From NCBI RefSeq assembly GCF_002886185.1, contig NZ_KZ614147.1, positions 323,974-387,973 of the forward strand: a stretch of 64,000 nucleotides of DNA, in the 5' to 3' direction. The notes beneath the pieces were generated by a model. The model did no database searches. It worked only from the letters and a program-made list of their open reading frames with translations, and was not told where the DNA came from. Origin of the DNA: Salipaludibacillus neizhouensis. GTDB taxonomy: Bacteria > Bacillota > Bacilli > Bacillales > Salisediminibacteriaceae. The position numbers and the translations under genes are program-made. This document shows, one piece after another, positions 1-64,000 of this stretch (positions within the stretch are counted from its first letter, which is position 1; each line of letters opens with the position of its first letter).

Positions 1-684
1 CGCGCTTTCGCTGCGGCTCCGCCTTTTCAGCTTAACCTTGCATGGGATCGTAACTCGCCGGTTCATTCTACAAAAGGCACGCTGTCACCCATTAACGGGC
101 TCCAACTACTTGTAGGCACACGGTTTCAAGATCTATTTCACTCCCCTTCCGGGGTGCTTTTCACCTTTCCCTCACGGTACTGGTTCACTATCGGTCACTA
201 GGTAGTATTTAGCCTTGGGAGATGGTCCTCCCAGTTTCCAACGGGGTTTCACGTGTCCCGCCGTACTCAGGATACACTCCGGAGGAGTCTGCATTTCGAC
301 TACAGGGCTTTTACCTTGTCTCGCGGACCTTTCCAGGTCGCTTCATCTACACAGACTCTTTGTAACTCCATATGGAATGTCCTACAACCCCAAGAGGCAA
401 GCCTCTTGGTTTGGGCTGTTTCCGTTTCGCTCGCCGCTACTCAGGAAATCGCATTTGCTTTCTCTTCCTCTGGGTACTAAGATGTTTCAGTTCCCCAGGT
501 CTGCCTTCTCACACTCTATGTATTCAAGTGTGGATCTTATCCCATTACGGATAAGGGGTTCCCCCATTCGGAAATCTCCGGATCAAAGCTTACTTACAGC
601 TCCCCGAAGCATATCGGTGTTCGTCCCGTCCTTCTTCGGCTCCTAGTGCCAAGGCATTCACCGTGCGCCCTTTCTAACTTAACC
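1..684 (-). rRNA. rrl: 23S ribosomal RNA, 5' part (cut by window edge)
   Basis: The minus strand carries the first ~680 nt of a 23S rRNA. The conserved 5' end (GGTTAAGTTAGAAAGGGCGC) falls at about 684 and the gene runs off the window at position 1. The sequence matches the complete copy at 59880-60563 except for one base at position 2. It belongs to the rRNA operon whose 16S gene lies at 1059-2630. The rest of the 23S and any 5S lie outside the window. Confidence 0.97.
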
Positions 685-1058
685 ATTTTTTGCGTTTGAC
701 TGCACATGACCTTTGAATGTCTTTGTCAGCTGCACTCTTCATCATCCTCACGTACCTAAGTACGTTCCGGTGACTCATCGCTTGCTTCCGCGAACTTCCA
801 GGTCCTGCTTGCCAATACCTCCGAAGAGGTTCACAATTGGTGGCGTCTTTCTTAGCCTACATCTAAGACACTCGGTTCACTTTCTTTGAACGTATTCAAA
901 GGGTATAACCGGTGATTCTTTTCAGTCATTTCGTTATCCAGTTTTCAAAGGACAAAGGCTTCTTTCAAAGAAAAGAAGCTTTGAGAGACTAACCTCTCAA
1001 AACTAAACAAAAAGTCCAAGACAAAGTTCGATTCAATAAGTTGAGCTTAAATGCTCCT
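685..1058 (-). other. 16S-23S spacer without tRNA genes
   Basis: This ~374-nt spacer matches the one at 60564-60937. I find no cloverleaf or CCA-ending tRNA in it, so this is a tRNA-less spacer. Positions 998-1014 complement the 16S leader at 2762-2777 over 16 nt, which is the expected stem for release of pre-16S RNA. Positions 932-945 match the 23S 5' processing arm seen in the second operon. Confidence 0.85.
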
Positions 1059-2630
<1,572 letters not shown>

Positions 2631-2842
2631 GTATGATGACTTATCATCAAGCTTGATGTCCTAGACATCAAAACCAAACTTTCGTCTGGCGTTTGTCGAA
2701 TGTTTCCATTCAACGATTTGTTTCATTTGACGGGATATTTAAAATATCCCACTTTGCTTGGCTTTTTGTTTAGTTTTCAAAGGTCATCTCCGAACTTAAT
2801 CTATCATTCGGATTTTATGTTGTCGTTTTTGGCGACTCAATT

Positions 2843-2871
2843 AATATACCATCTTTCAACGTCACGGTCAA
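2843..2871 (-). promoter_or_regulatory. rrn promoter, gene-proximal
   Basis: On the minus strand TTGACC (2866-2871) and TATATT (2843-2848) are separated by exactly 17 nt, a good SigA promoter ~215 nt upstream of the 16S 5' end. It is the nearest of three tandem candidates. The GG just before the -10 box recurs in all three and in one promoter of the second operon. Confidence 0.8.
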
Positions 2872-2937
2872 CTACTTTTCAGAAAAAAGTTTATTTGCTT
2901 TTTCGTTAGAAAGTTTAATGTTTTGGCGACGGATAAT

Positions 2938-2967
2938 AATATACCATGTTATTGATCTACAATGCAA
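2938..2967 (-). promoter_or_regulatory. rrn promoter, middle
   Basis: Minus-strand TTGCAT (2962-2967) and TATATT (2938-2943) with an 18-nt spacer. The -35 is weaker than in the proximal promoter, but the -10 and its flanks are nearly the same, which suggests a duplicated promoter unit. Confidence 0.6.
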
Positions 2968-3042
2968 TACTTTATTCAAAAAATATTGTTGGAGAATATT
3001 TCCTTGATGAACTAACTCTGCTTTTAGGCAGACAGTCACTCT

Positions 3043-3071
3043 ATAATACCTAGTTACAAACAAGTTTGCAA
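3043..3071 (-). promoter_or_regulatory. rrn promoter, distal
   Basis: Minus-strand TTGCAA (3066-3071) and TATTAT (3043-3048) with a 17-nt spacer. It is the most upstream of the three tandem candidate promoters for the partial rRNA operon. Confidence 0.6.
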
Positions 3072-3167
3072 GAAGACATACAATAATCTTTTAAAAGTTT
3101 TACAACAAATGAATAGACCTATAGAATTGTATAGCCAAAATATTTATTTTACTTTCCATACTTATAA

Positions 3168-3202
3168 TGAAATAAAGGAACCCGCTTATTATGAGTTCCT
3201 TG
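3168..3202 (-). terminator. Terminator-like hairpin between lysS and rrn
   Basis: On the minus strand AAGGAAC (3195-3201) pairs with GTTCCTT (3175-3181), followed by TTTATTTCATT. It lies between the lysS terminator and the rrn promoters and could shield the rRNA operon from read-through or end a decayed reading frame at 3240-3371. The T-run is interrupted. Confidence 0.5.
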
Positions 3203-3239
3203 GCTTGAAGAGTAAAACCATTACCGAGTGTTATTCATA

Positions 3240-3371
3240 TTAGTGGTATCTCTTCTTCAGAAGATCATGGATCTCCTTATCGATACAATCACTCCACACT
3301 CATTTTAGGTAAGCATTTAAAGGCAGCACATAGGCTAACTTTGGTGTTGCTCCTAGAATTGGTTGTTTCAT
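3240..3371 (-). other. Possible decayed short reading frame
   Basis: Between the lysS terminator and the rrn promoters the minus strand has ATG at 3371 followed by 23 codons (MKQPILGATPKLAYVLPLNA, then YLK), a TGA, then 19 sense codons in the same frame ending SDCIDKEIHDLLKKRYH before TAA. The text after the TGA reads like a charged protein C-terminus. There is no convincing ribosome binding site and I recognise no family. It may be a gene remnant or chance; the rest of 3075-3430 holds nothing I can identify. Confidence 0.2.
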
Positions 3372-3433
3372 TCATTACATTTAGTGCATTCATAGATGAT
3401 TCTATAAAACCTTGCCGAAATGCTATTATAGGA

Positions 3434-3471
3434 ACAAAAAACCCACACGAAGTATTTCTCGACGTGTGAGT
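3434..3471 (-). terminator. lysS intrinsic terminator
   Basis: Minus-strand stem CTCACACG...CGTGTGGG (8 bp, one G-T pair) followed by TTTTTTG, 15 nt past the lysS stop codon. Confidence 0.85.
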
Positions 3472-3485
3472 TTAATAATAAGCGA

Positions 3486-5006
<1,521 letters not shown>

Positions 5007-5094
5007 TCATTCATTGTTCCCTATTTTTTTCACAGATATAACGTGCTCCATATCTTCTGACCGTTTCTCTATTAAGTGTACTTGTAATTCCTCT

Positions 5095-5131
5095 TTAAAT
5101 AAAGAATAAACTGCCAGTGTGACACTGGCAG
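5095..5131 (-). terminator. Terminator of the folate operon
   Basis: Perfect palindrome at 5111-5131 (CTGCCAGTGT, one base, ACACTGGCAG) followed on the minus strand by TTTATTCTTTATTT. It ends the pab-fol-yazB-dusB remnant transcript before lysS. Confidence 0.85.
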
Positions 5132-5174
5132 TTGGTTAATCTCAGGGGTATTATAGGCAAGTTCTAGCTCATTG

Positions 5175-5461
5175 TCAACTTATTGTGTTTGTAAGTTTAT
5201 CGACTACTTTTGCCGCTTCAACTAATGTCTCTCGTGTCCCACCAAGATTTGTAAACTCAATGGTTTTTCCCGCTCATCAACAAAAAGCATTTTTAAGGAG
5301 TGTTCATTTTGGTGAAGAATGGCTTTACCACTTACCATTTCAGCACACACAAGGCCAACGCCGAAATCTTTGGCAATCAAGCGAAATGCCGAATTACAAA
5401 CTCCGGTCATCGGAGCTAATACAACTGGGTTGTTCAAGGTGATATCCCCAATTCTCAACAT
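5175..5461 (-). pseudogene. dusB: tRNA-dihydrouridine synthase B, frameshifted and truncated
   Basis: The first ~72 codons from the ATG at 5461 read as a clear DusB N-terminus: MLRIGDITLNNPVVLAPMTG, then CNSAFRL and the FMN-site region ending REKPLSLQI. Near 5243-5246 the expected ATCTTTGGTGGGAC reads ATCTTGGTGGGAC. One lost T diverts the frame to a stop at about 5222. Restoring it gives FGGTRETLVEAAKVVDKLTN, matching DusB, before a stop at 5175. The remaining ~230 codons, including the TIM-barrel catalytic part, are absent. The gene keeps its ribosome binding site and its place after yazB, so the loss looks recent. A working DusB is not possible from this locus. Confidence 0.88.
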
Positions 5462-5475
5462 ATTACTCACCTCTT

Positions 5476-5682
5476 TTAATTAATGGATGTCAACTCTTCA
5501 TATGTGACACCCAATGTTGTTACTACACTTAGTAATATATCGTCTTCAGGTTTTCTAGTTCCTCGCTCGATCTCTCCAAGAACTGATACAGATACACAAA
5601 TTAGTTTAGCAAACTCTTCTTGAGTGTATCCTTTCAGTTTTCGAAATGCTCGGATTCGTCTCCCCCAAATGAGCTCTTCCAT
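5476..5682 (-). CDS. yazB: Small helix-turn-helix (XRE-type) regulator YazB
   Basis: A 68-residue Cro/C1-type DNA-binding protein. The HTH spans about residues 7-60 (RRIRAFRKLKGYTQEEFA, then a recognition segment ending GEIERGTRKP). It overlaps the 3' end of folK by 49 nt in another frame and is followed 14 nt later by the dusB remnant, the same arrangement as B. subtilis folK-yazB-dusB. The start is supported by GGTGTGAGG upstream. Its target is unknown; as a stand-alone HTH it could autoregulate the folate operon, but nothing here proves that. Confidence 0.85.
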   Translation of the reverse strand: MEELIWGRRIRAFRKLKGYTQEEFAKLICVSVSVLGEIERGTRKPEDDILLSVVTTLGVTYEELTSIN

Positions 5683-6161
5683 ATCCTCACACCTTCTTTA
5701 TCGGTTAATTGATGAAGATAGTAATCAATGGCTTGGCCGTCCTTAAACCGTAAGTCTGGAGCAATATCTTTTAATGGTATTAATACAAAACCCCGCTCAA
5801 ATAAACGAGGATGTGGGATTTCTAGTTCTTCCAATACTATATTTTCTTCATTATACAATAAAATGTCAAGGTCTATTGTTCGTGGACCCCATTTTTCCGT
5901 TCGTTCTCTTCCACCGATATTTTCAATGCGTTGCGTCGTCTCTAGTAATTTCAAAGGGGTTAATGTTGTTTCAATCTGAATTACCATATTGAGAAAAGAA
6001 GATTGTGCCGTATTTCCAATTGGTTCTGTTTCATAAATAGGACTGACTTTTAGGACTTTAATCTCCGAATGTTGTTTTATTTCTTCGATGGCGGATCGCA
6101 AATGAGTTTCCCGGTTACCTTGATTTGACCCTAACGAAATGTAAGATAAATTCTCTGCCAT
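5634..6161 (-). CDS. folK: 2-amino-4-hydroxy-6-hydroxymethyldihydropteridine pyrophosphokinase
   Basis: Transfers pyrophosphate from ATP to the hydroxymethylpterin made by FolB, giving the substrate of FolP. Visible HPPK features are the N-terminal SLGSNQGNRETHLRSAI and the signature GPRTIDLDILLY (around residue 92), which holds the Mg-binding aspartates, then IPHPRLFERGFVLIPL. The length of 175 residues is usual. It follows folB by 2 nt, with AACGAGGGAAAG as ribosome binding site, and overlaps yazB. Confidence 0.96.
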   Translation of the reverse strand: MAENLSYISLGSNQGNRETHLRSAIEEIKQHSEIKVLKVSPIYETEPIGNTAQSSFLNMVIQIETTLTPLKLLETTQRIENIGGRERTEKWGPRTIDLDILLYNEENIVLEELEIPHPRLFERGFVLIPLKDIAPDLRFKDGQAIDYYLHQLTDKEGVRIWKSSFGGDESEHFEN

Positions 6162-6163
6162 AC

Positions 6164-6532
6164 TTAGTCTTTCCCTCGTTCTCGACGGATTTCAACGGCT
6201 ACCGAATCATAATGCCCGGGAATCGGCGGGTCAGGTTTAATTACCTTCACTACACATGCCTCAACAATTGAAAACTCTTCCAACAATCTATCGGATAACT
6301 GAGCTGTTAAGGTTTCAACAAGTTTAACGGGTTCGCCTTCAAGCACTTCCTTTGTCAATTCATACACTTTTGCATAATTAACGGTTTTCGATAAATCATC
6401 TGTTTCACCGGCGCCCCTTGTATCCAGTTCTAACGTGACATCGGCATAAAAACGTTGACCTAATTTATTTTCTTCCGGGAAAGCTCCATGATAGCCGTAG
6501 AACCGCATCCCTTGAACCAAAATCTTATCCAT
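6164..6532 (-). CDS. folB: Dihydroneopterin aldolase
   Basis: Cleaves 7,8-dihydroneopterin to 6-hydroxymethyl-7,8-dihydropterin and glycolaldehyde in folate synthesis. At 122 residues it has the compact tunnel-fold length. Diagnostic segments are the N-terminal ILVQGMRFYGYHGAFPEE, with the active-site region after YGYHG, and VKLVETLTAQLSD near residue 70. The C-terminal lysine segment VVKVIKPDPPIPG holds the usual catalytic Lys region. AGGGGG precedes the ATG. It lies between folP and folK in a tightly packed operon. Confidence 0.95.
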   Translation of the reverse strand: MDKILVQGMRFYGYHGAFPEENKLGQRFYADVTLELDTRGAGETDDLSKTVNYAKVYELTKEVLEGEPVKLVETLTAQLSDRLLEEFSIVEACVVKVIKPDPPIPGHYDSVAVEIRRERGKD

Positions 6533-6543
6533 ACAAAAACCCC

Positions 6544-7398
6544 CTAATTAACAGCCTTTGAAAGCGAGTGATCACCTTTACCAAGCATCGCATCCATCAT
6601 CTTGGCCATTCTAGTCATCTCCAAAACATCGTGAACTCGGACAATGTCACAACCTTTTTCTATGCCAAGACAAACTGTAGCTCCTGTACCTTCCATTCTT
6701 TCATTGACAGGTACGTCTAAAGTTTTTGAAATAAGTGATTTACGCGAAGTTCCGAGCAAGACCGGATAACCCATTCTTGTGAATACTTCTAATTCCCGCA
6801 TCACTTGCATGTTATCTTGATATGTTTTCGCAAAACCAATGCCTGGGTCTAAGATAATTTGTTCTCTCCTTACACCAGCTTGAAGACAAATCTCAATACT
6901 CTCTTTCAGATCAGACTGCATGTCTTCTATCAGATTTTTATAATCCGCTTTTTCACGATTATGCATCACAATAATCGGCACGCCATAGGTTGCAGCTACT
7001 GAAGCCATTCTCTGGTCCTTTTTACAACCCCATACGTCATTTATCATATTGGCTCCTGCTTGAATTGCCTTTTCAGCAACCACTGCTTTGTACGTATCGA
7101 TGGATATTGGTACATTTACCGCTTCTCTCACCGCTTTTATAACTGGGATTACCCGTTTTAGCTCTTCTTCAGCATCCACTAACGTTGCTCCCGGACGGGT
7201 CGATTCTCCGCCGATATCAATGATAGTCGCTCCTTGCGAGACCATTTCCTTTGCACGTATTACCGCTGCATCCATTTCGTTGAAGTTCCCTCCATCAGAA
7301 AACGAGTCAGGCGTTGTATTCAAAATTCCCATAATCGCTGTTTTTTCGGAAAAATCCAAACTGAATCTATTCCACGTTAAGGTTGTTGTTTTCCTCAT
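6544..7398 (-). CDS. folP: Dihydropteroate synthase
   Basis: Joins 6-hydroxymethyl-dihydropterin pyrophosphate to p-aminobenzoate, the sulfonamide-sensitive step. Both family signatures are present: MGILNTTPDSFSDGG (residues ~23-37) and ATIIDIGGESTRPGA (~57-71), plus the pterin-site LDPGIGFAKT and the C-terminal RVHDV. Length 284. AAGGAGAT precedes the ATG. Located between pabC, which makes p-aminobenzoate, and folB/folK, which make the pterin partner. Confidence 0.97.
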   Translation of the reverse strand: MRKTTTLTWNRFSLDFSEKTAIMGILNTTPDSFSDGGNFNEMDAAVIRAKEMVSQGATIIDIGGESTRPGATLVDAEEELKRVIPVIKAVREAVNVPISIDTYKAVVAEKAIQAGANMINDVWGCKKDQRMASVAATYGVPIIVMHNREKADYKNLIEDMQSDLKESIEICLQAGVRREQIILDPGIGFAKTYQDNMQVMRELEVFTRMGYPVLLGTSRKSLISKTLDVPVNERMEGTGATVCLGIEKGCDIVRVHDVLEMTRMAKMMDAMLGKGDHSLSKAVN

Positions 7399-7461
7399 AG
7401 TAGATCTCCTTTTCGCTAGAATGCTGCACTAATGGTGGCGTTCCATCGTCCTTTAAATGGC

Positions 7462-8319
7462 TTAAAGATCCGCTTTACTCCAAAGACTAGTCACATAGCG
7501 TTCATACTGATTCTGCATTTGTTGAAAAAATACGCCTTTCACACCCGGAAAAACTGTGTCATTCCATTTGTCGATAGCCACAATCTCCTGAACAGAGTTC
7601 GTGACCATTATTTCCTCCGCACACAATGCTGCTGCCTCCGAATACCGACCTTCCATTACAGAAAAACCAGCTCGATCAGCAAGACCCATTAGAAATTGTC
7701 TCGTTACACCATCGAGACAACTACAAGTTAAATCGGGCGTGTACAACGTCTTATCTTTATACCAAAACAAATTGGACACTACACCTTCCGACAAAAAACC
7801 ATCCTCTGTTAGAAAGATCCCTTCAGCATCTGCACTATCTCCTAGCTCACGTTTACCTAAAATGTTATTTAAATAGTGATGAGACTTTAAACGTTTTGAC
7901 CCCTCTGCGGAATTTCTTCTTAAAGTCAGCGTTTGCGCCTTTTTACCAAACTTCTTTTTGCTTGGCAATGGTTTCACGTAGACTATCGTTCGCGGTTTTT
8001 CATACTCTTCTGTCGATAAACCTATCCCTCGTTCGCCTGCGGAAACGTTCCAACGAAAGTAGCCGTCAGTTAATTCATTTAGCCGCAATAGCTCTTCGAT
8101 GACTTTGGTAATAGTCTCTCGATCATAAGTGTCCAGTTTTAAATTCATCTCTTTTGCGGAATCATGAAGTCTTTTCATATGATCATCTAGGAGAAAAGGA
8201 TGGCCCTCATATGTCCGAAAAGTCTCAAACAAACCTAGTCCATATAAAAACCCGTGATCAAAAGGAGAAACTTGAACCTCTTCAGCAGGTAAAAATTCAC
8301 CGTCTACAAAGAGGTACAT
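7462..8319 (-). CDS. pabC: Aminodeoxychorismate lyase
   Basis: A fold-type IV PLP enzyme that converts 4-amino-4-deoxychorismate to p-aminobenzoate and pyruvate. The likely PLP lysine is K145 in [10 protein letters not shown], with downstream [19 protein letters not shown] typical of the family (shared with branched-chain and D-amino-acid aminotransferases). The genomic context with pabA/pabB decides the assignment. The 5' end overlaps pabA by 16 nt, suggesting translational coupling. Length 285 residues. Confidence 0.93.
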
Positions 8320-8900
8320 TCCGGTTTATACCCCTTATGAGACTCCAGGAAGTTACGCAAAAGTCGTTTTCCTACATCGGTCATAATTGATTCCGGGTGA
8401 AATTGGACTCCTTCTACCGGTAAATCCTTGTGACGAATTCCCATGATCTCTCCCACATCCGTTTCAGCAGTGACCTCAAAACAACCCGGTAACGTTTCCC
8501 GTTTAACAATCAGGGAGTGGTATCTTGTTGCAACGAACGGATTTGGTAAATCTCGAAATACACCCTTCCCATCATGTTTTACCTCGGATGTTTTTCCGTG
8601 CATTAACCGTTCTGCTCTTACCACATCTCCACCAAAAACCTGCGCCATCGACTGATGCCCTAAACAAACGCCGAAAATAGGTATTTTCCCGGCAAATTTC
8701 TCAATCGCTTCCATGCTTATACCGGCTTCATTTGGCGAGCAAGGCCCTGGTGATATCATCAAATAATCGGGAGCAAGCTTTTCAATCTCTTCTAATGTTA
8801 TCTGATCATTTCGCTTAACTACTAGTTCCTGACCCATTTCACCTAAATATTGTACCAGGTTATACGTAAAAGAATCGTAATTATCAATCATTAAAATCAT
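8304..8900 (-). CDS. pabA: Glutamine amidotransferase subunit of aminodeoxychorismate (and possibly anthranilate) synthase
   Basis: Class I glutamine amidotransferase that supplies ammonia to PabB. The triad is visible: Cys79 in GVCLGHQS, and His168 with Glu170 in VQFHPES. The [10 protein letters not shown] oxyanion region is near residue 51. Length 198. In B. subtilis the equivalent protein also serves tryptophan synthesis (TrpG); whether that holds here depends on whether a separate trpG exists elsewhere. Positioned 16 nt after pabB. Confidence 0.95.
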
Positions 8901-8916
8901 CTTAAATCCTCCTCAG

Positions 8917-10371
8917 CTATGCTTTGCTTGTTAACTCTTCTTCACTCAATTCTTTTGCTTTCCATAATGCCTTTGCTTTTTTGAATGACTCTTTATACTC
9001 CGCAGCGGGATCCGAATCAATTACAATTCCTGCACCTGCCTGTACGTAACCGACACCATCTTTTGCGACCATGGTTCGAATGGTAATATTTAATTCCATA
9101 TCTCCGGTGAAGCTAATCCACCCAAGTGATCCGGTGTATGCACCACGTCTAACAGGTTCCAGCTCTTCAATTATTTCCATCGTTCGTATTTTGGGCGCAC
9201 CGGTAATGGTACCTCCAGGAAATGTTGCAGCAATAACATCAAAGACGTCTAATCCCTCGACTTTTTTCCCTTTGACATTAGATACAATATGCATCACGTG
9301 AGAGTATTTTTCAATGACCATTAACTCGTCTACCTCAATAGAACCATACCGGCAGACTCGCCCTAAATCGTTCCGTTCCAAATCAACAAGCATAATATGT
9401 TCGGCACGTTCTTTTTCATTGTTTATCAAGGTATCTACTAGTAGTTGATCTTCTTCTTCTGTTTTCCCGCGTGACCTTGTTCCTGCAATAGGTCGTGTAC
9501 TAACCTCGTCTCCTTTGACTTTGACAAGTAATTCAGGAGATGCACTCGCATACTGCAAATCCGGAGCATGCAAATAACCCATATATGGCGAGGGATTAAT
9601 CCGACGAAGACACTCATAGATATGAAGAGGGTTTGTCTTAAGTTTTCGTGATTCCCGAACGGAAAGGTTCACTTGAAATACATCTCCGTTCGAAATGTAA
9701 TTTTTAGTTTTCTCAACTGCATCCTTGAATTCTTCTATTGGAATCGATCGTTGAATGTCGTCTTTTAATAGTAATGTTTCCTTTGAACTCTCAGGATAGT
9801 CGTATTTTGAAGTCAATAAATTACTTTCTTTCCCCGCTTTATGCCATCTTGTCTTCAATGCCTCTATTCTCTGTTGAACCGCTTCCTCACCACCCTCAGA
9901 AATCACAATAAACCATATGCAATCCTGAAGGTGGTCAATCACAATGACTTCGTCAAATGCCATTAAAAATAGATCATCTGTTTCCAAGTCATCTTTTGCT
10001 TTATGTGGCAGAACTTCAATTTCCCGAATAAGATCATAGCTAAATTGGCCAATTAAACCTCCTTGAAAATCAGGAAGTTCTCGGTTTGTCTTTATAGTAA
10101 AGGACGTATACCAAGTTCTTAATGATTCTAGCAGAGGTCCATCGTAATTTGTTACCTCCCCATTTGACTGAATGGAAAGTCGTTTGTCTTTCCCTCTGAT
10201 GATTGCCCATGGAGTTAGTCCAATAATCGAATACTTACCTCCTCGACCACTTTCTAATAACACATGGTGCTTTTCTTCTTTAGACAGATGGACGTAGGTA
10301 TCAAACCAGTCACTTTCCTGACTCAATAAACTATCCATTTCGCCTGTCACTACCCGGTTTATATTAGTCAT
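8917..10371 (-). CDS. pabB: Aminodeoxychorismate synthase component I
   Basis: Aminates chorismate to 4-amino-4-deoxychorismate using ammonia from PabA. The 484-residue protein has the TrpE/PabB N-terminal domain (HHVLLESGRGGKYSIIG; PDFQGGLIGQFSYD) and the chorismate-binding domain from about residue 215, with RPIAGTRSRG, metal-site LVDLERNDLGRV and FPGGTITGAPKIRTME. It has the TrpE-like PIAGT rather than the PIKGT of E. coli PabB; from memory this is also so in Bacillus PabB, so context with pabC and folP decides the name. First gene of the operon, with GAGGTGG upstream of ATG and a strong promoter at 10420-10448. Confidence 0.93.
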   Translation of the reverse strand: MTNINRVVTGEMDSLLSQESDWFDTYVHLSKEEKHHVLLESGRGGKYSIIGLTPWAIIRGKDKRLSIQSNGEVTNYDGPLLESLRTWYTSFTIKTNRELPDFQGGLIGQFSYDLIREIEVLPHKAKDDLETDDLFLMAFDEVIVIDHLQDCIWFIVISEGGEEAVQQRIEALKTRWHKAGKESNLLTSKYDYPESSKETLLLKDDIQRSIPIEEFKDAVEKTKNYISNGDVFQVNLSVRESRKLKTNPLHIYECLRRINPSPYMGYLHAPDLQYASASPELLVKVKGDEVSTRPIAGTRSRGKTEEEDQLLVDTLINNEKERAEHIMLVDLERNDLGRVCRYGSIEVDELMVIEKYSHVMHIVSNVKGKKVEGLDVFDVIAATFPGGTITGAPKIRTMEIIEELEPVRRGAYTGSLGWISFTGDMELNITIRTMVAKDGVGYVQAGAGIVIDSDPAAEYKESFKKAKALWKAKELSEEELTSKA

Positions 10372-10419
10372 GGCCTGTCCACCTCACGCTGCCTGAATCT
10401 TAATTATTTTCTTTCACTC

Positions 10420-10448
10420 ATTATACGGTGGATACGTACGAGGTGCAA
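10420..10448 (-). promoter_or_regulatory. Promoter of the pab-fol operon
   Basis: Minus-strand TTGCAC (10443-10448) and TATAAT (10420-10425) with a 17-nt spacer, 49 nt upstream of the pabB start codon. There is no room for a long attenuator leader, so regulation by transcript attenuation is not evident here. Confidence 0.8.
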
Positions 10449-10573
10449 TCTATATGAAAGGAAATACTTTAATGGAATGGTTAATTAGCTGTTTGATTAC
10501 AGTGAATAGAAGTCTGCCTAGAGCGAATTTGAGCACCTTCGTTTGTAAAATAACTATCGTTTTAAACACCCTC

Positions 10574-10603
10574 GAAAAAAAGAGCCGACAGAATGTCGAC
10601 TCT
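10574..10603 (-). terminator. cysK terminator
   Basis: Minus-strand stem AGAGTCGACA...TGTCGGCTCT with a 3-nt loop, followed by TTTTTTT, 11 nt after the cysK stop. Confidence 0.9.
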
Positions 10604-10614
10604 TTACATACAAT

Positions 10615-11544
10615 TTATTCTTCTTCGAATTGATACAACGGTGTGCTTAAATATCTTTCCCCATTACTTGGGATAATCGCAACAACTTTTTTACCTTTTC
10701 CTAAACGTTTCGCAACTTCCAATGCAGCATAAATCGCTGCTCCAGAAGAAATACCGCCTAGAATACCTTCTTCTTTTGCTGCACGACGAGCATATTCAAA
10801 AGATTGTTCTGTCGTTACTTTCATAACCTCATCATAAATTTCTGTATTTAAGATACCAGGGATGAACCCTGCCCCAATACCTTGAATTTTGTGTGGTCCT
10901 GGATCTCCACCGGATAAGATAGGAGAATCTTCCGGCTCTAGTGCAACCACGTGAAGGTTAGGGAATTTCTTTTTCAAGACTTCCCCAGCACCAGTAATCG
11001 TTCCGCCAGTACCAATCCCTGAAACAAATGCATCCAGTTGATCGCCAACTTGATCTACTAATTCTCTTCCTGTTGTTTCACGGTGTACTTTTGAATTCGC
11101 CTCGTTTTCAAACTGTTGAGGCATGAAATATCCGTGTTCTTTTTGTAACTCACTAGCTTTCGCGATCGCACCTTTCATACCCTTTGGTCCAGGAGTTAGA
11201 ACGATTTCAGCACCGTATGCACGAAGTAAATTACGACGTTCCATACTCATTGTCTCAGGCATTACCAATACTGCTCTGTAACCTTTAGCGGCAGCAACCA
11301 TTGCAAGCCCAATACCGGTGTTCCCACTTGTTGGTTCTACAATCGTATCTCCTGCTTTGAGCTTTCCTGATTCCTCTGCATCCTCAATCATTGCTAATGC
11401 GATACGATCCTTTACACTGCTTCCAGGATTCATATACTCAAGCTTTAGATAGATATCTGCATGGTCCTCTGTCACTAATCGTTGAAGTTTAACTAATGGT
11501 GTGTCCCCAATTAAATCTAAAATAGAATTTACAACTTTTGCCAT
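10615..11544 (-). CDS. cysK: Cysteine synthase (O-acetylserine sulfhydrylase)
   Basis: Makes cysteine from O-acetylserine and sulfide with PLP. The PLP lysine is K45 in [11 protein letters not shown], the phosphate loop is PTSGNTG (71-77), and the second glycine loop is [12 protein letters not shown] place the start at 11544 ([16 protein letters not shown], 309 residues), where AAAGGAGGAGAAAGACAA gives a normal ribosome binding site. The open frame extends 27 codons further but that part is not CysK-like. In B. subtilis cysK is CymR-regulated. An AAACCAA...TTGGTTT inverted repeat lies just upstream of the ribosome binding site here (11564-11586), but I cannot say it is an operator. Confidence 0.96.
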
Positions 11545-11639
11545 TTGTCTTTCTCCTCCTTTAAAACCAAGTACTTTGATTGGTTTAATTATATTCATCC
11601 TAGCAAATCCTTTTCCTTCCGTCAAGAATTTACTAAGTC

Positions 11640-12515
11640 TTATTTTTCCAATAACATCTCTTGAAGTTCTTTCTTGGAGAAATGATATTGTTCATTACAA
11701 AAGTGACAAGTAGTTTCAGCAACGCCGTCTTCCTCAATCATTGCCCGAATATCATCTTCCCCCAAACCGATAATAGCGTTCCCGATTCTTTCTTTTGAAC
11801 AATTACATTCAAACGCAACATCCATCGATTCTAAAATCTTGTGATTTGCTTCGCCGACCAATTTCTCTATAATTTGCTCAGGGGTGAGCCCCTCGTGAAT
11901 AAGTTGAGAAATAGGAGGAATCTCTTTTAACCGTTCTTCAATCTCATCAATTGTTGTATCTGTTGCACCAGGCATCATTTGCAAGATGAAGCCTCCTGCG
12001 CCAAATACGTCATCATCTTTTCCAATGACAACACCTAAACCTACGGAAGATGGTGTCTGTTCTGATGAAGCAAAGTAGTATGTGAAATCTTCGCCTAATT
12101 CGCCCGATACGAGCGGTACACTACCAGTAAAGTAATCCCTCATTCCAAGGTCCTTCACTACTGATAATGTTCCTACTTCCCCAACTACGCCGGAAACGTT
12201 TAGCTTTCCGCTTTCTTTCCGTTCTGGGTCTAATTTAGCCTGATTTACATAACCACGGGCCTTTCCTTTGGCATTGGCGTCCACAATAATTGGACTAGCC
12301 TCCCCATTTCCTTCAATTTTTACGGTTAGCTTTTCATCACCTTTCAACATTGCGCCCATCATCGTACCTGCCGTTAATGCTCGACCAAGCGCTGCCGTAA
12401 CTGTTCTCCATGTTCCCTGTCTTCTTGCAGCTTCTCTTACCATCTCAGTTGTTCGAATAGCATACACCCTTACTGTACCGTTATACGCTAATGCCTTCAC
12501 TAAATAATCCTTCAT
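11640..12515 (-). CDS. hslO: Redox-regulated chaperone Hsp33
   Basis: Hsp33 is a holdase chaperone that is switched on in the cytoplasm when its zinc-bound cysteines are oxidised. The C-terminal zinc motif is complete: [10 protein letters not shown] (CxC) and CHFCNEQY (CxxC). The start at 12515 gives [16 protein letters not shown] (291 residues) behind AGGGAGAAGGAACTAGA; an upstream in-frame ATG at 12536 has no site of its own. It lies 24 nt after coaX, as in B. subtilis. Confidence 0.96.
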
Positions 12516-12539
12516 TCTAGTTCCTTCTCCCTTCACCTA

Positions 12540-13307
12540 TTAAGCGTGATTTCTCTCATAAATTACTTGAAGACCTTTCAATGTCAGCTTATTATCAATT
12601 TCATCGATCATAGCTGTTTCTTCTTTTATTATAGAGGCCAGTTCCCCTGTTGCGATTACTTTAGGGTTTACATTTGCTTCCTTCTTCATTCGTTTAACTA
12701 TACCTTCGACCTGACCCACTACACTGTATAAAAAACCTGACTGCATCGCTTGAATTGTATTTTTGCCAATAACACTTTTTGTTTTTACTGTTTCAATTTT
12801 GGGAAGCTTTGACGCTCGTTCATATAAAGCATCCATCGATATATTCATACCTGGAGCGATTGCTCCTCCTACATACTGTTTCCGTTCATTGATATAGCAA
12901 AACGTCGTAGCTGTCCCGAAGTCGACGATTATGAGGGGCCCTCCATAGAGAGTTATGCCCCCTACAGCATTGACGATACGGTCTGAACCAACTTCACGCG
13001 GGTTTTCATAAAGGATATTAATACCTGTTTTAATACCGGGTCCCATAGTCATTGGCTCGATATGAAGATATTTTTGACACATTCTTTTCATTTTTTGATC
13101 CATCGTTGGTACCACTGAGCACATAATAACCCCTTCAAACTCTTTCCAGTCCAATCCCTCAAACTGAAAAAGTGTCCGAAAAGTCATGCCGTAGTCATCT
13201 TCTGTTTTTCTGGAATCTGTCTCAATGGTCCAATCATATTTGAGACCTTCCCTGTCAAAGACTCCTATCGCAATTTTCGAGTTCCCTACTTCTATCACGA
13301 GGTTCAA
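12540..13307 (-). CDS. coaX: Type III pantothenate kinase
   Basis: Phosphorylates pantothenate, the first step of coenzyme A synthesis. ASKHA-fold kinase with [14 protein letters not shown] (Asp near 129), [20 protein letters not shown] and [16 protein letters not shown]. The start is set at TTG 13307 ([13 protein letters not shown], 255 residues), which lies 8 nt after AGAGG and matches the usual N-terminus. The first phosphate motif, normally DVGNT, reads EVGNS, so the conserved first Asp (position 6) is Glu. The rest looks intact. Upstream, at 13362-13400, is a long perfect inverted repeat. Confidence 0.92.
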
Positions 13308-13361
13308 AACCTCCACCTCTTCTCCGTTTCTTTATGTATGACGGTCTTTGCTAATGAAAGA

Positions 13362-13400
13362 GGTTGTGTTAAAAAGCCTCCTTTGACTTTTAACACAACC
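13362..13400. repeat. Perfect 13-bp inverted repeat upstream of coaX
   Basis: GGTTGTGTTAAAA (13362-13374) and its exact reverse complement (13388-13400) flank a 13-nt loop. No T-run follows on the minus strand, so it is not an ordinary terminator for ftsH, which already has one at 13566-13615. It sits 55 nt before the coaX start and right next to the dispersed element at 13405-13574. It could be a leader structure, a protein site, or part of the neighbouring repeat. Confidence 0.75.
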
Positions 13401-13404
13401 AATA

Positions 13405-13574
13405 CATAAGAAAAACGCCTAGTGTCTTTTATTAAATACAGCGTGATCTTTAAAGCCACCCCCGAGTAGCATCTACGTATTGCGTGGTGTAGGTGCTACT
13501 CGAAAGGAAGCGAACTTCCCTTAATACGTGTGGCGTAAAGATAGCTGTCACTTATACGTTCTTGCAAAAAAAGA
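13405..13574. repeat. Dispersed palindromic intergenic element, copy A
   Basis: About 170 bp between ftsH and coaX. It aligns nearly end to end with copy B at 56661-56828. Outer arms ACAGC-GTG-ATCTTTAAAGCCAC (13438-13459) and GTGGCGTAAAGATAGCTGT (13530-13548) pair imperfectly. The inner arms CGAGTAGCA (13463-13471) and TGCTACTCG (13494-13502) pair perfectly, and a further small hairpin GGAAG-CGAA-CTTCC lies at 13506-13519. Its right edge runs into the A-tract that encodes the ftsH terminator T-run. No protein is encoded. It looks like a MITE/REP-type or structured-RNA repeat; I cannot assign a known family. Confidence 0.8.
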
Positions 13575-13615
13575 GGGTGACTCAAAAGGTCGTTTATGAC
13601 CTTTTGAGGCATCCC
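13566..13615 (-). terminator. ftsH terminator
   Basis: Minus-strand stem GGGATGCCTCAAAAGGTC / GACCTTTTGAGTCACCC (one bulged region) followed by TCTTTTTTT. The T-run forms the right edge of repeat copy A. Confidence 0.9.
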
Positions 13616-13627
13616 TGTCTTTCACAA

Positions 13628-15628
13628 TTATTTATCTTTATCTTCTTTAGAGTTTTCATCCGATTCAGATGTCTCATTCTCTTCAGAACTTGAACCTATG
13701 AAATCCTCCATTGCGTCTTTTTCTTCTTCCTTGCCTTGAATGTTCACTTTCAAATCATCTTCACCATTCAATTTTTTCGTTAAATGATGATCATCCGGAA
13801 GTTTACCATCCTCAATAATTGATTTAATTTGCTCTGCATCTAACGTTTCATGCTCCAATAGCATTTTCGCAACGAGCTCAAGGCTAGCTTTGTTTTCCGT
13901 TAGGATTTGACGGCAACGTTCATAAGATTCTTTCAGGATACGTTGTACCTCTTGATCAATCTCAAATGATATTGCTTCACTGTAATTTTGCTCACTGTTT
14001 ATGTCTCGTCCCAGGAAGACTTCACCTTGTGAGTTCCCGAACTGTATCGGACCGAGTTTCTCACTCATTCCGTATTCCATAACCATCTTACGAGCAATTC
14101 CAGTTGCTCTTTGGAAATCATTGTGTGCGCCTGTGCTTACTTCGTTATAAATAACTTCCTCAGCTACACGTCCACCTAATAGACCAACAATTTTATCTAA
14201 TAATTCTGGTTTAGTCATGAAATAACGATCTTCTTTAGGAAGCATCATCGCATATCCACCAGCTTGACCTCTTGGTACAATCGTTACCTTGTGTACTAAG
14301 TCTGCTCCATCTAACTTCACGCCTACCACTGTATGACCAGCTTCGTGATGAGCTACAATGCCTCTTTCCTTCTCAGAAATCACACGTGATTTTTTCGATG
14401 GACCAGCAATCGTGCGGTCAATGGCTTCTTCAATAGATTCCATATTAATTTTTTTCAAGTCAGTACGTGCAGCTACGAGAGCAGCTTCGTTAAGAAGATT
14501 TTCTAGATCTGCCCCTGAAAAACCTGGTGTACGCTGTGCTATAGCCTTTAAATTCACATCGTCTCCTAGAGGTTTTCCTTTTGCATGCACTTCAAGGACT
14601 GCTTCACGGCCTTTTACGTCCGGTCGACCAACCATAATTTGACGGTCAAAACGTCCAGGACGAAGTAAAGCAGGGTCAAGAATATCAGCACGGTTTGTTG
14701 CAGCGATGAGGATAATTCCCTCATTAACTCCAAAACCATCCATCTCTACAAGCAATTGGTTCAATGTTTGCTCCCGCTCATCATGTCCCCCGCCTAAGCC
14801 GGCTCCACGACGACGACCAACTGCATCAATTTCATCAATAAAGATTATACATGGTGCATTTTTCTTCGCGTTCTCAAATAAGTCTCGTACACGAGATGCA
14901 CCGACACCTACGAACATCTCTACAAAGTCTGAACCACTAATAGAGAAGAACGGAACACCTGCTTCACCGGCTACTGCTCGTGCAATCAATGTCTTACCGG
15001 TACCTGGTGGTCCAACTAGGAGAACCCCTTTTGGAATTCGAGCCCCAATCTCAGCAAACTTGCTAGGTTCTTTTAAGAACTCTACTACTTCCACTAATTC
15101 TTGTTTCTCTTCGTCAGCCCCGGCTACATCTTTAAAGCGAGCCTTTTTCTTATCCTCACTTACAAGTTTCGCCTTGCTCTTTCCGAAGTTCATGACACCT
15201 TTTCCGCCACCGCCTTGAGCTTGACTCAAGAGGAAGAAGAATAATATGAAGATAATCACAAATGGAATGATTGCAGTGAAAAAGTTCACCCATCCACTTG
15301 GTTCATCTGCAGGTTCTATCACTAATTCGTTTACACCTTCACCGCCTGTAGCGTCTAATACTTCTACAAGAAAAGCTTCAAGGTTTGGTACATTTACGGT
15401 GAAAAATTCGTCTTCCGCAGCACCCTTTAACTGCCCACGCACTGCATACACGTCTAACTCTGGTTGAATCGATAATGAATCAATGTTATCGTTTTCTAAT
15501 TCCTGTTGGAATTCATTGAATGTAAATTCACTCGTTTCATCAGGATCCGCTTGGAACACGCTCACAATCCCGACAATAACTAAGAATATTAGTAAATAAA
15601 ATATCGTATTACGAAATATTCGATTCAT
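13628..15628 (-). CDS. ftsH: ATP-dependent membrane zinc metalloprotease FtsH
   Basis: Membrane-anchored AAA+ protease for quality control and turnover of regulators. Two transmembrane segments (~9-25 and ~116-135) flank an extracytoplasmic domain. The AAA module has Walker A GPPGTGKT (206-213), Walker B IIFIDEID (261-268) and the arginine-finger segment RPGRFDRQI. The protease site is HEAGH (428-432). The C-terminus is acidic and low-complexity ([18 protein letters not shown]). 666 residues. A TATAAT at 15662-15667 is a plausible -10, but no clear -35 goes with it. Confidence 0.98.
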
Positions 15629-15698
15629 CCTGAACCTCCTCCCACGTCAAAATACACTTAGATTATAGTATCACAAAATTGTTTCAAATCACAATAAA

Positions 15699-16238
15699 TT
15701 AGCTCTGATAAATCTCAGGCTTTAAAACCCCGATATACGGGAGATTTCTGTAACGCTCAATGTAATCTAAACCGTAACCTACAACAAACTTATCCGGAAC
15801 AATGAATCCTGTTAAATCAGGCGTTATATCCACGGAGCGTCCATCGGGTTTATCCAGGAGCGTAACAACTTTAACTGACTTTGCTTTCCGGTAATGAAAG
15901 AGTTTGACTATGTAGCTTAAAGTCAATCCACTATCTATAATATCCTCTAGAATTAAGACATCTCTTCCTTCTACAGAAGTGTTTAAATCTTTCACGATTT
16001 TTACTTCCCCTGATGATTTCAACGCCTCTCCATAACTGGATACATCCATCAAATCATACTCAATATGTGTATTAATTTTTTGGATAAGGTCGCCCATAAA
16101 TGGTAGTGACCCTTTAAGAATACCTACTACTAATGGGAATCTTCCTTCATATTCTTCTGTTAACTTAGCACCTAATTCAGTTATTTTTTCCTGAATTTCT
16201 GCTTCAGTAATCAAAATTTCCTGCATATCTTCTCTCAT
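15699..16238 (-). CDS. hpt: Hypoxanthine-guanine phosphoribosyltransferase
   Basis: Salvages hypoxanthine and guanine to IMP and GMP using PRPP. The PRPP loop is [12 protein letters not shown] (from residue 98), and [19 protein letters not shown] near the C-terminus is typical of bacterial HPRT. 179 residues. AGGAGGGT precedes the start. The tilS-hpt-ftsH order is the B. subtilis one; in that organism TilS and Hpt have been reported to act together in ftsH expression, which is family knowledge only here. Confidence 0.96.
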
Positions 16239-16340
16239 TATTGTCTCTGACCCTCCTAAAAATATAAAGCTTTCGTGTTTTTGACATTATTTAACCAAGT
16301 AAGACTTGCCTTATGATATACATTCTAACTCATTCCCTGA

Positions 16341-17747
16341 TTATGTATAAAAAGTAAAAGCTATCTGAAGAATATTCACGGAATTTTTATCAATCAGTGC
16401 CTCAGATGATCGTCTCAAAAATGGGACCCATAATATTGTACCATGACTATCCGTGATGATGGGCCATAACTCACGATCTCTTCTCGGAATTTTGTGGTCG
16501 ATAAATAAATCCTTGAGTTTTTTCGTACCTTCACTTCCAATAATACTTATCCGATCTCCATTTTCACGAGACCGCACAAAAAGTGGCAGTTGTACTTTGT
16601 CACAATCCAAGACCATCGAAGATCTCGTCTCGTTATCTGATTTCATGCCATCTTCAGGGTTAGAGAACATTTCTAGTCTTCCTAAAGGAAGATCAAAAAC
16701 ACCTCTTTCTGTTAAAGGTTGTTTGGTAATTGTTGTTTCTTCAGGTTTTGCCCCTTCTTCCGAGAAGGAAAAATCAACTAGCTTGTATGATTTTTCAACT
16801 TGCAGAAAACCTGGTAAAGAGAGAGACGCTGCTGGATCATTACTTTCTAACAGTTTCTGCACTGCTTTAATGTGATGACGGTCAAACGATGAGTCCTTGC
16901 TTACTGTCATATAATTTAATATTAGATGAATGACTCTTCTTTGTAAAGCAATCGGGATGCTAAGTAAGTCATCCTTGTTTATAGTTAGTCTGTATATCGC
17001 TTTATGAAGTGTTATTTTATGGAGTCTTTTTTCCGCTTCTCCTTGAAGCCATTCCTCTTCTTCCGTTAAGACTTCCGATTGCCATTGGAATACCTCATGC
17101 GCTTTCGAGTTCTCTTCTTTAATAAAAGGAAGAAGATGATGTCTGATCCTATTTCGCTGATAATCATCCTTTTCATTGGAAAGATCCAATCTGTAAGGGA
17201 TGTTTTTCTTCGCGCAATAATCTAGGATCGCATTTTTATCGACGCAAAGAAAAGGCCGAATAATTTCCCCTCGTGAAAAATTTCTTTTTACAGGCATGCC
17301 TTTTCTACCGGAAAGGCTTCCTCGTATTTGGCGCATAAGCATTGTTTCTATTTGGTCGTCCCCATGATGACCAAAAACTAATTTATCAGCATTGAGGTCT
17401 TGCATTAGCAAGGCAAACCAATCATAACGGCATGCTCGGGCTGCTTGTTGAATGGAGGACCTGTCTTGTTGTTTTCTAGCAAGTACATCCGGTTCATGCA
17501 GAAAAAAAGGAAGATTTCTAGCTTCGCAAAAATCACGGACAAAGTCTGCATCTTTTTTAGAGGCCTCTCCTCTCAAGCCGTGCTCCACATGTGCAATGCT
17601 CAACACAAGCTCTAATTCCACCTGTTTTCCGATTAAAAAATCAAGAAGTGCCATACTGTCCGGGCCGCCAGAAACGGCTATAAGAAGATGATCACCTGTT
17701 TTAATCAGCTCATGTCGGGAAATAAATAACTCAATGGTTGGATTCAT
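16341..17747 (-). CDS. tilS: tRNA(Ile)-lysidine synthase
   Basis: Converts the wobble cytidine of the AUA-reading tRNA-Ile to lysidine with ATP and lysine, an essential decoding step. The PP-loop SGGPDS is at 26-31, with HVEHGLRG and FGHHGDDQIETMLMRQIRGS following. The C-terminal substrate-binding domain contains RSRENGDRI and LKDLFIDHKIPRRDRELWPII. 468 residues. The start overlaps the end of the upstream exporter gene by 17 nt, so they are probably co-transcribed. Confidence 0.96.
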   Translation of the reverse strand: MNPTIELFISRHELIKTGDHLLIAVSGGPDSMALLDFLIGKQVELELVLSIAHVEHGLRGEASKKDADFVRDFCEARNLPFFLHEPDVLARKQQDRSSIQQAARACRYDWFALLMQDLNADKLVFGHHGDDQIETMLMRQIRGSLSGRKGMPVKRNFSRGEIIRPFLCVDKNAILDYCAKKNIPYRLDLSNEKDDYQRNRIRHHLLPFIKEENSKAHEVFQWQSEVLTEEEEWLQGEAEKRLHKITLHKAIYRLTINKDDLLSIPIALQRRVIHLILNYMTVSKDSSFDRHHIKAVQKLLESNDPAASLSLPGFLQVEKSYKLVDFSFSEEGAKPEETTITKQPLTERGVFDLPLGRLEMFSNPEDGMKSDNETRSSMVLDCDKVQLPLFVRSRENGDRISIIGSEGTKKLKDLFIDHKIPRRDRELWPIITDSHGTILWVPFLRRSSEALIDKNSVNILQIAFTFYT

Positions 17748-18192
17748 AACGATGCCCTATACCTTTCCCAAAAGAAAATATAGAAAGTGCAAACACGAGC
17801 CCTGCTGCAATTCCCCCGGCTTGAAGCATGGTTTCCACGCCATTTTCTAACCCTTGGAGATAGTCTCCTTCCACGAAGGCAAGCATTGTAAAATAAGCTC
17901 TACTACCTGGAACTAAAGGTAAAATTCCGGGAATTGACAGAGTTGTTACAGGGATTCGGATCTTTCTAGCAAGTAGATGAGCAATCGTAGCAGCAGTAAG
18001 TGAAGCTGTCACTGTAGCAAAAACTGATGATGCTCCTAATGACAATGTGGTCTGTAAAACAAACCACGTGACAACTCCTATACCTCCTCCCAAAAGAAGC
18101 GCCCTTTTCGGGACACTGAAAATAATACCAAAGGCTACAATTGCAAAAAAAGTAATGACTAATTCTATAATGAGTCCCAAGTTTATCGCCAC
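17731..18192 (-). CDS. ThrE-family threonine/serine exporter, small membrane subunit (YjjB/DUF3815 type)
   Basis: A 153-residue protein that is nearly all membrane segments (about five), with the family-like PGILPLVPGSRAYF near residue 88 and G-rich helices. The neighbour at 18276-19037 carries the complementary part; together they equal a full ThrE exporter split in two, as in YjjP/YjjB. No such gene stands between yabT and tilS in B. subtilis. Threonine/serine export is inferred from the family; related pairs have been linked to other small acids. Confidence 0.85.
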   Translation of the reverse strand: MAINLGLIIELVITFFAIVAFGIIFSVPKRALLLGGGIGVVTWFVLQTTLSLGASSVFATVTASLTAATIAHLLARKIRIPVTTLSIPGILPLVPGSRAYFTMLAFVEGDYLQGLENGVETMLQAGGIAAGLVFALSIFSFGKGIGHRYESNH

Positions 18193-18275
18193 CTTATTCC
18201 TTTAATAACGCTATTCATCTTCATGTAGATTTCTCCAACTATATTTGCTTTGATTCTCTGAAAATTTGACATACT

Positions 18276-19037
18276 CTATAAGAACAAGGAAATCGCCATT
18301 GCAATTCCACTAGCAATCGAAAGGGAAGTCAATAGTGCTTCAACACCTCTAGCCATTCCAGCTAAAATATCTCCAGACAGCAAATCTCGAACAGCATTCG
18401 TTAAAGGAACACCGGGAACAAGTGGCATGATTGATCCAATAATAATTTGATCCAAATTCGCACCTAAGCCGATAAAAACTAGTAAAATCGAAACAGAGCC
18501 TCCGAAGAAAGCAGCAGCAAGTTCAGACGCAAATCGCACTTTGAAATATCTTTCAAATTCAACAACTACAATACTTGCAACAACCGCAGCTATGTAAGCG
18601 GGGATTAAATCAGCTAGACCGCCGCCAAATAAGTAAGAAAATCCTCCGCCTGCTACTCCGGCAGCAAGGTGAATCATCCACAAAGGATATTGGACTGGTG
18701 CATTATAAATGTTTTGCAGTCTTTCCATCGCTTCTTCTACCGTTAATTCTTTCGCAGTAAACTCGCGTGAAACTTGATTTACTTCCGTTACCCTGTTTAA
18801 ATCTTGTACTCGATCGTCAATCCTAACCATCTGCATAAGATCTTCTTTTCCCTTTTTTTCTTCAAAAGAAAGAAAAATTCCCGTAGTAGTAGTGAAGCAA
18901 TGTACATTCGTGAAGTCTGCAGCTCTGGCCATTCTTTCTAAAGTTTCTTCTACCCGATAAGTTTCCGCACCATATGTTAGCATTATTTCTCCAGCTAATA
19001 GACATATATCCATTACTTCATCTGCTGCTTTAACCAT
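18276..19037 (-). CDS. ThrE-family threonine/serine exporter, large subunit (YjjP/DUF1212 type)
   Basis: The N-terminal cytoplasmic domain (~1-120) carries the family signature LAGEIMLTYGAETYRVEETL. About five membrane segments follow, with SIMPLVPGVPLTNAVRDL near residue 200. I prefer the ATG at 19037 (253 residues) because AGGGGG lies 6 nt before it. An in-frame ATG at 19067 directly abuts the yabT stop and would add ten residues. It probably forms one transporter with the product of 17731-18192 and appears co-directional with yabT and tilS. Substrate is inferred, not shown. Confidence 0.85.
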   Translation of the reverse strand: MVKAADEVMDICLLAGEIMLTYGAETYRVEETLERMARAADFTNVHCFTTTTGIFLSFEEKKGKEDLMQMVRIDDRVQDLNRVTEVNQVSREFTAKELTVEEAMERLQNIYNAPVQYPLWMIHLAAGVAGGGFSYLFGGGLADLIPAYIAAVVASIVVVEFERYFKVRFASELAAAFFGGSVSILLVFIGLGANLDQIIIGSIMPLVPGVPLTNAVRDLLSGDILAGMARGVEALLTSLSIASGIAMAISLFL

Positions 19038-19067
19038 TATACGCCCCCTGGCGATCTTCTCGATCAT

Positions 19068-20057
19068 TTATCCCACCAAGTATAGAATATATACGAAAAG
19101 AAGGAAAGAGGCAAAGGCTGAGGTTGGAAGAACACCTTTGAAAATTCTTTCTTTAGGGAGCGCTCGTTTCTTTTTTTGTCGACTGACAGGTGAAGACTTC
19201 ACCGGTTTTTTAACCGCAGGGGCATGTCTAAAGGTTTCTCCTTTAGTCAGGAGATTCAAAAGATCATTTTTCATCATTAGCGCATCTTTATAACGTTGCT
19301 GCATGCCTTTTTCAATTACTGGGGCATAAGGATCAAGTAGAGGACGATCTCGTAACCTTCTCATTAACTGCTTTATCCCTCCAGGTTCCTCACGCTTAAA
19401 ACGCGATAGGTATCCTCTGTTCATCATTAACATAGAGACGGCAAATAAATCATACGCAGGAGCAGCCTTTCGATCTCCCATTCCCCAATAACCTCGATCA
19501 AAAAACTCTGTATACTCCTTAACAGCTCTTCCCACCTTTGTCATTCCTCCAACATCTATCCATCTTAGCGAGATTGGCTGTGCTGTTACAATTAAATTCT
19601 CTGGCTTCAGGTCTCCAAAGATCCAGCCGGCTTGATGCATACTATACAAATCTTTTAGTAATGGGACGACTAGAATCCCAAGCCACTCCATATTTTTTTC
19701 CCGTAAAAAGTTTAGAAACGGCTCCCCTTTGATGTATTCCATCACATAAAAAGAGGTTACTCCGGTTTTGGTTATCACATCGTCCATATCTAGAAAGGAA
19801 GGTCCAAGAGTAACGCCATGGACTTTTGTCACTTGACGTAACGTCGAGGCCTCTGATGATACAGACATGGATTCTCGGGAAACCTTAATTGCCACGAGAC
19901 CACCTCTTCCTTCCGCCAAATAAACTTTACCAATGGCACCTTCTCCTAATAATCGAACAATACGATAATGATTACCATGCCACTTTCCTTTTACGACCTG
20001 CCCAGGGTAGAAGCTATAATCCCGGTTGTTCCATGAAGGATCCCTCATCGTCCTCAT
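19068..20057 (-). CDS. yabT: Membrane-anchored serine/threonine protein kinase YabT
   Basis: Hanks-type kinase of sporulating bacilli that in B. subtilis is DNA-activated and phosphorylates RecA and AbrB. Visible parts: glycine loop LLGEGAIGKVYLAEG (~37-50), ATP lysine in VAIKVS (~58), catalytic loop GDLKPENLIV, and a C-terminal transmembrane helix (~308-327) after a basic linker. The HRD is replaced by a GD, and DFG by DVG, as in YabT proteins generally. It overlaps the 3' end of yabS by 44 nt. 329 residues. Confidence 0.92.
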   Translation of the reverse strand: MRTMRDPSWNNRDYSFYPGQVVKGKWHGNHYRIVRLLGEGAIGKVYLAEGRGGLVAIKVSRESMSVSSEASTLRQVTKVHGVTLGPSFLDMDDVITKTGVTSFYVMEYIKGEPFLNFLREKNMEWLGILVVPLLKDLYSMHQAGWIFGDLKPENLIVTAQPISLRWIDVGGMTKVGRAVKEYTEFFDRGYWGMGDRKAAPAYDLFAVSMLMMNRGYLSRFKREEPGGIKQLMRRLRDRPLLDPYAPVIEKGMQQRYKDALMMKNDLLNLLTKGETFRHAPAVKKPVKSSPVSRQKKKRALPKERIFKGVLPTSAFASFLLFVYILYLVG

Positions 20058-20754
20058 ACCCTTCTTCTTTCTTCATCCTTTTGAGGTGAACCTTCATCGC
20101 TTCTTTTAGGGCTGGGCCAGTAGGTGTCACTCCTGACATCGTAATTTTTTTAAAAGCACCTTTAAGTGAATCTAACTGAGGTGTCCAGGCTAATAAACGA
20201 TCGACGGGGTTTCTTTTCCCGGGAAATGAATACAGACAATAATCATTTTCTCCAGTTCTGGAATTCAAACTAATCGCTAAATCTAGTAAAGCTTCTTGCA
20301 CTCTCGGAAGTTTATTTTTCATACTAGCACTTGTATCTACCAGAACTAAAATATCTAACGATGCGTTTTCTCCTATTTCTTCTACTACTTCAATAAGATC
20401 TTCTCGCTTCTCTGGAGGTAAATCTTCCATCTCTTTATTTGAGCCTAAAATATTTTTAATTTCGCGATTCACCACACCGAAAATAGTCTGAGTCATCGCT
20501 TTTCGCGTTACCATTTGAACAGTTTGCGATAATTGTTTCGCATATACAACATCACTCATTCCACCGCCCGCTTGTGCAATTGCTTCTATTTCACCCAATC
20601 CCCTGGCACTTTCGTCTCCTTCATCCATAATTCCTATGACATTAACAGATAGCCCTTCTTCCTTAGCCAATGTGGCAATGGCAATAGGATCTTCCCCTGA
20701 ATTCGAACAACCATCCGTTAGTAATAAGATTTGTCTTACAGTCCCTTGTTTCAT
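20014..20754 (-). CDS. yabS: von Willebrand A domain protein YabS
   Basis: A 246-residue VWA-type protein. It contains ILLLTDGCSNSGEDP near the N-terminus and a second MIDAS-like stretch DILVLVDTSASMKNKLP around residue 134, consistent with metal-dependent protein binding. It is sandwiched between spoIIE and yabT as in B. subtilis, where yabS-yabT expression is sporulation-linked. Exact function unknown. Upstream (20755-20895) is mostly taken by the half copy of the palindromic element. Confidence 0.88.
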   Translation of the reverse strand: MKQGTVRQILLLTDGCSNSGEDPIAIATLAKEEGLSVNVIGIMDEGDESARGLGEIEAIAQAGGGMSDVVYAKQLSQTVQMVTRKAMTQTIFGVVNREIKNILGSNKEMEDLPPEKREDLIEVVEEIGENASLDILVLVDTSASMKNKLPRVQEALLDLAISLNSRTGENDYCLYSFPGKRNPVDRLLAWTPQLDSLKGAFKKITMSGVTPTGPALKEAMKVHLKRMKKEEGYEDDEGSFMEQPGL

Positions 20755-20817
20755 ATCCTCACGCTCCTAATCTTGTTTTACTAATAGTTTTCACAAGATT
20801 AAGAGGACTTATACTTG

Positions 20818-20890
20818 AGAAAAACGGCATAGCCGTCTTTTATTTAATACAGCGTGATCTTTAGCCACCCCGAGTAGCACCTATTAGTTG
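20818..20890. repeat. Dispersed palindromic element, half copy C
   Basis: Matches the left half of copies A and B: A-rich start, small hairpin ACGGC-ATA-GCCGT (20825-20837), TTTTATTTAATACAGCGTGA, the CTTTAGCCAC arm and CGAGTAGCACCT (20871-20882). The right half is missing, and the sequence passes directly into the spoIIE stop codon at 20896. On the minus strand the small hairpin followed by TTTTTCTC can serve as the spoIIE terminator. Confidence 0.72.
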
Positions 20891-20895
20891 CTAAG

Positions 20896-23358
20896 CTAAG
20901 CCAATGACGATATTGTCGCCCATTTTGGTGAATAATGGTCTACTCTTACTACTAAAACTGTCATATCATCATGAATATCTCCATCCGACTCTCTTATAAT
21001 TTGCTCAATCAGTAAGTCAGAAATCTCCTGAGGGTCATTTGTCTGCAAATCCCTTATGATCCGCTTCATCAACATATCAGTGTTTTCAACTCTAGTGGGG
21101 GCTTCATAAATTCCGTCGCTCATCATAATAAGCAAATCCCCTGCCTTTAGTTGTTCCGACACAACATCGACGTCAACATCTTTTATCATACCAATTGGTA
21201 AATTACTCGATTCAATAGAAAGTATTTGACTGCCCCTTTTGATAAAACTAGGAGGTGATCCGACTTTCAAAAACTTTGCCGAACCCTCTTGCAAATCAAT
21301 GACCGCTAAATCCAGGGTTGCAAACATTTCTTCATTGGACCTTAGAGATAGCACCGAGTTAATCGACTTAATTGCTACCTTCTCAGCAATTCCAGATTGA
21401 AGAATCCTTTTTAAAAGACCGATTGTTTCTTCACTTTCCAGATGAGCTCTTTTACCATTTCCCATCCCATCACTAATCGCCATGGCATATTTCCCATCAC
21501 CTAATGGCATTGTTGAAAAACTATCCCCCGATATCCATTTGCCTCCTTTAGCTGTGTGCGCGGCACCTTGTTCAAGAATAAACGCATTCGTCGAACCGAA
21601 AATTACCCTCGTTTCACCATTTGGACTTCGAAGATCTTCTTCGTGCTTTAAAACGATAGATTCGTTTAATATCGTAGAGAGCAAAGGAGCAATAACCTTT
21701 TCTGCCTCATTATATTTATTCGAAGGAATAACCATTTCCAAGTCCACATTACCCGGATCCAGTCCATAGATTTCAACTAGATCGACATCTATTCCAAGTT
21801 TCAGTAAAGATTCTTTCACTTCCTCCTCTTGTTTATCATGTACTTCTTTCTCTCTTTGAATATCCCTTGCAAAATCCCCCATCACTTGAGAGACACCTAT
21901 TAACTGATCGGCGACTAGCTTTCTGCTTTCTTCTAATTGTCTTTTTAATCGGACCTCTACTTCACGGTTTTTTAATTGCTCTTCAATCGTTGATATAACC
22001 TTTCGATCGATAAAACAGTGATTTTTCCAATTAGTCAGTAATGTTTGATCCTTTATCTCTCCTTCTGTATTGCAAGCTTCCATTAAAGACTCCATATACC
22101 CATACGTTTTTTGAAAATCCTTCGTCCAACATTGCTTCTTTTTTACACATATTTGACATGTCTTTTCAGTCACTCCACTAAGGAAAATATCGACTTCTTT
22201 TTGTGATTCAATTGGTTCATTCATTTTTTCTGTAAAAGAAAAGCTCTTCGACAGACTTAGGAACAACTCCGAGAATTGTTCTACTTTTCCCGCTGTCAGA
22301 TCTCTTATTTTCCTTAGATACAACTGTTGTTCCTGGGCGTGCTCCACAGTACCTGGTATGTAGCTGGCCAGACGATTCGTCCACGACTTTGGGGTGAGGA
22401 AAAACAAGGAAACTGCAAGGAGACTCTCATAAAGAGTCACTTGTAAAGGTGCTTGATTATCCGTGTACATAGCCATTAGTAAACTTGCGACAACTAGGCC
22501 GCCAGCAACGGATATCTTTCTCCCTTCTCTCAGCAAACCTCCCAATAAACCAGCAAATGCTAGAAGACTCATAGAAAATAAGTGAGTAATGTTTGCTAAA
22601 GAAAGGATCAACCCCATAATGACTCCTGTAGTTGCTCCAATCGTGGCTCCCCCGATAAACGCAAATATTAGTACAATATATTGAGCAAATATATGCTCAA
22701 TGGAAAGGTCATAAATCATCCACCCTACTGTCCCAGTTAACAAAGAGCCGAGCAAAATAACTAAACAAACGACTTCCTCAGGCTTTAATGTAACTTGTCT
22801 TCTTCTTTCTAGGAAAAATGGGATGCTTTGCATAAAAATCAACGTAATAATTAGGGCTAATCCCCCTTCAACCAGCGCTGTTAACAAATGATAATAGAGA
22901 AATCCATCTGTGAATGTCAATCCTAATACACGAGTAATAACGACCGAGGTAAAAACAGCGATAGGAAAAAACTTTTCTTTCTTATCAAACCGTTGCAAAA
23001 TTGCCTGTAAAATGAAATAGAAAAGAACAGCGACCGTTGTGTGCCCGGCGTAAGTGAACGATAATGTGGTTGACCCGGCAATTAAAGCAAACGCTGCCGG
23101 TAAACTCCAACTCCTTTTCCACTTAAAAACAACGGCTAAGAACGGAATGGTAAAGGGAAGCAGTTGCAGTAAGATCACAGCTCGTCCAAGTAAAAAACCA
23201 ACTGCTATGATGAGCATTAAACCTCGCCATTTTGAATACGCAGCCTTTGTTGACGTTACTTTTGGCGATAAAAACGTCGATCTTAACGTACTTACAGAAG
23301 TAACAGCTTGTCCACTCATATTTGTTTCCACCTTCCTATCGATCATTTTCTCCACCAC
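20896..23358 (-). CDS. spoIIE: Stage II sporulation protein E (SpoIIE phosphatase)
   Basis: Dephosphorylates SpoIIAA, releasing SigF in the forespore, and helps place the polar septum with FtsZ. The 820-residue protein has ~10 N-terminal membrane segments (about 50-330) and a central regulatory/oligomerisation region. The C-terminal PP2C phosphatase shows GDSFSTMPLGDGKYAMAISDGMGNG-type metal motifs and DDMTVLVVRV. B. subtilis SpoIIE is of the same size. The promoter at 23380-23412 has the unusual 21-nt spacing known for spoIIE. Confidence 0.97.
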   Translation of the reverse strand: MVEKMIDRKVETNMSGQAVTSVSTLRSTFLSPKVTSTKAAYSKWRGLMLIIAVGFLLGRAVILLQLLPFTIPFLAVVFKWKRSWSLPAAFALIAGSTTLSFTYAGHTTVAVLFYFILQAILQRFDKKEKFFPIAVFTSVVITRVLGLTFTDGFLYYHLLTALVEGGLALIITLIFMQSIPFFLERRRQVTLKPEEVVCLVILLGSLLTGTVGWMIYDLSIEHIFAQYIVLIFAFIGGATIGATTGVIMGLILSLANITHLFSMSLLAFAGLLGGLLREGRKISVAGGLVVASLLMAMYTDNQAPLQVTLYESLLAVSLFFLTPKSWTNRLASYIPGTVEHAQEQQLYLRKIRDLTAGKVEQFSELFLSLSKSFSFTEKMNEPIESQKEVDIFLSGVTEKTCQICVKKKQCWTKDFQKTYGYMESLMEACNTEGEIKDQTLLTNWKNHCFIDRKVISTIEEQLKNREVEVRLKRQLEESRKLVADQLIGVSQVMGDFARDIQREKEVHDKQEEEVKESLLKLGIDVDLVEIYGLDPGNVDLEMVIPSNKYNEAEKVIAPLLSTILNESIVLKHEEDLRSPNGETRVIFGSTNAFILEQGAAHTAKGGKWISGDSFSTMPLGDGKYAMAISDGMGNGKRAHLESEETIGLLKRILQSGIAEKVAIKSINSVLSLRSNEEMFATLDLAVIDLQEGSAKFLKVGSPPSFIKRGSQILSIESSNLPIGMIKDVDVDVVSEQLKAGDLLIMMSDGIYEAPTRVENTDMLMKRIIRDLQTNDPQEISDLLIEQIIRESDGDIHDDMTVLVVRVDHYSPKWATISSLA

Positions 23359-23379
23359 CTAATTTAAATTCGCTTCTTC

Positions 23380-23412
23380 ATTAAAACACGTTAGAGATAC
23401 AGATTTTGTCAA
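23380..23412 (-). promoter_or_regulatory. spoIIE promoter, Spo0A-dependent type
   Basis: Minus-strand TTGACA (23407-23412) and TTTAAT (23380-23385) are 21 nt apart, the long spacing described for Spo0A-activated SigA promoters of spoIIE and spoIIG. The -35 lies within TTTGACAAAA, itself Spo0A-box-like. A second box, TTGGTCGAA, lies upstream at 23439-23447. Confidence 0.75.
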
Positions 23413-23438
23413 ACAACAAGACGGAACCAAAAAAACTC

Positions 23439-23447
23439 TTCGACCAA
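23439..23447 (-). promoter_or_regulatory. Candidate Spo0A box upstream of spoIIE
   Basis: Minus-strand TTGGTCGAA, one mismatch from the 0A-box core TTTGTCGAA, 27 nt upstream of the -35. The rest of 23448-23664 between spoIIE and yabR shows no gene or tRNA that I can identify. Confidence 0.5.
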
Positions 23448-23664
23448 AAACAACGGCAATCGTTTCTGTAAGAAGGAATGAAACAGATTAAGTTAAATCA
23501 CAGGGATATTTAGTGGAAGATATTAATAGATAGAGGCGATTTAGACGATGCAATTTTTCGTAAGAGTTTTAAACGATGCTTTGTACTGTGAAAATATCAT
23601 ACTTCAGATGGAGAGTTCGCCATGATGACTTTTATTCTGTGCAATTACTGTTTAAGTTAAGACG

Positions 23665-23706
23665 CAAAAAAAAGTACTGTTAACCAATGACTGGCAAACA
23701 GTACTA
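23665..23706 (-). terminator. yabR terminator
   Basis: Minus-strand stem AGTACTGTT (23697-23705) / AACAGTACT (23673-23681) followed by TTTTTTT. Confidence 0.88.
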
Positions 23707-23720
23707 TCATAGTTTATTGT

Positions 23721-24146
23721 TTAATAGTTACGCTTGGAATTACGACCTCCACGCTTCGATTCTGTATTTTTTTTTAGAGATGTGAGGCGTTCTTCGCTAT
23801 CTTTAAGGAAACTGTTCATTTTATCTTCGAATGAGACAGGACGACTATTTCGCTGTTTCGATTTCGATGAAGGCTTTCGTCCATGACGTTGTCCTGAAGA
23901 CACTGGAGGTTTGTCTTTTGCTTTACGAATCGAAAGGCCGATCTTGCCGCTTTTTTCCACATTCATAACTTTTACAGTTATTTCTTCTCCGACAGTTAAA
24001 AACTCATTGATATCTTTCACAAAGCTGTCTGCAACTTCACTAATATGGACAAGACCTGTTGTTCCATCCGGAAGTTCAACAAAAGCCCCAAATTTAGTGA
24101 TGCCTGTGACTTTTCCTTGATACTTAATGCCAACCTCAATGGCCAT
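23721..24146 (-). CDS. yabR: S1 RNA-binding domain protein YabR
   Basis: A single S1 domain (about residues 5-75: VGIKYQGKVTGITKFGAFVE, then LVHISEVAD) is followed by a long, very basic, Ser/Arg/Lys-rich tail. It belongs to the general stress/polynucleotide-binding S1 family and probably binds RNA. GAAGGAGGAGC precedes the ATG. It directly follows divIC as in B. subtilis. 141 residues. Confidence 0.92.
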   Translation of the reverse strand: MAIEVGIKYQGKVTGITKFGAFVELPDGTTGLVHISEVADSFVKDINEFLTVGEEITVKVMNVEKSGKIGLSIRKAKDKPPVSSGQRHGRKPSSKSKQRNSRPVSFEDKMNSFLKDSEERLTSLKKNTESKRGGRNSKRNY

Positions 24147-24222
24147 GTAAAAAATGCTCCTCCTTCATGGGTCTTAGAAAATTTTCATTTTTTTACATTA
24201 TACTAAGCGCTAAATTCAAGTT

Positions 24223-24609
24223 TCAATCAATGTCCGATGAAGTACGAGGAAGTTGAAATAGAGTCTCTCCAGGTTTTGTTAAAAAGTAATCACGTCTTGC
24301 CAATTCTGCAATATACTCGGGATCTTGTAACCATTGTATTTCTTCTGTTAGATGAGACTGTTCTTTTTCCATGAGAGACAGCGTTTTATCTAACTGTTCC
24401 TGTTCTACTTCTTGTTGTTGAATAGAAGATTGCTGTTGGAAAAGGGTGACCCCTGTGATAGAGAAAAAGATGATCATCAATACAGCAAAAACGGAAAGCC
24501 GGCGAACTAACCCTTTGCGACGGCGTTTTCTTTGTTGTGTGAGTAGTTCTTGCTTCTCCATATATTCAGAGGTTAACTGTCTTACCTTTGTTTTCGGATT
24601 TTGCTGCAT
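24223..24609 (-). CDS. divIC: Cell division protein DivIC
   Basis: Bitopic septal protein that works with FtsL and DivIB in divisome assembly. The layout is typical: basic cytoplasmic N-terminus (RKRRRKGLVRR), one membrane segment (~35-55), then a coiled coil rich in Q/E/L (SIQQQEVEQEQLDKTL) and a C-terminal segment with EYIAELARRDYFLTKPGE. 128 residues, close to the B. subtilis protein. Follows yabQ by 19 nt. Confidence 0.93.
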   Translation of the reverse strand: MQQNPKTKVRQLTSEYMEKQELLTQQRKRRRKGLVRRLSVFAVLMIIFFSITGVTLFQQQSSIQQQEVEQEQLDKTLSLMEKEQSHLTEEIQWLQDPEYIAELARRDYFLTKPGETLFQLPRTSSDID

Positions 24610-24628
24610 GTTAAATCACCTCGTCTCT

Positions 24629-25213
24629 TCACTTATTTTTATAGAACCCGCGCAGGCGGTTCAGTATTGTTTTTAAAATTTCAGTTAATTTTTTTCTTTG
24701 AGCTAAGAACGGATATCCACTAAGTTTATCTACCCATTTTAATGTAAAAAAAACAGGCCATAATGTCCACTTCAAGATAAAAGTAAGAATTATCCACACT
24801 CCTGTTATTAATATCATAACGGAGTATCCCAATTGTTTCAATAAAACTTTTACAGGATTCAAAATTAAAAGGTATACAATCCTTGCGAGTGTTGATGCAA
24901 CACTTTTTATTACTCCTAAGAGCACGTCCAATATTTTTTTGTAAGACGATTCAAAAAGAGCGCGATAGATCGCATAACCAAGTAACAAAGACAGTAATAA
25001 ATAAAATCTTACTTCTCCATTGTTTACATTTAATAGAACAATAAAAAACAATAAAGCATGCAGTATCCAAAATAAAATGTCACTTATAACCCTTACCCAA
25101 CTTAACGCACTGTTAAAACGGATGATTCGAATATAAGTATCCAAGGAAGCTCCAAGAAAGATTCCCATTATTACACTTGCTAACATAGACAGCATTTGAA
25201 TATCTAAACTCAC
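24629..25213 (-). CDS. yabQ: Spore cortex/coat biogenesis membrane protein YabQ
   Basis: A 194-residue membrane protein with about five hydrophobic segments and a basic C-terminus. The N-terminal IMGIFLGASLDTYIR and DILFWILHALLFFIVLL match YabQ. B. subtilis YabQ is a SigE-controlled mother-cell protein needed for spore cortex formation. The start is GTG at 25213, overlapping the yabP stop by 4 nt, so translation is likely coupled to yabP. Confidence 0.88.
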   Translation of the reverse strand: MSLDIQMLSMLASVIMGIFLGASLDTYIRIIRFNSALSWVRVISDILFWILHALLFFIVLLNVNNGEVRFYLLLSLLLGYAIYRALFESSYKKILDVLLGVIKSVASTLARIVYLLILNPVKVLLKQLGYSVMILITGVWIILTFILKWTLWPVFFTLKWVDKLSGYPFLAQRKKLTEILKTILNRLRGFYKNK

Positions 25214-25518
25214 TTAAATAACTTCCCAAACAAACCCTTCGATTTCTCGCTGTTCTGCTGGTCTAAGTATACTAGATCGTCTACTTGACCTTGAATTGAT
25301 ACATTCCCTTCTTCTACATCCAAGTTTTTCATTTGAAGATTGTGTCCGCGAATAGAGAGAAATCCCATTTCTGTTTCCAATAAGAATTCTTCGCTGTCGA
25401 AACTCTCTACTTGTTTTACTCCTGATATATCTAGTGTTTTTCGAGATCGAAGCATTAATTTATGTTCGCGTGTTTTCGGTCCTTGTCCTTTTTGCATATA
25501 GTCATAGGGTTGTTCCAT
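25210..25518 (-). CDS. yabP: Sporulation protein YabP
   Basis: A 102-residue YabP/YqfC-family protein. The family core HKLMLRSRKTLDISGVKQVESFD and the following TEMGFLSIRGHNLQMKNLDVEEG are clear, with a short basic C-terminus. YabP acts with YabQ in spore cortex and coat formation in B. subtilis. GGAGGAAAAATTGCC precedes the ATG. 71 nt separate it from yabO, so it may have its own mother-cell promoter, although I could not read one with confidence. Confidence 0.9.
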   Translation of the reverse strand: MEQPYDYMQKGQGPKTREHKLMLRSRKTLDISGVKQVESFDSEEFLLETEMGFLSIRGHNLQMKNLDVEEGNVSIQGQVDDLVYLDQQNSEKSKGLFGKLFK

Positions 25519-25589
25519 GGCAATTTTTCCTCCTCTGCTAACTCTTTACACATAATTTATGTGAGCGTTAGAGGAAATAGAACAAGCTG

Positions 25590-25853
25590 TTAATTGTTCT
25601 CGATACGTTCTTCTTTTAAAATCGTATAAAAGGTAGCTGCATCTTCTTTTTTCACTTTTTCTTCTATCCGGTCAATCTGAAGAGCTACATTTTTTTGTCC
25701 AAACTGGACGTCTAACTTATCGCCTATTTTCACATTAGTACCAGCTTTTGCAGTTTGCCCATTTACTTTTACACGTCCCTGATCTGCAACCTCTTTAGCC
25801 ATCGTACGTCGTTTAATTAATCGAGATACTTTTAAGTATTTATCTAACCTCAT
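25590..25853 (-). CDS. yabO: S4-domain RNA-binding protein YabO (Hsp15 type)
   Basis: A small RNA-binding protein with one S4 domain covering most of its 87 residues (MRLDKYLKVSRLIKRRTMA, GRVKVNG, KAGTNVKIGDKLDV). Hsp15/RqcP-type proteins rescue peptidyl-tRNA stuck on 50S subunits; B. subtilis YabO (RqcP) takes part in Ala-tailing with RqcH. The start at 25853 is preceded by GGGAGTGACAATA. The gene lies 5 nt after yabN. Confidence 0.9.
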   Translation of the reverse strand: MRLDKYLKVSRLIKRRTMAKEVADQGRVKVNGQTAKAGTNVKIGDKLDVQFGQKNVALQIDRIEEKVKKEDAATFYTILKEERIENN

Positions 25854-25858
25854 TATTG

Positions 25859-27334
25859 TCACTCCCGCTCTTGTCTTTTTGCTTCTTCCCAAAACTCATC
25901 AAGTTCTGTTAACGAAAAATCTTCGATAGGTTTTCCTAGTTGTTGCACTTGTTTTTCAATAAACTGGAAACGTCTCGAAAATTTTTGATTTGTTTTACGC
26001 AATGCTTCTTCTGGATCTATTTCATGAAACCTAGCAATATTCACAAAAGCAAATAATACATCTCCAAACTCTTCGACAGATTTATCTTTTCTTCCTTCTT
26101 TCATTTCTACTTGCCACTCTGCAAGCTCTTCGTTCAACTTGTCCCACATCGGAGCTTCTTCTCCCCAGTCAAAGCCAACCTTGCCGGCTTTCTTTTGAAG
26201 CTTATACGCTTTTAATAGACCTGGTAGCGTTGCAGGAATCCCATCCAGTAAAGATGGTTCCTCCTCACTTATCCCTTTTTCCTTTTTTTCCTCTTTTTTA
26301 ATCGCTTCCCAATTCGTCACAACATCATCGGCGTTATCTACCTCTGTATTTGCAAACACATGAGGATGACGACGAATCATTTTTCTTGTAACACCTTCGA
26401 TCACGTCTTCCACATTAAAAAAGCCATCATCCTCACCAATTTGCGCGTGAAGAAGCACTTGAAGGAGTACATCACCTAGTTCTTCTACGATATGGTCATC
26501 ATCTTCTTCATCAATAGCTTCCAATAACTCATAAGATTCTTCGATTAAATATTTCTTAAGTGACTCGTGTGTTTGCTTTTGATCCCATGGACATCCCCCC
26601 GGACCACGAAGTTGCTGAATAACTTGGCGTAACTTAGAGAAGTTTCGATATAATAAGTTGTCTTCCCTCACTGGAGGAATGTAAACAGCAGTTAAGTTAC
26701 TCAATGTCGTCACCCTGTCCAGTTCAAAAAGAGGAACAGAAATAAGTGTTTCTTTCTTACTCCCCGCCGCAGTTACAACGGTTACCTCAAAATCAGCAGG
26801 TAGTCGCTCCATTAACAATAACTTAACTGCAGATGCACTCATTTGGTCATATACTTGTCCAATCAGAACATGCTGAGTGAGTATCAACTCCTCTGTACGC
26901 AATTCTGTCCCATCTATAAGCTGAAAACCTTCGATAGGATCTATCTTCAACGCATTAAAGGCTGCGTCAAGAAAACTCTGTCCTCCTTCTACAACAATTT
27001 GGATTTGATTTTCTTCATGCAGAAGTTTCTGCACGGTCGCTTCAGCAACCATCGGGTGACCCGGCACGGCATAAACAATCGTGTCCTGTTTCTCCAAAGC
27101 TGCATATAATTCCTTCACAATGGCCTCGTAAACTTCATCAAATTGTTCATAAGCTTCATAAATGTGGTCAAAGCTTTGGAACTGAATTCCTTCGTTGATT
27201 AAATCTTGAACGACAGGGTGATCCTTAGTTCTCATAAATACATTACTAGCCGCTTTTAGTTTTCGATATATTCCTAAAGGAAGTTGGTCAAGATCACCTG
27301 CGCCCAGACCAATCACATGTATTGTTTTAGCCAT
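25859..27334 (-). CDS. yabN: YabN: tetrapyrrole methylase-like domain fused to MazG nucleotide pyrophosphohydrolase
   Basis: Two-part 491-residue protein. Residues 1-~220 resemble SAM-dependent tetrapyrrole methylases (IHVIGLGAGDLDQLPLG, VYAVPGHPMVAE). Residues ~235-490 are MazG, starting at RGPGGCPWDQKQTHESL and followed by ESYELLEAIDEEDDDHIVEELGDVLLQ, the metal-binding helix pair, and a second helical repeat. MazG clears non-canonical or excess nucleoside triphosphates; the role of the methylase-like half is unknown in this fusion. Same position as in B. subtilis. Confidence 0.95.
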   Translation of the reverse strand: MAKTIHVIGLGAGDLDQLPLGIYRKLKAASNVFMRTKDHPVVQDLINEGIQFQSFDHIYEAYEQFDEVYEAIVKELYAALEKQDTIVYAVPGHPMVAEATVQKLLHEENQIQIVVEGGQSFLDAAFNALKIDPIEGFQLIDGTELRTEELILTQHVLIGQVYDQMSASAVKLLLMERLPADFEVTVVTAAGSKKETLISVPLFELDRVTTLSNLTAVYIPPVREDNLLYRNFSKLRQVIQQLRGPGGCPWDQKQTHESLKKYLIEESYELLEAIDEEDDDHIVEELGDVLLQVLLHAQIGEDDGFFNVEDVIEGVTRKMIRRHPHVFANTEVDNADDVVTNWEAIKKEEKKEKGISEEEPSLLDGIPATLPGLLKAYKLQKKAGKVGFDWGEEAPMWDKLNEELAEWQVEMKEGRKDKSVEEFGDVLFAFVNIARFHEIDPEEALRKTNQKFSRRFQFIEKQVQQLGKPIEDFSLTELDEFWEEAKRQERE

Positions 27335-27352
27335 CTTTCATTTCCTCCAATT

Positions 27353-28960
27353 TTAGTCTTTATAAGGAAGTATTGCTCCCAGTTTAGGAACACTCTCCCA
27401 CTCCTTTTTTTCAAACAGCTTTACTTTCCATATTATTATCAGATAAATAAAGCCACCTAGCGCCGCTCCTGTTAAAGCAATGATCGTATCAAATGCTCTC
27501 CCTGTTGCAAGGAATTGACCAAGCACCCACTGATAACCCCATACTACAGCAAACATGCTCATTAGACTCAAAAGCCACTTCAACCAGAAAATAAAAGTCA
27601 AGGGCGTCCAAAGCAAGAGTCGTTTTATTATTACTAAACTAGCCAATCCCATCAGCATAAATGCAATGAGAGAGCTTCCCGCGCCTCCAGTGATACCATA
27701 GGTTGGAATCAAAGCAACATTTAGTACTAGCTTTACAGTTAATCCTATCATTAGAACGCCCGCCGCAAGGGAAGCTTTGTTAACCGCATGAAGTAATGCA
27801 GCGATAGTCATAAATAATGCCCCAAACAGAACAACAAATGCAGAGATCTGCAGTGCCCCTGTGCCAAGTCTGTCCATGAACATCATGCCGTTTAAATAAG
27901 GCATAATCGTCGCTAATCCCACTGCAGCCGCCCCTCCGAATATTAGACTGACTTTCACTGCATACCCTACGTTCGTTAGGACCAATGCTCTCTCTCTTCG
28001 TTTAAAAGCCATGGCTAGAACTGGAACTACTCCGTAAGAAAAAACGGTTGTGACGACCGCACCGAATTGAATTAATGGCCACCCTCGATCATAGATCCCT
28101 TTCGCTACTGCTGCTTCAATCGGAGATACCCCTTCAGACACCAGTAGTCGGAACATCGACATCGAATCTATAAATTGAAAAATCACTAATGCCAATGCAC
28201 TGACAGATACAAAGAAACCATTTATAAGTATATCTTTCAAATCCATTTTCCAAGGTAGCGACTCAGATATTCGGTACTTCTTAGACTGTAAAAAAATATG
28301 ATTATATTTTCGTAGTACAAAGATAAAAATTAGAATTGCAGCTATTCCTCCAACAAATGCTCCAATACCAGCAGATGTCCCTGCTAAGTACGGGTTCCCC
28401 TGTGCCATTGCCCACCAAGCGATCCCAAGAATAACAATGACTCTCACCAGTTGCTCGACAACCTGAGAAATCGCGGTTGGGACATTGTTACCCAGGCCTT
28501 GGTATACACCTCTGCCAATAGCTAGAAAAGGAATGAGAAAAAAAGGAAGTCCCATCATGCGAATAGCATTTATAAGCTCTGCATCTCCCATAATAGAGGC
28601 AATGACTTCGGCAAATATAATCACAAAAAGTCCAATCGATCCATGTAAAACCATAAGTGTCCCGAAAATAACCAATAGCCGTTCCTGTAACAATTTTGTA
28701 CCATTCTCTTTTGATGATTCCCTTTGTTCTGCAACAATCTTTGCAATCACAATTGGAAATCCATATGTACCTAAAACAAATGCTATCCCATATAGAGGAT
28801 AGACTTGCTGATAGACATAAAACCCCGTGTCTCCAGTTAAATTTTGATAGGGGATCTTGTATAGGGCACTTAAACCTTTTGCTAAAAAAGCAGCCAAGGA
28901 TAAATATAAGGCACCTTTAATCCACGCATTTTGTTTTTGCTTTTTATTATCAGTTTCCAT
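27353..28960 (-). CDS. yabM: Polysaccharide/lipid flippase family protein YabM (SpoVB-like MOP exporter)
   Basis: A 535-residue integral membrane protein with about 14 predicted segments, of the MOP superfamily (Wzx/MurJ/SpoVB). The N-terminal GALYLSLAAFLAKGLSALYKIPYQ is typical. It may flip a lipid-linked precursor across the membrane, but the substrate is unknown. The start at 28960 follows AGAAGGGGATTTCACGCG; the open frame extends 12 codons upstream without support. It lies between spoVT and yabN as in B. subtilis. Confidence 0.9.
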   Translation of the reverse strand: METDNKKQKQNAWIKGALYLSLAAFLAKGLSALYKIPYQNLTGDTGFYVYQQVYPLYGIAFVLGTYGFPIVIAKIVAEQRESSKENGTKLLQERLLVIFGTLMVLHGSIGLFVIIFAEVIASIMGDAELINAIRMMGLPFFLIPFLAIGRGVYQGLGNNVPTAISQVVEQLVRVIVILGIAWWAMAQGNPYLAGTSAGIGAFVGGIAAILIFIFVLRKYNHIFLQSKKYRISESLPWKMDLKDILINGFFVSVSALALVIFQFIDSMSMFRLLVSEGVSPIEAAVAKGIYDRGWPLIQFGAVVTTVFSYGVVPVLAMAFKRRERALVLTNVGYAVKVSLIFGGAAAVGLATIMPYLNGMMFMDRLGTGALQISAFVVLFGALFMTIAALLHAVNKASLAAGVLMIGLTVKLVLNVALIPTYGITGGAGSSLIAFMLMGLASLVIIKRLLLWTPLTFIFWLKWLLSLMSMFAVVWGYQWVLGQFLATGRAFDTIIALTGAALGGFIYLIIIWKVKLFEKKEWESVPKLGAILPYKD

Positions 28961-29097
28961 CGCGTGAAATCCCCTTCTCCATCCACCTAATTCCATGCTA
29001 TTATAGCATATATTAGAAAAGCATTAGAGTCGCTCTTATGGTTTGTATGTAGTACTGAAATGAACCTCCTAGAGAAGTTTCGAAAACCTCCTCGTAA

Positions 29098-29135
29098 AAA
29101 GAAAGTGATCCCAAAGGCAATGGCCCTTGGGATCC
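29098..29135 (-). terminator. spoVT terminator
   Basis: Minus-strand GGATCCCAAGG (29125-29135) pairs with CTTTGGGATC (29107-29116), followed by ACTTTCTTTTTA. An interrupted T-run makes this slightly weaker than the other terminators in the window. Confidence 0.75.
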
Positions 29136-29208
29136 TCGTTATCCGTGTTCTATTAGAGATAGTTCAAAATGGTAAAAAACGACCTTTTTTAAACATCCTC
29201 TATTATTA

Positions 29209-29748
29209 CTATGTTTCCATTTGTCGAGCTAGGAATCCGGCAGCAGTTTCCGATAGCTTTTCTTCAACATCTCCAATAGTGCCTGTCCCTTTACTCAACA
29301 GCACAACAGCACCAATAGGATCTCCGTTCGCAATAATTGGGGAGATACAGTATCCATCCAACTCATCTTTACGGTCATTACTTATGTCATACTCACCTTT
29401 AACTGCTTGAACGACTGTTTGGCGTTGCTCCATGGACTTTTCAACAATCTCGCCAATAGCTTTGTTATGGTAATCCTTCTTGGATCCCCCAGCCACCGTA
29501 ATAAACGTATCACGATCAGATATAAGAATGATATGATGTAGGCTTTCATATAGTGCTTCCCCGTACTCTTTTGCAAAATCTCCTAATTCCGAAATTGGAG
29601 AGTACTTTTTAAGTATGACTTCTCCATCCCGATCAACAAAAATTTCTAATGGATCCCCTTCTCTAATGCGTAGTGTTCTTCTTATTTCCTTTGGAATGAC
29701 GACACGACCTAAATCATCAATTCGACGAACGATACCAGTTGCTTTCAT
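29209..29748 (-). CDS. spoVT: Stage V sporulation protein T, AbrB-type regulator with GAF domain
   Basis: Forespore transcription factor that adjusts SigG-dependent genes. The N-terminal swapped-hairpin AbrB domain (MKATGIVRRIDDLGRVVIPK, residues 1-50) is near-identical to B. subtilis SpoVT and paralogous to abrB at 49316. The C-terminal GAF-like domain runs from about residue 60 to the end (DRDTFITVAGGSKKDYHNKA; IIANGDPIGAVVLLSK). Start ATG at 29748 behind GAGGCATTGCGT. 179 residues. Confidence 0.97.
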   Translation of the reverse strand: MKATGIVRRIDDLGRVVIPKEIRRTLRIREGDPLEIFVDRDGEVILKKYSPISELGDFAKEYGEALYESLHHIILISDRDTFITVAGGSKKDYHNKAIGEIVEKSMEQRQTVVQAVKGEYDISNDRKDELDGYCISPIIANGDPIGAVVLLSKGTGTIGDVEEKLSETAAGFLARQMET

Positions 29749-29847
29749 ACGCAATGCCTCGCTTTCTAGTTGTTATATCCAAGAATGTAATAGCTGCGGA
29801 ATCTTGTCTTTATTATCTGATAAAAAAATAGGAACTATTCACTAAAT

Positions 29848-29881
29848 AAGAAAATTCGGGGAAATACCCCCGAATTTTCTT
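29848..29881. terminator. mfd terminator, palindromic
   Basis: AAGAAAATTCGGGG and CCCCGAATTTTCTT form a 14-bp perfect stem with a short loop; T-rich ends lie on both sides. It follows the mfd stop (29984) on the minus strand by about 100 nt, before the spoVT promoter region. Confidence 0.8.
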
Positions 29882-29983
29882 GTAACTATAAGTTGGATAT
29901 ATCACTAGAAATACTGGTATACGTGCTTTTAGGTACCCTTTGTACAAGAGTAAATGTAGCCGATTTTTTATTTTATCTTTTCA

Positions 29984-32900
29984 TTATGCCTTTGCCATTT
30001 GAACTTTTCTTACTTCACTTAACTTCCCAAGCACTTTTTCTAATATTCTCAAATACGCTTCATCTGATAATGTTTTCGTCTTTAAATGGATGACAATCTG
30101 TTTTCCTGACAACGATAAATGAAGCTTCGGAGAGATTTTATTTACAATCGTAAATAGTTTTGAACCATCAATTTGATTCGTTACTTCTTCACTTAAAGTC
30201 ATTTTACACTCATTATTTCTCTCCGCTAAAGAATCTATTTTCTCTTGTTTTGCCAATAACTTCACTTTTGATACCCCGAATAGATGAGTGACCTCTTCCG
30301 GGTAATTTCCAAAACGATCGATCATCTCATTTTGTAAATCCAACAATTCTCGTTGAGACTCAAGCAATTTAAATCTTTTGTACATATCAATTTTTTGTTT
30401 TGAATCCGGGATATAGCTTTCCGGGATATAAGCGTCCACTTTTATATCTAACTCAATATCCGGCTGAACCTTTTCTTTTTTGGTCCCATCTTCATCTTGT
30501 AAATCTATTTTCTCGTCTATTGCCTCTTTTAACATTTGCGAGTACAAGTCAAAACCTACAGAAGCAATAAATCCATGCTGCTCTGCACCTAACAAGTTTC
30601 CCGCTCCTCGTATCGAAAGGTCCCGCATCGCTATTTTGAAACCTGAACCAAGCTCTGTGAATTCTTTGATAGACTGCAATCTTTTTTCGGCCACTTCGCT
30701 GAGAACCTTATCACGCTGATGTGTGAAGTATGCATAGGCTACTCGATTTGATCTTCCCACGCGTCCACGGAGTTGATAAAGCTGAGATAGTCCCATTCTG
30801 TCAGCATTGTTAATGATTAGGGTATTAACGTTTGGTATGTCTACTCCGGTTTCAATGATTGTTGTCGTCACGAGCACGTCTGTATTTCCTTCTAAGAAGT
30901 CTAACATGACTGACTCAAGCTCGGTTTCAGTCATTTGTCCATGAGCATATTTCACATTTGCTTCTGGAACGAGCATAGACACTTTATCCGCCATTGTTTG
31001 AATGTCCTCTACACGATTGTACAAAAAGTAGACTTGCCCACCTCTGGCCATTTCTCTTTCAATCGCCTCGCGAACAAGCGATTCATTGTAATCAACGACA
31101 TAGGTTTGAACCGGAAAACGATTTTCAGGTGGGGTTTCGATCACCGATAAATCCCTGACCCCCAACATTGACATGTGCAACGTCCTTGGTATCGGGGTAG
31201 CCGTTAGCGTTAATACATCTACGTTCGATTTTAATTGTTTAATTTTTTCCTTATGGGTCACACCAAAACGTTGTTCTTCATCAACAATTAACAGACCCAA
31301 ATCTTTGAATTTAATATCTTTGGAAAGAAGTCTATGGGTTCCCACCACAATGTCGCATGTCCCTTTTTCTAAGTTGTCTGATGTTTGCTTTAGTTCTTTT
31401 CTTGATCGGAAACGACTCAGCAGGCCAATGTTAATTGCAAAGTCCTGGAATCTCTCCCGAATAGTTTCATAGTGCTGTTGCGCAAGAATGGTTGTTGGGA
31501 CGAGAATTGCCGCTTGCTTTCCATCCATAATAGCTTTGAATGCCGCTCTAAGTGCAACCTCTGTTTTTCCATAACCAACATCTCCACAAAGAAGACGGTC
31601 CATTGGCCGTTCTCTCTCCATATCTATCTTGATTTCTTCTATAGCTTGAATTTGATCTTCTGTCTCTTGATACGGGAAAGAAGCTTCAAATTCCTGTTGT
31701 TCAGCACCATCTTTAGTGAAAGCAAAACCTTTTGTTTTCTCCCGCTCTGCATAAAGTTTAATTAAATCTTCTGCAATGTCTTGGACGGAAGAGTGAACTT
31801 TTTTCTTGACCTTTTTCCAGTCACTTCCTCCAAGAGCATATAACTTCGGTTGTTTTTCTTCTGAACCTACGTATTTTTGTACTTGGTCAATTTGATCAAC
31901 TGGAACATATAATTTATCATTTCCGGCATAAGAAATATGCATATAATCTTTATGAATATCTCCGACTTTTAATGTATCAATCCCTAGATACTTTCCGATT
32001 CCGTGGTTTACGTGAACCACCCAGTCACTCACTTTTAATTCCGAATAGCTTTTAATTCTCTCCGCATTGGACAATTTCTGTCTGCGCTTTGGTTTTCGGG
32101 ATTTCTTCGTAAAAACCTCTTCTTCTGTTATCACAATGATTCGTTGTAACGGTAGTTCAAACCCTGTCATTAGATGACCAATTGTAATTTGAGCTTGCCC
32201 TTTCACTGGAAGTTGATCTTTATCAACAATTACTGCTTCAATCTCGTAATCTTCTAAAACACTCTTCATTCTTTCCGCTCTGTCTTCTCCGGCACAGACA
32301 AATGAAATAGAATAGCCCGCTTCTTTCCAGCGAATAATTTCATTTTTTAATAAGTGCAGTTGACCGTGAAAGTTCTGCATCGTTTTACTTTGAATATTAA
32401 CGATATTCTGCGGGTTTGTCGAAGGAACATGGCGTAAAAACAAACTCAAGTATAGTTTCGGAGCCTTTGTTTCTTGCATTATATTTTCCCAAGGTTTAGA
32501 CATGGACAGATCTGAGACTGTTGCTCCTTGCATCAGCATCGTTGTCTGCCAATCTGCTTCCTCTTTCTCTAAACTTTCCGCCATTTCTTGAACACGACTA
32601 ACTTCATCGACAAACACCGCTCCACCATGAGGCAGATAATCAAGAAGCGTGTAGTGTTTGTCATAGTATAGCGACATATATTTATACATGGAGTCAAACA
32701 TTGTCTTCTGTTTTAACTTTTCTATGTCCTCGCCAACTTGCTCAGCCATTTTCTCTTTCACTACAGAGTCTTTAATTTTAGTTAAACTTGTTGATAACTT
32801 TTTTTCAAGGGTATGTGCTGCCTGCTCAAATTGGTGATCGTCAAGGAGTATTTCTTTTGCAGGACCAATAGTAACTGATTTAGATTGCGATATAGAACGC

Positions 32901-33535
32901 TGCGTCTCCACATCAAAAAACCGTATCGAGTCCACTTCCGTATCAAAAAGTTCCATACGAATCGGGTGCTCCTCCGATAATGGATAGATATCCACAATTC
33001 CACCACGCACACTGATTTGTCCCGGAGCAGAAACCATATCAACTCGTTGGAATCCCATGGATACACACCTGAATATCGTTGACTCTAAATCTATTTCTTC
33101 GCCTACCTGTAATATTAGCTGCCTCGTCATCCACATTTCAGCAGGAGGCAGTAGTCGCCTCACTCCAGCAACTGGTGTAATAATAATCGTTTCCTTTTTA
33201 GATACCCACCTATTGAGCGCTTCCATCCGCTGTCCCCGTAATTCAGGACTCGCGACGGCTATTTCCGAGGAAATAAGTTCGTTTACTGGATACAAAAAGA
33301 CATCCTCTTCCCCAAGAAGAGAAACTAAGTCATCATATGTCTTTTGCGCTTGAAATAAATTGTGAGTGACGACTAGCTGTGACTTTCCAGTTTTCTTAAA
33401 TATTGACGCAAGCATTAAAGACCTAGCAGAACCGGATAAACCTGATACCATCTGTTCTGAAAGGTTAGCCTCTAATCCTTCTATAATGCTTGATATCTCG
33501 TCTCCATGATATGTTGATGTAATTAACCCTTCCAA
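29984..33535 (-). CDS. mfd: Transcription-repair coupling factor Mfd
   Basis: Removes RNA polymerase stalled at DNA damage and recruits UvrA. About 1183 residues: UvrB-like N-terminal modules (GLSGSARSLMLASIF; ITPVAGVRRLLPP), the polymerase-interacting CarD-like domain (~485-560, SDWVVHVNHGIGKYLGI), and RecG-like helicase motor (Walker A GDVGYGKTEVALRA; DEEQ box VDEEQRFG; QLRGRVGRS), then the TRCF C-terminal domain. I favour TTG at 33535 (after AAAGGTGGGG) as start, because the upstream ATG at 33565 has no ribosome binding site. Confidence 0.96.
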   Translation of the reverse strand: MEGLITSTYHGDEISSIIEGLEANLSEQMVSGLSGSARSLMLASIFKKTGKSQLVVTHNLFQAQKTYDDLVSLLGEEDVFLYPVNELISSEIAVASPELRGQRMEALNRWVSKKETIIITPVAGVRRLLPPAEMWMTRQLILQVGEEIDLESTIFRCVSMGFQRVDMVSAPGQISVRGGIVDIYPLSEEHPIRMELFDTEVDSIRFFDVETQRSISQSKSVTIGPAKEILLDDHQFEQAAHTLEKKLSTSLTKIKDSVVKEKMAEQVGEDIEKLKQKTMFDSMYKYMSLYYDKHYTLLDYLPHGGAVFVDEVSRVQEMAESLEKEEADWQTTMLMQGATVSDLSMSKPWENIMQETKAPKLYLSLFLRHVPSTNPQNIVNIQSKTMQNFHGQLHLLKNEIIRWKEAGYSISFVCAGEDRAERMKSVLEDYEIEAVIVDKDQLPVKGQAQITIGHLMTGFELPLQRIIVITEEEVFTKKSRKPKRRQKLSNAERIKSYSELKVSDWVVHVNHGIGKYLGIDTLKVGDIHKDYMHISYAGNDKLYVPVDQIDQVQKYVGSEEKQPKLYALGGSDWKKVKKKVHSSVQDIAEDLIKLYAEREKTKGFAFTKDGAEQQEFEASFPYQETEDQIQAIEEIKIDMERERPMDRLLCGDVGYGKTEVALRAAFKAIMDGKQAAILVPTTILAQQHYETIRERFQDFAINIGLLSRFRSRKELKQTSDNLEKGTCDIVVGTHRLLSKDIKFKDLGLLIVDEEQRFGVTHKEKIKQLKSNVDVLTLTATPIPRTLHMSMLGVRDLSVIETPPENRFPVQTYVVDYNESLVREAIEREMARGGQVYFLYNRVEDIQTMADKVSMLVPEANVKYAHGQMTETELESVMLDFLEGNTDVLVTTTIIETGVDIPNVNTLIINNADRMGLSQLYQLRGRVGRSNRVAYAYFTHQRDKVLSEVAEKRLQSIKEFTELGSGFKIAMRDLSIRGAGNLLGAEQHGFIASVGFDLYSQMLKEAIDEKIDLQDEDGTKKEKVQPDIELDIKVDAYIPESYIPDSKQKIDMYKRFKLLESQRELLDLQNEMIDRFGNYPEEVTHLFGVSKVKLLAKQEKIDSLAERNNECKMTLSEEVTNQIDGSKLFTIVNKISPKLHLSLSGKQIVIHLKTKTLSDEAYLRILEKVLGKLSEVRKVQMAKA

Positions 33536-33773
33536 GGCCTTCCCCACCTTTATAATCCATTGCATTGCATATAACTTAAAATAAGTACTGATTACGAAAC
33601 ACTGTATGCTTCTGTCATGACAAAAGTACTTATCGGCTATCTGTGAATGTCTACTCTTCTCTCAACTATAATCGAGAATCCACGTTTCAGAATGTAAAAT
33701 TACTTTCATTATGTTTATCATCTGTTAATTCTCTGATGTGCATCGGTGCCTGAACTCTTAGCAGTGTAACGCA

Positions 33774-33803
33774 GAAAAACGCTTTGGCATATTTTGCCAA
33801 AGC
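33774..33803 (-). terminator. fin terminator
   Basis: Minus-strand GCTTTGGCA / TGCCAAAGC stem followed by GTTTTTC, 17 nt after the fin stop. The remaining mfd-fin gap (33536-33773) shows no gene. Confidence 0.85.
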
Positions 33804-33819
33804 TTGTCAAACGCCGTCG

Positions 33820-34047
33820 CTAGTTAAGAAAAGATTCTCTCTCATGATAATCCGGATGCTCATCCAATGTTTGCTCACAATCCTCGCAAATCGTACGCAC
33901 ATGGACATGTCCATTTGAATCTTGTTCTATCATTTCTTGTCTGTCTTCGTCACTTAGTTGTTCAAATCCTAGTTGTTTCTCGTCTACAGCTGATTGAATT
34001 GAAGCCATATGCTTTTGACAATGTCGGCAGTAATAATGAATAGGCAT
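33820..34047 (-). CDS. fin: Anti-SigF factor Fin (YabK)
   Basis: A 75-residue zinc-ribbon protein. The two CxxC pairs are HYYCRHCQKH near the N-terminus and TICEDCEQ near residue 56; the ends HPDYHERESF also match Fin. In B. subtilis Fin inhibits SigF to permit the switch to SigG in the forespore. The start at 34047 follows AAGGAGG by 11 nt; in-frame codons further upstream look non-conserved. Lies between pth and mfd as in B. subtilis. Confidence 0.92.
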   Translation of the reverse strand: MPIHYYCRHCQKHMASIQSAVDEKQLGFEQLSDEDRQEMIEQDSNGHVHVRTICEDCEQTLDEHPDYHERESFLN

Positions 34048-34132
34048 TCTTTTTCGTTCCTCCTTGTAGCTCGAGACTCGCTTCTTACTTAGTATTAGCA
34101 AGCTTCAAAGAAGGTATTCAAGAAAGAGAATC

Positions 34133-34693
34133 TTAATTATTAAATTCGTTCATTACTTTCAAAAAGTCTTTTTCAGTCCACGATATCGCTGCCTCGGTAG
34201 CCTTATCTACTGCTTCATCTATCTTCTGCCTGTCATCCGGCGGAAAAGTGCCTAGAACATAATCAGGAATAGCTGTACCAGGCTCTGGCCGGCCTATTCC
34301 AACACGAATTCGATTAAATTGATCAGTACCAAGATGCTGTACAATTGATTTCATCCCATTATGTCCACCTGGACTTCCTTTTTGCCGCAAACGAATTTTC
34401 CCGGCGGGTAGATCTAAGTCATCGTAAATGACCAGTAGCTGTTCTTTGTCCATCTTAAAGTAATTCATCAATGGAACAATCGATTCTCCTGATAAATTCA
34501 TGTACGTGAGCGGTTTCAATAAGAATACTTTATCATTCCCAACTTTTTTAAATCCAAAGGCACCTTTGAACTTTGCCTGATCTAATTCGAAGTTTAATTC
34601 ATTCTGACATTTGTCAATGACTTCAAAACCAACATTATGCCTAGTCCTATCAAATTTTTTCCCTGGATTACCTAGTCCTACAATCAGCTTCAT
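34133..34693 (-). CDS. pth: Peptidyl-tRNA hydrolase (SpoVC)
   Basis: Releases peptides from prematurely dropped peptidyl-tRNA; essential. Signature segments: MKLIVGLGNPGKKFDRTRHN (catalytic His in the TRHNVGF motif, near residue 19), PLTYMNLSGESI, and YDDLDLPAGKIRLRQKGSPG with the conserved Asp near 92. The start at 34693 (186 residues) follows AGAGGAGGGACCC; the frame extends 20 codons further upstream with no resemblance to Pth. Confidence 0.96.
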   Translation of the reverse strand: MKLIVGLGNPGKKFDRTRHNVGFEVIDKCQNELNFELDQAKFKGAFGFKKVGNDKVFLLKPLTYMNLSGESIVPLMNYFKMDKEQLLVIYDDLDLPAGKIRLRQKGSPGGHNGMKSIVQHLGTDQFNRIRVGIGRPEPGTAIPDYVLGTFPPDDRQKIDEAVDKATEAAISWTEKDFLKVMNEFNN

Positions 34694-34868
34694 GGGTCCC
34701 TCCTCTGGCGAGGGGTCATGAGCACTTCGTTGGAACAGCTTTGACAAAAACATCGTGCTCTCTCCTCATTTCTTTCCGGTTCAAATACTATTTCTGTTAT
34801 CTATTATACGCGATTGTGTCTTGTAATGTAAGTTAATTACATAATACGCAGCGTCATTATTAAAACTT

Positions 34869-34899
34869 AAAGGGTATAACCTGAGTGGTTATACCCTCA
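34869..34899 (-). terminator. ctc terminator
   Basis: Minus-strand AGGGTATAACC / GGTTATACCCT, 11-bp stem with a 5-nt loop, then TTAAGTTTTAAT, 10 nt after the ctc stop. Confidence 0.8.
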
Positions 34900-34908
34900 A
34901 ACGATATT

Positions 34909-35544
34909 TTATTTGTCTTCCGTTTCCTTTTTATCTTCAGAACCAACAAGTTCAGGCTCTTTTTCTTCTGTTTCTTCTTCAGATTCTTCCGGCTCTTCAG
35001 AAGGCGCTAGGATAGAAACAACAACTTCTTCTGGCTCGTTATTAAATTCAAATTTAGCACCACTCTTTAGATCTTTCACCTGGATAGAATCATTTATATC
35101 TAATTCAGACACTTCTACATCGATAGAATTAGGTAAGTTCTTTGGCAAGGCACGAACGGAAAGCTCATGTACCGCTTGCTGAAGAACGCCACCCTCTTTA
35201 ACACCGATTGATTCTCCTATTACATGTACAGGAACATCTGCATCCATTTCAACCTTCATATCAACCGCATAAAAATCTACATGAAGAACACGGTTCTTAA
35301 TACGATCTACCTGCATATCATAAATCATTACGTCTGTTTTCTCGCCATCTAGTTCAAGCTTAAAAACACCTGTTTTTCCTTGGTCGCGCAATGTTTTAAT
35401 AAATGCAATCTCCTGCACGGAAACAGCCTTACTTTCATATGTTTTACCATATACTATCGCAGGGATATTCCCTTGATTGCGAATTTTTGCCAATCTTGAA
35501 TTTCTTAAGTCTTCTCTTACTGCTGCTTGTAATGTTGTAGTCAT
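34909..35544 (-). CDS. ctc: General stress protein Ctc / 50S ribosomal protein L25
   Basis: 5S rRNA-binding protein of the L25/TL5 family. The N-terminal L25 domain (~1-95) contains RNQGNIPAIVYGKTYESKAV and DVMIYDMQVDRIKNRVLHVDF. A TL5-like C-terminal beta domain and a very acidic tail (EEPEESEEETEEKEPEL) follow. 211 residues from the ATG at 35544. A SigB-type promoter just upstream fits its known role as a general stress protein in Bacillus. Confidence 0.95.
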   Translation of the reverse strand: MTTTLQAAVREDLRNSRLAKIRNQGNIPAIVYGKTYESKAVSVQEIAFIKTLRDQGKTGVFKLELDGEKTDVMIYDMQVDRIKNRVLHVDFYAVDMKVEMDADVPVHVIGESIGVKEGGVLQQAVHELSVRALPKNLPNSIDVEVSELDINDSIQVKDLKSGAKFEFNNEPEEVVVSILAPSEEPEESEEETEEKEPELVGSEDKKETEDK

Positions 35545-35583
35545 ATACACTCACCCTTATCATTTTTTAGGTCTTTCACTTGT

Positions 35584-35609
35584 TTACCCATATCACAAAA
35601 CATTAAAAC
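35584..35609 (-). promoter_or_regulatory. SigB-type promoter of ctc
   Basis: Minus-strand GTTTTA (35604-35609) and GGGTAA (35584-35589) with a 14-nt spacer, close to the general-stress consensus GTTTAA-N12-15-GGGTAT. It lies 40 nt upstream of the ctc start codon, the arrangement that made ctc the classical SigB reporter in B. subtilis. Confidence 0.72.
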
Positions 35610-35693
35610 GTATTTTTTCAATAGAAAGAAACTTCCTATTAGAAAATCTCACCTAAGCATAACATTTTCTGAGCATTTTGTAACTTAAGTTAC

Positions 35694-36644
35694 TTAATCA
35701 AACAAATAGCTGACAGATCGTTCCTCATAGACATGGACAATTGCTTTTGCTAGAAGTGGTCCTACCGATAATTGCGTAAGGTTATGAATACGCTTTTCTT
35801 CAGGTAATGCAATCGAATTGGTAACAACAAGTTCTTTGATTTGTGAATTTCCTATTCGCTCGATAGCTGGTCCAGAAAGAACTGGATGTGTACTACAAGC
35901 ATACACTTCTTTCGCACCTTTTTCGATGATGGCGCTGGCTGCCAGTGTCATCGTGCCAGCAGTATCAATGATATCATCGATAATTATTGCCGTCTTTCCT
36001 TCCACATTCCCAACAATATTCATGACTTCGGACACATTGGGTTTTGGTCTGCGTTTGTCAATAATTGCAATAGGCGCTTTTAAACGATCAGCTAATTTAC
36101 GTGCTCGTACAACTCCACCGTGATCAGGGGAAACGATTACGGTATCACCCAAGTCTTTTTTCTCAAAGTAGCTAGCTAGAATCGGCACACCAAGGAGTTG
36201 ATCTACTGGAATATCAAAGAACCCTTGAATTTGAGTTGCATGCAGGTCAAGAGAAATTACTCGGGTTGCCCCTGCTGTTTCCAAGAGGTTTGCTACAAGC
36301 TTTGCCGTTATCGGTTCTCTCGATCTTGCCTTTCTGTCTTGCCTTGCGTAACCATAGTACGGCATCACAATATTAATAGTATTTGCAGACGCCCGTTTCA
36401 ATGCATCAATCATAATAAGCAGTTCCATAATATGCTCATTTGCAGGAGAGGAAGTAGATTGGATCACAAAAATATCGCATCCACGAATACTTTCTTCAAT
36501 ATTAATTTGGATTTCGCCGTCACTGAATCTCTGTACCGAGCTTTTACCCATTTCTACTCCAATTTCACGTGTGATTTCATGTGCCAAATCGGGATTTGAA
36601 CTCAACGTAAATACTTTAAGCTTCTTATCTTTGTACTGAGCCAT
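35694..36644 (-). CDS. prs: Ribose-phosphate pyrophosphokinase (PRPP synthase)
   Basis: Makes PRPP from ribose-5-phosphate and ATP for purine, pyrimidine, histidine and tryptophan synthesis. Key parts: [35 protein letters not shown] (flexible loop), [14 protein letters not shown], and the PRPP loop [11 protein letters not shown] (221-231). Start at 36644 ([12 protein letters not shown], 316 residues), 11 nt after GGAGG; six extra upstream codons are possible. glmU-prs is the usual order; PRPP also links to PurR encoded at 38962-39789. Confidence 0.97.
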
Positions 36645-36715
36645 CGTTTTGAAAACCTCCATTTAATTTAACAGTGAATCAGAGTTATAGTGTGTCCTTT
36701 GCTTCCTGTCTGTGG

Positions 36716-38080
36716 TTACTTTTTATTTTTCACATAACCTTCTTTATTCGTCTGGCGCTCTCTTGCAATAGCAAGAGACTCTCCAGGGACATCATTTGTA
36801 ATCGTAGAGCCGGCTGCAACATAGGAACCTTCGCCTATTGATATAGGTGCAATTAAATTAGAATTACAACCGATGAAAGCTCCGTCCCCTATTTTTGTTA
36901 AATACTTATTTGTACCATCGTAATTAACTGTAATAGCACCACAACCAACATTCACACCTGCACCAATTTGTGCATCTCCTAAATAACTGAGATGAGAGGC
37001 TTTGCTTTCATCACCCATGGAAACCTTCTTTAATTCCACGAAGTTTCCAACCCGAACCTGATTTCCTAGTTTTGTTTCAGGACGCAAATGTGAGAACGGA
37101 CCGATAGATACTCGTTTCCCTACATCACTTTGATGAACTACAGACTGCTTTACGACAGTTTCATCACCTATAGCGCTTTCCTTCAACTCACTGTGTGGCC
37201 CAATATGACATCGCTCTCCGATGATTGTATTACCATGTATCACTGTTCCGGGGTAAAGAACGGTATCCTTTCCAATAGTGGCCTCAGGTGAGATATATGT
37301 CTGATCCGGGTCAATAATAGTGACGCCTTCTTTCATCCATCTTTCATTGATCCGTTTTTTCATCCACTTCTCCGCTACACTCAATGCAACACGATCATTT
37401 ATACCCATTGTCTCATTAAAATCCGCTGTTTGATATGCTTCTACTGCTTCGCCTTGCTTTTGTAGAATCTCTATCACATCCGGTAAATAATACTCACCCT
37501 GTACATTATCATTACCCACTTTTTGCAATGAATTAAAAAGAAACTCATTATCAAAACAATAGGTACCTGTATTAATTTCTTTTACTTCTTTTTCTACTTC
37601 CGATGCATCTTTATGCTCGACTATTTTTTCGACACTTTGTTGCTCATTTCTTATGATACGTCCATATCCAGTCGGATTATCCGCATAAGCTGTCAAGATG
37701 GTCGCTTTTGCTTGCTTTGATTCATGGAAATCCATTAATTCATTCATTGTTTCCTGCGTTAATAGGGGAGTGTCTCCGCAAACAACAATCGTAGTACCTT
37801 GTTTTTTATGTAATGTATTTTCTGCTTGCATAACTGCATGCCCCGTGCCGAGCTGTTTTTCTTGAATTGCATATTCACTAGCGTTCCCTAATTGGTCTCT
37901 TACTTTTTCAGCACCGTGGCCCACTACCGTTATCATTTGATCCACTTTACAACGTTGCAACACATCAACAATATACTGCACCATTGGTTTTCCGCATACA
38001 GGATGTAGTACTTTATAAAGGTCAGATTTCATTCTGGTACCTTTTCCTGCAGCTAATATCACTGCATATCGCTTCGTCAT
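36716..38080 (-). CDS. glmU: Bifunctional GlcNAc-1-phosphate uridyltransferase / glucosamine-1-phosphate acetyltransferase
   Basis: Makes UDP-GlcNAc for peptidoglycan and teichoic acids. The N-terminal pyrophosphorylase domain has the nucleotide loop [15 protein letters not shown] (~8-22) and [10 protein letters not shown]. The C-terminal left-handed beta-helix acetyltransferase (~250-450) has hexapeptide repeats such as [13 protein letters not shown]. Start ATG at 38080 is 8 nt after GGAGG; a nearby ATG at 38086 overlaps that spacing. 454 residues, as usual. Confidence 0.97.
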
Positions 38081-38296
38081 TTTCATACCCTCCAAGGCCT
38101 GATTTTCCATTATGAATATATCCTATATTACCCTTGATTTCAACCTATCACAAGAGAAAAAGCGTAAGCTTCTTGAAAACCGACAAGAAATTAAACCTTA
38201 AAAACCCTTTATTTCCAGCACCTGCATGTAAATCACAGGAACTCTAATGATAAGTACTTAACATAGTTCAAGGTGTGTGCTGTATATTAATATAAA

Positions 38297-38334
38297 TCAA
38301 AAAAAAACCTAGCCAAATTACAGCCGGCTAAGTT
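38297..38334 (-). terminator. spoVG terminator
   Basis: Minus-strand ACTTAGCC / GGCTAGGT stem (38326-38333 and 38307-38314) followed by TTTTTTTTT, 17 nt past the spoVG stop. Confidence 0.85.
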
Positions 38335-38350
38335 TACACATTTATTAGCT

Positions 38351-38641
38351 TTATGATGCTCCTGCTTCTTCAAATTCTTCATTTTCTTCTTTTGCACGAT
38401 CATATTCCGTCATCACTGCCAGTTGAATTTTTTCCCTGGTCTTAGATGAAATTGGATGTGCAATGTCCCTGAATTCCCCATCTGGTGTCCGCTTGCTAGG
38501 CATAGCCACAAATAAACCATTATTACCATCTATGACACGAATATCATGAACGACGAACTCGTCGTCGATGGTAATAGATGCAATCGCTAACATTCGACCT
38601 TCCGTACTAACACGGCGAAGTCTCACATCTGTTACTTCCAT
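38351..38641 (-). CDS. spoVG: Stage V sporulation protein G, RNA/DNA-binding regulator
   Basis: A 96-residue SpoVG, almost identical to B. subtilis from [19 protein letters not shown] through the highly conserved [20 protein letters not shown], ending in the variable acidic tail FEEAGAS. SpoVG is a site-specific nucleic-acid-binding protein affecting septation and sporulation. Start at 38641 behind AAAGGTGGTGG; a GTG four codons upstream is less likely. A SigH-like promoter lies just upstream. Confidence 0.97.
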
Positions 38642-38681
38642 TTCTGCCACCACCTTTATCCCATTTAAATAGTTCCTGTTA

Positions 38682-38716
38682 ACTCGTTTCGCTATTAAAT
38701 TGAAAAATCCTTCTTT
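38682..38716 (-). promoter_or_regulatory. Candidate SigH promoter of spoVG
   Basis: Minus-strand AGAAGGATTTTTCAATTTAA, then TAGCGAAACG: an AAGGATTT -35 region followed by a GAA-containing -10 region, resembling the SigH-dependent spoVG promoter of B. subtilis (AGGATTT...GAAT). A strongly A/T-rich block (38720-38760) upstream fits the AbrB-bound region known there. The gap 38761-38910 to purR shows nothing else. Confidence 0.55.
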
Positions 38717-38913
38717 TTTTAAATAAAAAAACTAAAATATTCGCAAATAAATTAAATTGTCAATATGCTTAACTACTACTTCGAAAACGGTTACGTAAAC
38801 TGTTATTAAAAAATTATGCTTGGAAGAATCAGTGAAAACTTCTGTGTAAGAATGATCCAATCGAGATCCGACTGAGCATTAAACAACAAAACTCAAAGAC
38901 ATACTCATGCAGT

Positions 38914-38945
38914 ACAAAAAAAACATCCGCTAAATAAGCAGATGT
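38914..38945 (-). terminator. purR terminator
   Basis: Minus-strand ACATCTGC (38938-38945) / GCGGATGT (38923-38930) then TTTTTTTTG. In B. subtilis ridA (yabJ) follows purR; here transcription appears to end directly after purR. Confidence 0.88.
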
Positions 38946-38961
38946 TAGGCCTGGTGTTCTA

Positions 38962-39789
38962 TTAAGATAAAGAGCGGTCAAATATATTGCCTCTCTCTAC
39001 TTGTATCGTTTTCGCCTTTACATCAACGTGAGATAGCTTTGTTAAAGATGTATAGTCGCTAACGAGTTTTTCCTCTTCATGTATGGCTTCTGTTAAAACA
39101 CCGACTCCTGCTACATTTGCTTGAAACTCTTGGACTAAATCCATCATCCCACGAATCGTCCCTCCAGCTTTCATAAAGTCATCAACAATTAATACATTTG
39201 AATGAGGCTTTAAACTACGACGGGCAAGTGACATCGTCTGGATGCGTTTCGTTGAACCCGAGACGTAATTAATACTCACGATCGATCCTTCTGTTATCCT
39301 CTGTTCGTGTCGAACAATCGATACGGGTACATGTAAGTGCTGAGCGACTGCATAGGCAAGGGGAATCCCCTTTGTAGCCATTGTCATCACTACGTCAATT
39401 TTTTCCTTCCGGTAATATGACGCAAAAACTCTCCCTAATTGTTGGGTAAGTGAAGAATCCCCAATGATATCCATCATGTACAAATAACCGCCAGGAAGTA
39501 ACCTGCTAGGATCTTGTAACTGGACAAGAAGTTGATCAATAAGGTCGGTCGCTTCTTTTTCGTCGACCGTAGGAACAAATGTAACTCCACCTGAGGCTCC
39601 AGCTGACGTTTCCACATTTCCTAAACGATTCATCTCAAGAACTTCTTTAATTATTCCTATATCTTCACTTATCGAGGATTTAGCTGATTCATATCTCTCA
39701 GCAAAAAAAGTAAGTGGGATCAACTGGTGTGGGTTTGATAGTAAATATTGAGTCATATCCACTAAACGACCGCTTCGGCGAAATTTCAT
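38962..39789 (-). CDS. purR: Purine operon repressor PurR
   Basis: PRPP-responsive DNA-binding protein controlling purine genes. N-terminal winged helix (MKFRRSGRLVDMTQYLLSNP; FAERYESAKSSISEDI) is followed by a phosphoribosyltransferase-like domain with the PRPP motif VLIVDDFMKAGGT. The start at 39789 follows GGAGGTAGCT exactly; the frame extends 21 codons upstream but B. subtilis PurR starts at MKFRRSGRLVD. 275 residues. The usual downstream ridA is missing. Confidence 0.96.
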   Translation of the reverse strand: MKFRRSGRLVDMTQYLLSNPHQLIPLTFFAERYESAKSSISEDIGIIKEVLEMNRLGNVETSAGASGGVTFVPTVDEKEATDLIDQLLVQLQDPSRLLPGGYLYMMDIIGDSSLTQQLGRVFASYYRKEKIDVVMTMATKGIPLAYAVAQHLHVPVSIVRHEQRITEGSIVSINYVSGSTKRIQTMSLARRSLKPHSNVLIVDDFMKAGGTIRGMMDLVQEFQANVAGVGVLTEAIHEEEKLVSDYTSLTKLSHVDVKAKTIQVERGNIFDRSLS

Positions 39790-39938
39790 AGCTACCTCCG
39801 TAAAATCCGAATATTTTAACAGTAATATATCATTTTTATCCGGGTTTAACAAGGGAGACTGTCAAAGTATATAAGAAAAGCTGCATTGCAAACTTTAAAA
39901 AACTATCATCTGTTATAATTTTTTACTCGATGGTCTCT

Positions 39939-40802
39939 TTATTCCTGCCGTCCTCCAATTAATCGAACAACAAACACACGATCCATAAATCCTTTCAGAC
40001 CATTATACAAGCGGTCCGCTTTCGCTTTACTCATTGTTAACGAAAAAACAGTTGGACCACTGCCACTCATTACTGTTCCTTCTGCACCAAATCTCACTAG
40101 ACTTTCTTTAATATATTCCACATCCGGGGCTAACAGAAACGTTGTTGGCTCCATGACATTCTCGAGCCTTCTACATATGCCTTGGAAATCTTTTTTTTCA
40201 ATCGCAGAAATCATCCCTTCCGTGTCAGGAGATCTCATGTTATTTAAGTCTAAACCTTCATAAATATCCTTCGTTGAAACTCCTCGAGGTGTTTTCGCCA
40301 AAATAACCCAACAAGGGGGTGGTGAAGGTAAAAAAGTAAGATCTTCTCCTCTTCCTCTTGCAATTGCAGTTCCTCCGTACACGCAGAAAGGAACATCCGA
40401 TCCGATTTGCAGACCTATTTGAGCAAGTTCCTTTAAAGATAATTGCAAATCCCACATGTCGTTAAGTCCTCTCAACACTGCTGCCGCATCGGTGCTTCCA
40501 CCGGCTAATCCGGCTGAGACTGGAATTACCTTTTCTATAAATATTTTGACACCCGAAGTAATCGAAAACTGATCCTTTAACAGCTGTGCAGCTTGGTAGG
40601 CTAAGTTTTGTTTATTACTTGGGACTTGTCCTTCCGTTACTTCGACAATTATTTTGTTTTCATCGATTAGTGTTAAATGAATACGATCTGCTAGATCAAT
40701 CGTTGTCATAATCATTTCTACATCGTGATAACCATCACTTCGTTTTCTTAATACGTCCAACGTCAAATTAATTTTCGCTGGAGCTTTTACCACCCTATAC
40801 AT
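39939..40802 (-). CDS. ispE: 4-diphosphocytidyl-2-C-methyl-D-erythritol kinase
   Basis: GHMP-family kinase of the MEP isoprenoid pathway. Conserved parts: [20 protein letters not shown] (residues 4-23), the ATP loop [19 protein letters not shown] (~93-111) and the C-terminal [10 protein letters not shown]. 287 residues, normal length. Located between sspF and purR as in B. subtilis. Confidence 0.96.
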
Positions 40803-40955
40803 GAACTCACCTGCTTTTTTCCGTCAAATCTACTTTTGCTATTTTACCACTTCTTTATCCTCCATACTACCTTATTTTGCTGAGCAAATCGAACAAGAAA
40901 AAGAAGAAGTATAGAGGTTGCCCCCTAACTCCTTCACGCCGCAATAAGTTTTTTG

Positions 40956-41126
40956 TTACTTACCTAACCGTTGTTCTGCTAATTCGATAGCCCGTTTCAC
41001 CATATTCCCAGCATCACGGGACCGAATTCCGCCCCAGCCTTCTTTCTTGACTGTATCGTAAAAACCAAGTTCCTTCGCCAGTTCCTCTTTAAAAGATTCT
41101 GACATAAGTCCTCTTCGTCTACTCAT
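40956..41126 (-). CDS. sspF: Small acid-soluble spore protein SspF
   Basis: A 56-codon gene on the minus strand. The protein begins [20 protein letters not shown] and continues [20 protein letters not shown] then [16 protein letters not shown]. This is the alpha/beta-type SASP-related SspF family (KELGFYDTV and [18 protein letters not shown] are the diagnostic blocks). It binds or helps protect spore DNA. AAAAGGGGATG lies upstream of the ATG. It sits between veg and ispE, as in B. subtilis; forespore control (SigG) is expected, but I could not read its promoter with confidence. Confidence 0.95.
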
Positions 41127-41230
41127 CGGCAGCATCCCCTTTTATAAATTATTGCGACAAGCCTTAGTCTTTCCCGCTATAAAAGGTTTTACGATAACAA
41201 TGATTGGATACATGGGTAAAAAAAAACAAT

Positions 41231-41274
41231 AAAAAACAGCTATCCAAAGAGCTCCATTGGATAGCTGTTTTTTA
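41231..41274. terminator. veg terminator
   Basis: Perfect 13-bp stem AACAGCTATCCAA / TTGGATAGCTGTT around a short loop, with T-runs on both sides. It lies just after the veg stop codon. Confidence 0.92.
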
Positions 41275-41277
41275 AAT

Positions 41278-41532
41278 TTATGCTTCTTCCGGCAATTCGT
41301 CTGGTAGTGTTAGTTTAACCGTTTCTGTCAGCACATCTGTGTAGCTGTAAGAAAGTCGCTCAACGGAATGTTGGTCTCGATCCAACTTTACCGTAAATAC
41401 TGCAGGATAAATTCCTTCAAGCAAGCCCGAACGTTCAATCATCTTCTTACGTCCTCCATTAGCTTGGATCTTAACTTTCTTACCCACATTGGCTTGTAGT
41501 GCTTCTTTGATTTCTAATAGCGTTTTAGCCAT
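41278..41532 (-). CDS. veg: Veg protein (biofilm/sporulation-associated)
   Basis: An 84-residue Veg protein. Conserved core: MAKTLLEIKEALQANVGKKV, then GGRKKMIERSGLLEGIYPAVF and YSYTDVLTETVKL. In B. subtilis it stimulates biofilm formation by an effect on SinR; biochemical activity is not settled. The start at 41532 follows GAGGTGTGGTGG. The promoter is one of the closest to consensus in the window. Confidence 0.95.
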   Translation of the reverse strand: MAKTLLEIKEALQANVGKKVKIQANGGRKKMIERSGLLEGIYPAVFTVKLDRDQHSVERLSYSYTDVLTETVKLTLPDELPEEA

Positions 41533-41595
41533 CCACCACACCTCACTTAAATACCAGTATATCACATCGATGGACAACAGTCAAATAAAACTAAA

Positions 41596-41624
41596 ATTAT
41601 AACAATGCTCAGTTACAGTGTCAA
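41596..41624 (-). promoter_or_regulatory. veg promoter (consensus SigA)
   Basis: Minus-strand TTGACA (41619-41624), 17-nt spacer, TATAAT (41596-41601): a perfect SigA consensus. B. subtilis veg is the textbook strong vegetative promoter, and the site is conserved here. Confidence 0.93.
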
Positions 41625-41705
41625 TAGATTTATCCACATTTTATATAATTTAATTTAGATCTCTGTAAGCACTTACTTGTCTGTAATTCCAAGGTATACG
41701 CCCCT

Positions 41706-42581
41706 TCACTCCTCCTTTACTTGAGGTGAGTAATTGGGGAATCCTCTTCTTAGGCTACCATATGATTCCAATCCGCCTAATCCTTTTTCTCCGGAAATGG
41801 TTGTTTTTAATATTTCCCACATCCCTATTCTCTCATTAAATGGCGTCATACTAATTTTTGAAACAAGATAAACGGGGTCCAAGGCGTGAATATTTACTCT
41901 TTCCGGTGAACTGGCAAAGTTTGCCCCAGATTTCAGGATCGATTGAAAATGAGACTGACAAGCTCCAGCAAATATCATTAAATGATCCATGTAAGGCACT
42001 ACTTTTCTTGCCTCTTTCACAGCATCGGCAAAATGTTTTGAATGCCGATAGGCTTTAAGATCATCCAAGTTGCCTTTTGAGCTACTGTAAGCATCATGTC
42101 CTGTAATAACTAATAAATCAGGACGTATCATTTCCACTAAAGAGGCCACTTGCGTCGATATTTCCTTTTCAGCCAAATGCACCCCATAAACGGGAACTCC
42201 TAATTTATCGTACACCTGAGTGCACTTTTTCAAATATATCGGGTCCCCATCAATATGGAGTACTTTTCCCGGCATCTCAAAATGATTGTTTTTTTTTGTA
42301 TATCCAGCAGTCATATCAAATTCATTTTTTTCACGAATGAGCTTTCTCTCTTGTCGAAAAAGATGATAGCAACTTTCTTCTTTTAACTTATCTTTCTTTT
42401 TCCGCTCTTTTCGATCCTCATCTTCCAAGATAATCAAATCATCCAAGGGTGCGTCAGCAATTAATCGGATCTCTTCCCCGTGCAACTCAACTTCGTTCCC
42501 TTTAATTCGATGAATGCGGAACATGACATCGCAATCATACGATGCTCTGCCGACTATCTGACCAACCTTTATATCTTCCAC
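41706..42581 (-). CDS. yabG: Sporulation-specific protease YabG
   Basis: Mother-cell protease that processes coat proteins late in sporulation (SigK-controlled in B. subtilis). Conserved blocks: FEMPGKVLHIDGDPIYLKKC, LLVITGHDAYSS, FAGACQSHFQSILKSGANFA, and SSPERVNIHALDPVYLVSKI; the GHDAY histidine and GACQSH cysteine are the likely catalytic region. I take the GTG at 42581 (MEDIKVGQIVGRASYD, 291 residues), preceded by AAGGGGGTG. An ATG 11 codons upstream is less likely. Confidence 0.94.
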   Translation of the reverse strand: MEDIKVGQIVGRASYDCDVMFRIHRIKGNEVELHGEEIRLIADAPLDDLIILEDEDRKERKKKDKLKEESCYHLFRQERKLIREKNEFDMTAGYTKKNNHFEMPGKVLHIDGDPIYLKKCTQVYDKLGVPVYGVHLAEKEISTQVASLVEMIRPDLLVITGHDAYSSSKGNLDDLKAYRHSKHFADAVKEARKVVPYMDHLMIFAGACQSHFQSILKSGANFASSPERVNIHALDPVYLVSKISMTPFNERIGMWEILKTTISGEKGLGGLESYGSLRRGFPNYSPQVKEE

Positions 42582-42629
42582 ACAAAACACCCCCTTCTTC
42601 GGTAGGTTATGCAAAGGGGGCTTCTAGTG

Positions 42630-44103
<1,474 letters not shown>

Positions 44104-44230
44104 ATATCTGCCCTTCCAATAGCCATAATATAAATTAAATTACTATATTTATGAAACCAGTATTACACTCCTTCATCTATTATAGTATAGATCATAAAAA
44201 GAAGAAAAAAGAGACAATCTCAATAGCATA

Positions 44231-44259
44231 TAAAAAAAGGATGACTTATGAGTCACCCC
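44231..44259 (-). terminator. yabE terminator
   Basis: Minus-strand GGGTGACT / AGTCATCC with a CATA loop, then TTTTTTTAT. Confidence 0.88.
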
Positions 44260-44285
44260 TTCAAAAATTTCTATTAACCTAATTA

Positions 44286-45506
44286 TTAGTCCAAAACACG
44301 AATTTGTACCGACTGACGACCGAAAGACTGAACTTTACTTTTGTCAGGCATAAATATATCTATCTTATTACCTTTGATCGCTCCGCCGGTATCTCCAGCA
44401 ATATATGTTCCATACCCCTTTACTTCTACTCGTGACCCTAGAGGAATAACACTCGGATCAACCGCAATAACATTTTTACCTGGATTCTCTCTTAAATTAA
44501 TTCCTGTCGCTGTGACTCCTGAACAGCCATTGCAAAAGGCCGAGTAGGCTGTTGCTGTAAACGAACGCCATGACCCACTTGAAGAACTAGCCGAGCTAGA
44601 AGAATTGGAAGAGGATCCCCTTGAAACGGTTTTAGGCGCCGCTTTCTTTGTCCCAACGACGAGAATTCTATCTTCACTCTCTTGCACGACATTTTCTTTC
44701 ACCAAGTCTCTTGACACTTCTTCTCCATCTTCGATAACAACTTCATATTGTTTCTCAATTTTACCTTCTTGACCCTTCTGAATAACTTCCTCAGATCCTT
44801 GGTCTATGGAGGAGTCATTTTTCGTGACAGTGCCAAAATTAACAGTTTCCTCCACAACATCGGTGACTTTTTCTACTCGAACCACATTTACTTTCCCCGT
44901 ACCTTCAAGTTGCTCATCTTCAGCAGGTTCTACGCGATCGAGTTTATTTAAAGTTATCTTTTCTTTTTCTAAAAAGTCAGCGACCGTTGTGGAGGTTGTC
45001 CATACTTCCTTTTCTTCTCCGTCACTTATTACTGTTATTTGAAAAGCGGAATTGAATTTTACAACATTAACATCATTGAGAGAGTTTTCTAGATTCGGAT
45101 CGACGATATCATGCTTATGAACCTCAATCTCTAATTCTTCCAGAAGGCCTTCGACGCTTTGCTTCGTTGTCCAAACTTTATTGAGTTCCCCGTCAAGACT
45201 AACCACAACTTTTTGGGCTTGTTTGAATTCAATCGACATTTCTTCCTTAATTTCTGTATCTACAGGTGGTTCGACGTAATCATGTTTCGTTACATCGATA
45301 TCTTGTTCTTCCAAAACCTCACCAACAGTTGATGCGTGAGTGTGCGTCGATATCGAATCATCATCCGCTTCCACCGTTACTTCTGCTTTTGTTACCTCAT
45401 AGATAGCAAATGCTATAATACTCATCAATGTTAGGAGCCCCACGCTGGATACCGCAAGCTTTTTCCATGAAAATTTACTGGAAAGCTGCTTCATCCATTG
45501 ATTCAT
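44286..45506 (-). CDS. yabE: YabE: secreted G5/3D-domain cell-wall protein
   Basis: A 406-residue exported protein. One N-terminal membrane/signal segment (~18-38) is followed by three DUF348 repeats (about 43-215, with VTVEADDDSISTHTHAS and its variants), and a G5 domain (~210-290, EKQYEVVIEDGEEVSRDLV). A Ser-rich linker then leads to a C-terminal 3D domain with AGDTGGAIKGNKIDIFMPD, whose three Asp residues are the catalytic type of MltA/RpfB-like lytic enzymes. Likely a peptidoglycan-acting wall protein. AGGAGGGGTTCAGCC precedes the ATG. Confidence 0.93.
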   Translation of the reverse strand: MNQWMKQLSSKFSWKKLAVSSVGLLTLMSIIAFAIYEVTKAEVTVEADDDSISTHTHASTVGEVLEEQDIDVTKHDYVEPPVDTEIKEEMSIEFKQAQKVVVSLDGELNKVWTTKQSVEGLLEELEIEVHKHDIVDPNLENSLNDVNVVKFNSAFQITVISDGEEKEVWTTSTTVADFLEKEKITLNKLDRVEPAEDEQLEGTGKVNVVRVEKVTDVVEETVNFGTVTKNDSSIDQGSEEVIQKGQEGKIEKQYEVVIEDGEEVSRDLVKENVVQESEDRILVVGTKKAAPKTVSRGSSSNSSSSASSSSGSWRSFTATAYSAFCNGCSGVTATGINLRENPGKNVIAVDPSVIPLGSRVEVKGYGTYIAGDTGGAIKGNKIDIFMPDKSKVQSFGRQSVQIRVLD

Positions 45507-45724
45507 GGCTGAACCCCTCCTTTGCGACCTGAATTATACCCCTGTCTTTTCACCTTGTCAACCGAATATGAGAACTCTATCCTAGTCATTATGGAACCCC
45601 TCTTGACTAAAGGAAAGAAAAAGTGTTCGACAATTGGATTGAATTCTTTCGAAGGACTTTGTAGTAATTCAGAGAAATGGAGCACAGCACAATCGTATTG
45701 GCCAGATTTGCCTCACGCATTTTG

Positions 45725-46492
45725 TCAGGTTACCCCGAATAGTTTTTTCGCATTTGCCGACGTTGCACTTGCTAACTCCTCATACGTTATATTCCGTAAT
45801 TCTGCAATTTTCTCTGCGATTAACTTTACATATGCAGGTTCGTTCCGCTTTCCTCTATTCGGATGAGGAGCAAGAAAAGGGGCATCAGTTTCAATGAGTA
45901 GACGGTCTAATGGCACCTCTTTCACTACTTCTTTCGGTAAAACCGCGTTTTTAAATGTGACCGGACCTCCAAACGAGAGATGAAAATTCATATCCAAACA
46001 TGCATTTGCGATTTCCATATCACCAGCAAAGCAGTGCATGATTCCCCCAACTTCCCCCGCATTTTCCTCTTGCAGCACTTGGACAATATCTTCGTGGGCT
46101 TCACGATCATGAATAATAATAGGAAGTTTTACCCGTTTAGCTAAATGAATTTGTTTTCGAAATATATCTTTTTGAATGTCCTTCGGCGACTTATCCCAAT
46201 GGTAATCAAGTCCGGTTTCTCCAATAGCTACAACTTTAGGATGGCTTGCTAGTTCCTCAATCCAATTAAGGTATTTATCCGTGCAATCAATGGCGTCAAC
46301 GGGGTGCCATCCGACAGACGCATACAAAAAATCATAATTCTCTACTAGTGTCATCGCTTTATTGATTGTCTTTTCATCAAATCCTACAACGACCATTTTT
46401 TCCACACCAGTATCTTTTGCTCTTTGTATTACCTCTTCTACATCCTCTTCAAATTGGTCGGCATTTAAGTGTACGTGAGTATCAAATAACAT
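45725..46492 (-). CDS. yabD: TatD-family metal-dependent hydrolase YabD
   Basis: TIM-barrel hydrolase of the TatD DNase family (255 residues). Metal ligands visible: DTHVHLN at residues 4-10, GETGLDYHWD, IIIHDREAHED, and ETDAPFLAPHPNRGKRN near the C-terminus. Probably a 3'-5' exonuclease or D-aminoacyl-tRNA-type deacylase; exact substrate open. The start follows AGGAGGATTACAGTC. It lies downstream of metS, as in B. subtilis. Confidence 0.93.
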   Translation of the reverse strand: MLFDTHVHLNADQFEEDVEEVIQRAKDTGVEKMVVVGFDEKTINKAMTLVENYDFLYASVGWHPVDAIDCTDKYLNWIEELASHPKVVAIGETGLDYHWDKSPKDIQKDIFRKQIHLAKRVKLPIIIHDREAHEDIVQVLQEENAGEVGGIMHCFAGDMEIANACLDMNFHLSFGGPVTFKNAVLPKEVVKEVPLDRLLIETDAPFLAPHPNRGKRNEPAYVKLIAEKIAELRNITYEELASATSANAKKLFGVT

Positions 46493-46520
46493 GACTGTAA
46501 TCCTCCTAATTTCTATACGA

Positions 46521-46550
46521 ACACCCCTCCAGTATTTAATGGAAGGGTGT
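46521..46550 (-). terminator. Hairpin after metS
   Basis: Minus-strand ACACCCTTCCA / TGGAGGGGTGT, 11 bp with an internal G-T, between metS and yabD. No T-run follows, so it may only slow transcription or protect the metS mRNA end. Confidence 0.45.
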
Positions 46551-46570
46551 ACTCTAGTTTGATAAATCGT

Positions 46571-48610
<2,040 letters not shown>

Positions 48611-48632
48611 CTATATCGTCCGTGAAAAAACA

Positions 48633-48962
48633 TAAAAACTCCCGCCCCAATACAATGGGACGAGAGTATATCTCACGCGGTACCACCCAGATTTATCAAT
48701 GACAACGATCATTGACCTCCAAGTTGCTGAATAGGATTCGAACTATATCCTCTAATCAGCAAACTACTGTATAACGAACAGCCCGTGATTTCTTTACTGA
48801 GACCATGCTCTTACAAGCAGCATCTCTAGCTCGGAAACCAAATCCTCCTAAGACCATCTTCAAAAGTTTAGCTTAACCGGTTTTCAGCAATTCCGGTTCT
48901 CTGGTATAAGCTTTGCTCCCTACTCATCTTTTCATCAGAAATAGTTTATAATTTTATTATCT
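48633..48962 (-). promoter_or_regulatory. T-box riboswitch, tRNA-Met type, with terminator
   Basis: The metS leader shows the T-box sequence CTGGGTGGTACCGCG (within 48676-48693), the stem I features CCAGAGAACCGG and GCTGAAAACCGG around 48885-48910, and a candidate specifier AUG followed by G at 48857-48855 in GAAGATGG. An intrinsic terminator (GTCCCA / TGGGGC core, then TTTTT) lies at 48633-48668. Uncharged tRNA-Met is expected to stabilise the antiterminator and switch on metS. An intermediate hairpin at 48724-48762 has tRNA-like text. Confidence 0.88.
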
Positions 48963-48968
48963 CTACAA

Positions 48969-48997
48969 AATATACCGAACGAAGTCAATACTGTCAA
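48969..48997 (-). promoter_or_regulatory. metS T-box promoter
   Basis: Minus-strand TTGACA (48992-48997), 17-nt spacer, TATATT (48969-48974), placing transcription start at about 48962, immediately before stem I of the T-box. Confidence 0.85.
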
Positions 48998-49042
48998 GGT
49001 ATCCATGAAGACAGGGTACACCGAATAATATTTAGTCTTTTT

Positions 49043-49050
49043 TTGTCGAA
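49043..49050 (+). promoter_or_regulatory. Candidate distal Spo0A box, abrB upstream region
   Basis: TTGTCGAA exactly as in the 0A-box core, on the plus strand 143 nt upstream of the abrB -35. It may serve abrB or be a chance site. The remaining sequence 49051-49192 shows no gene. Confidence 0.4.
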
Positions 49051-49192
49051 TTAGTTCCATTACTAATATATAGTCCCTTACTTAACTAAAGCAGCTTCAA
49101 AACATTAGATTTTCTTTTTTATGGAAACAGTTGATAGATTAGTATTTCCCGACATAGTTTGTTAGAATACTTTTGTAATAAACACTTTTTAA

Positions 49193-49221
49193 TTGACTTC
49201 TTTTGGAAGACTTGGTATTCT
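49193..49221 (+). promoter_or_regulatory. abrB promoter
   Basis: Plus-strand TTGACT (49193-49198), 17-nt spacer, TATTCT (49216-49221), ~95 nt before the abrB start codon. Confidence 0.75.
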
Positions 49222-49236
49222 AATCTTAAGAGAATT

Positions 49237-49244
49237 TTGTCGAA
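49237..49244 (+). promoter_or_regulatory. Spo0A box downstream of the abrB promoter
   Basis: TTGTCGAA at 49237-49244 lies just past the abrB start site, where Spo0A~P represses abrB in B. subtilis. Confidence 0.65.
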
Positions 49245-49315
49245 TAATGACACTGGTATATCACCTGTGATAGAGACAAAAAAGAGATTAACTATGTGAG
49301 AGGAGATTTTTTATA

Positions 49316-49603
49316 ATGAAATCTACAGGTATTGTTCGTAAGGTTGATGAGCTAGGACGGGTGGTAATTCCAATAGAACTTCGTCGTACTTTAGATATTG
49401 CAGAAAAAGATGCACTTGAAATCTATGTTGATGACGATCGTATTATTTTGAAGAAGTACAAGCCAAATATGACCTGTCAAGTAACTGGAGAGGTTTCTGA
49501 TGATAACCTTTCTATTGCTAACGGTAAAATTATCTTAAGCCCAATCGGTGCAAAAGAAATTTTAAAAGAGCTTGATAACTATATTGCAAAGCAAGAAAAG
49601 TAA
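49316..49603 (+). CDS. abrB: Transition-state regulator AbrB
   Basis: DNA-binding global repressor of post-exponential genes; the only recognised protein gene on the plus strand. The N-terminal swapped-hairpin domain is MKSTGIVRKVDELGRVVIPI (residues 1-50), paralogous to SpoVT in this window. The C-terminal multimerisation part ends IILSPIGAKEILKELDNYI. 95 residues, as in B. subtilis. GAGAGGAG lies upstream of the ATG. Controlled by a SigA promoter with Spo0A box(es). spoVG, also in this window, is a classical AbrB target. Confidence 0.97.
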   Translation: MKSTGIVRKVDELGRVVIPIELRRTLDIAEKDALEIYVDDDRIILKKYKPNMTCQVTGEVSDDNLSIANGKIILSPIGAKEILKELDNYIAKQEK

Positions 49604-49615
49604 TAAATACATAAA

Positions 49616-49660
49616 ATGCCTTCAAGAGAAGTGAACACTTCTCTTGAAGGCATTTTATTT
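49616..49660. terminator. Bidirectional terminator between abrB and rsmI
   Basis: A perfect 17-bp stem (ATGCCTTCAAGAGAAGT and its complement) with T-runs on each side, lying between the convergent abrB and rsmI genes; it can end both transcripts. Confidence 0.95.
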
Positions 49661-49674
49661 TCAGGCGATTCATT

Positions 49675-50565
49675 CTAATTCTCTTCCTCAACGTGAAAGG
49701 CTTGATATACCTCTCGTTTAGGAATTCCTCGTTCAACCGCTACAGATTTAATTGCTTGCTTTGATGTTTCTCCTTCGTCCATCAACTTTTGAATATGATC
49801 TATCAACGAAACTTCTACCCACCAAGGAACATCTTCTAACGCCTTTTGTTCTTCTTCTGTAGCGCCTTCGATGACTACCACACATTCACCCTTTACAGCC
49901 TCTTCCAACAACCTGTCCTTTAATTCTTCCACAGTTCCACGAAGAATTGTTTCATACTGTTTCGTAAGCTCACGGCATAAAGCAATGTTACGGTTTCCCA
50001 ACACTTCTTCTACTGCTTTAAGCATTTCTTTCAATCGATGAGGTGCTTCATAAAAAATTAATGTAGATGGACTGCCTTTCCATTGCTCTAACACTTGTTT
50101 TCGATGTTTTTTATTTCGATCAAGAAATCCGATGAAGGTAAAAGCGTCCGTCGGCAGACCTGAGACAACAAGAGATGTCACAGCAGCATTTGCGCCTGGC
50201 AGCCCTACAACGGTTAAACCCTCTTCGATAAACCGCTTTACAAGGTCTGCCCCTGGATCAGATATTGCCGGCATCCCGGCATCACTTACGAGTGCAATTA
50301 CTTCCCCTCGCTGAGCGCGCGCAACTAACTCTCCTTCACGCTCTTTTTTATTATGCTCATGGTAGCTTATAAGTGGCGTACCAATATCAAACACATGACA
50401 AAGCTTCTTCGAATGTCTTGTATCCTCAGCCGCAATAATGTCTGCTTCTTTCAGAATATCCACAGCCCGAAAGGTCATATCCTGTAAGTTACCAATCGGT
50501 GTCGGGACCACATACAGTGTTCCAGTTTCATTTCCTTTTTGAAAACTACGTTGTTCCTTCAACAC
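49675..50565 (-). CDS. rsmI: 16S rRNA (cytidine-2'-O)-methyltransferase
   Basis: SAM-dependent enzyme of the tetrapyrrole methylase fold that modifies C1402 of 16S rRNA. GTLYVVPTPIGNLQDMTFRA (~15-34), AAEDTRHSKKL and the PGANAAVTSLVVSGLPTD loop (~125) are diagnostic. 296 residues. Unlike B. subtilis, no GIY-YIG gene (yazA) lies between yabB and rsmI; the gap is 24 nt. Confidence 0.95.
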   Translation of the reverse strand: MLKEQRSFQKGNETGTLYVVPTPIGNLQDMTFRAVDILKEADIIAAEDTRHSKKLCHVFDIGTPLISYHEHNKKEREGELVARAQRGEVIALVSDAGMPAISDPGADLVKRFIEEGLTVVGLPGANAAVTSLVVSGLPTDAFTFIGFLDRNKKHRKQVLEQWKGSPSTLIFYEAPHRLKEMLKAVEEVLGNRNIALCRELTKQYETILRGTVEELKDRLLEEAVKGECVVVIEGATEEEQKALEDVPWWVEVSLIDHIQKLMDEGETSKQAIKSVAVERGIPKREVYQAFHVEEEN

Positions 50566-50589
50566 GATAAACCCCTCCTTTCGAAATAT

Positions 50590-51321
50590 CTAATCTTTCT
50601 CATAATGATGTTTAAATACTTCCGTAAACTGATTAACATCGTCATAAACAATCCATGGCGGTAAAGTCGTGATTCCGGGATTACCTTCCCGCACACCTTC
50701 CACCATCACCATATTTGCGTCTTTTGTTGCTTTTGGATGTACGTATTGGATCCGCTTTGGTTCTATTCGATATTGCTTCATCAATGCAAACACATCTGCC
50801 ACCCGTTCGGGACGGTGAACAAGGGCCACTCTTCCCTTTTGTTTAACTAATCTAGAAGAAACGTGAATCACATCCTCTAGTGTACAGGCCACTTCATGTC
50901 TAGCTAAGGAAAAAGGCTTGTCCTTGTTTTTTCCTTTCTCAGAAGTAACTGGAAAGTAAGGTGGGTTGCACGTGACCACATCATAGGTTTCCCAAGCCAC
51001 CTCTTCCTTTAACAAAAGAATATCCGAATGGATAACCCGTACCTGATTACTGACTCCATTATGTACCATTGATTTACTTGCCAAGTTACATAAAAGCTCC
51101 TGAATTTCTACAGCATCAATTTTTGCCTCTGTTCGCAATGTCATCATTAATGGAACGGCTCCATTTCCAGCACACAGGTCCATGATCTTACCTTGAGGAA
51201 CCGGCACTTTCACAAACTTAGCTAAAAGCACCGCATCCATAGAAAATGCAAAAACATCTTTCCTCTGATATATAAAGCGATTCCCGCCCGGCATATAGTC
51301 TAGTCTTTCATTTTCCTCCAC
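50590..51321 (-). CDS. yabB: YabB: tRNA (adenine-N6)-methyltransferase (TrmN6 family)
   Basis: A 243-residue SAM-dependent methyltransferase. The SAM motif is IMDLCAGNGAVPLMMTLR near residue 46, and the N6-adenine catalytic motif is NPPYFP near residue 119. It is related to TrmN6, which modifies adenosine 37 of tRNA-Val. In B. subtilis yabB lies at the same place; its substrate is inferred from the family. Confidence 0.88.
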   Translation of the reverse strand: MEENERLDYMPGGNRFIYQRKDVFAFSMDAVLLAKFVKVPVPQGKIMDLCAGNGAVPLMMTLRTEAKIDAVEIQELLCNLASKSMVHNGVSNQVRVIHSDILLLKEEVAWETYDVVTCNPPYFPVTSEKGKNKDKPFSLARHEVACTLEDVIHVSSRLVKQKGRVALVHRPERVADVFALMKQYRIEPKRIQYVHPKATKDANMVMVEGVREGNPGITTLPPWIVYDDVNQFTEVFKHHYEKD

Positions 51322-51399
51322 TTATTCCCTTCCTCCCGACCCTTATATGAGTTGTGATACTTGTCTTCACCGGTCGCTTCGTCTCATAGCTTGTCCTGA

Positions 51400-51435
51400 G
51401 AAAAAAAGCCTTTCCGTTATACAACGGAAAGACTT
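51400..51435 (-). terminator. yabA terminator
   Basis: Minus-strand AGTCTTTCCGTT / AACGGAAAGGCT, 12 bp with one G-T pair, then TTTTTTTC. Confidence 0.88.
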
Positions 51436-51443
51436 ACGGTTTC

Positions 51444-51809
51444 TCACTTCTTGTTTAGAAACGAAAGGCAAAAAAGACAATCTCCTTCTTTTCGAATACT
51501 CCCATAATGTAAATTACAAATATGGAAGCCTTCTTCATAAAGTCTCGCTAGATTATCATAACCTTCGCCAAAACCAGGTTGAATCCGGTCTTTCGTCTCA
51601 CCTTCATCAGCTGCAGATTCCTTTGCAAGCTCTCTTGCCTCCGATTCTCTGGTCATACGATCACGTAAATGTTCGTTTTCCATTTGTAAATGAGTGTTTT
51701 CTTCAAGAAGTAACGCCAATTGATCTTTCAGTTCGCCTAATTCATGATGCAGGCCGCCAATCCGTTCTTCCATATGACTTACACGGACGAAAATTTCATT
51801 CTTGTTCAC
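51444..51809 (-). CDS. yabA: Replication initiation control protein YabA
   Basis: Negative regulator of DnaA-driven initiation that links DnaA to the DnaN clamp. An N-terminal coiled-coil oligomerisation region (~10-65, [20 protein letters not shown]) is followed by a linker and a C-terminal zinc domain with [20 protein letters not shown]. The likely start is GTG at 51809 ([10 protein letters not shown], 121 residues), 8 nt from GAGGTG; a GTG three codons earlier is less well placed. Confidence 0.93.
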
Positions 51810-51835
51810 GATTCCCACACCTCATTATCCGTGGT

Positions 51836-52651
51836 TTACGTGGTGATCACTCCCTCATTTAGGAGCTCCTCTAAGGAAAATTCAATCACCTGTCCTGACT
51901 CATAAATTTCTACTTGAACAAGACGTTCCAACATATTTAATCCTACTACTTTTCCTTTGCCATAACTTGTCTCTAATTTCTCATAGAGGTCGGGAAGTTC
52001 TTTCTTCGCAGATTCATACGTGTCATTTTCATATTTTAAACAACACATTAGTCTTCCGCAAAGTCCAGAAATTTTAGTAGGATTCAGGGATAGGTTTTGA
52101 TCCTTCGCCATTTTAATGGAGACAGGCTCAAAGTCACCTAAAAACGTTGAACAGCAAAGCATACGCCCACAAGGACCAATTCCCCCGAGCATCTTCGCTT
52201 CATCACGCACACCAATTTGTCTTAACTCAATTCGTGTACGGAAAACAGATGCTAAATCCTTCACGAGTTCACGGAAATCAATGCGGCCATCTGCAGTAAA
52301 GTAGAATAATACTTTGTTGCGGTCGAATGTATACTCGACATCTACGAGCTTCATATCAAGATCATGCTCATTGATTTTTGCAGAACAAACTTTGAACGCA
52401 CTTTGCGATTCTTGTTTGTTCTCTTGCACAATCAGCTTATCTTTTTCCGTAGCTAATCGGAGGACGTTTTTCAACGGTAGAACGACATCCTGTTCTTCTA
52501 CTTCTTTCATGCCGATAACTACCTTACCGAATTCCACCCCACGAGCAGTTTCTACGATAACATAGTCGTGTAACTTTATATCAAAGTCGCTAGGAGAAAA
52601 ATAATATATTTTCCCAGCTTTCTTAAATCGAACACCTACTACTTGATGCAC
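51836..52651 (-). CDS. ricT: RicT (YaaT), PSP1-domain regulator of RNA processing
   Basis: Subunit of the RicA/F/T (YmcA-YlbF-YaaT) complex that works with RNase Y and aids Spo0A phosphorylation. The PSP1-type core shows the cysteine pairs GGIGPCGRMLCCSTFLG and GLCGRLMCCLKYE, the iron-sulfur site of the complex. The start is GTG at 52651, behind GGAGGGATAACAC. 271 residues. Lies between holB and yabA as in B. subtilis. Confidence 0.94.
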   Translation of the reverse strand: MHQVVGVRFKKAGKIYYFSPSDFDIKLHDYVIVETARGVEFGKVVIGMKEVEEQDVVLPLKNVLRLATEKDKLIVQENKQESQSAFKVCSAKINEHDLDMKLVDVEYTFDRNKVLFYFTADGRIDFRELVKDLASVFRTRIELRQIGVRDEAKMLGGIGPCGRMLCCSTFLGDFEPVSIKMAKDQNLSLNPTKISGLCGRLMCCLKYENDTYESAKKELPDLYEKLETSYGKGKVVGLNMLERLVQVEIYESGQVIEFSLEELLNEGVITT

Positions 52652-52654
52652 GTG

Positions 52655-53644
52655 TTATCCCTCCTGTAACCGAAGAAGCAATTGCTCCATTAAAAGCTGG
52701 GGAGCGGTATTTGCGTCCAAACGACGCTTCGCATCCATCACCGCCTGGAGGTTATTTCCCAGCTTTCGTTGCGAGAGCTTCAACGCTTGATCTTGAAGCT
52801 TGTCCTCTTGGTCTATATAAACAAGCTGATTTGTTTGATCAACTTGCATCCTGATCACATCTCGATACCATATCATAATTAAATCAATACCTAGCTGGAT
52901 CTCTGACTTTTCTTTGAAAAAAGGCATCCACTCTTCCTGCAGAGTGATAAATGCGTTCTTTGGACGCAAAGATACTTCATCCGTTAATTGTATCACCTTG
53001 CTCCTAGCTTGCGCAAACCAATTATCCTGACATAATTGGATTCCCTCTTCCAAATCAGAGGTTATTTGTGAAATTACTCTGGCATCTTTTTCTGGAATAC
53101 TATTTTCGACTAATTTCTCAATAAATTTATCAGGAGGTAAGGGTGCAAATGAAAGAACTTGTGAGCGGGAAAGTACTGTTGGCAGAATTCTTTGCACATG
53201 GGTTGTTAACAGAATAGCTAACGCTTCCCCATCAGGTTCTTCCAGAAATTTCAGAATGCTATTCGCGGCTGCTGGAGTCATTTTTTCGGTTTCTTCCACA
53301 ATGTAAAATTTCTTTCTGGACTCCATCCCTCTTAAACTAAGATCCTTTTTCAATTCTCTTATCTGATCTACTTTAATGGATGAGCCATCCGCCTGAATCA
53401 GATGAATATCCGGATGATTACCTGAATCAATCCGTTTGCAATCTCGACACTGCTGGCAAGGCTCAGCTTCCAGTTTTTCCTTACAAAAAAAAGTTTTTGC
53501 TAAAAGAACTGCAACGTTTTTTTTCCCCGTCCCACGACCACCTTCAAAAACATAGGCATGAGAGAGTCTGTTTTTCAGCACACTATTTTTCAATATTTTA
53601 GCTATGGTTGATTGTGTTTCTCCTATGTCTTCCCAAGTCTTCAT
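52655..53644 (-). CDS. holB: DNA polymerase III subunit delta'
   Basis: Clamp-loader component. AAA+ module with HAYVFEGGRGTGKKNVAVLL (P-loop variant with GKK), the zinc-binding cysteines in CQQCRDCKRI (with an earlier Cys in FFCKE), and the SRC-like LPTVLSRSQVLSF. 329 residues, similar to B. subtilis. It precedes ricT by 3 nt. Confidence 0.94.
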   Translation of the reverse strand: MKTWEDIGETQSTIAKILKNSVLKNRLSHAYVFEGGRGTGKKNVAVLLAKTFFCKEKLEAEPCQQCRDCKRIDSGNHPDIHLIQADGSSIKVDQIRELKKDLSLRGMESRKKFYIVEETEKMTPAAANSILKFLEEPDGEALAILLTTHVQRILPTVLSRSQVLSFAPLPPDKFIEKLVENSIPEKDARVISQITSDLEEGIQLCQDNWFAQARSKVIQLTDEVSLRPKNAFITLQEEWMPFFKEKSEIQLGIDLIMIWYRDVIRMQVDQTNQLVYIDQEDKLQDQALKLSQRKLGNNLQAVMDAKRRLDANTAPQLLMEQLLLRLQEG

Positions 53645-53678
53645 GATGGATCCCTCTTCTTTCGGTCTTTACACCTAA

Positions 53679-54086
<408 letters not shown>

Positions 54087-54160
54087 TTACCTGTATTAGT
54101 AGAAATAAGGAATCTCTTCTTTTCTTATTATAACAACAAATAATCTATTTACATTATTTC

Positions 54161-54796
54161 TTATGCTTCCTTCTCCAAAAAGTGCTCGATTTCCTGCAAT
54201 GTTTTTTGAACGACTTCCTCTATTTCCTCTGAGGCATCTATCGTGTGAATTCTCTTGGGTTCCTTTTTCTGCAAAGCAAGATACGCTTTTCTTACTTGTT
54301 CGTGGAAAGCCATCGATTCCTGATCCAATCGATTAAACTCCCGACCACTATGTTTATTAATTCTTGCTAGTCCCACTTCCGGGGTGACATCAAAATACAA
54401 CGTCATATGAGGCATCATCCCCTCTGTTGCAAACAAATTCAATTGTAATACCTCATCCACACCTATTTGGCGACCTACACCTTGGTAAACAAGACTACTG
54501 TCTATAAACCGATCGCACAAAACGATGTTTCCTAGTTCCAGTTGTGGTATGACCGTCTCCACTAAATGTTGTCTCCTAGCAGCTGCATATAGAAGTGCTT
54601 CCGTTCGGGCATCCATCTCCGTATGTTCCGGATCAAGTATAACTTCTCTCACTTTTTCAGCGATGACACTGCCTCCCGGCTCCCGCGTAGAGACGACCTC
54701 ATATCCTTCTTCTTCTAGTTTTTCCTTGACTATTTTCAGAACTGTTGTCTTACCAGCTCCCTCACCACCCTCAAACGTTATAAATAAACCACGCAC
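54161..54796 (-). CDS. tmk: Thymidylate kinase
   Basis: Phosphorylates dTMP to dTDP. P-loop TFEGGEGAGKTTVLK (residues ~7-21), the DR[YF] substrate-binding segment IVLCDRFIDSSLVYQGVGR (~90), and a lid segment REFNRLDQE. 211 residues, expected length. It follows the yaaO decarboxylase by 12 nt and may be co-transcribed with it. Confidence 0.96.
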   Translation of the reverse strand: MRGLFITFEGGEGAGKTTVLKIVKEKLEEEGYEVVSTREPGGSVIAEKVREVILDPEHTEMDARTEALLYAAARRQHLVETVIPQLELGNIVLCDRFIDSSLVYQGVGRQIGVDEVLQLNLFATEGMMPHMTLYFDVTPEVGLARINKHSGREFNRLDQESMAFHEQVRKAYLALQKKEPKRIHTIDASEEIEEVVQKTLQEIEHFLEKEA

Positions 54797-54808
54797 ATCT
54801 CATTCTCC

Positions 54809-56251
54809 TCATTCTAAAAATATCGTTATACCATTATAAACCCAACTGTCCCCTGTTTGAAATGATGATCCCTCATTAATCAATTTCGCAAGAGTCTCTA
54901 GTTGATCTTCTCTAATACGTTCTCCAGCTAAAACTAATGGAATTCCTGGTGGATATGGTACAATCGTCTCTCCTGCTATTTTCCCTTCGCTTTCCTGCCA
55001 AGGAATCAAGACTGTTTTTCTTTCTCTCATCTCTTGATAAGAAAGTGCCAGCTCTGAAATAAGCTCTTTCGGTTGGGCTGTATTTCTACTAAGATGACCA
55101 CGTTTTTTGTTTTTGACCGGAAGAATTTGCTCTAACATCGATCTCAAATTGTCTACATCTATCGCATCCGCATTTAGTGGCAGCGTAAACAACAAAAGCC
55201 CCGGAGAAACAAGCTCCGGAAATGCACCACGTGCCTTCAATTGATTTTTCCAACCTATTGCTGCATCCCGATACGGCGTCACAAAAGCAAGCTTCAACGG
55301 ATCTTGCACATAATCTCCTAATTTATGGGGGGTCTGACCCCAACCATCGCCACCGCCTAGGCACTCCTTTAATTCAGCAATCTTTGCAGTTAACTGGTTC
55401 CAATCAGAAATCTCAAAAGAGGCTAAATATGCGCGCGCAACGTCTAGTGAAGCCATCAGTGGATAGGAAGGACTGCTTGATTGAAGCATCCGTAAATATA
55501 AGCGTATTTTATCGCTATTTATCCGTTCACTATTATTATGTAAAAAAGATGTCATTGTCATAGCCGGTAATGTTTTATGTGCCGACTGTACAACCAGATC
55601 AGCCCTTGCCTTCAATGAGCTCACAGGCCACGAAGGATGATCTATGATGAGATGGGCCCCGTGTGCTTCATCCACACAAACAATCATGTTTGCTTCATGC
55701 GCCGCCTGCACGTGCAGCGTTAAATCTTGGCCATACCCTTCGTAGGAAGGATTCGTTAAGAAGACAGCTTTTGCACCAGAGTACTTACTCATCGCTAGTT
55801 TGATTGTTGTCATAGACACCCCTAAAGCAATTCCAGTAGCCTCATCTCTCTCTGGTTCAAGGAAAACTGGCTTTAAACCAGCAAGCTCCATTCCATGAAA
55901 TATAGATTGATGACTATTTCGTTGAACCATCACCTGATCTCCAGGCTCAGCTACACATAGCATCATCGCTAAATTACCGACCGTAGAGCCACCCACCAGA
56001 AAATGGGTAGTCTTTGAGCCGTATAATTCGGCAGCAAGCTGTTGTGCTTCGGCAATTACCCCAGTCGCATCATGAAGGTCATCCAATCCTTGAATTTCTG
56101 TTTGATCGAATGCTAGTATTTGTTCATATGCCGGTCTTGCCTTCTCTAAAAAGACTCGTCCATTTTTATGCCCAGGTACGTGGAAAGACTGAGGTCTGGA
56201 ATCCTTATGTTTGTTTAATTGATCAAAAAGTGGTGTAAGTTGTTGGTCCAT
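54809..56251 (-). CDS. yaaO: Orn/Lys/Arg decarboxylase-family PLP enzyme YaaO
   Basis: A fold-type I PLP decarboxylase (480 residues), YaaO family. SFHVPGHKNGRVF near the N-terminus, HFLVGGSTVGNLAMML, the VDEAHGAHLI segment, and the PLP lysine in VVQSAHKTLPAMTMTSF are all present. It probably decarboxylates arginine or lysine and feeds polyamine synthesis; the substrate is not readable. Start at 56251 (MDQQLTPLFDQL) behind GAGAAGAGG. In B. subtilis yaaO also precedes tmk, but there xpaC-yaaN stand upstream and are missing here. Confidence 0.9.
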   Translation of the reverse strand: MDQQLTPLFDQLNKHKDSRPQSFHVPGHKNGRVFLEKARPAYEQILAFDQTEIQGLDDLHDATGVIAEAQQLAAELYGSKTTHFLVGGSTVGNLAMMLCVAEPGDQVMVQRNSHQSIFHGMELAGLKPVFLEPERDEATGIALGVSMTTIKLAMSKYSGAKAVFLTNPSYEGYGQDLTLHVQAAHEANMIVCVDEAHGAHLIIDHPSWPVSSLKARADLVVQSAHKTLPAMTMTSFLHNNSERINSDKIRLYLRMLQSSSPSYPLMASLDVARAYLASFEISDWNQLTAKIAELKECLGGGDGWGQTPHKLGDYVQDPLKLAFVTPYRDAAIGWKNQLKARGAFPELVSPGLLLFTLPLNADAIDVDNLRSMLEQILPVKNKKRGHLSRNTAQPKELISELALSYQEMRERKTVLIPWQESEGKIAGETIVPYPPGIPLVLAGERIREDQLETLAKLINEGSSFQTGDSWVYNGITIFLE

Positions 56252-56660
56252 CGAATTCCTCTTCTCAAAATTATTCCTCCATTTATTATAACGAATCATC
56301 TAAAAATTATCTCTTGTTTTACTCATTCTCTTTGGTTAAATTGTCTAGGTCTGTATATAAAGAAATGCAGCCTTTAAGTTTACTATCCATTCTTTCAGGC
56401 ATTTTTATTTTACAATAATAAACCAGAAAAAATGTCTGTATTTCTTAATAAGTTTATTACTCGATAAAACTTCCTCATGATACAAAATATATAGTTTAGG
56501 AGGTACTTTTAAATAAATATGATTAATACTAAGATGTCAAAATTCGTTGAAGTGCCATGCTGTTGTATGTGAATAAGACCTAAATTCAGAACCTATTGTG
56601 GCTGTCTTTTTTCCTTTAGCCACTTCTTAAGGAGACGGTTCAACTATCCTATACGAATTT

Positions 56661-56828
56661 CATAAGATAAACGCAAAGCGCCTTTTGTTTAATGCAGCGT
56701 GAGCTTTTGCCACGTCCTTTCGAGTAGCACCTCTGTAGTTGCATGTAGGTGCTACTTGAAAGGATGTGGATTTCCCTTGATATGTGTGGCGTAAAGGCAG
56801 CTGTCACCTTATACTTTCTCATAAAAAA
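56661..56828. repeat. Dispersed palindromic intergenic element, copy B
   Basis: Full copy between csfB and yaaO, collinear with copy A. Outer arms GCAGCGTGAGCTTTTGCCAC (56694-56713) and GTGGCGTAAAGGCAGCTGT (56786-56804); perfect inner core AGTAGCACCT (56723-56732) / AGGTGCTACT (56747-56756). A small hairpin CGC-AAA-GCG lies near the left end. The right edge merges with the csfB terminator T-tract. Comparison with copy A shows substitutions spread throughout, with paired arms retained. Nothing else is visible in 56300-56660. Confidence 0.8.
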
Positions 56829-56849
56829 AGAAGGTTCAACTTTGAACCT
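56822..56849 (-). terminator. csfB terminator
   Basis: Minus-strand AGGTTCA-AAGT-TGAACCT stem (56832-56849), overlapping the csfB stop codon, followed by TCTTTTTTTATG. The T-run is shared with the edge of repeat copy B. Confidence 0.82.
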
Positions 56850-57063
56850 CCCCATTCCCCTCTTGACGCAGTCTATCCCGGATCTTACCCAATCGGTTTA
56901 CAATAAGAGAATAACTCTGATCCTCTACATTCATCTGAACCATCTTTCTTTCACATTCTTCGCATATAAATGATCCAATTACATGAATTCCTCTTTCTTT
57001 AGCTGAGTAACATATCAAGCAGTCATTCAACTGCACATCTTCTTTTTTTAATAAATGACTCAT
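56836..57063 (-). CDS. csfB: Anti-SigG factor CsfB (Gin)
   Basis: A 75-residue zinc-binding protein. The two CxxC pairs CLICYSAKERGIHVIGSFIC and EECERK fit Gin, which in B. subtilis inhibits SigG (and SigE) until engulfment is complete. I favour the ATG at 57063 (MSHLLKKEDVQLND), 11 nt after GGAGG; an ATG 14 codons earlier is possible. Lies between the 5S gene and yaaO, as expected for bacilli lacking xpaC-yaaN. Confidence 0.87.
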   Translation of the reverse strand: MSHLLKKEDVQLNDCLICYSAKERGIHVIGSFICEECERKMVQMNVEDQSYSLIVNRLGKIRDRLRQEGNGEVQS

Positions 57064-57329
57064 AATTTTAGACACCTCCGCTAACAGTATGACCCATTCT
57101 TTCATACTCTAACCCTTGTAATCCATGAATCAACTGCTTTACTATATGCAATACAAGTTGTCCTTGTTCGCCTGAAATTTACGAAATACCTAAATTGGTT
57201 ACGTGATTACGCTATTTAAATATAGTTTTTTATAAATTAAGATTTTACTTTTGGGGATTTAATATAGGAAGGAAAGTTAGATTTTTTTTGCTTTTTAGGT
57301 GTTTTAGTTGATGCAATGATTGAGGTTTT

Positions 57330-57355
57330 GTAGGTGCTACCGCCGTAGCACCTAC
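57330..57355. repeat. Perfect hairpin sharing the core of the dispersed element
   Basis: GTAGGTGCTAC, 4-nt loop CGCC, GTAGCACCTAC: an 11-bp perfect palindrome. The arm is the same 11-mer found in the inner core of repeat copies A and B. It is downstream of the rRNA operon terminator. It may be a minimal derivative of the element. The other sequence in 57064-57390 shows no gene. Confidence 0.6.
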
Positions 57356-57391
57356 CTCCAATATTATAGCCGCACAACCCTTTAAAACCAC

Positions 57392-57420
57392 AAAAAAGAC
57401 ACTCTCCAAAGAGAATGTCT
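57392..57420 (-). terminator. rRNA operon terminator
   Basis: Minus-strand GACATTCTC-TTTG-GAGAGTGTC stem followed by TTTTTTG, starting 11 nt after the 5S gene. Confidence 0.93.
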
Positions 57421-57430
57421 TTTCATAATT

Positions 57431-57546
<116 letters not shown>

Positions 57547-57571
57547 CATAGTGAGTGGTCGTTGACCTCTC

Positions 57572-57606
57572 AAAACTGGATAACGTGATGGACTGAAAAG
57601 AATCGT
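57572..57606 (-). other. 23S processing stem, 3' arm
   Basis: The 23S-5S spacer on this strand complements the 23S 5' flank at 60790-60824 over about 35 nt with few mismatches, including the perfect AAAACTGGATAACG (57572-57585) with 60811-60824. This is the stem expected to be cut during release of pre-23S RNA. Confidence 0.8.
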
Positions 57607-57622
57607 TGCTTAGAGTAAAACA

Positions 57623-60563
<2,941 letters not shown>

Positions 60564-60937
60564 ATTTTTTGCGTTTGACTGCACATGACCTTTGAATGTC
60601 TTTGTCAGCTGCACTCTTCATCATCCTCACGTACCTAAGTACGTTCCGGTGACTCATCGCTTGCTTCCGCGAACTTCCAGGTCCTGCTTGCCAATACCTC
60701 CGAAGAGGTTCACAATTGGTGGCGTCTTTCTTAGCCTACATCTAAGACACTCGGTTCACTTTCTTTGAACGTATTCAAAGGGTATAACCGGTGATTCTTT
60801 TCAGTCATTTCGTTATCCAGTTTTCAAAGGACAAAGGCTTCTTTCAAAGAAAAGAAGCTTTGAGAGACTAACCTCTCAAAACTAAACAAAAAGTCCAAGA
60901 CAAAGTTCGATTCAATAAGTTGAGCTTAAATGCTCCT
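60564..60937 (-). other. 16S-23S spacer without tRNA genes
   Basis: Matches the spacer at 685-1058. It lacks tRNA-Ile and tRNA-Ala. It contains the 23S processing arm (60790-60824) and the 16S arm (near 60877-60893), pairing with the leader near 62642-62657. Confidence 0.85.
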
Positions 60938-62509
<1,572 letters not shown>

Positions 62510-62754
62510 GTATGATGACTTATCATCAAGCTTGATGTCCTAGACATCAAAACCAAACTTTCGTCTGGCGTTTGTCGAATGTTACCATTCAACGATTTGT
62601 TTCATTTGACGGGATATTTTAAAATATCCCACTTTGCTTGGCTTTTTGTTTAGTTTTCAAAGGTCATTTCCCTATCCACCAAAGTGAATAAATATTTTCT
62701 ATTGTTCTAGTAAACTAGAACGTTGTAAAAACATCGTTTTAAGGCGACTAGAAC

Positions 62755-62784
62755 ATCATATCATTTTTTAATGTATAATGTCAA
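62755..62784 (-). promoter_or_regulatory. rrn promoter, gene-proximal
   Basis: Minus-strand TTGACA (62779-62784), 18-nt spacer, TATGAT (62755-62760), upstream of the complete rRNA operon. Confidence 0.7.
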
Positions 62785-62852
62785 TATCTTTTTTAAAACT
62801 TCGTCAGTAACAATCAGGAAATGTTTTGCCCGTTTCGTTAGCGACAAGTAAT

Positions 62853-62881
62853 AATATACCACGGGCGAAAAACGAAGTCAA
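62853..62881 (-). promoter_or_regulatory. rrn promoter, distal
   Basis: Minus-strand TTGACT (62876-62881), 17-nt spacer, TATATT (62853-62858). The GG before the -10 is shared with the promoters of the first operon. It lies about 50 nt past the bofA stop. Confidence 0.78.
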
Positions 62882-62930
62882 CCATTTTACAAAAATAGTT
62901 TTAAGCCTCCAACTATCGATCTTGGATTTC

Positions 62931-63197
62931 TTAATTTACTACCATCATATCTAAAAAGATTAACGCTACAATACCTGGGACACCTAAGAAACCAGATACA
63001 GACGCTGTAAATAAGTTAATCGGCAAATGATATTCAAATATTCCTCCAAAAGTATTTAAGAAAAATAAAAATAACGCTCCAATTAATAGGCGAACCGCTC
63101 CAGTCCCAATCCATTTAAACGACTTAAAAGGGGCTCCCAGAATTAATAAAAGGATAATCATCGCTGCTAATAGAGTTAAAATAACTATTGGTTCCAT
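62931..63197 (-). CDS. bofA: SigK-processing inhibitor BofA
   Basis: Membrane protein of the outer forespore membrane that holds back SpoIVFB until the forespore signal arrives. 88 residues with two hydrophobic segments (~4-20 and ~30-50) and the conserved C-terminal LPINLFTASVSGFLGVPGIV. Start ATG at 63197 is well placed after AAAGGAGTG; the open frame extends 37 codons upstream but that part is unrelated. It lies just upstream of the rRNA operon as in B. subtilis. Confidence 0.93.
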   Translation of the reverse strand: MEPIVILTLLAAMIILLLILGAPFKSFKWIGTGAVRLLIGALFLFFLNTFGGIFEYHLPINLFTASVSGFLGVPGIVALIFLDMMVVN

Positions 63198-63400
63198 ATT
63201 TGAACACTCCTTTAGTTTTTGATACAGACCATTCTTTTTAAGACGGATTGTATATCCGACCGTGTAAAAAATGATCCGGCTCGTTCTAAAAGATATGTCC
63301 AAGCTCAAAAAATATAACCGAATTAAATATAAACTAGCAATCTTCTTCTATAGTAATACTACAACGAAGTATATCCGCTTCACATTTTATTCGTAACACT

Positions 63401-63613
63401 TTAATAAACGGAGGTTTTCCTAACCCTTGCTTCTCTTAATAAGAAGAAATATTTAGCTCTTTCCAATTGTGCACGACTTTCAACATAGCCGAAGTCTTCG
63501 ACCGAGTGCTCCAAAAGTGATTCATGTTCATTTACTTTATCTTTAACAGACCTGAGAACGGATATAAGTTCATCATCCTTAAGACGACGAAGCTTTCGTT
63601 TTTTGCTACGCAT
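63401..63613 (-). CDS. yaaL: YaaL, DUF2508 family protein
   Basis: A 70-residue, highly charged protein. The family hallmark AQLERAKYFFLLREARVRK is at the C-terminal half. Function unknown. Found between recR and bofA in most bacilli, as here. GGTGGCAAAACTC precedes the ATG. Confidence 0.9.
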   Translation of the reverse strand: MRSKKRKLRRLKDDELISVLRSVKDKVNEHESLLEHSVEDFGYVESRAQLERAKYFFLLREARVRKTSVY

Positions 63614-63656
63614 GAGAGTTTTGCCACCCTTCCGAATTCTCTGCTCTATGCTTATT

Positions 63657-64000
63657 CTATAACTCTCTTCTGCCTTCTATTGCCTTAGATAAAGTAACTT
63701 CATCTGCGTACTCTAGATCTCCGCCAACTGGAAGTCCGTGAGCGATCCTCGTTACTTTAATCCCGGTTGGTTTCACAAGACGTGACATATACATAGCTGT
63801 TGCTTCCCCCTCAATATTTGGGTTTGTTGCAATAATCATTTCTTGAACAGTGTCATCCTGAAGCCGTTTTAATAGATCTGCAATATAAATATCTTCAGGA
63901 CCTATCCCATCGACCGGGGAAATAGCGCCATGTAATACGTGGTATAACCCAGTGTATTCTTTCATTTTCTCCATTGCAATTACGTCTCTTGATTCCTGAA
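63657..64000 (-). CDS. recR: Recombination protein RecR, C-terminal part
   Basis: The 3' ~114 codons of recR; the 5' end is outside the window. Coding continues from the window edge ([20 protein letters not shown]). The Toprim domain is visible with [32 protein letters not shown] and [13 protein letters not shown]-like [20 protein letters not shown]. RecR acts with RecO/RecF to load RecA at gaps. The zinc-finger N-terminus is not in view. Confidence 0.97.

Follow-up and report, generated by a model that had tools for sequence, protein, structure and literature searches.

The palindromic element in the window

The window, meaning the whole 64-kb stretch of DNA analysed here, contains one palindromic element in two intergenic copies (A and B) and one half copy, all summarised in Table 1. 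Copy A follows the terminator of the ftsH-like gene, and copy B follows that of the small csfB-like gene. The names of the neighbouring genes (ftsH-, coaX-, csfB/gin-, spoIIE- and VWA-domain-like) come from a by-eye reading of their translations. Ribosomal RNA genes are located at both ends of the window (57431-62508 and 1-2629, minus strand).

Table 1. Coordinates of the element copies, their parts and the adjoining host terminators in the window
Feature	Coordinates	Strand	Remarks
Copy A	13407..13565	minus	Between ftsH-like and coaX-like genes; cmsearch 167.5 bits
Copy A, 5' leader (ragged end in the family)	13550..13565	minus	39-copy alignment and 85-copy junction table
Copy A, outer helix P1, 5' strand	13530..13549	minus	Consensus fold, cmsearch alignment; P1 covaries in the wider family
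Copy A, inner palindromic hairpin, CGAGTAGCA arms	13463..13501	no strand	Feature of the long type
Copy A, outer helix P1, 3' strand	13439..13459	minus	Consensus fold, cmsearch alignment
Copy A, 3' terminator-like hairpin and T tail	13407..13426	minus	Imperfect; consensus terminator scan negative
Host intrinsic terminator (hairpin and T7) directly upstream of A	13566..13615	minus	Terminator score 40.2
Copy B, divergent subtype	56663..56822	minus	Downstream of small csfB/gin-like gene; cmsearch 143.4 bits
Host intrinsic terminator directly upstream of B	56823..56853	minus	Score 27.8; consensus scan flags 56853-56828
Half copy, 5'-truncated	20816..20891	minus	Between spoIIE-like gene and VWA-domain-like gene

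Within the window, blastn aligned copies A and B over 180 columns with 77% identity (E 1e-31), and copy A with the half copy (20811-20883) with 86% identity. Only these copies rose above noise with R1, a covariance model built from 39 genomic copies. With filters off, cmsearch placed copy A at 13407-13567 (E 8.5e-35), copy B at 56663-56824 and the half copy at 20816-20959 (40.6 bits), all on the minus strand. The first two bases of the copy A match belong to a host T-run, and in the half copy the element is confined to approximately 20816-20891. Other matches in the window scored 16 bits at most (E at least 0.45) and represent the inner palindrome on the opposite strand, or noise. In the half copy, the whole part 5' of the inner hairpin is missing, and a by-eye comparison of the corresponding place in seven congeners revealed no element there. 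The preliminary description had presented A and B as related intergenic copies alignable over nearly their full length, and both searches agree with it; the outer arms and the inner arm pair around CGAGTAGCA are likewise present as it described them. The short hairpin that it had seen to differ in sequence between copies was confirmed; in the minus-strand reading it turns out to be the terminator-like hairpin at the element's 3' end.

The host terminator upstream of copy A was not flagged by the stricter consensus terminator scan. Copies A and B both have imperfect 3' hairpins, neither of which the consensus scan flagged as a terminator; a consensus scan for sigma-70 promoters found none in or beside either copy. 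Short ORFs listed across A and B are taken as chance, and no shared reading frame is expected because the genomic copies differ by insertions and deletions of 1-2 bases.

Fold, covariation and distribution of the family

On the sense strand, which is the minus strand in the window, the element consists of a long hairpin with a conserved asymmetric internal loop and a conserved terminal loop. The leader (consensus AGATAAGAATTTATAAG) is followed by the long outer helix P1. The internal loop carries a GCG or similar triplet on its 5' side and a UUUAAA-ACAUG or similar stretch on its 3' side, and hairpin P2 is closed by loops such as GAAACCCA or GAAAAGCA. The 3' terminator-like hairpin, with its T tail ending in TTTTTCTTA, has a helix that is 93.7% paired in the wider family (alignment A4, below). 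An additional inner palindrome characterises the long type of the host genome (G000), which includes copy A. The complementarity of the ends is limited to the short TAAGAA/TTCTTA. In another host copy (L009:1335-1505) the inner hairpin module is duplicated in tandem, which suggests growth by hairpin duplication.

Nine genomes, two of them with weak matches, carry this fold in largely different sequence. Alignment A3 comprised 16 sequences from four genomes, aligned without structure and omitting L106, L165 and L212 of A2, and its consensus structure was derived from the alignment itself. In A3, 90.2% of the cells pair and 16 of the 36 pairs have two-sided changes, with 51 compensatory cells vs at most 16 in slid-partner controls. 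Among 500 shuffles, the cell count and the score were never reached and the pair count was reached once, while the number of further pair types was reached in 136. Alignment A4 (41 rows, 37 distinct) was fitted to the model; it keeps near-identical tandem copies and two probably spurious rows, L267:1475-1527 and L270:1610-1717 (E 0.013 and 0.04). Here 34 of 36 pairs showed two-sided changes, with 294 compensatory cells vs at most 61 in controls, a count that leans towards the model. In the first 36 of the 41 rows of A4, G-U and U-G cells numbered 81 on the sense strand vs 25 for A-C and C-A, a surplus that fits a single strand of that sense. The long host type taken alone covaries only slightly (two-sided changes in 2 of 26 pairs). 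The compensatory changes support one fold, as would be expected of a structured RNA element, and the recurrence of that fold in largely different letters across genera points to an undescribed family of mobile RNA elements.

The host genome (5.5 Mb, 11 contigs) yielded 44 or 45 blast matches per search, of which the best 40 candidates were scored. R1 detected at least 85 copies of the long type. The second covariance model, R2, gave at least 98 matches, and 89 of its listed places are absent from the 85 of R1, so that the two listings together cover at least 174 distinct places. These 89 further places mostly hold a shorter type of about 130 nt; the length of the element ranges from about 130 to 160 bases. 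An 18-base left-end motif, with up to two mismatches allowed, had 197 occurrences in G000, 124 in G018 and one in G020, whereas the reversed motif was found 0, 1 and 0 times. Median pairwise identity was 0.83 among the 85 long host copies and 0.86 among 24 copies of G018, indicating that the bursts are not fresh.

Blast, R1 and R2 did not find the element in seven other species of the genus. Across the family, R2 located it in 6 of 35 genomes: G000, G018 (at least 97 matches) and G023 (80 matches) with many copies, and G008, G020 and G029 with two matches each. A stricter scan of 397 genomes of the order, limited to the best candidates per genome, found it in at least five, including three new carriers from other families: G075 and G084, each with 7 matches among the best 8 candidates scored, and G371 with one. 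Two carriers score weakly, G008 with a best E of 0.0016 and G371 with E 0.0031; by eye their sequences have the same layout. R1, applied to the best seven candidates per genome across the order, matched in its own genome only. The carriers are thus sporadic, and some of them hold bursts. No match was obtained among plasmid records with one G084 and one G000 copy as queries, among phage records with one G018 copy, or among viral contigs with one element pattern. Two exact patterns, which fit the G000/G018 type only, likewise had no match among named genome contigs, a collection that may not include the host genome. Tandem arrangements were also observed: G023 has an array of about 5.5 copies with a 145-bp unit (L169:2964-3770), and similar array-like groups occur at L283 (four copies about 157 bp apart) and on the minus strand of L266 (three copies 227 bp apart).

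The preliminary description had named a covariance-model search of the whole genome, a covariation check and a comparison with Rfam as ways to follow up the repeat. The search uncovered well over 100 copies in the host and related elements in other genomes of the order, and covariation proved strong in the wider family when pair counts were set against slid and shuffled controls. It had remarked that the repeat fits no family it could name; in Rfam 15 gathering scans of the window and nine loci no family reached threshold on the element. A scan of seven loci at E up to 5 gave matches below threshold, several of them on the long 3' hairpins of L242, L247 and L266. An rsmX match over 90 bases of the L092 copy (22.1 bits vs 56, E 2.2) was taken as chance. 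An epsC RNA (L248:1142-1252 in G029, 102 bits) was identified about 250 bases upstream of an element match.

Insertion site, ends and strand bias

The neighbourhood of the copies was scored for intrinsic terminators on the sense strand, using a simple score of at least 20 within 75 nt upstream. Such a terminator was found upstream of 41 of the 85 host copies vs 15 of 489 control stretches from the same flanks; the remaining 44 copies have no score-20 terminator upstream. Terminators were scored downstream of 4 copies and upstream on the antisense strand of 29, the latter being expected if many hairpins have an A-run on their other side. The short host type gave 7 of 11 vs 3 of 176 (11 copies fetched of 89 places), and G018 gave 15 of 24 vs 4 of 221 (24 fetched of at least 97 copies). 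For G084 and G075 the figures were 5 of 7 vs 3 of 112 and 4 of 6 vs 3 of 96, favoured by an upstream stretch about 50 nt longer than in the controls; the G075 locus L281, a short match, was omitted from the terminator and identity counts. In 33 copies behind terminators scoring at least 24, P1 begins 21-37 nt (median 29) past the terminator stem, which would place the start of a full leader near the point of transcript release. The left flank also resembles the element's own tail, with a 7-of-9 match in 50 of 85 copies vs 28 of 303 control windows.

The two ends of the element behave differently. Of 85 copies, 63 have precisely TTTTTCTTA as their 3' tail, but no more than 41 start with AG[AGT]TAAGAA at the 5' end, the remainder entering host T-runs at varying points. 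No fixed upstream tetranucleotide was present, as base counts showed only a T-run with ragged left junctions. Target-site duplication was not detected (mean longest match 4.68 vs 4.77, sd 0.11, in permuted pairs), with a slight excess in a fixed-boundary test (0.84 vs 0.62 bases, sd 0.11). Copying of the tail from the target was rejected, since tail and target showed no correlation in all 85 copies (8.25 vs 8.20, sd 0.09) or in the 22 deviating ones (8.32 vs 8.27, sd 0.19). The right tail does not follow the left target, which leaves a priming step in which the tail anneals to the target T-run unsupported.

A bias in orientation was observed relative to replication. On C1, the largest contig of the host genome, 52 of 60 long copies fit a pattern of plus orientation up to 1.8 Mb and minus orientation beyond. 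The same breakpoint, applied to the short copies, accommodates 50 of 54 (binomial p 0.0009 against an assumed 75% baseline). The plus-strand GC skew of the C1 flanks is +0.074 before 1.8 Mb and -0.068 after. On C2, 12 of 14 and 21 of 25 copies follow an arrangement of opposite sign around 0.48 Mb, again in agreement with the GC skew; on C3 a bias is not clearly evident, with 6 of 9 copies plus in each of the two sets. In G018, two arcs with fitted breakpoints accommodate 90 of the 97 chromosomal places listed out of 124, and the GC skew flips there too. The sense strand is the G-rich one and hence points in the direction of fork movement, which puts it on the lagging-strand template. Under a crude ORF rule, 30 of 41 copies share their strand with the nearest upstream ORF, and gene direction thus accounts for part of the bias, perhaps not for all of it. 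New relative to the preliminary description are the placement behind terminators, the bias in replication strand, the contrast between a ragged 5' and a mostly exact 3' end, and the 5' truncation of the half copy.

Mode of movement and comparison with known systems

With about 160 bp the element has no room for a reverse transcriptase or maturase gene, and none was found in it, only short ORFs. Group II ribozyme domains (Intron_gpII, D1-D4) were not detected in the window or on the scanned elements, while the same Rfam library detected group II introns at L171, L172, L176 and L191. No larger element with the same ends was present among the matches listed or the loci fetched, and the neighbouring ORFs of the low-copy carriers appeared ordinary by eye, with no evident autonomous partner. 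Reverse transcriptase genes occur in 8 of 9 carriers and also in 16 of 29 non-carriers of the family, while G018, with its 124 left-end motifs, has no PF00078 reverse transcriptase; co-occurrence is therefore non-discriminating and was rejected as proof of mechanism. An association with RAYT genes was rejected as well: at 12 Y1/RAYT loci in G000, G018 and G023, some with broken genes, none is flanked by the element, the single one nearby lying about 1.6 kb from a RAYT gene. Y1_Tnp matches are found in 26 of 35 genomes, including G000, G018, G020 and G023, in carriers and non-carriers alike.

Two further observations concern reverse transcriptases in these genomes. About six such genes, two of them matched in two pieces, are clustered at 21-52 kb of contig C2 of G084 (L287, L290, L292 and L294), and G019 has 32 reverse transcriptase matches and no element found.

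At a probability of roughly one half, we consider the element to be a non-autonomous mobile structured non-coding RNA that inserts behind intrinsic terminators and moves through RNA. The dispersed and sporadic copies, the covarying fold, the terminator site, the lagging-strand-template sense and the pattern of the ends can all be read from the DNA itself. The 3' end lies where the element's own terminator would free an RNA; together with the covarying fold and a 5' end that is ragged or truncated, this favours copying of RNA by an enzyme acting in trans. The element would be transcribed by read-through or from a flanking promoter, and its RNA would end at its own terminator, with the end of the sense transcript predicted at TTTTTCTT. 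A ribonucleoprotein may then copy this RNA into DNA at the replication fork, where the target would be a host terminator hairpin exposed on the lagging-strand template. Reverse transcription would start at the exact 3' end and leave the second junction, at the 5' end, loose. In this it would resemble a group IIC intron that does not splice, or a bacterial equivalent of a SINE, and would depend on an enzyme provided in trans. In G018 the copies are old, so the reverse transcriptase may have been lost there. The preliminary description had offered selection on structure or a mobile palindrome as alternatives; both are supported, as a structured RNA that is mobile.

Movement through RNA is the most likely route, and its main rival, which we regard as unlikely, is that an HUH transposase (Y1/IS200-IS605 or RAYT-like) acts in trans on a DNA element and mobilises it in single-stranded form. 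The fold would then be that of lagging-strand template DNA, and the strand bias would reflect excision and insertion there. An orientation bias towards the replication fork is expected of IS200/IS605 HUH transposition, and the bias on C1, in agreement with GC skew, is of this kind; the palindromic fold, the short complementarity of the ends and the Y1_Tnp matches in 26 of 35 genomes, with G000, G018, G020 and G023 among them, are also consistent with it. IS200/IS605 elements, however, have a fixed target tetranucleotide at an exact left end, whereas here ragged junctions enter a T-run and a 5'-truncated copy exists. The Y1/RAYT loci, with one match about 1.6 kb off and no flanking element, and the presence of Y1 genes regardless of carriage also argue against an HUH enzyme. 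Both the conservation of a terminator-like tail and the surplus of G-U pairs are more in keeping with RNA. Even so, sequence features do not allow a full distinction between an RNA intermediate and one of single-stranded DNA.

An RNA useful to the host, such as a back-up terminator against read-through, a protector of mRNA 3' ends or a small RNA, with mobility as an incidental property, would accord with copies located behind terminators and with conserved loops that suggest a binding partner. This is improbable, given well over 100 copies in a single species and none found in seven congeners, few carriers (6 of 35 genomes in the family, at least 5 of 397 in the order), an element-free half-copy place in those congeners and 44 of 85 copies that lack a score-20 terminator upstream. 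Among the candidates listed in the preliminary description, the structured RNA stood, while REP/RAYT and the classic MITE failed on testable features. Size, copy number and short terminal complementarity resemble those of a MITE, i.e. the remnant of a DNA transposon with terminal inverted repeats moved by a cut-and-paste transposase. Yet target-site duplication is lacking save for the slight fixed-boundary excess, the inner stems covary while the 5' end is ragged, and no larger same-ended element appeared among the matches listed or fetched, which makes a MITE very improbable. Slightly less credible still is distant kinship with bcr1-bcr3, repeats known from the Bacillus cereus group. The element resembles them in size, copy number and dispersal, but by their description in the available parts of the sources these repeats have TTTAT-linked mobility, and the first bcr are restricted to that group (PMC3446304, PMC6542083).

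The element may, more tentatively, belong to a so far undescribed, order-wide superfamily of mobile non-coding RNAs that retrotranspose in trans, a bacterial SINE in effect. A self-terminated transcript would be copied by reverse transcription at sites behind the hairpins of host terminators, into the template of the lagging strand; exact 3' ends and ragged or truncated 5' ends would result, and the conserved internal and terminal loops would form the putative binding site of the trans enzyme. Dispersed bacterial repeats are usually explained by DNA transposases, whereas the signs here resemble small-RNA retrotransposition. Even with a single-stranded DNA intermediate, this is a mobile RNA-like family that Rfam lacks; in one species it follows many genes at their 3' ends, and a covariance model that recognises it is now described.

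No comparable element was described in the open-licence literature searched, a search that was not exhaustive. Group IIC introns, according to the available part of the source (PMC4424553), are mobile structured RNAs that insert behind intrinsic terminators and have a link to the replication fork. The element shares the terminator-adjacent insertion, the fork link and a structured RNA as the mobile unit, but has no detected group II domains, reverse transcriptase gene or sign of splicing, and with about 130-160 nt it ends in its own terminator-like 3' hairpin. The nearest described repeats met, compared by description only, are bcr1-bcr3. The available parts of the sources portray these as MITE-like, non-coding and dispersed, with a length of 100-400 bp and mobility around a TTTAT motif, and state that roughly half of the bcr copies as a whole are transcribed (PMC3446304, PMC6542083). 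By that description they are similar to the element in size, copy number and dispersal, and differ from it in their TTTAT recombination and their confinement to one species group, as opposed to a terminator target and several families. REP units measure 20-40 bp and are tagged GTAG or CGTC in the accessible portion of the source (PMC3733652). REP/BIME systems with RAYT share intergenic palindromes in many copies with the element, which differs in its length of about 130-160 bp and in flanking no RAYT gene at the 12 loci.

SINEs are short non-coding RNAs with a fixed 3' and a variable 5' end that use a foreign enzyme. The element resembles eukaryotic SINEs in these ends and in its apparent dependence on a foreign enzyme, an analogy that implies no homology, and differs from them in having no target-site duplication and a terminator hairpin as its target. 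If the element does move through RNA, it would offer a parallel to SINEs in bacteria and show that terminators can serve as landing sites for a non-coding RNA that is not an intron.
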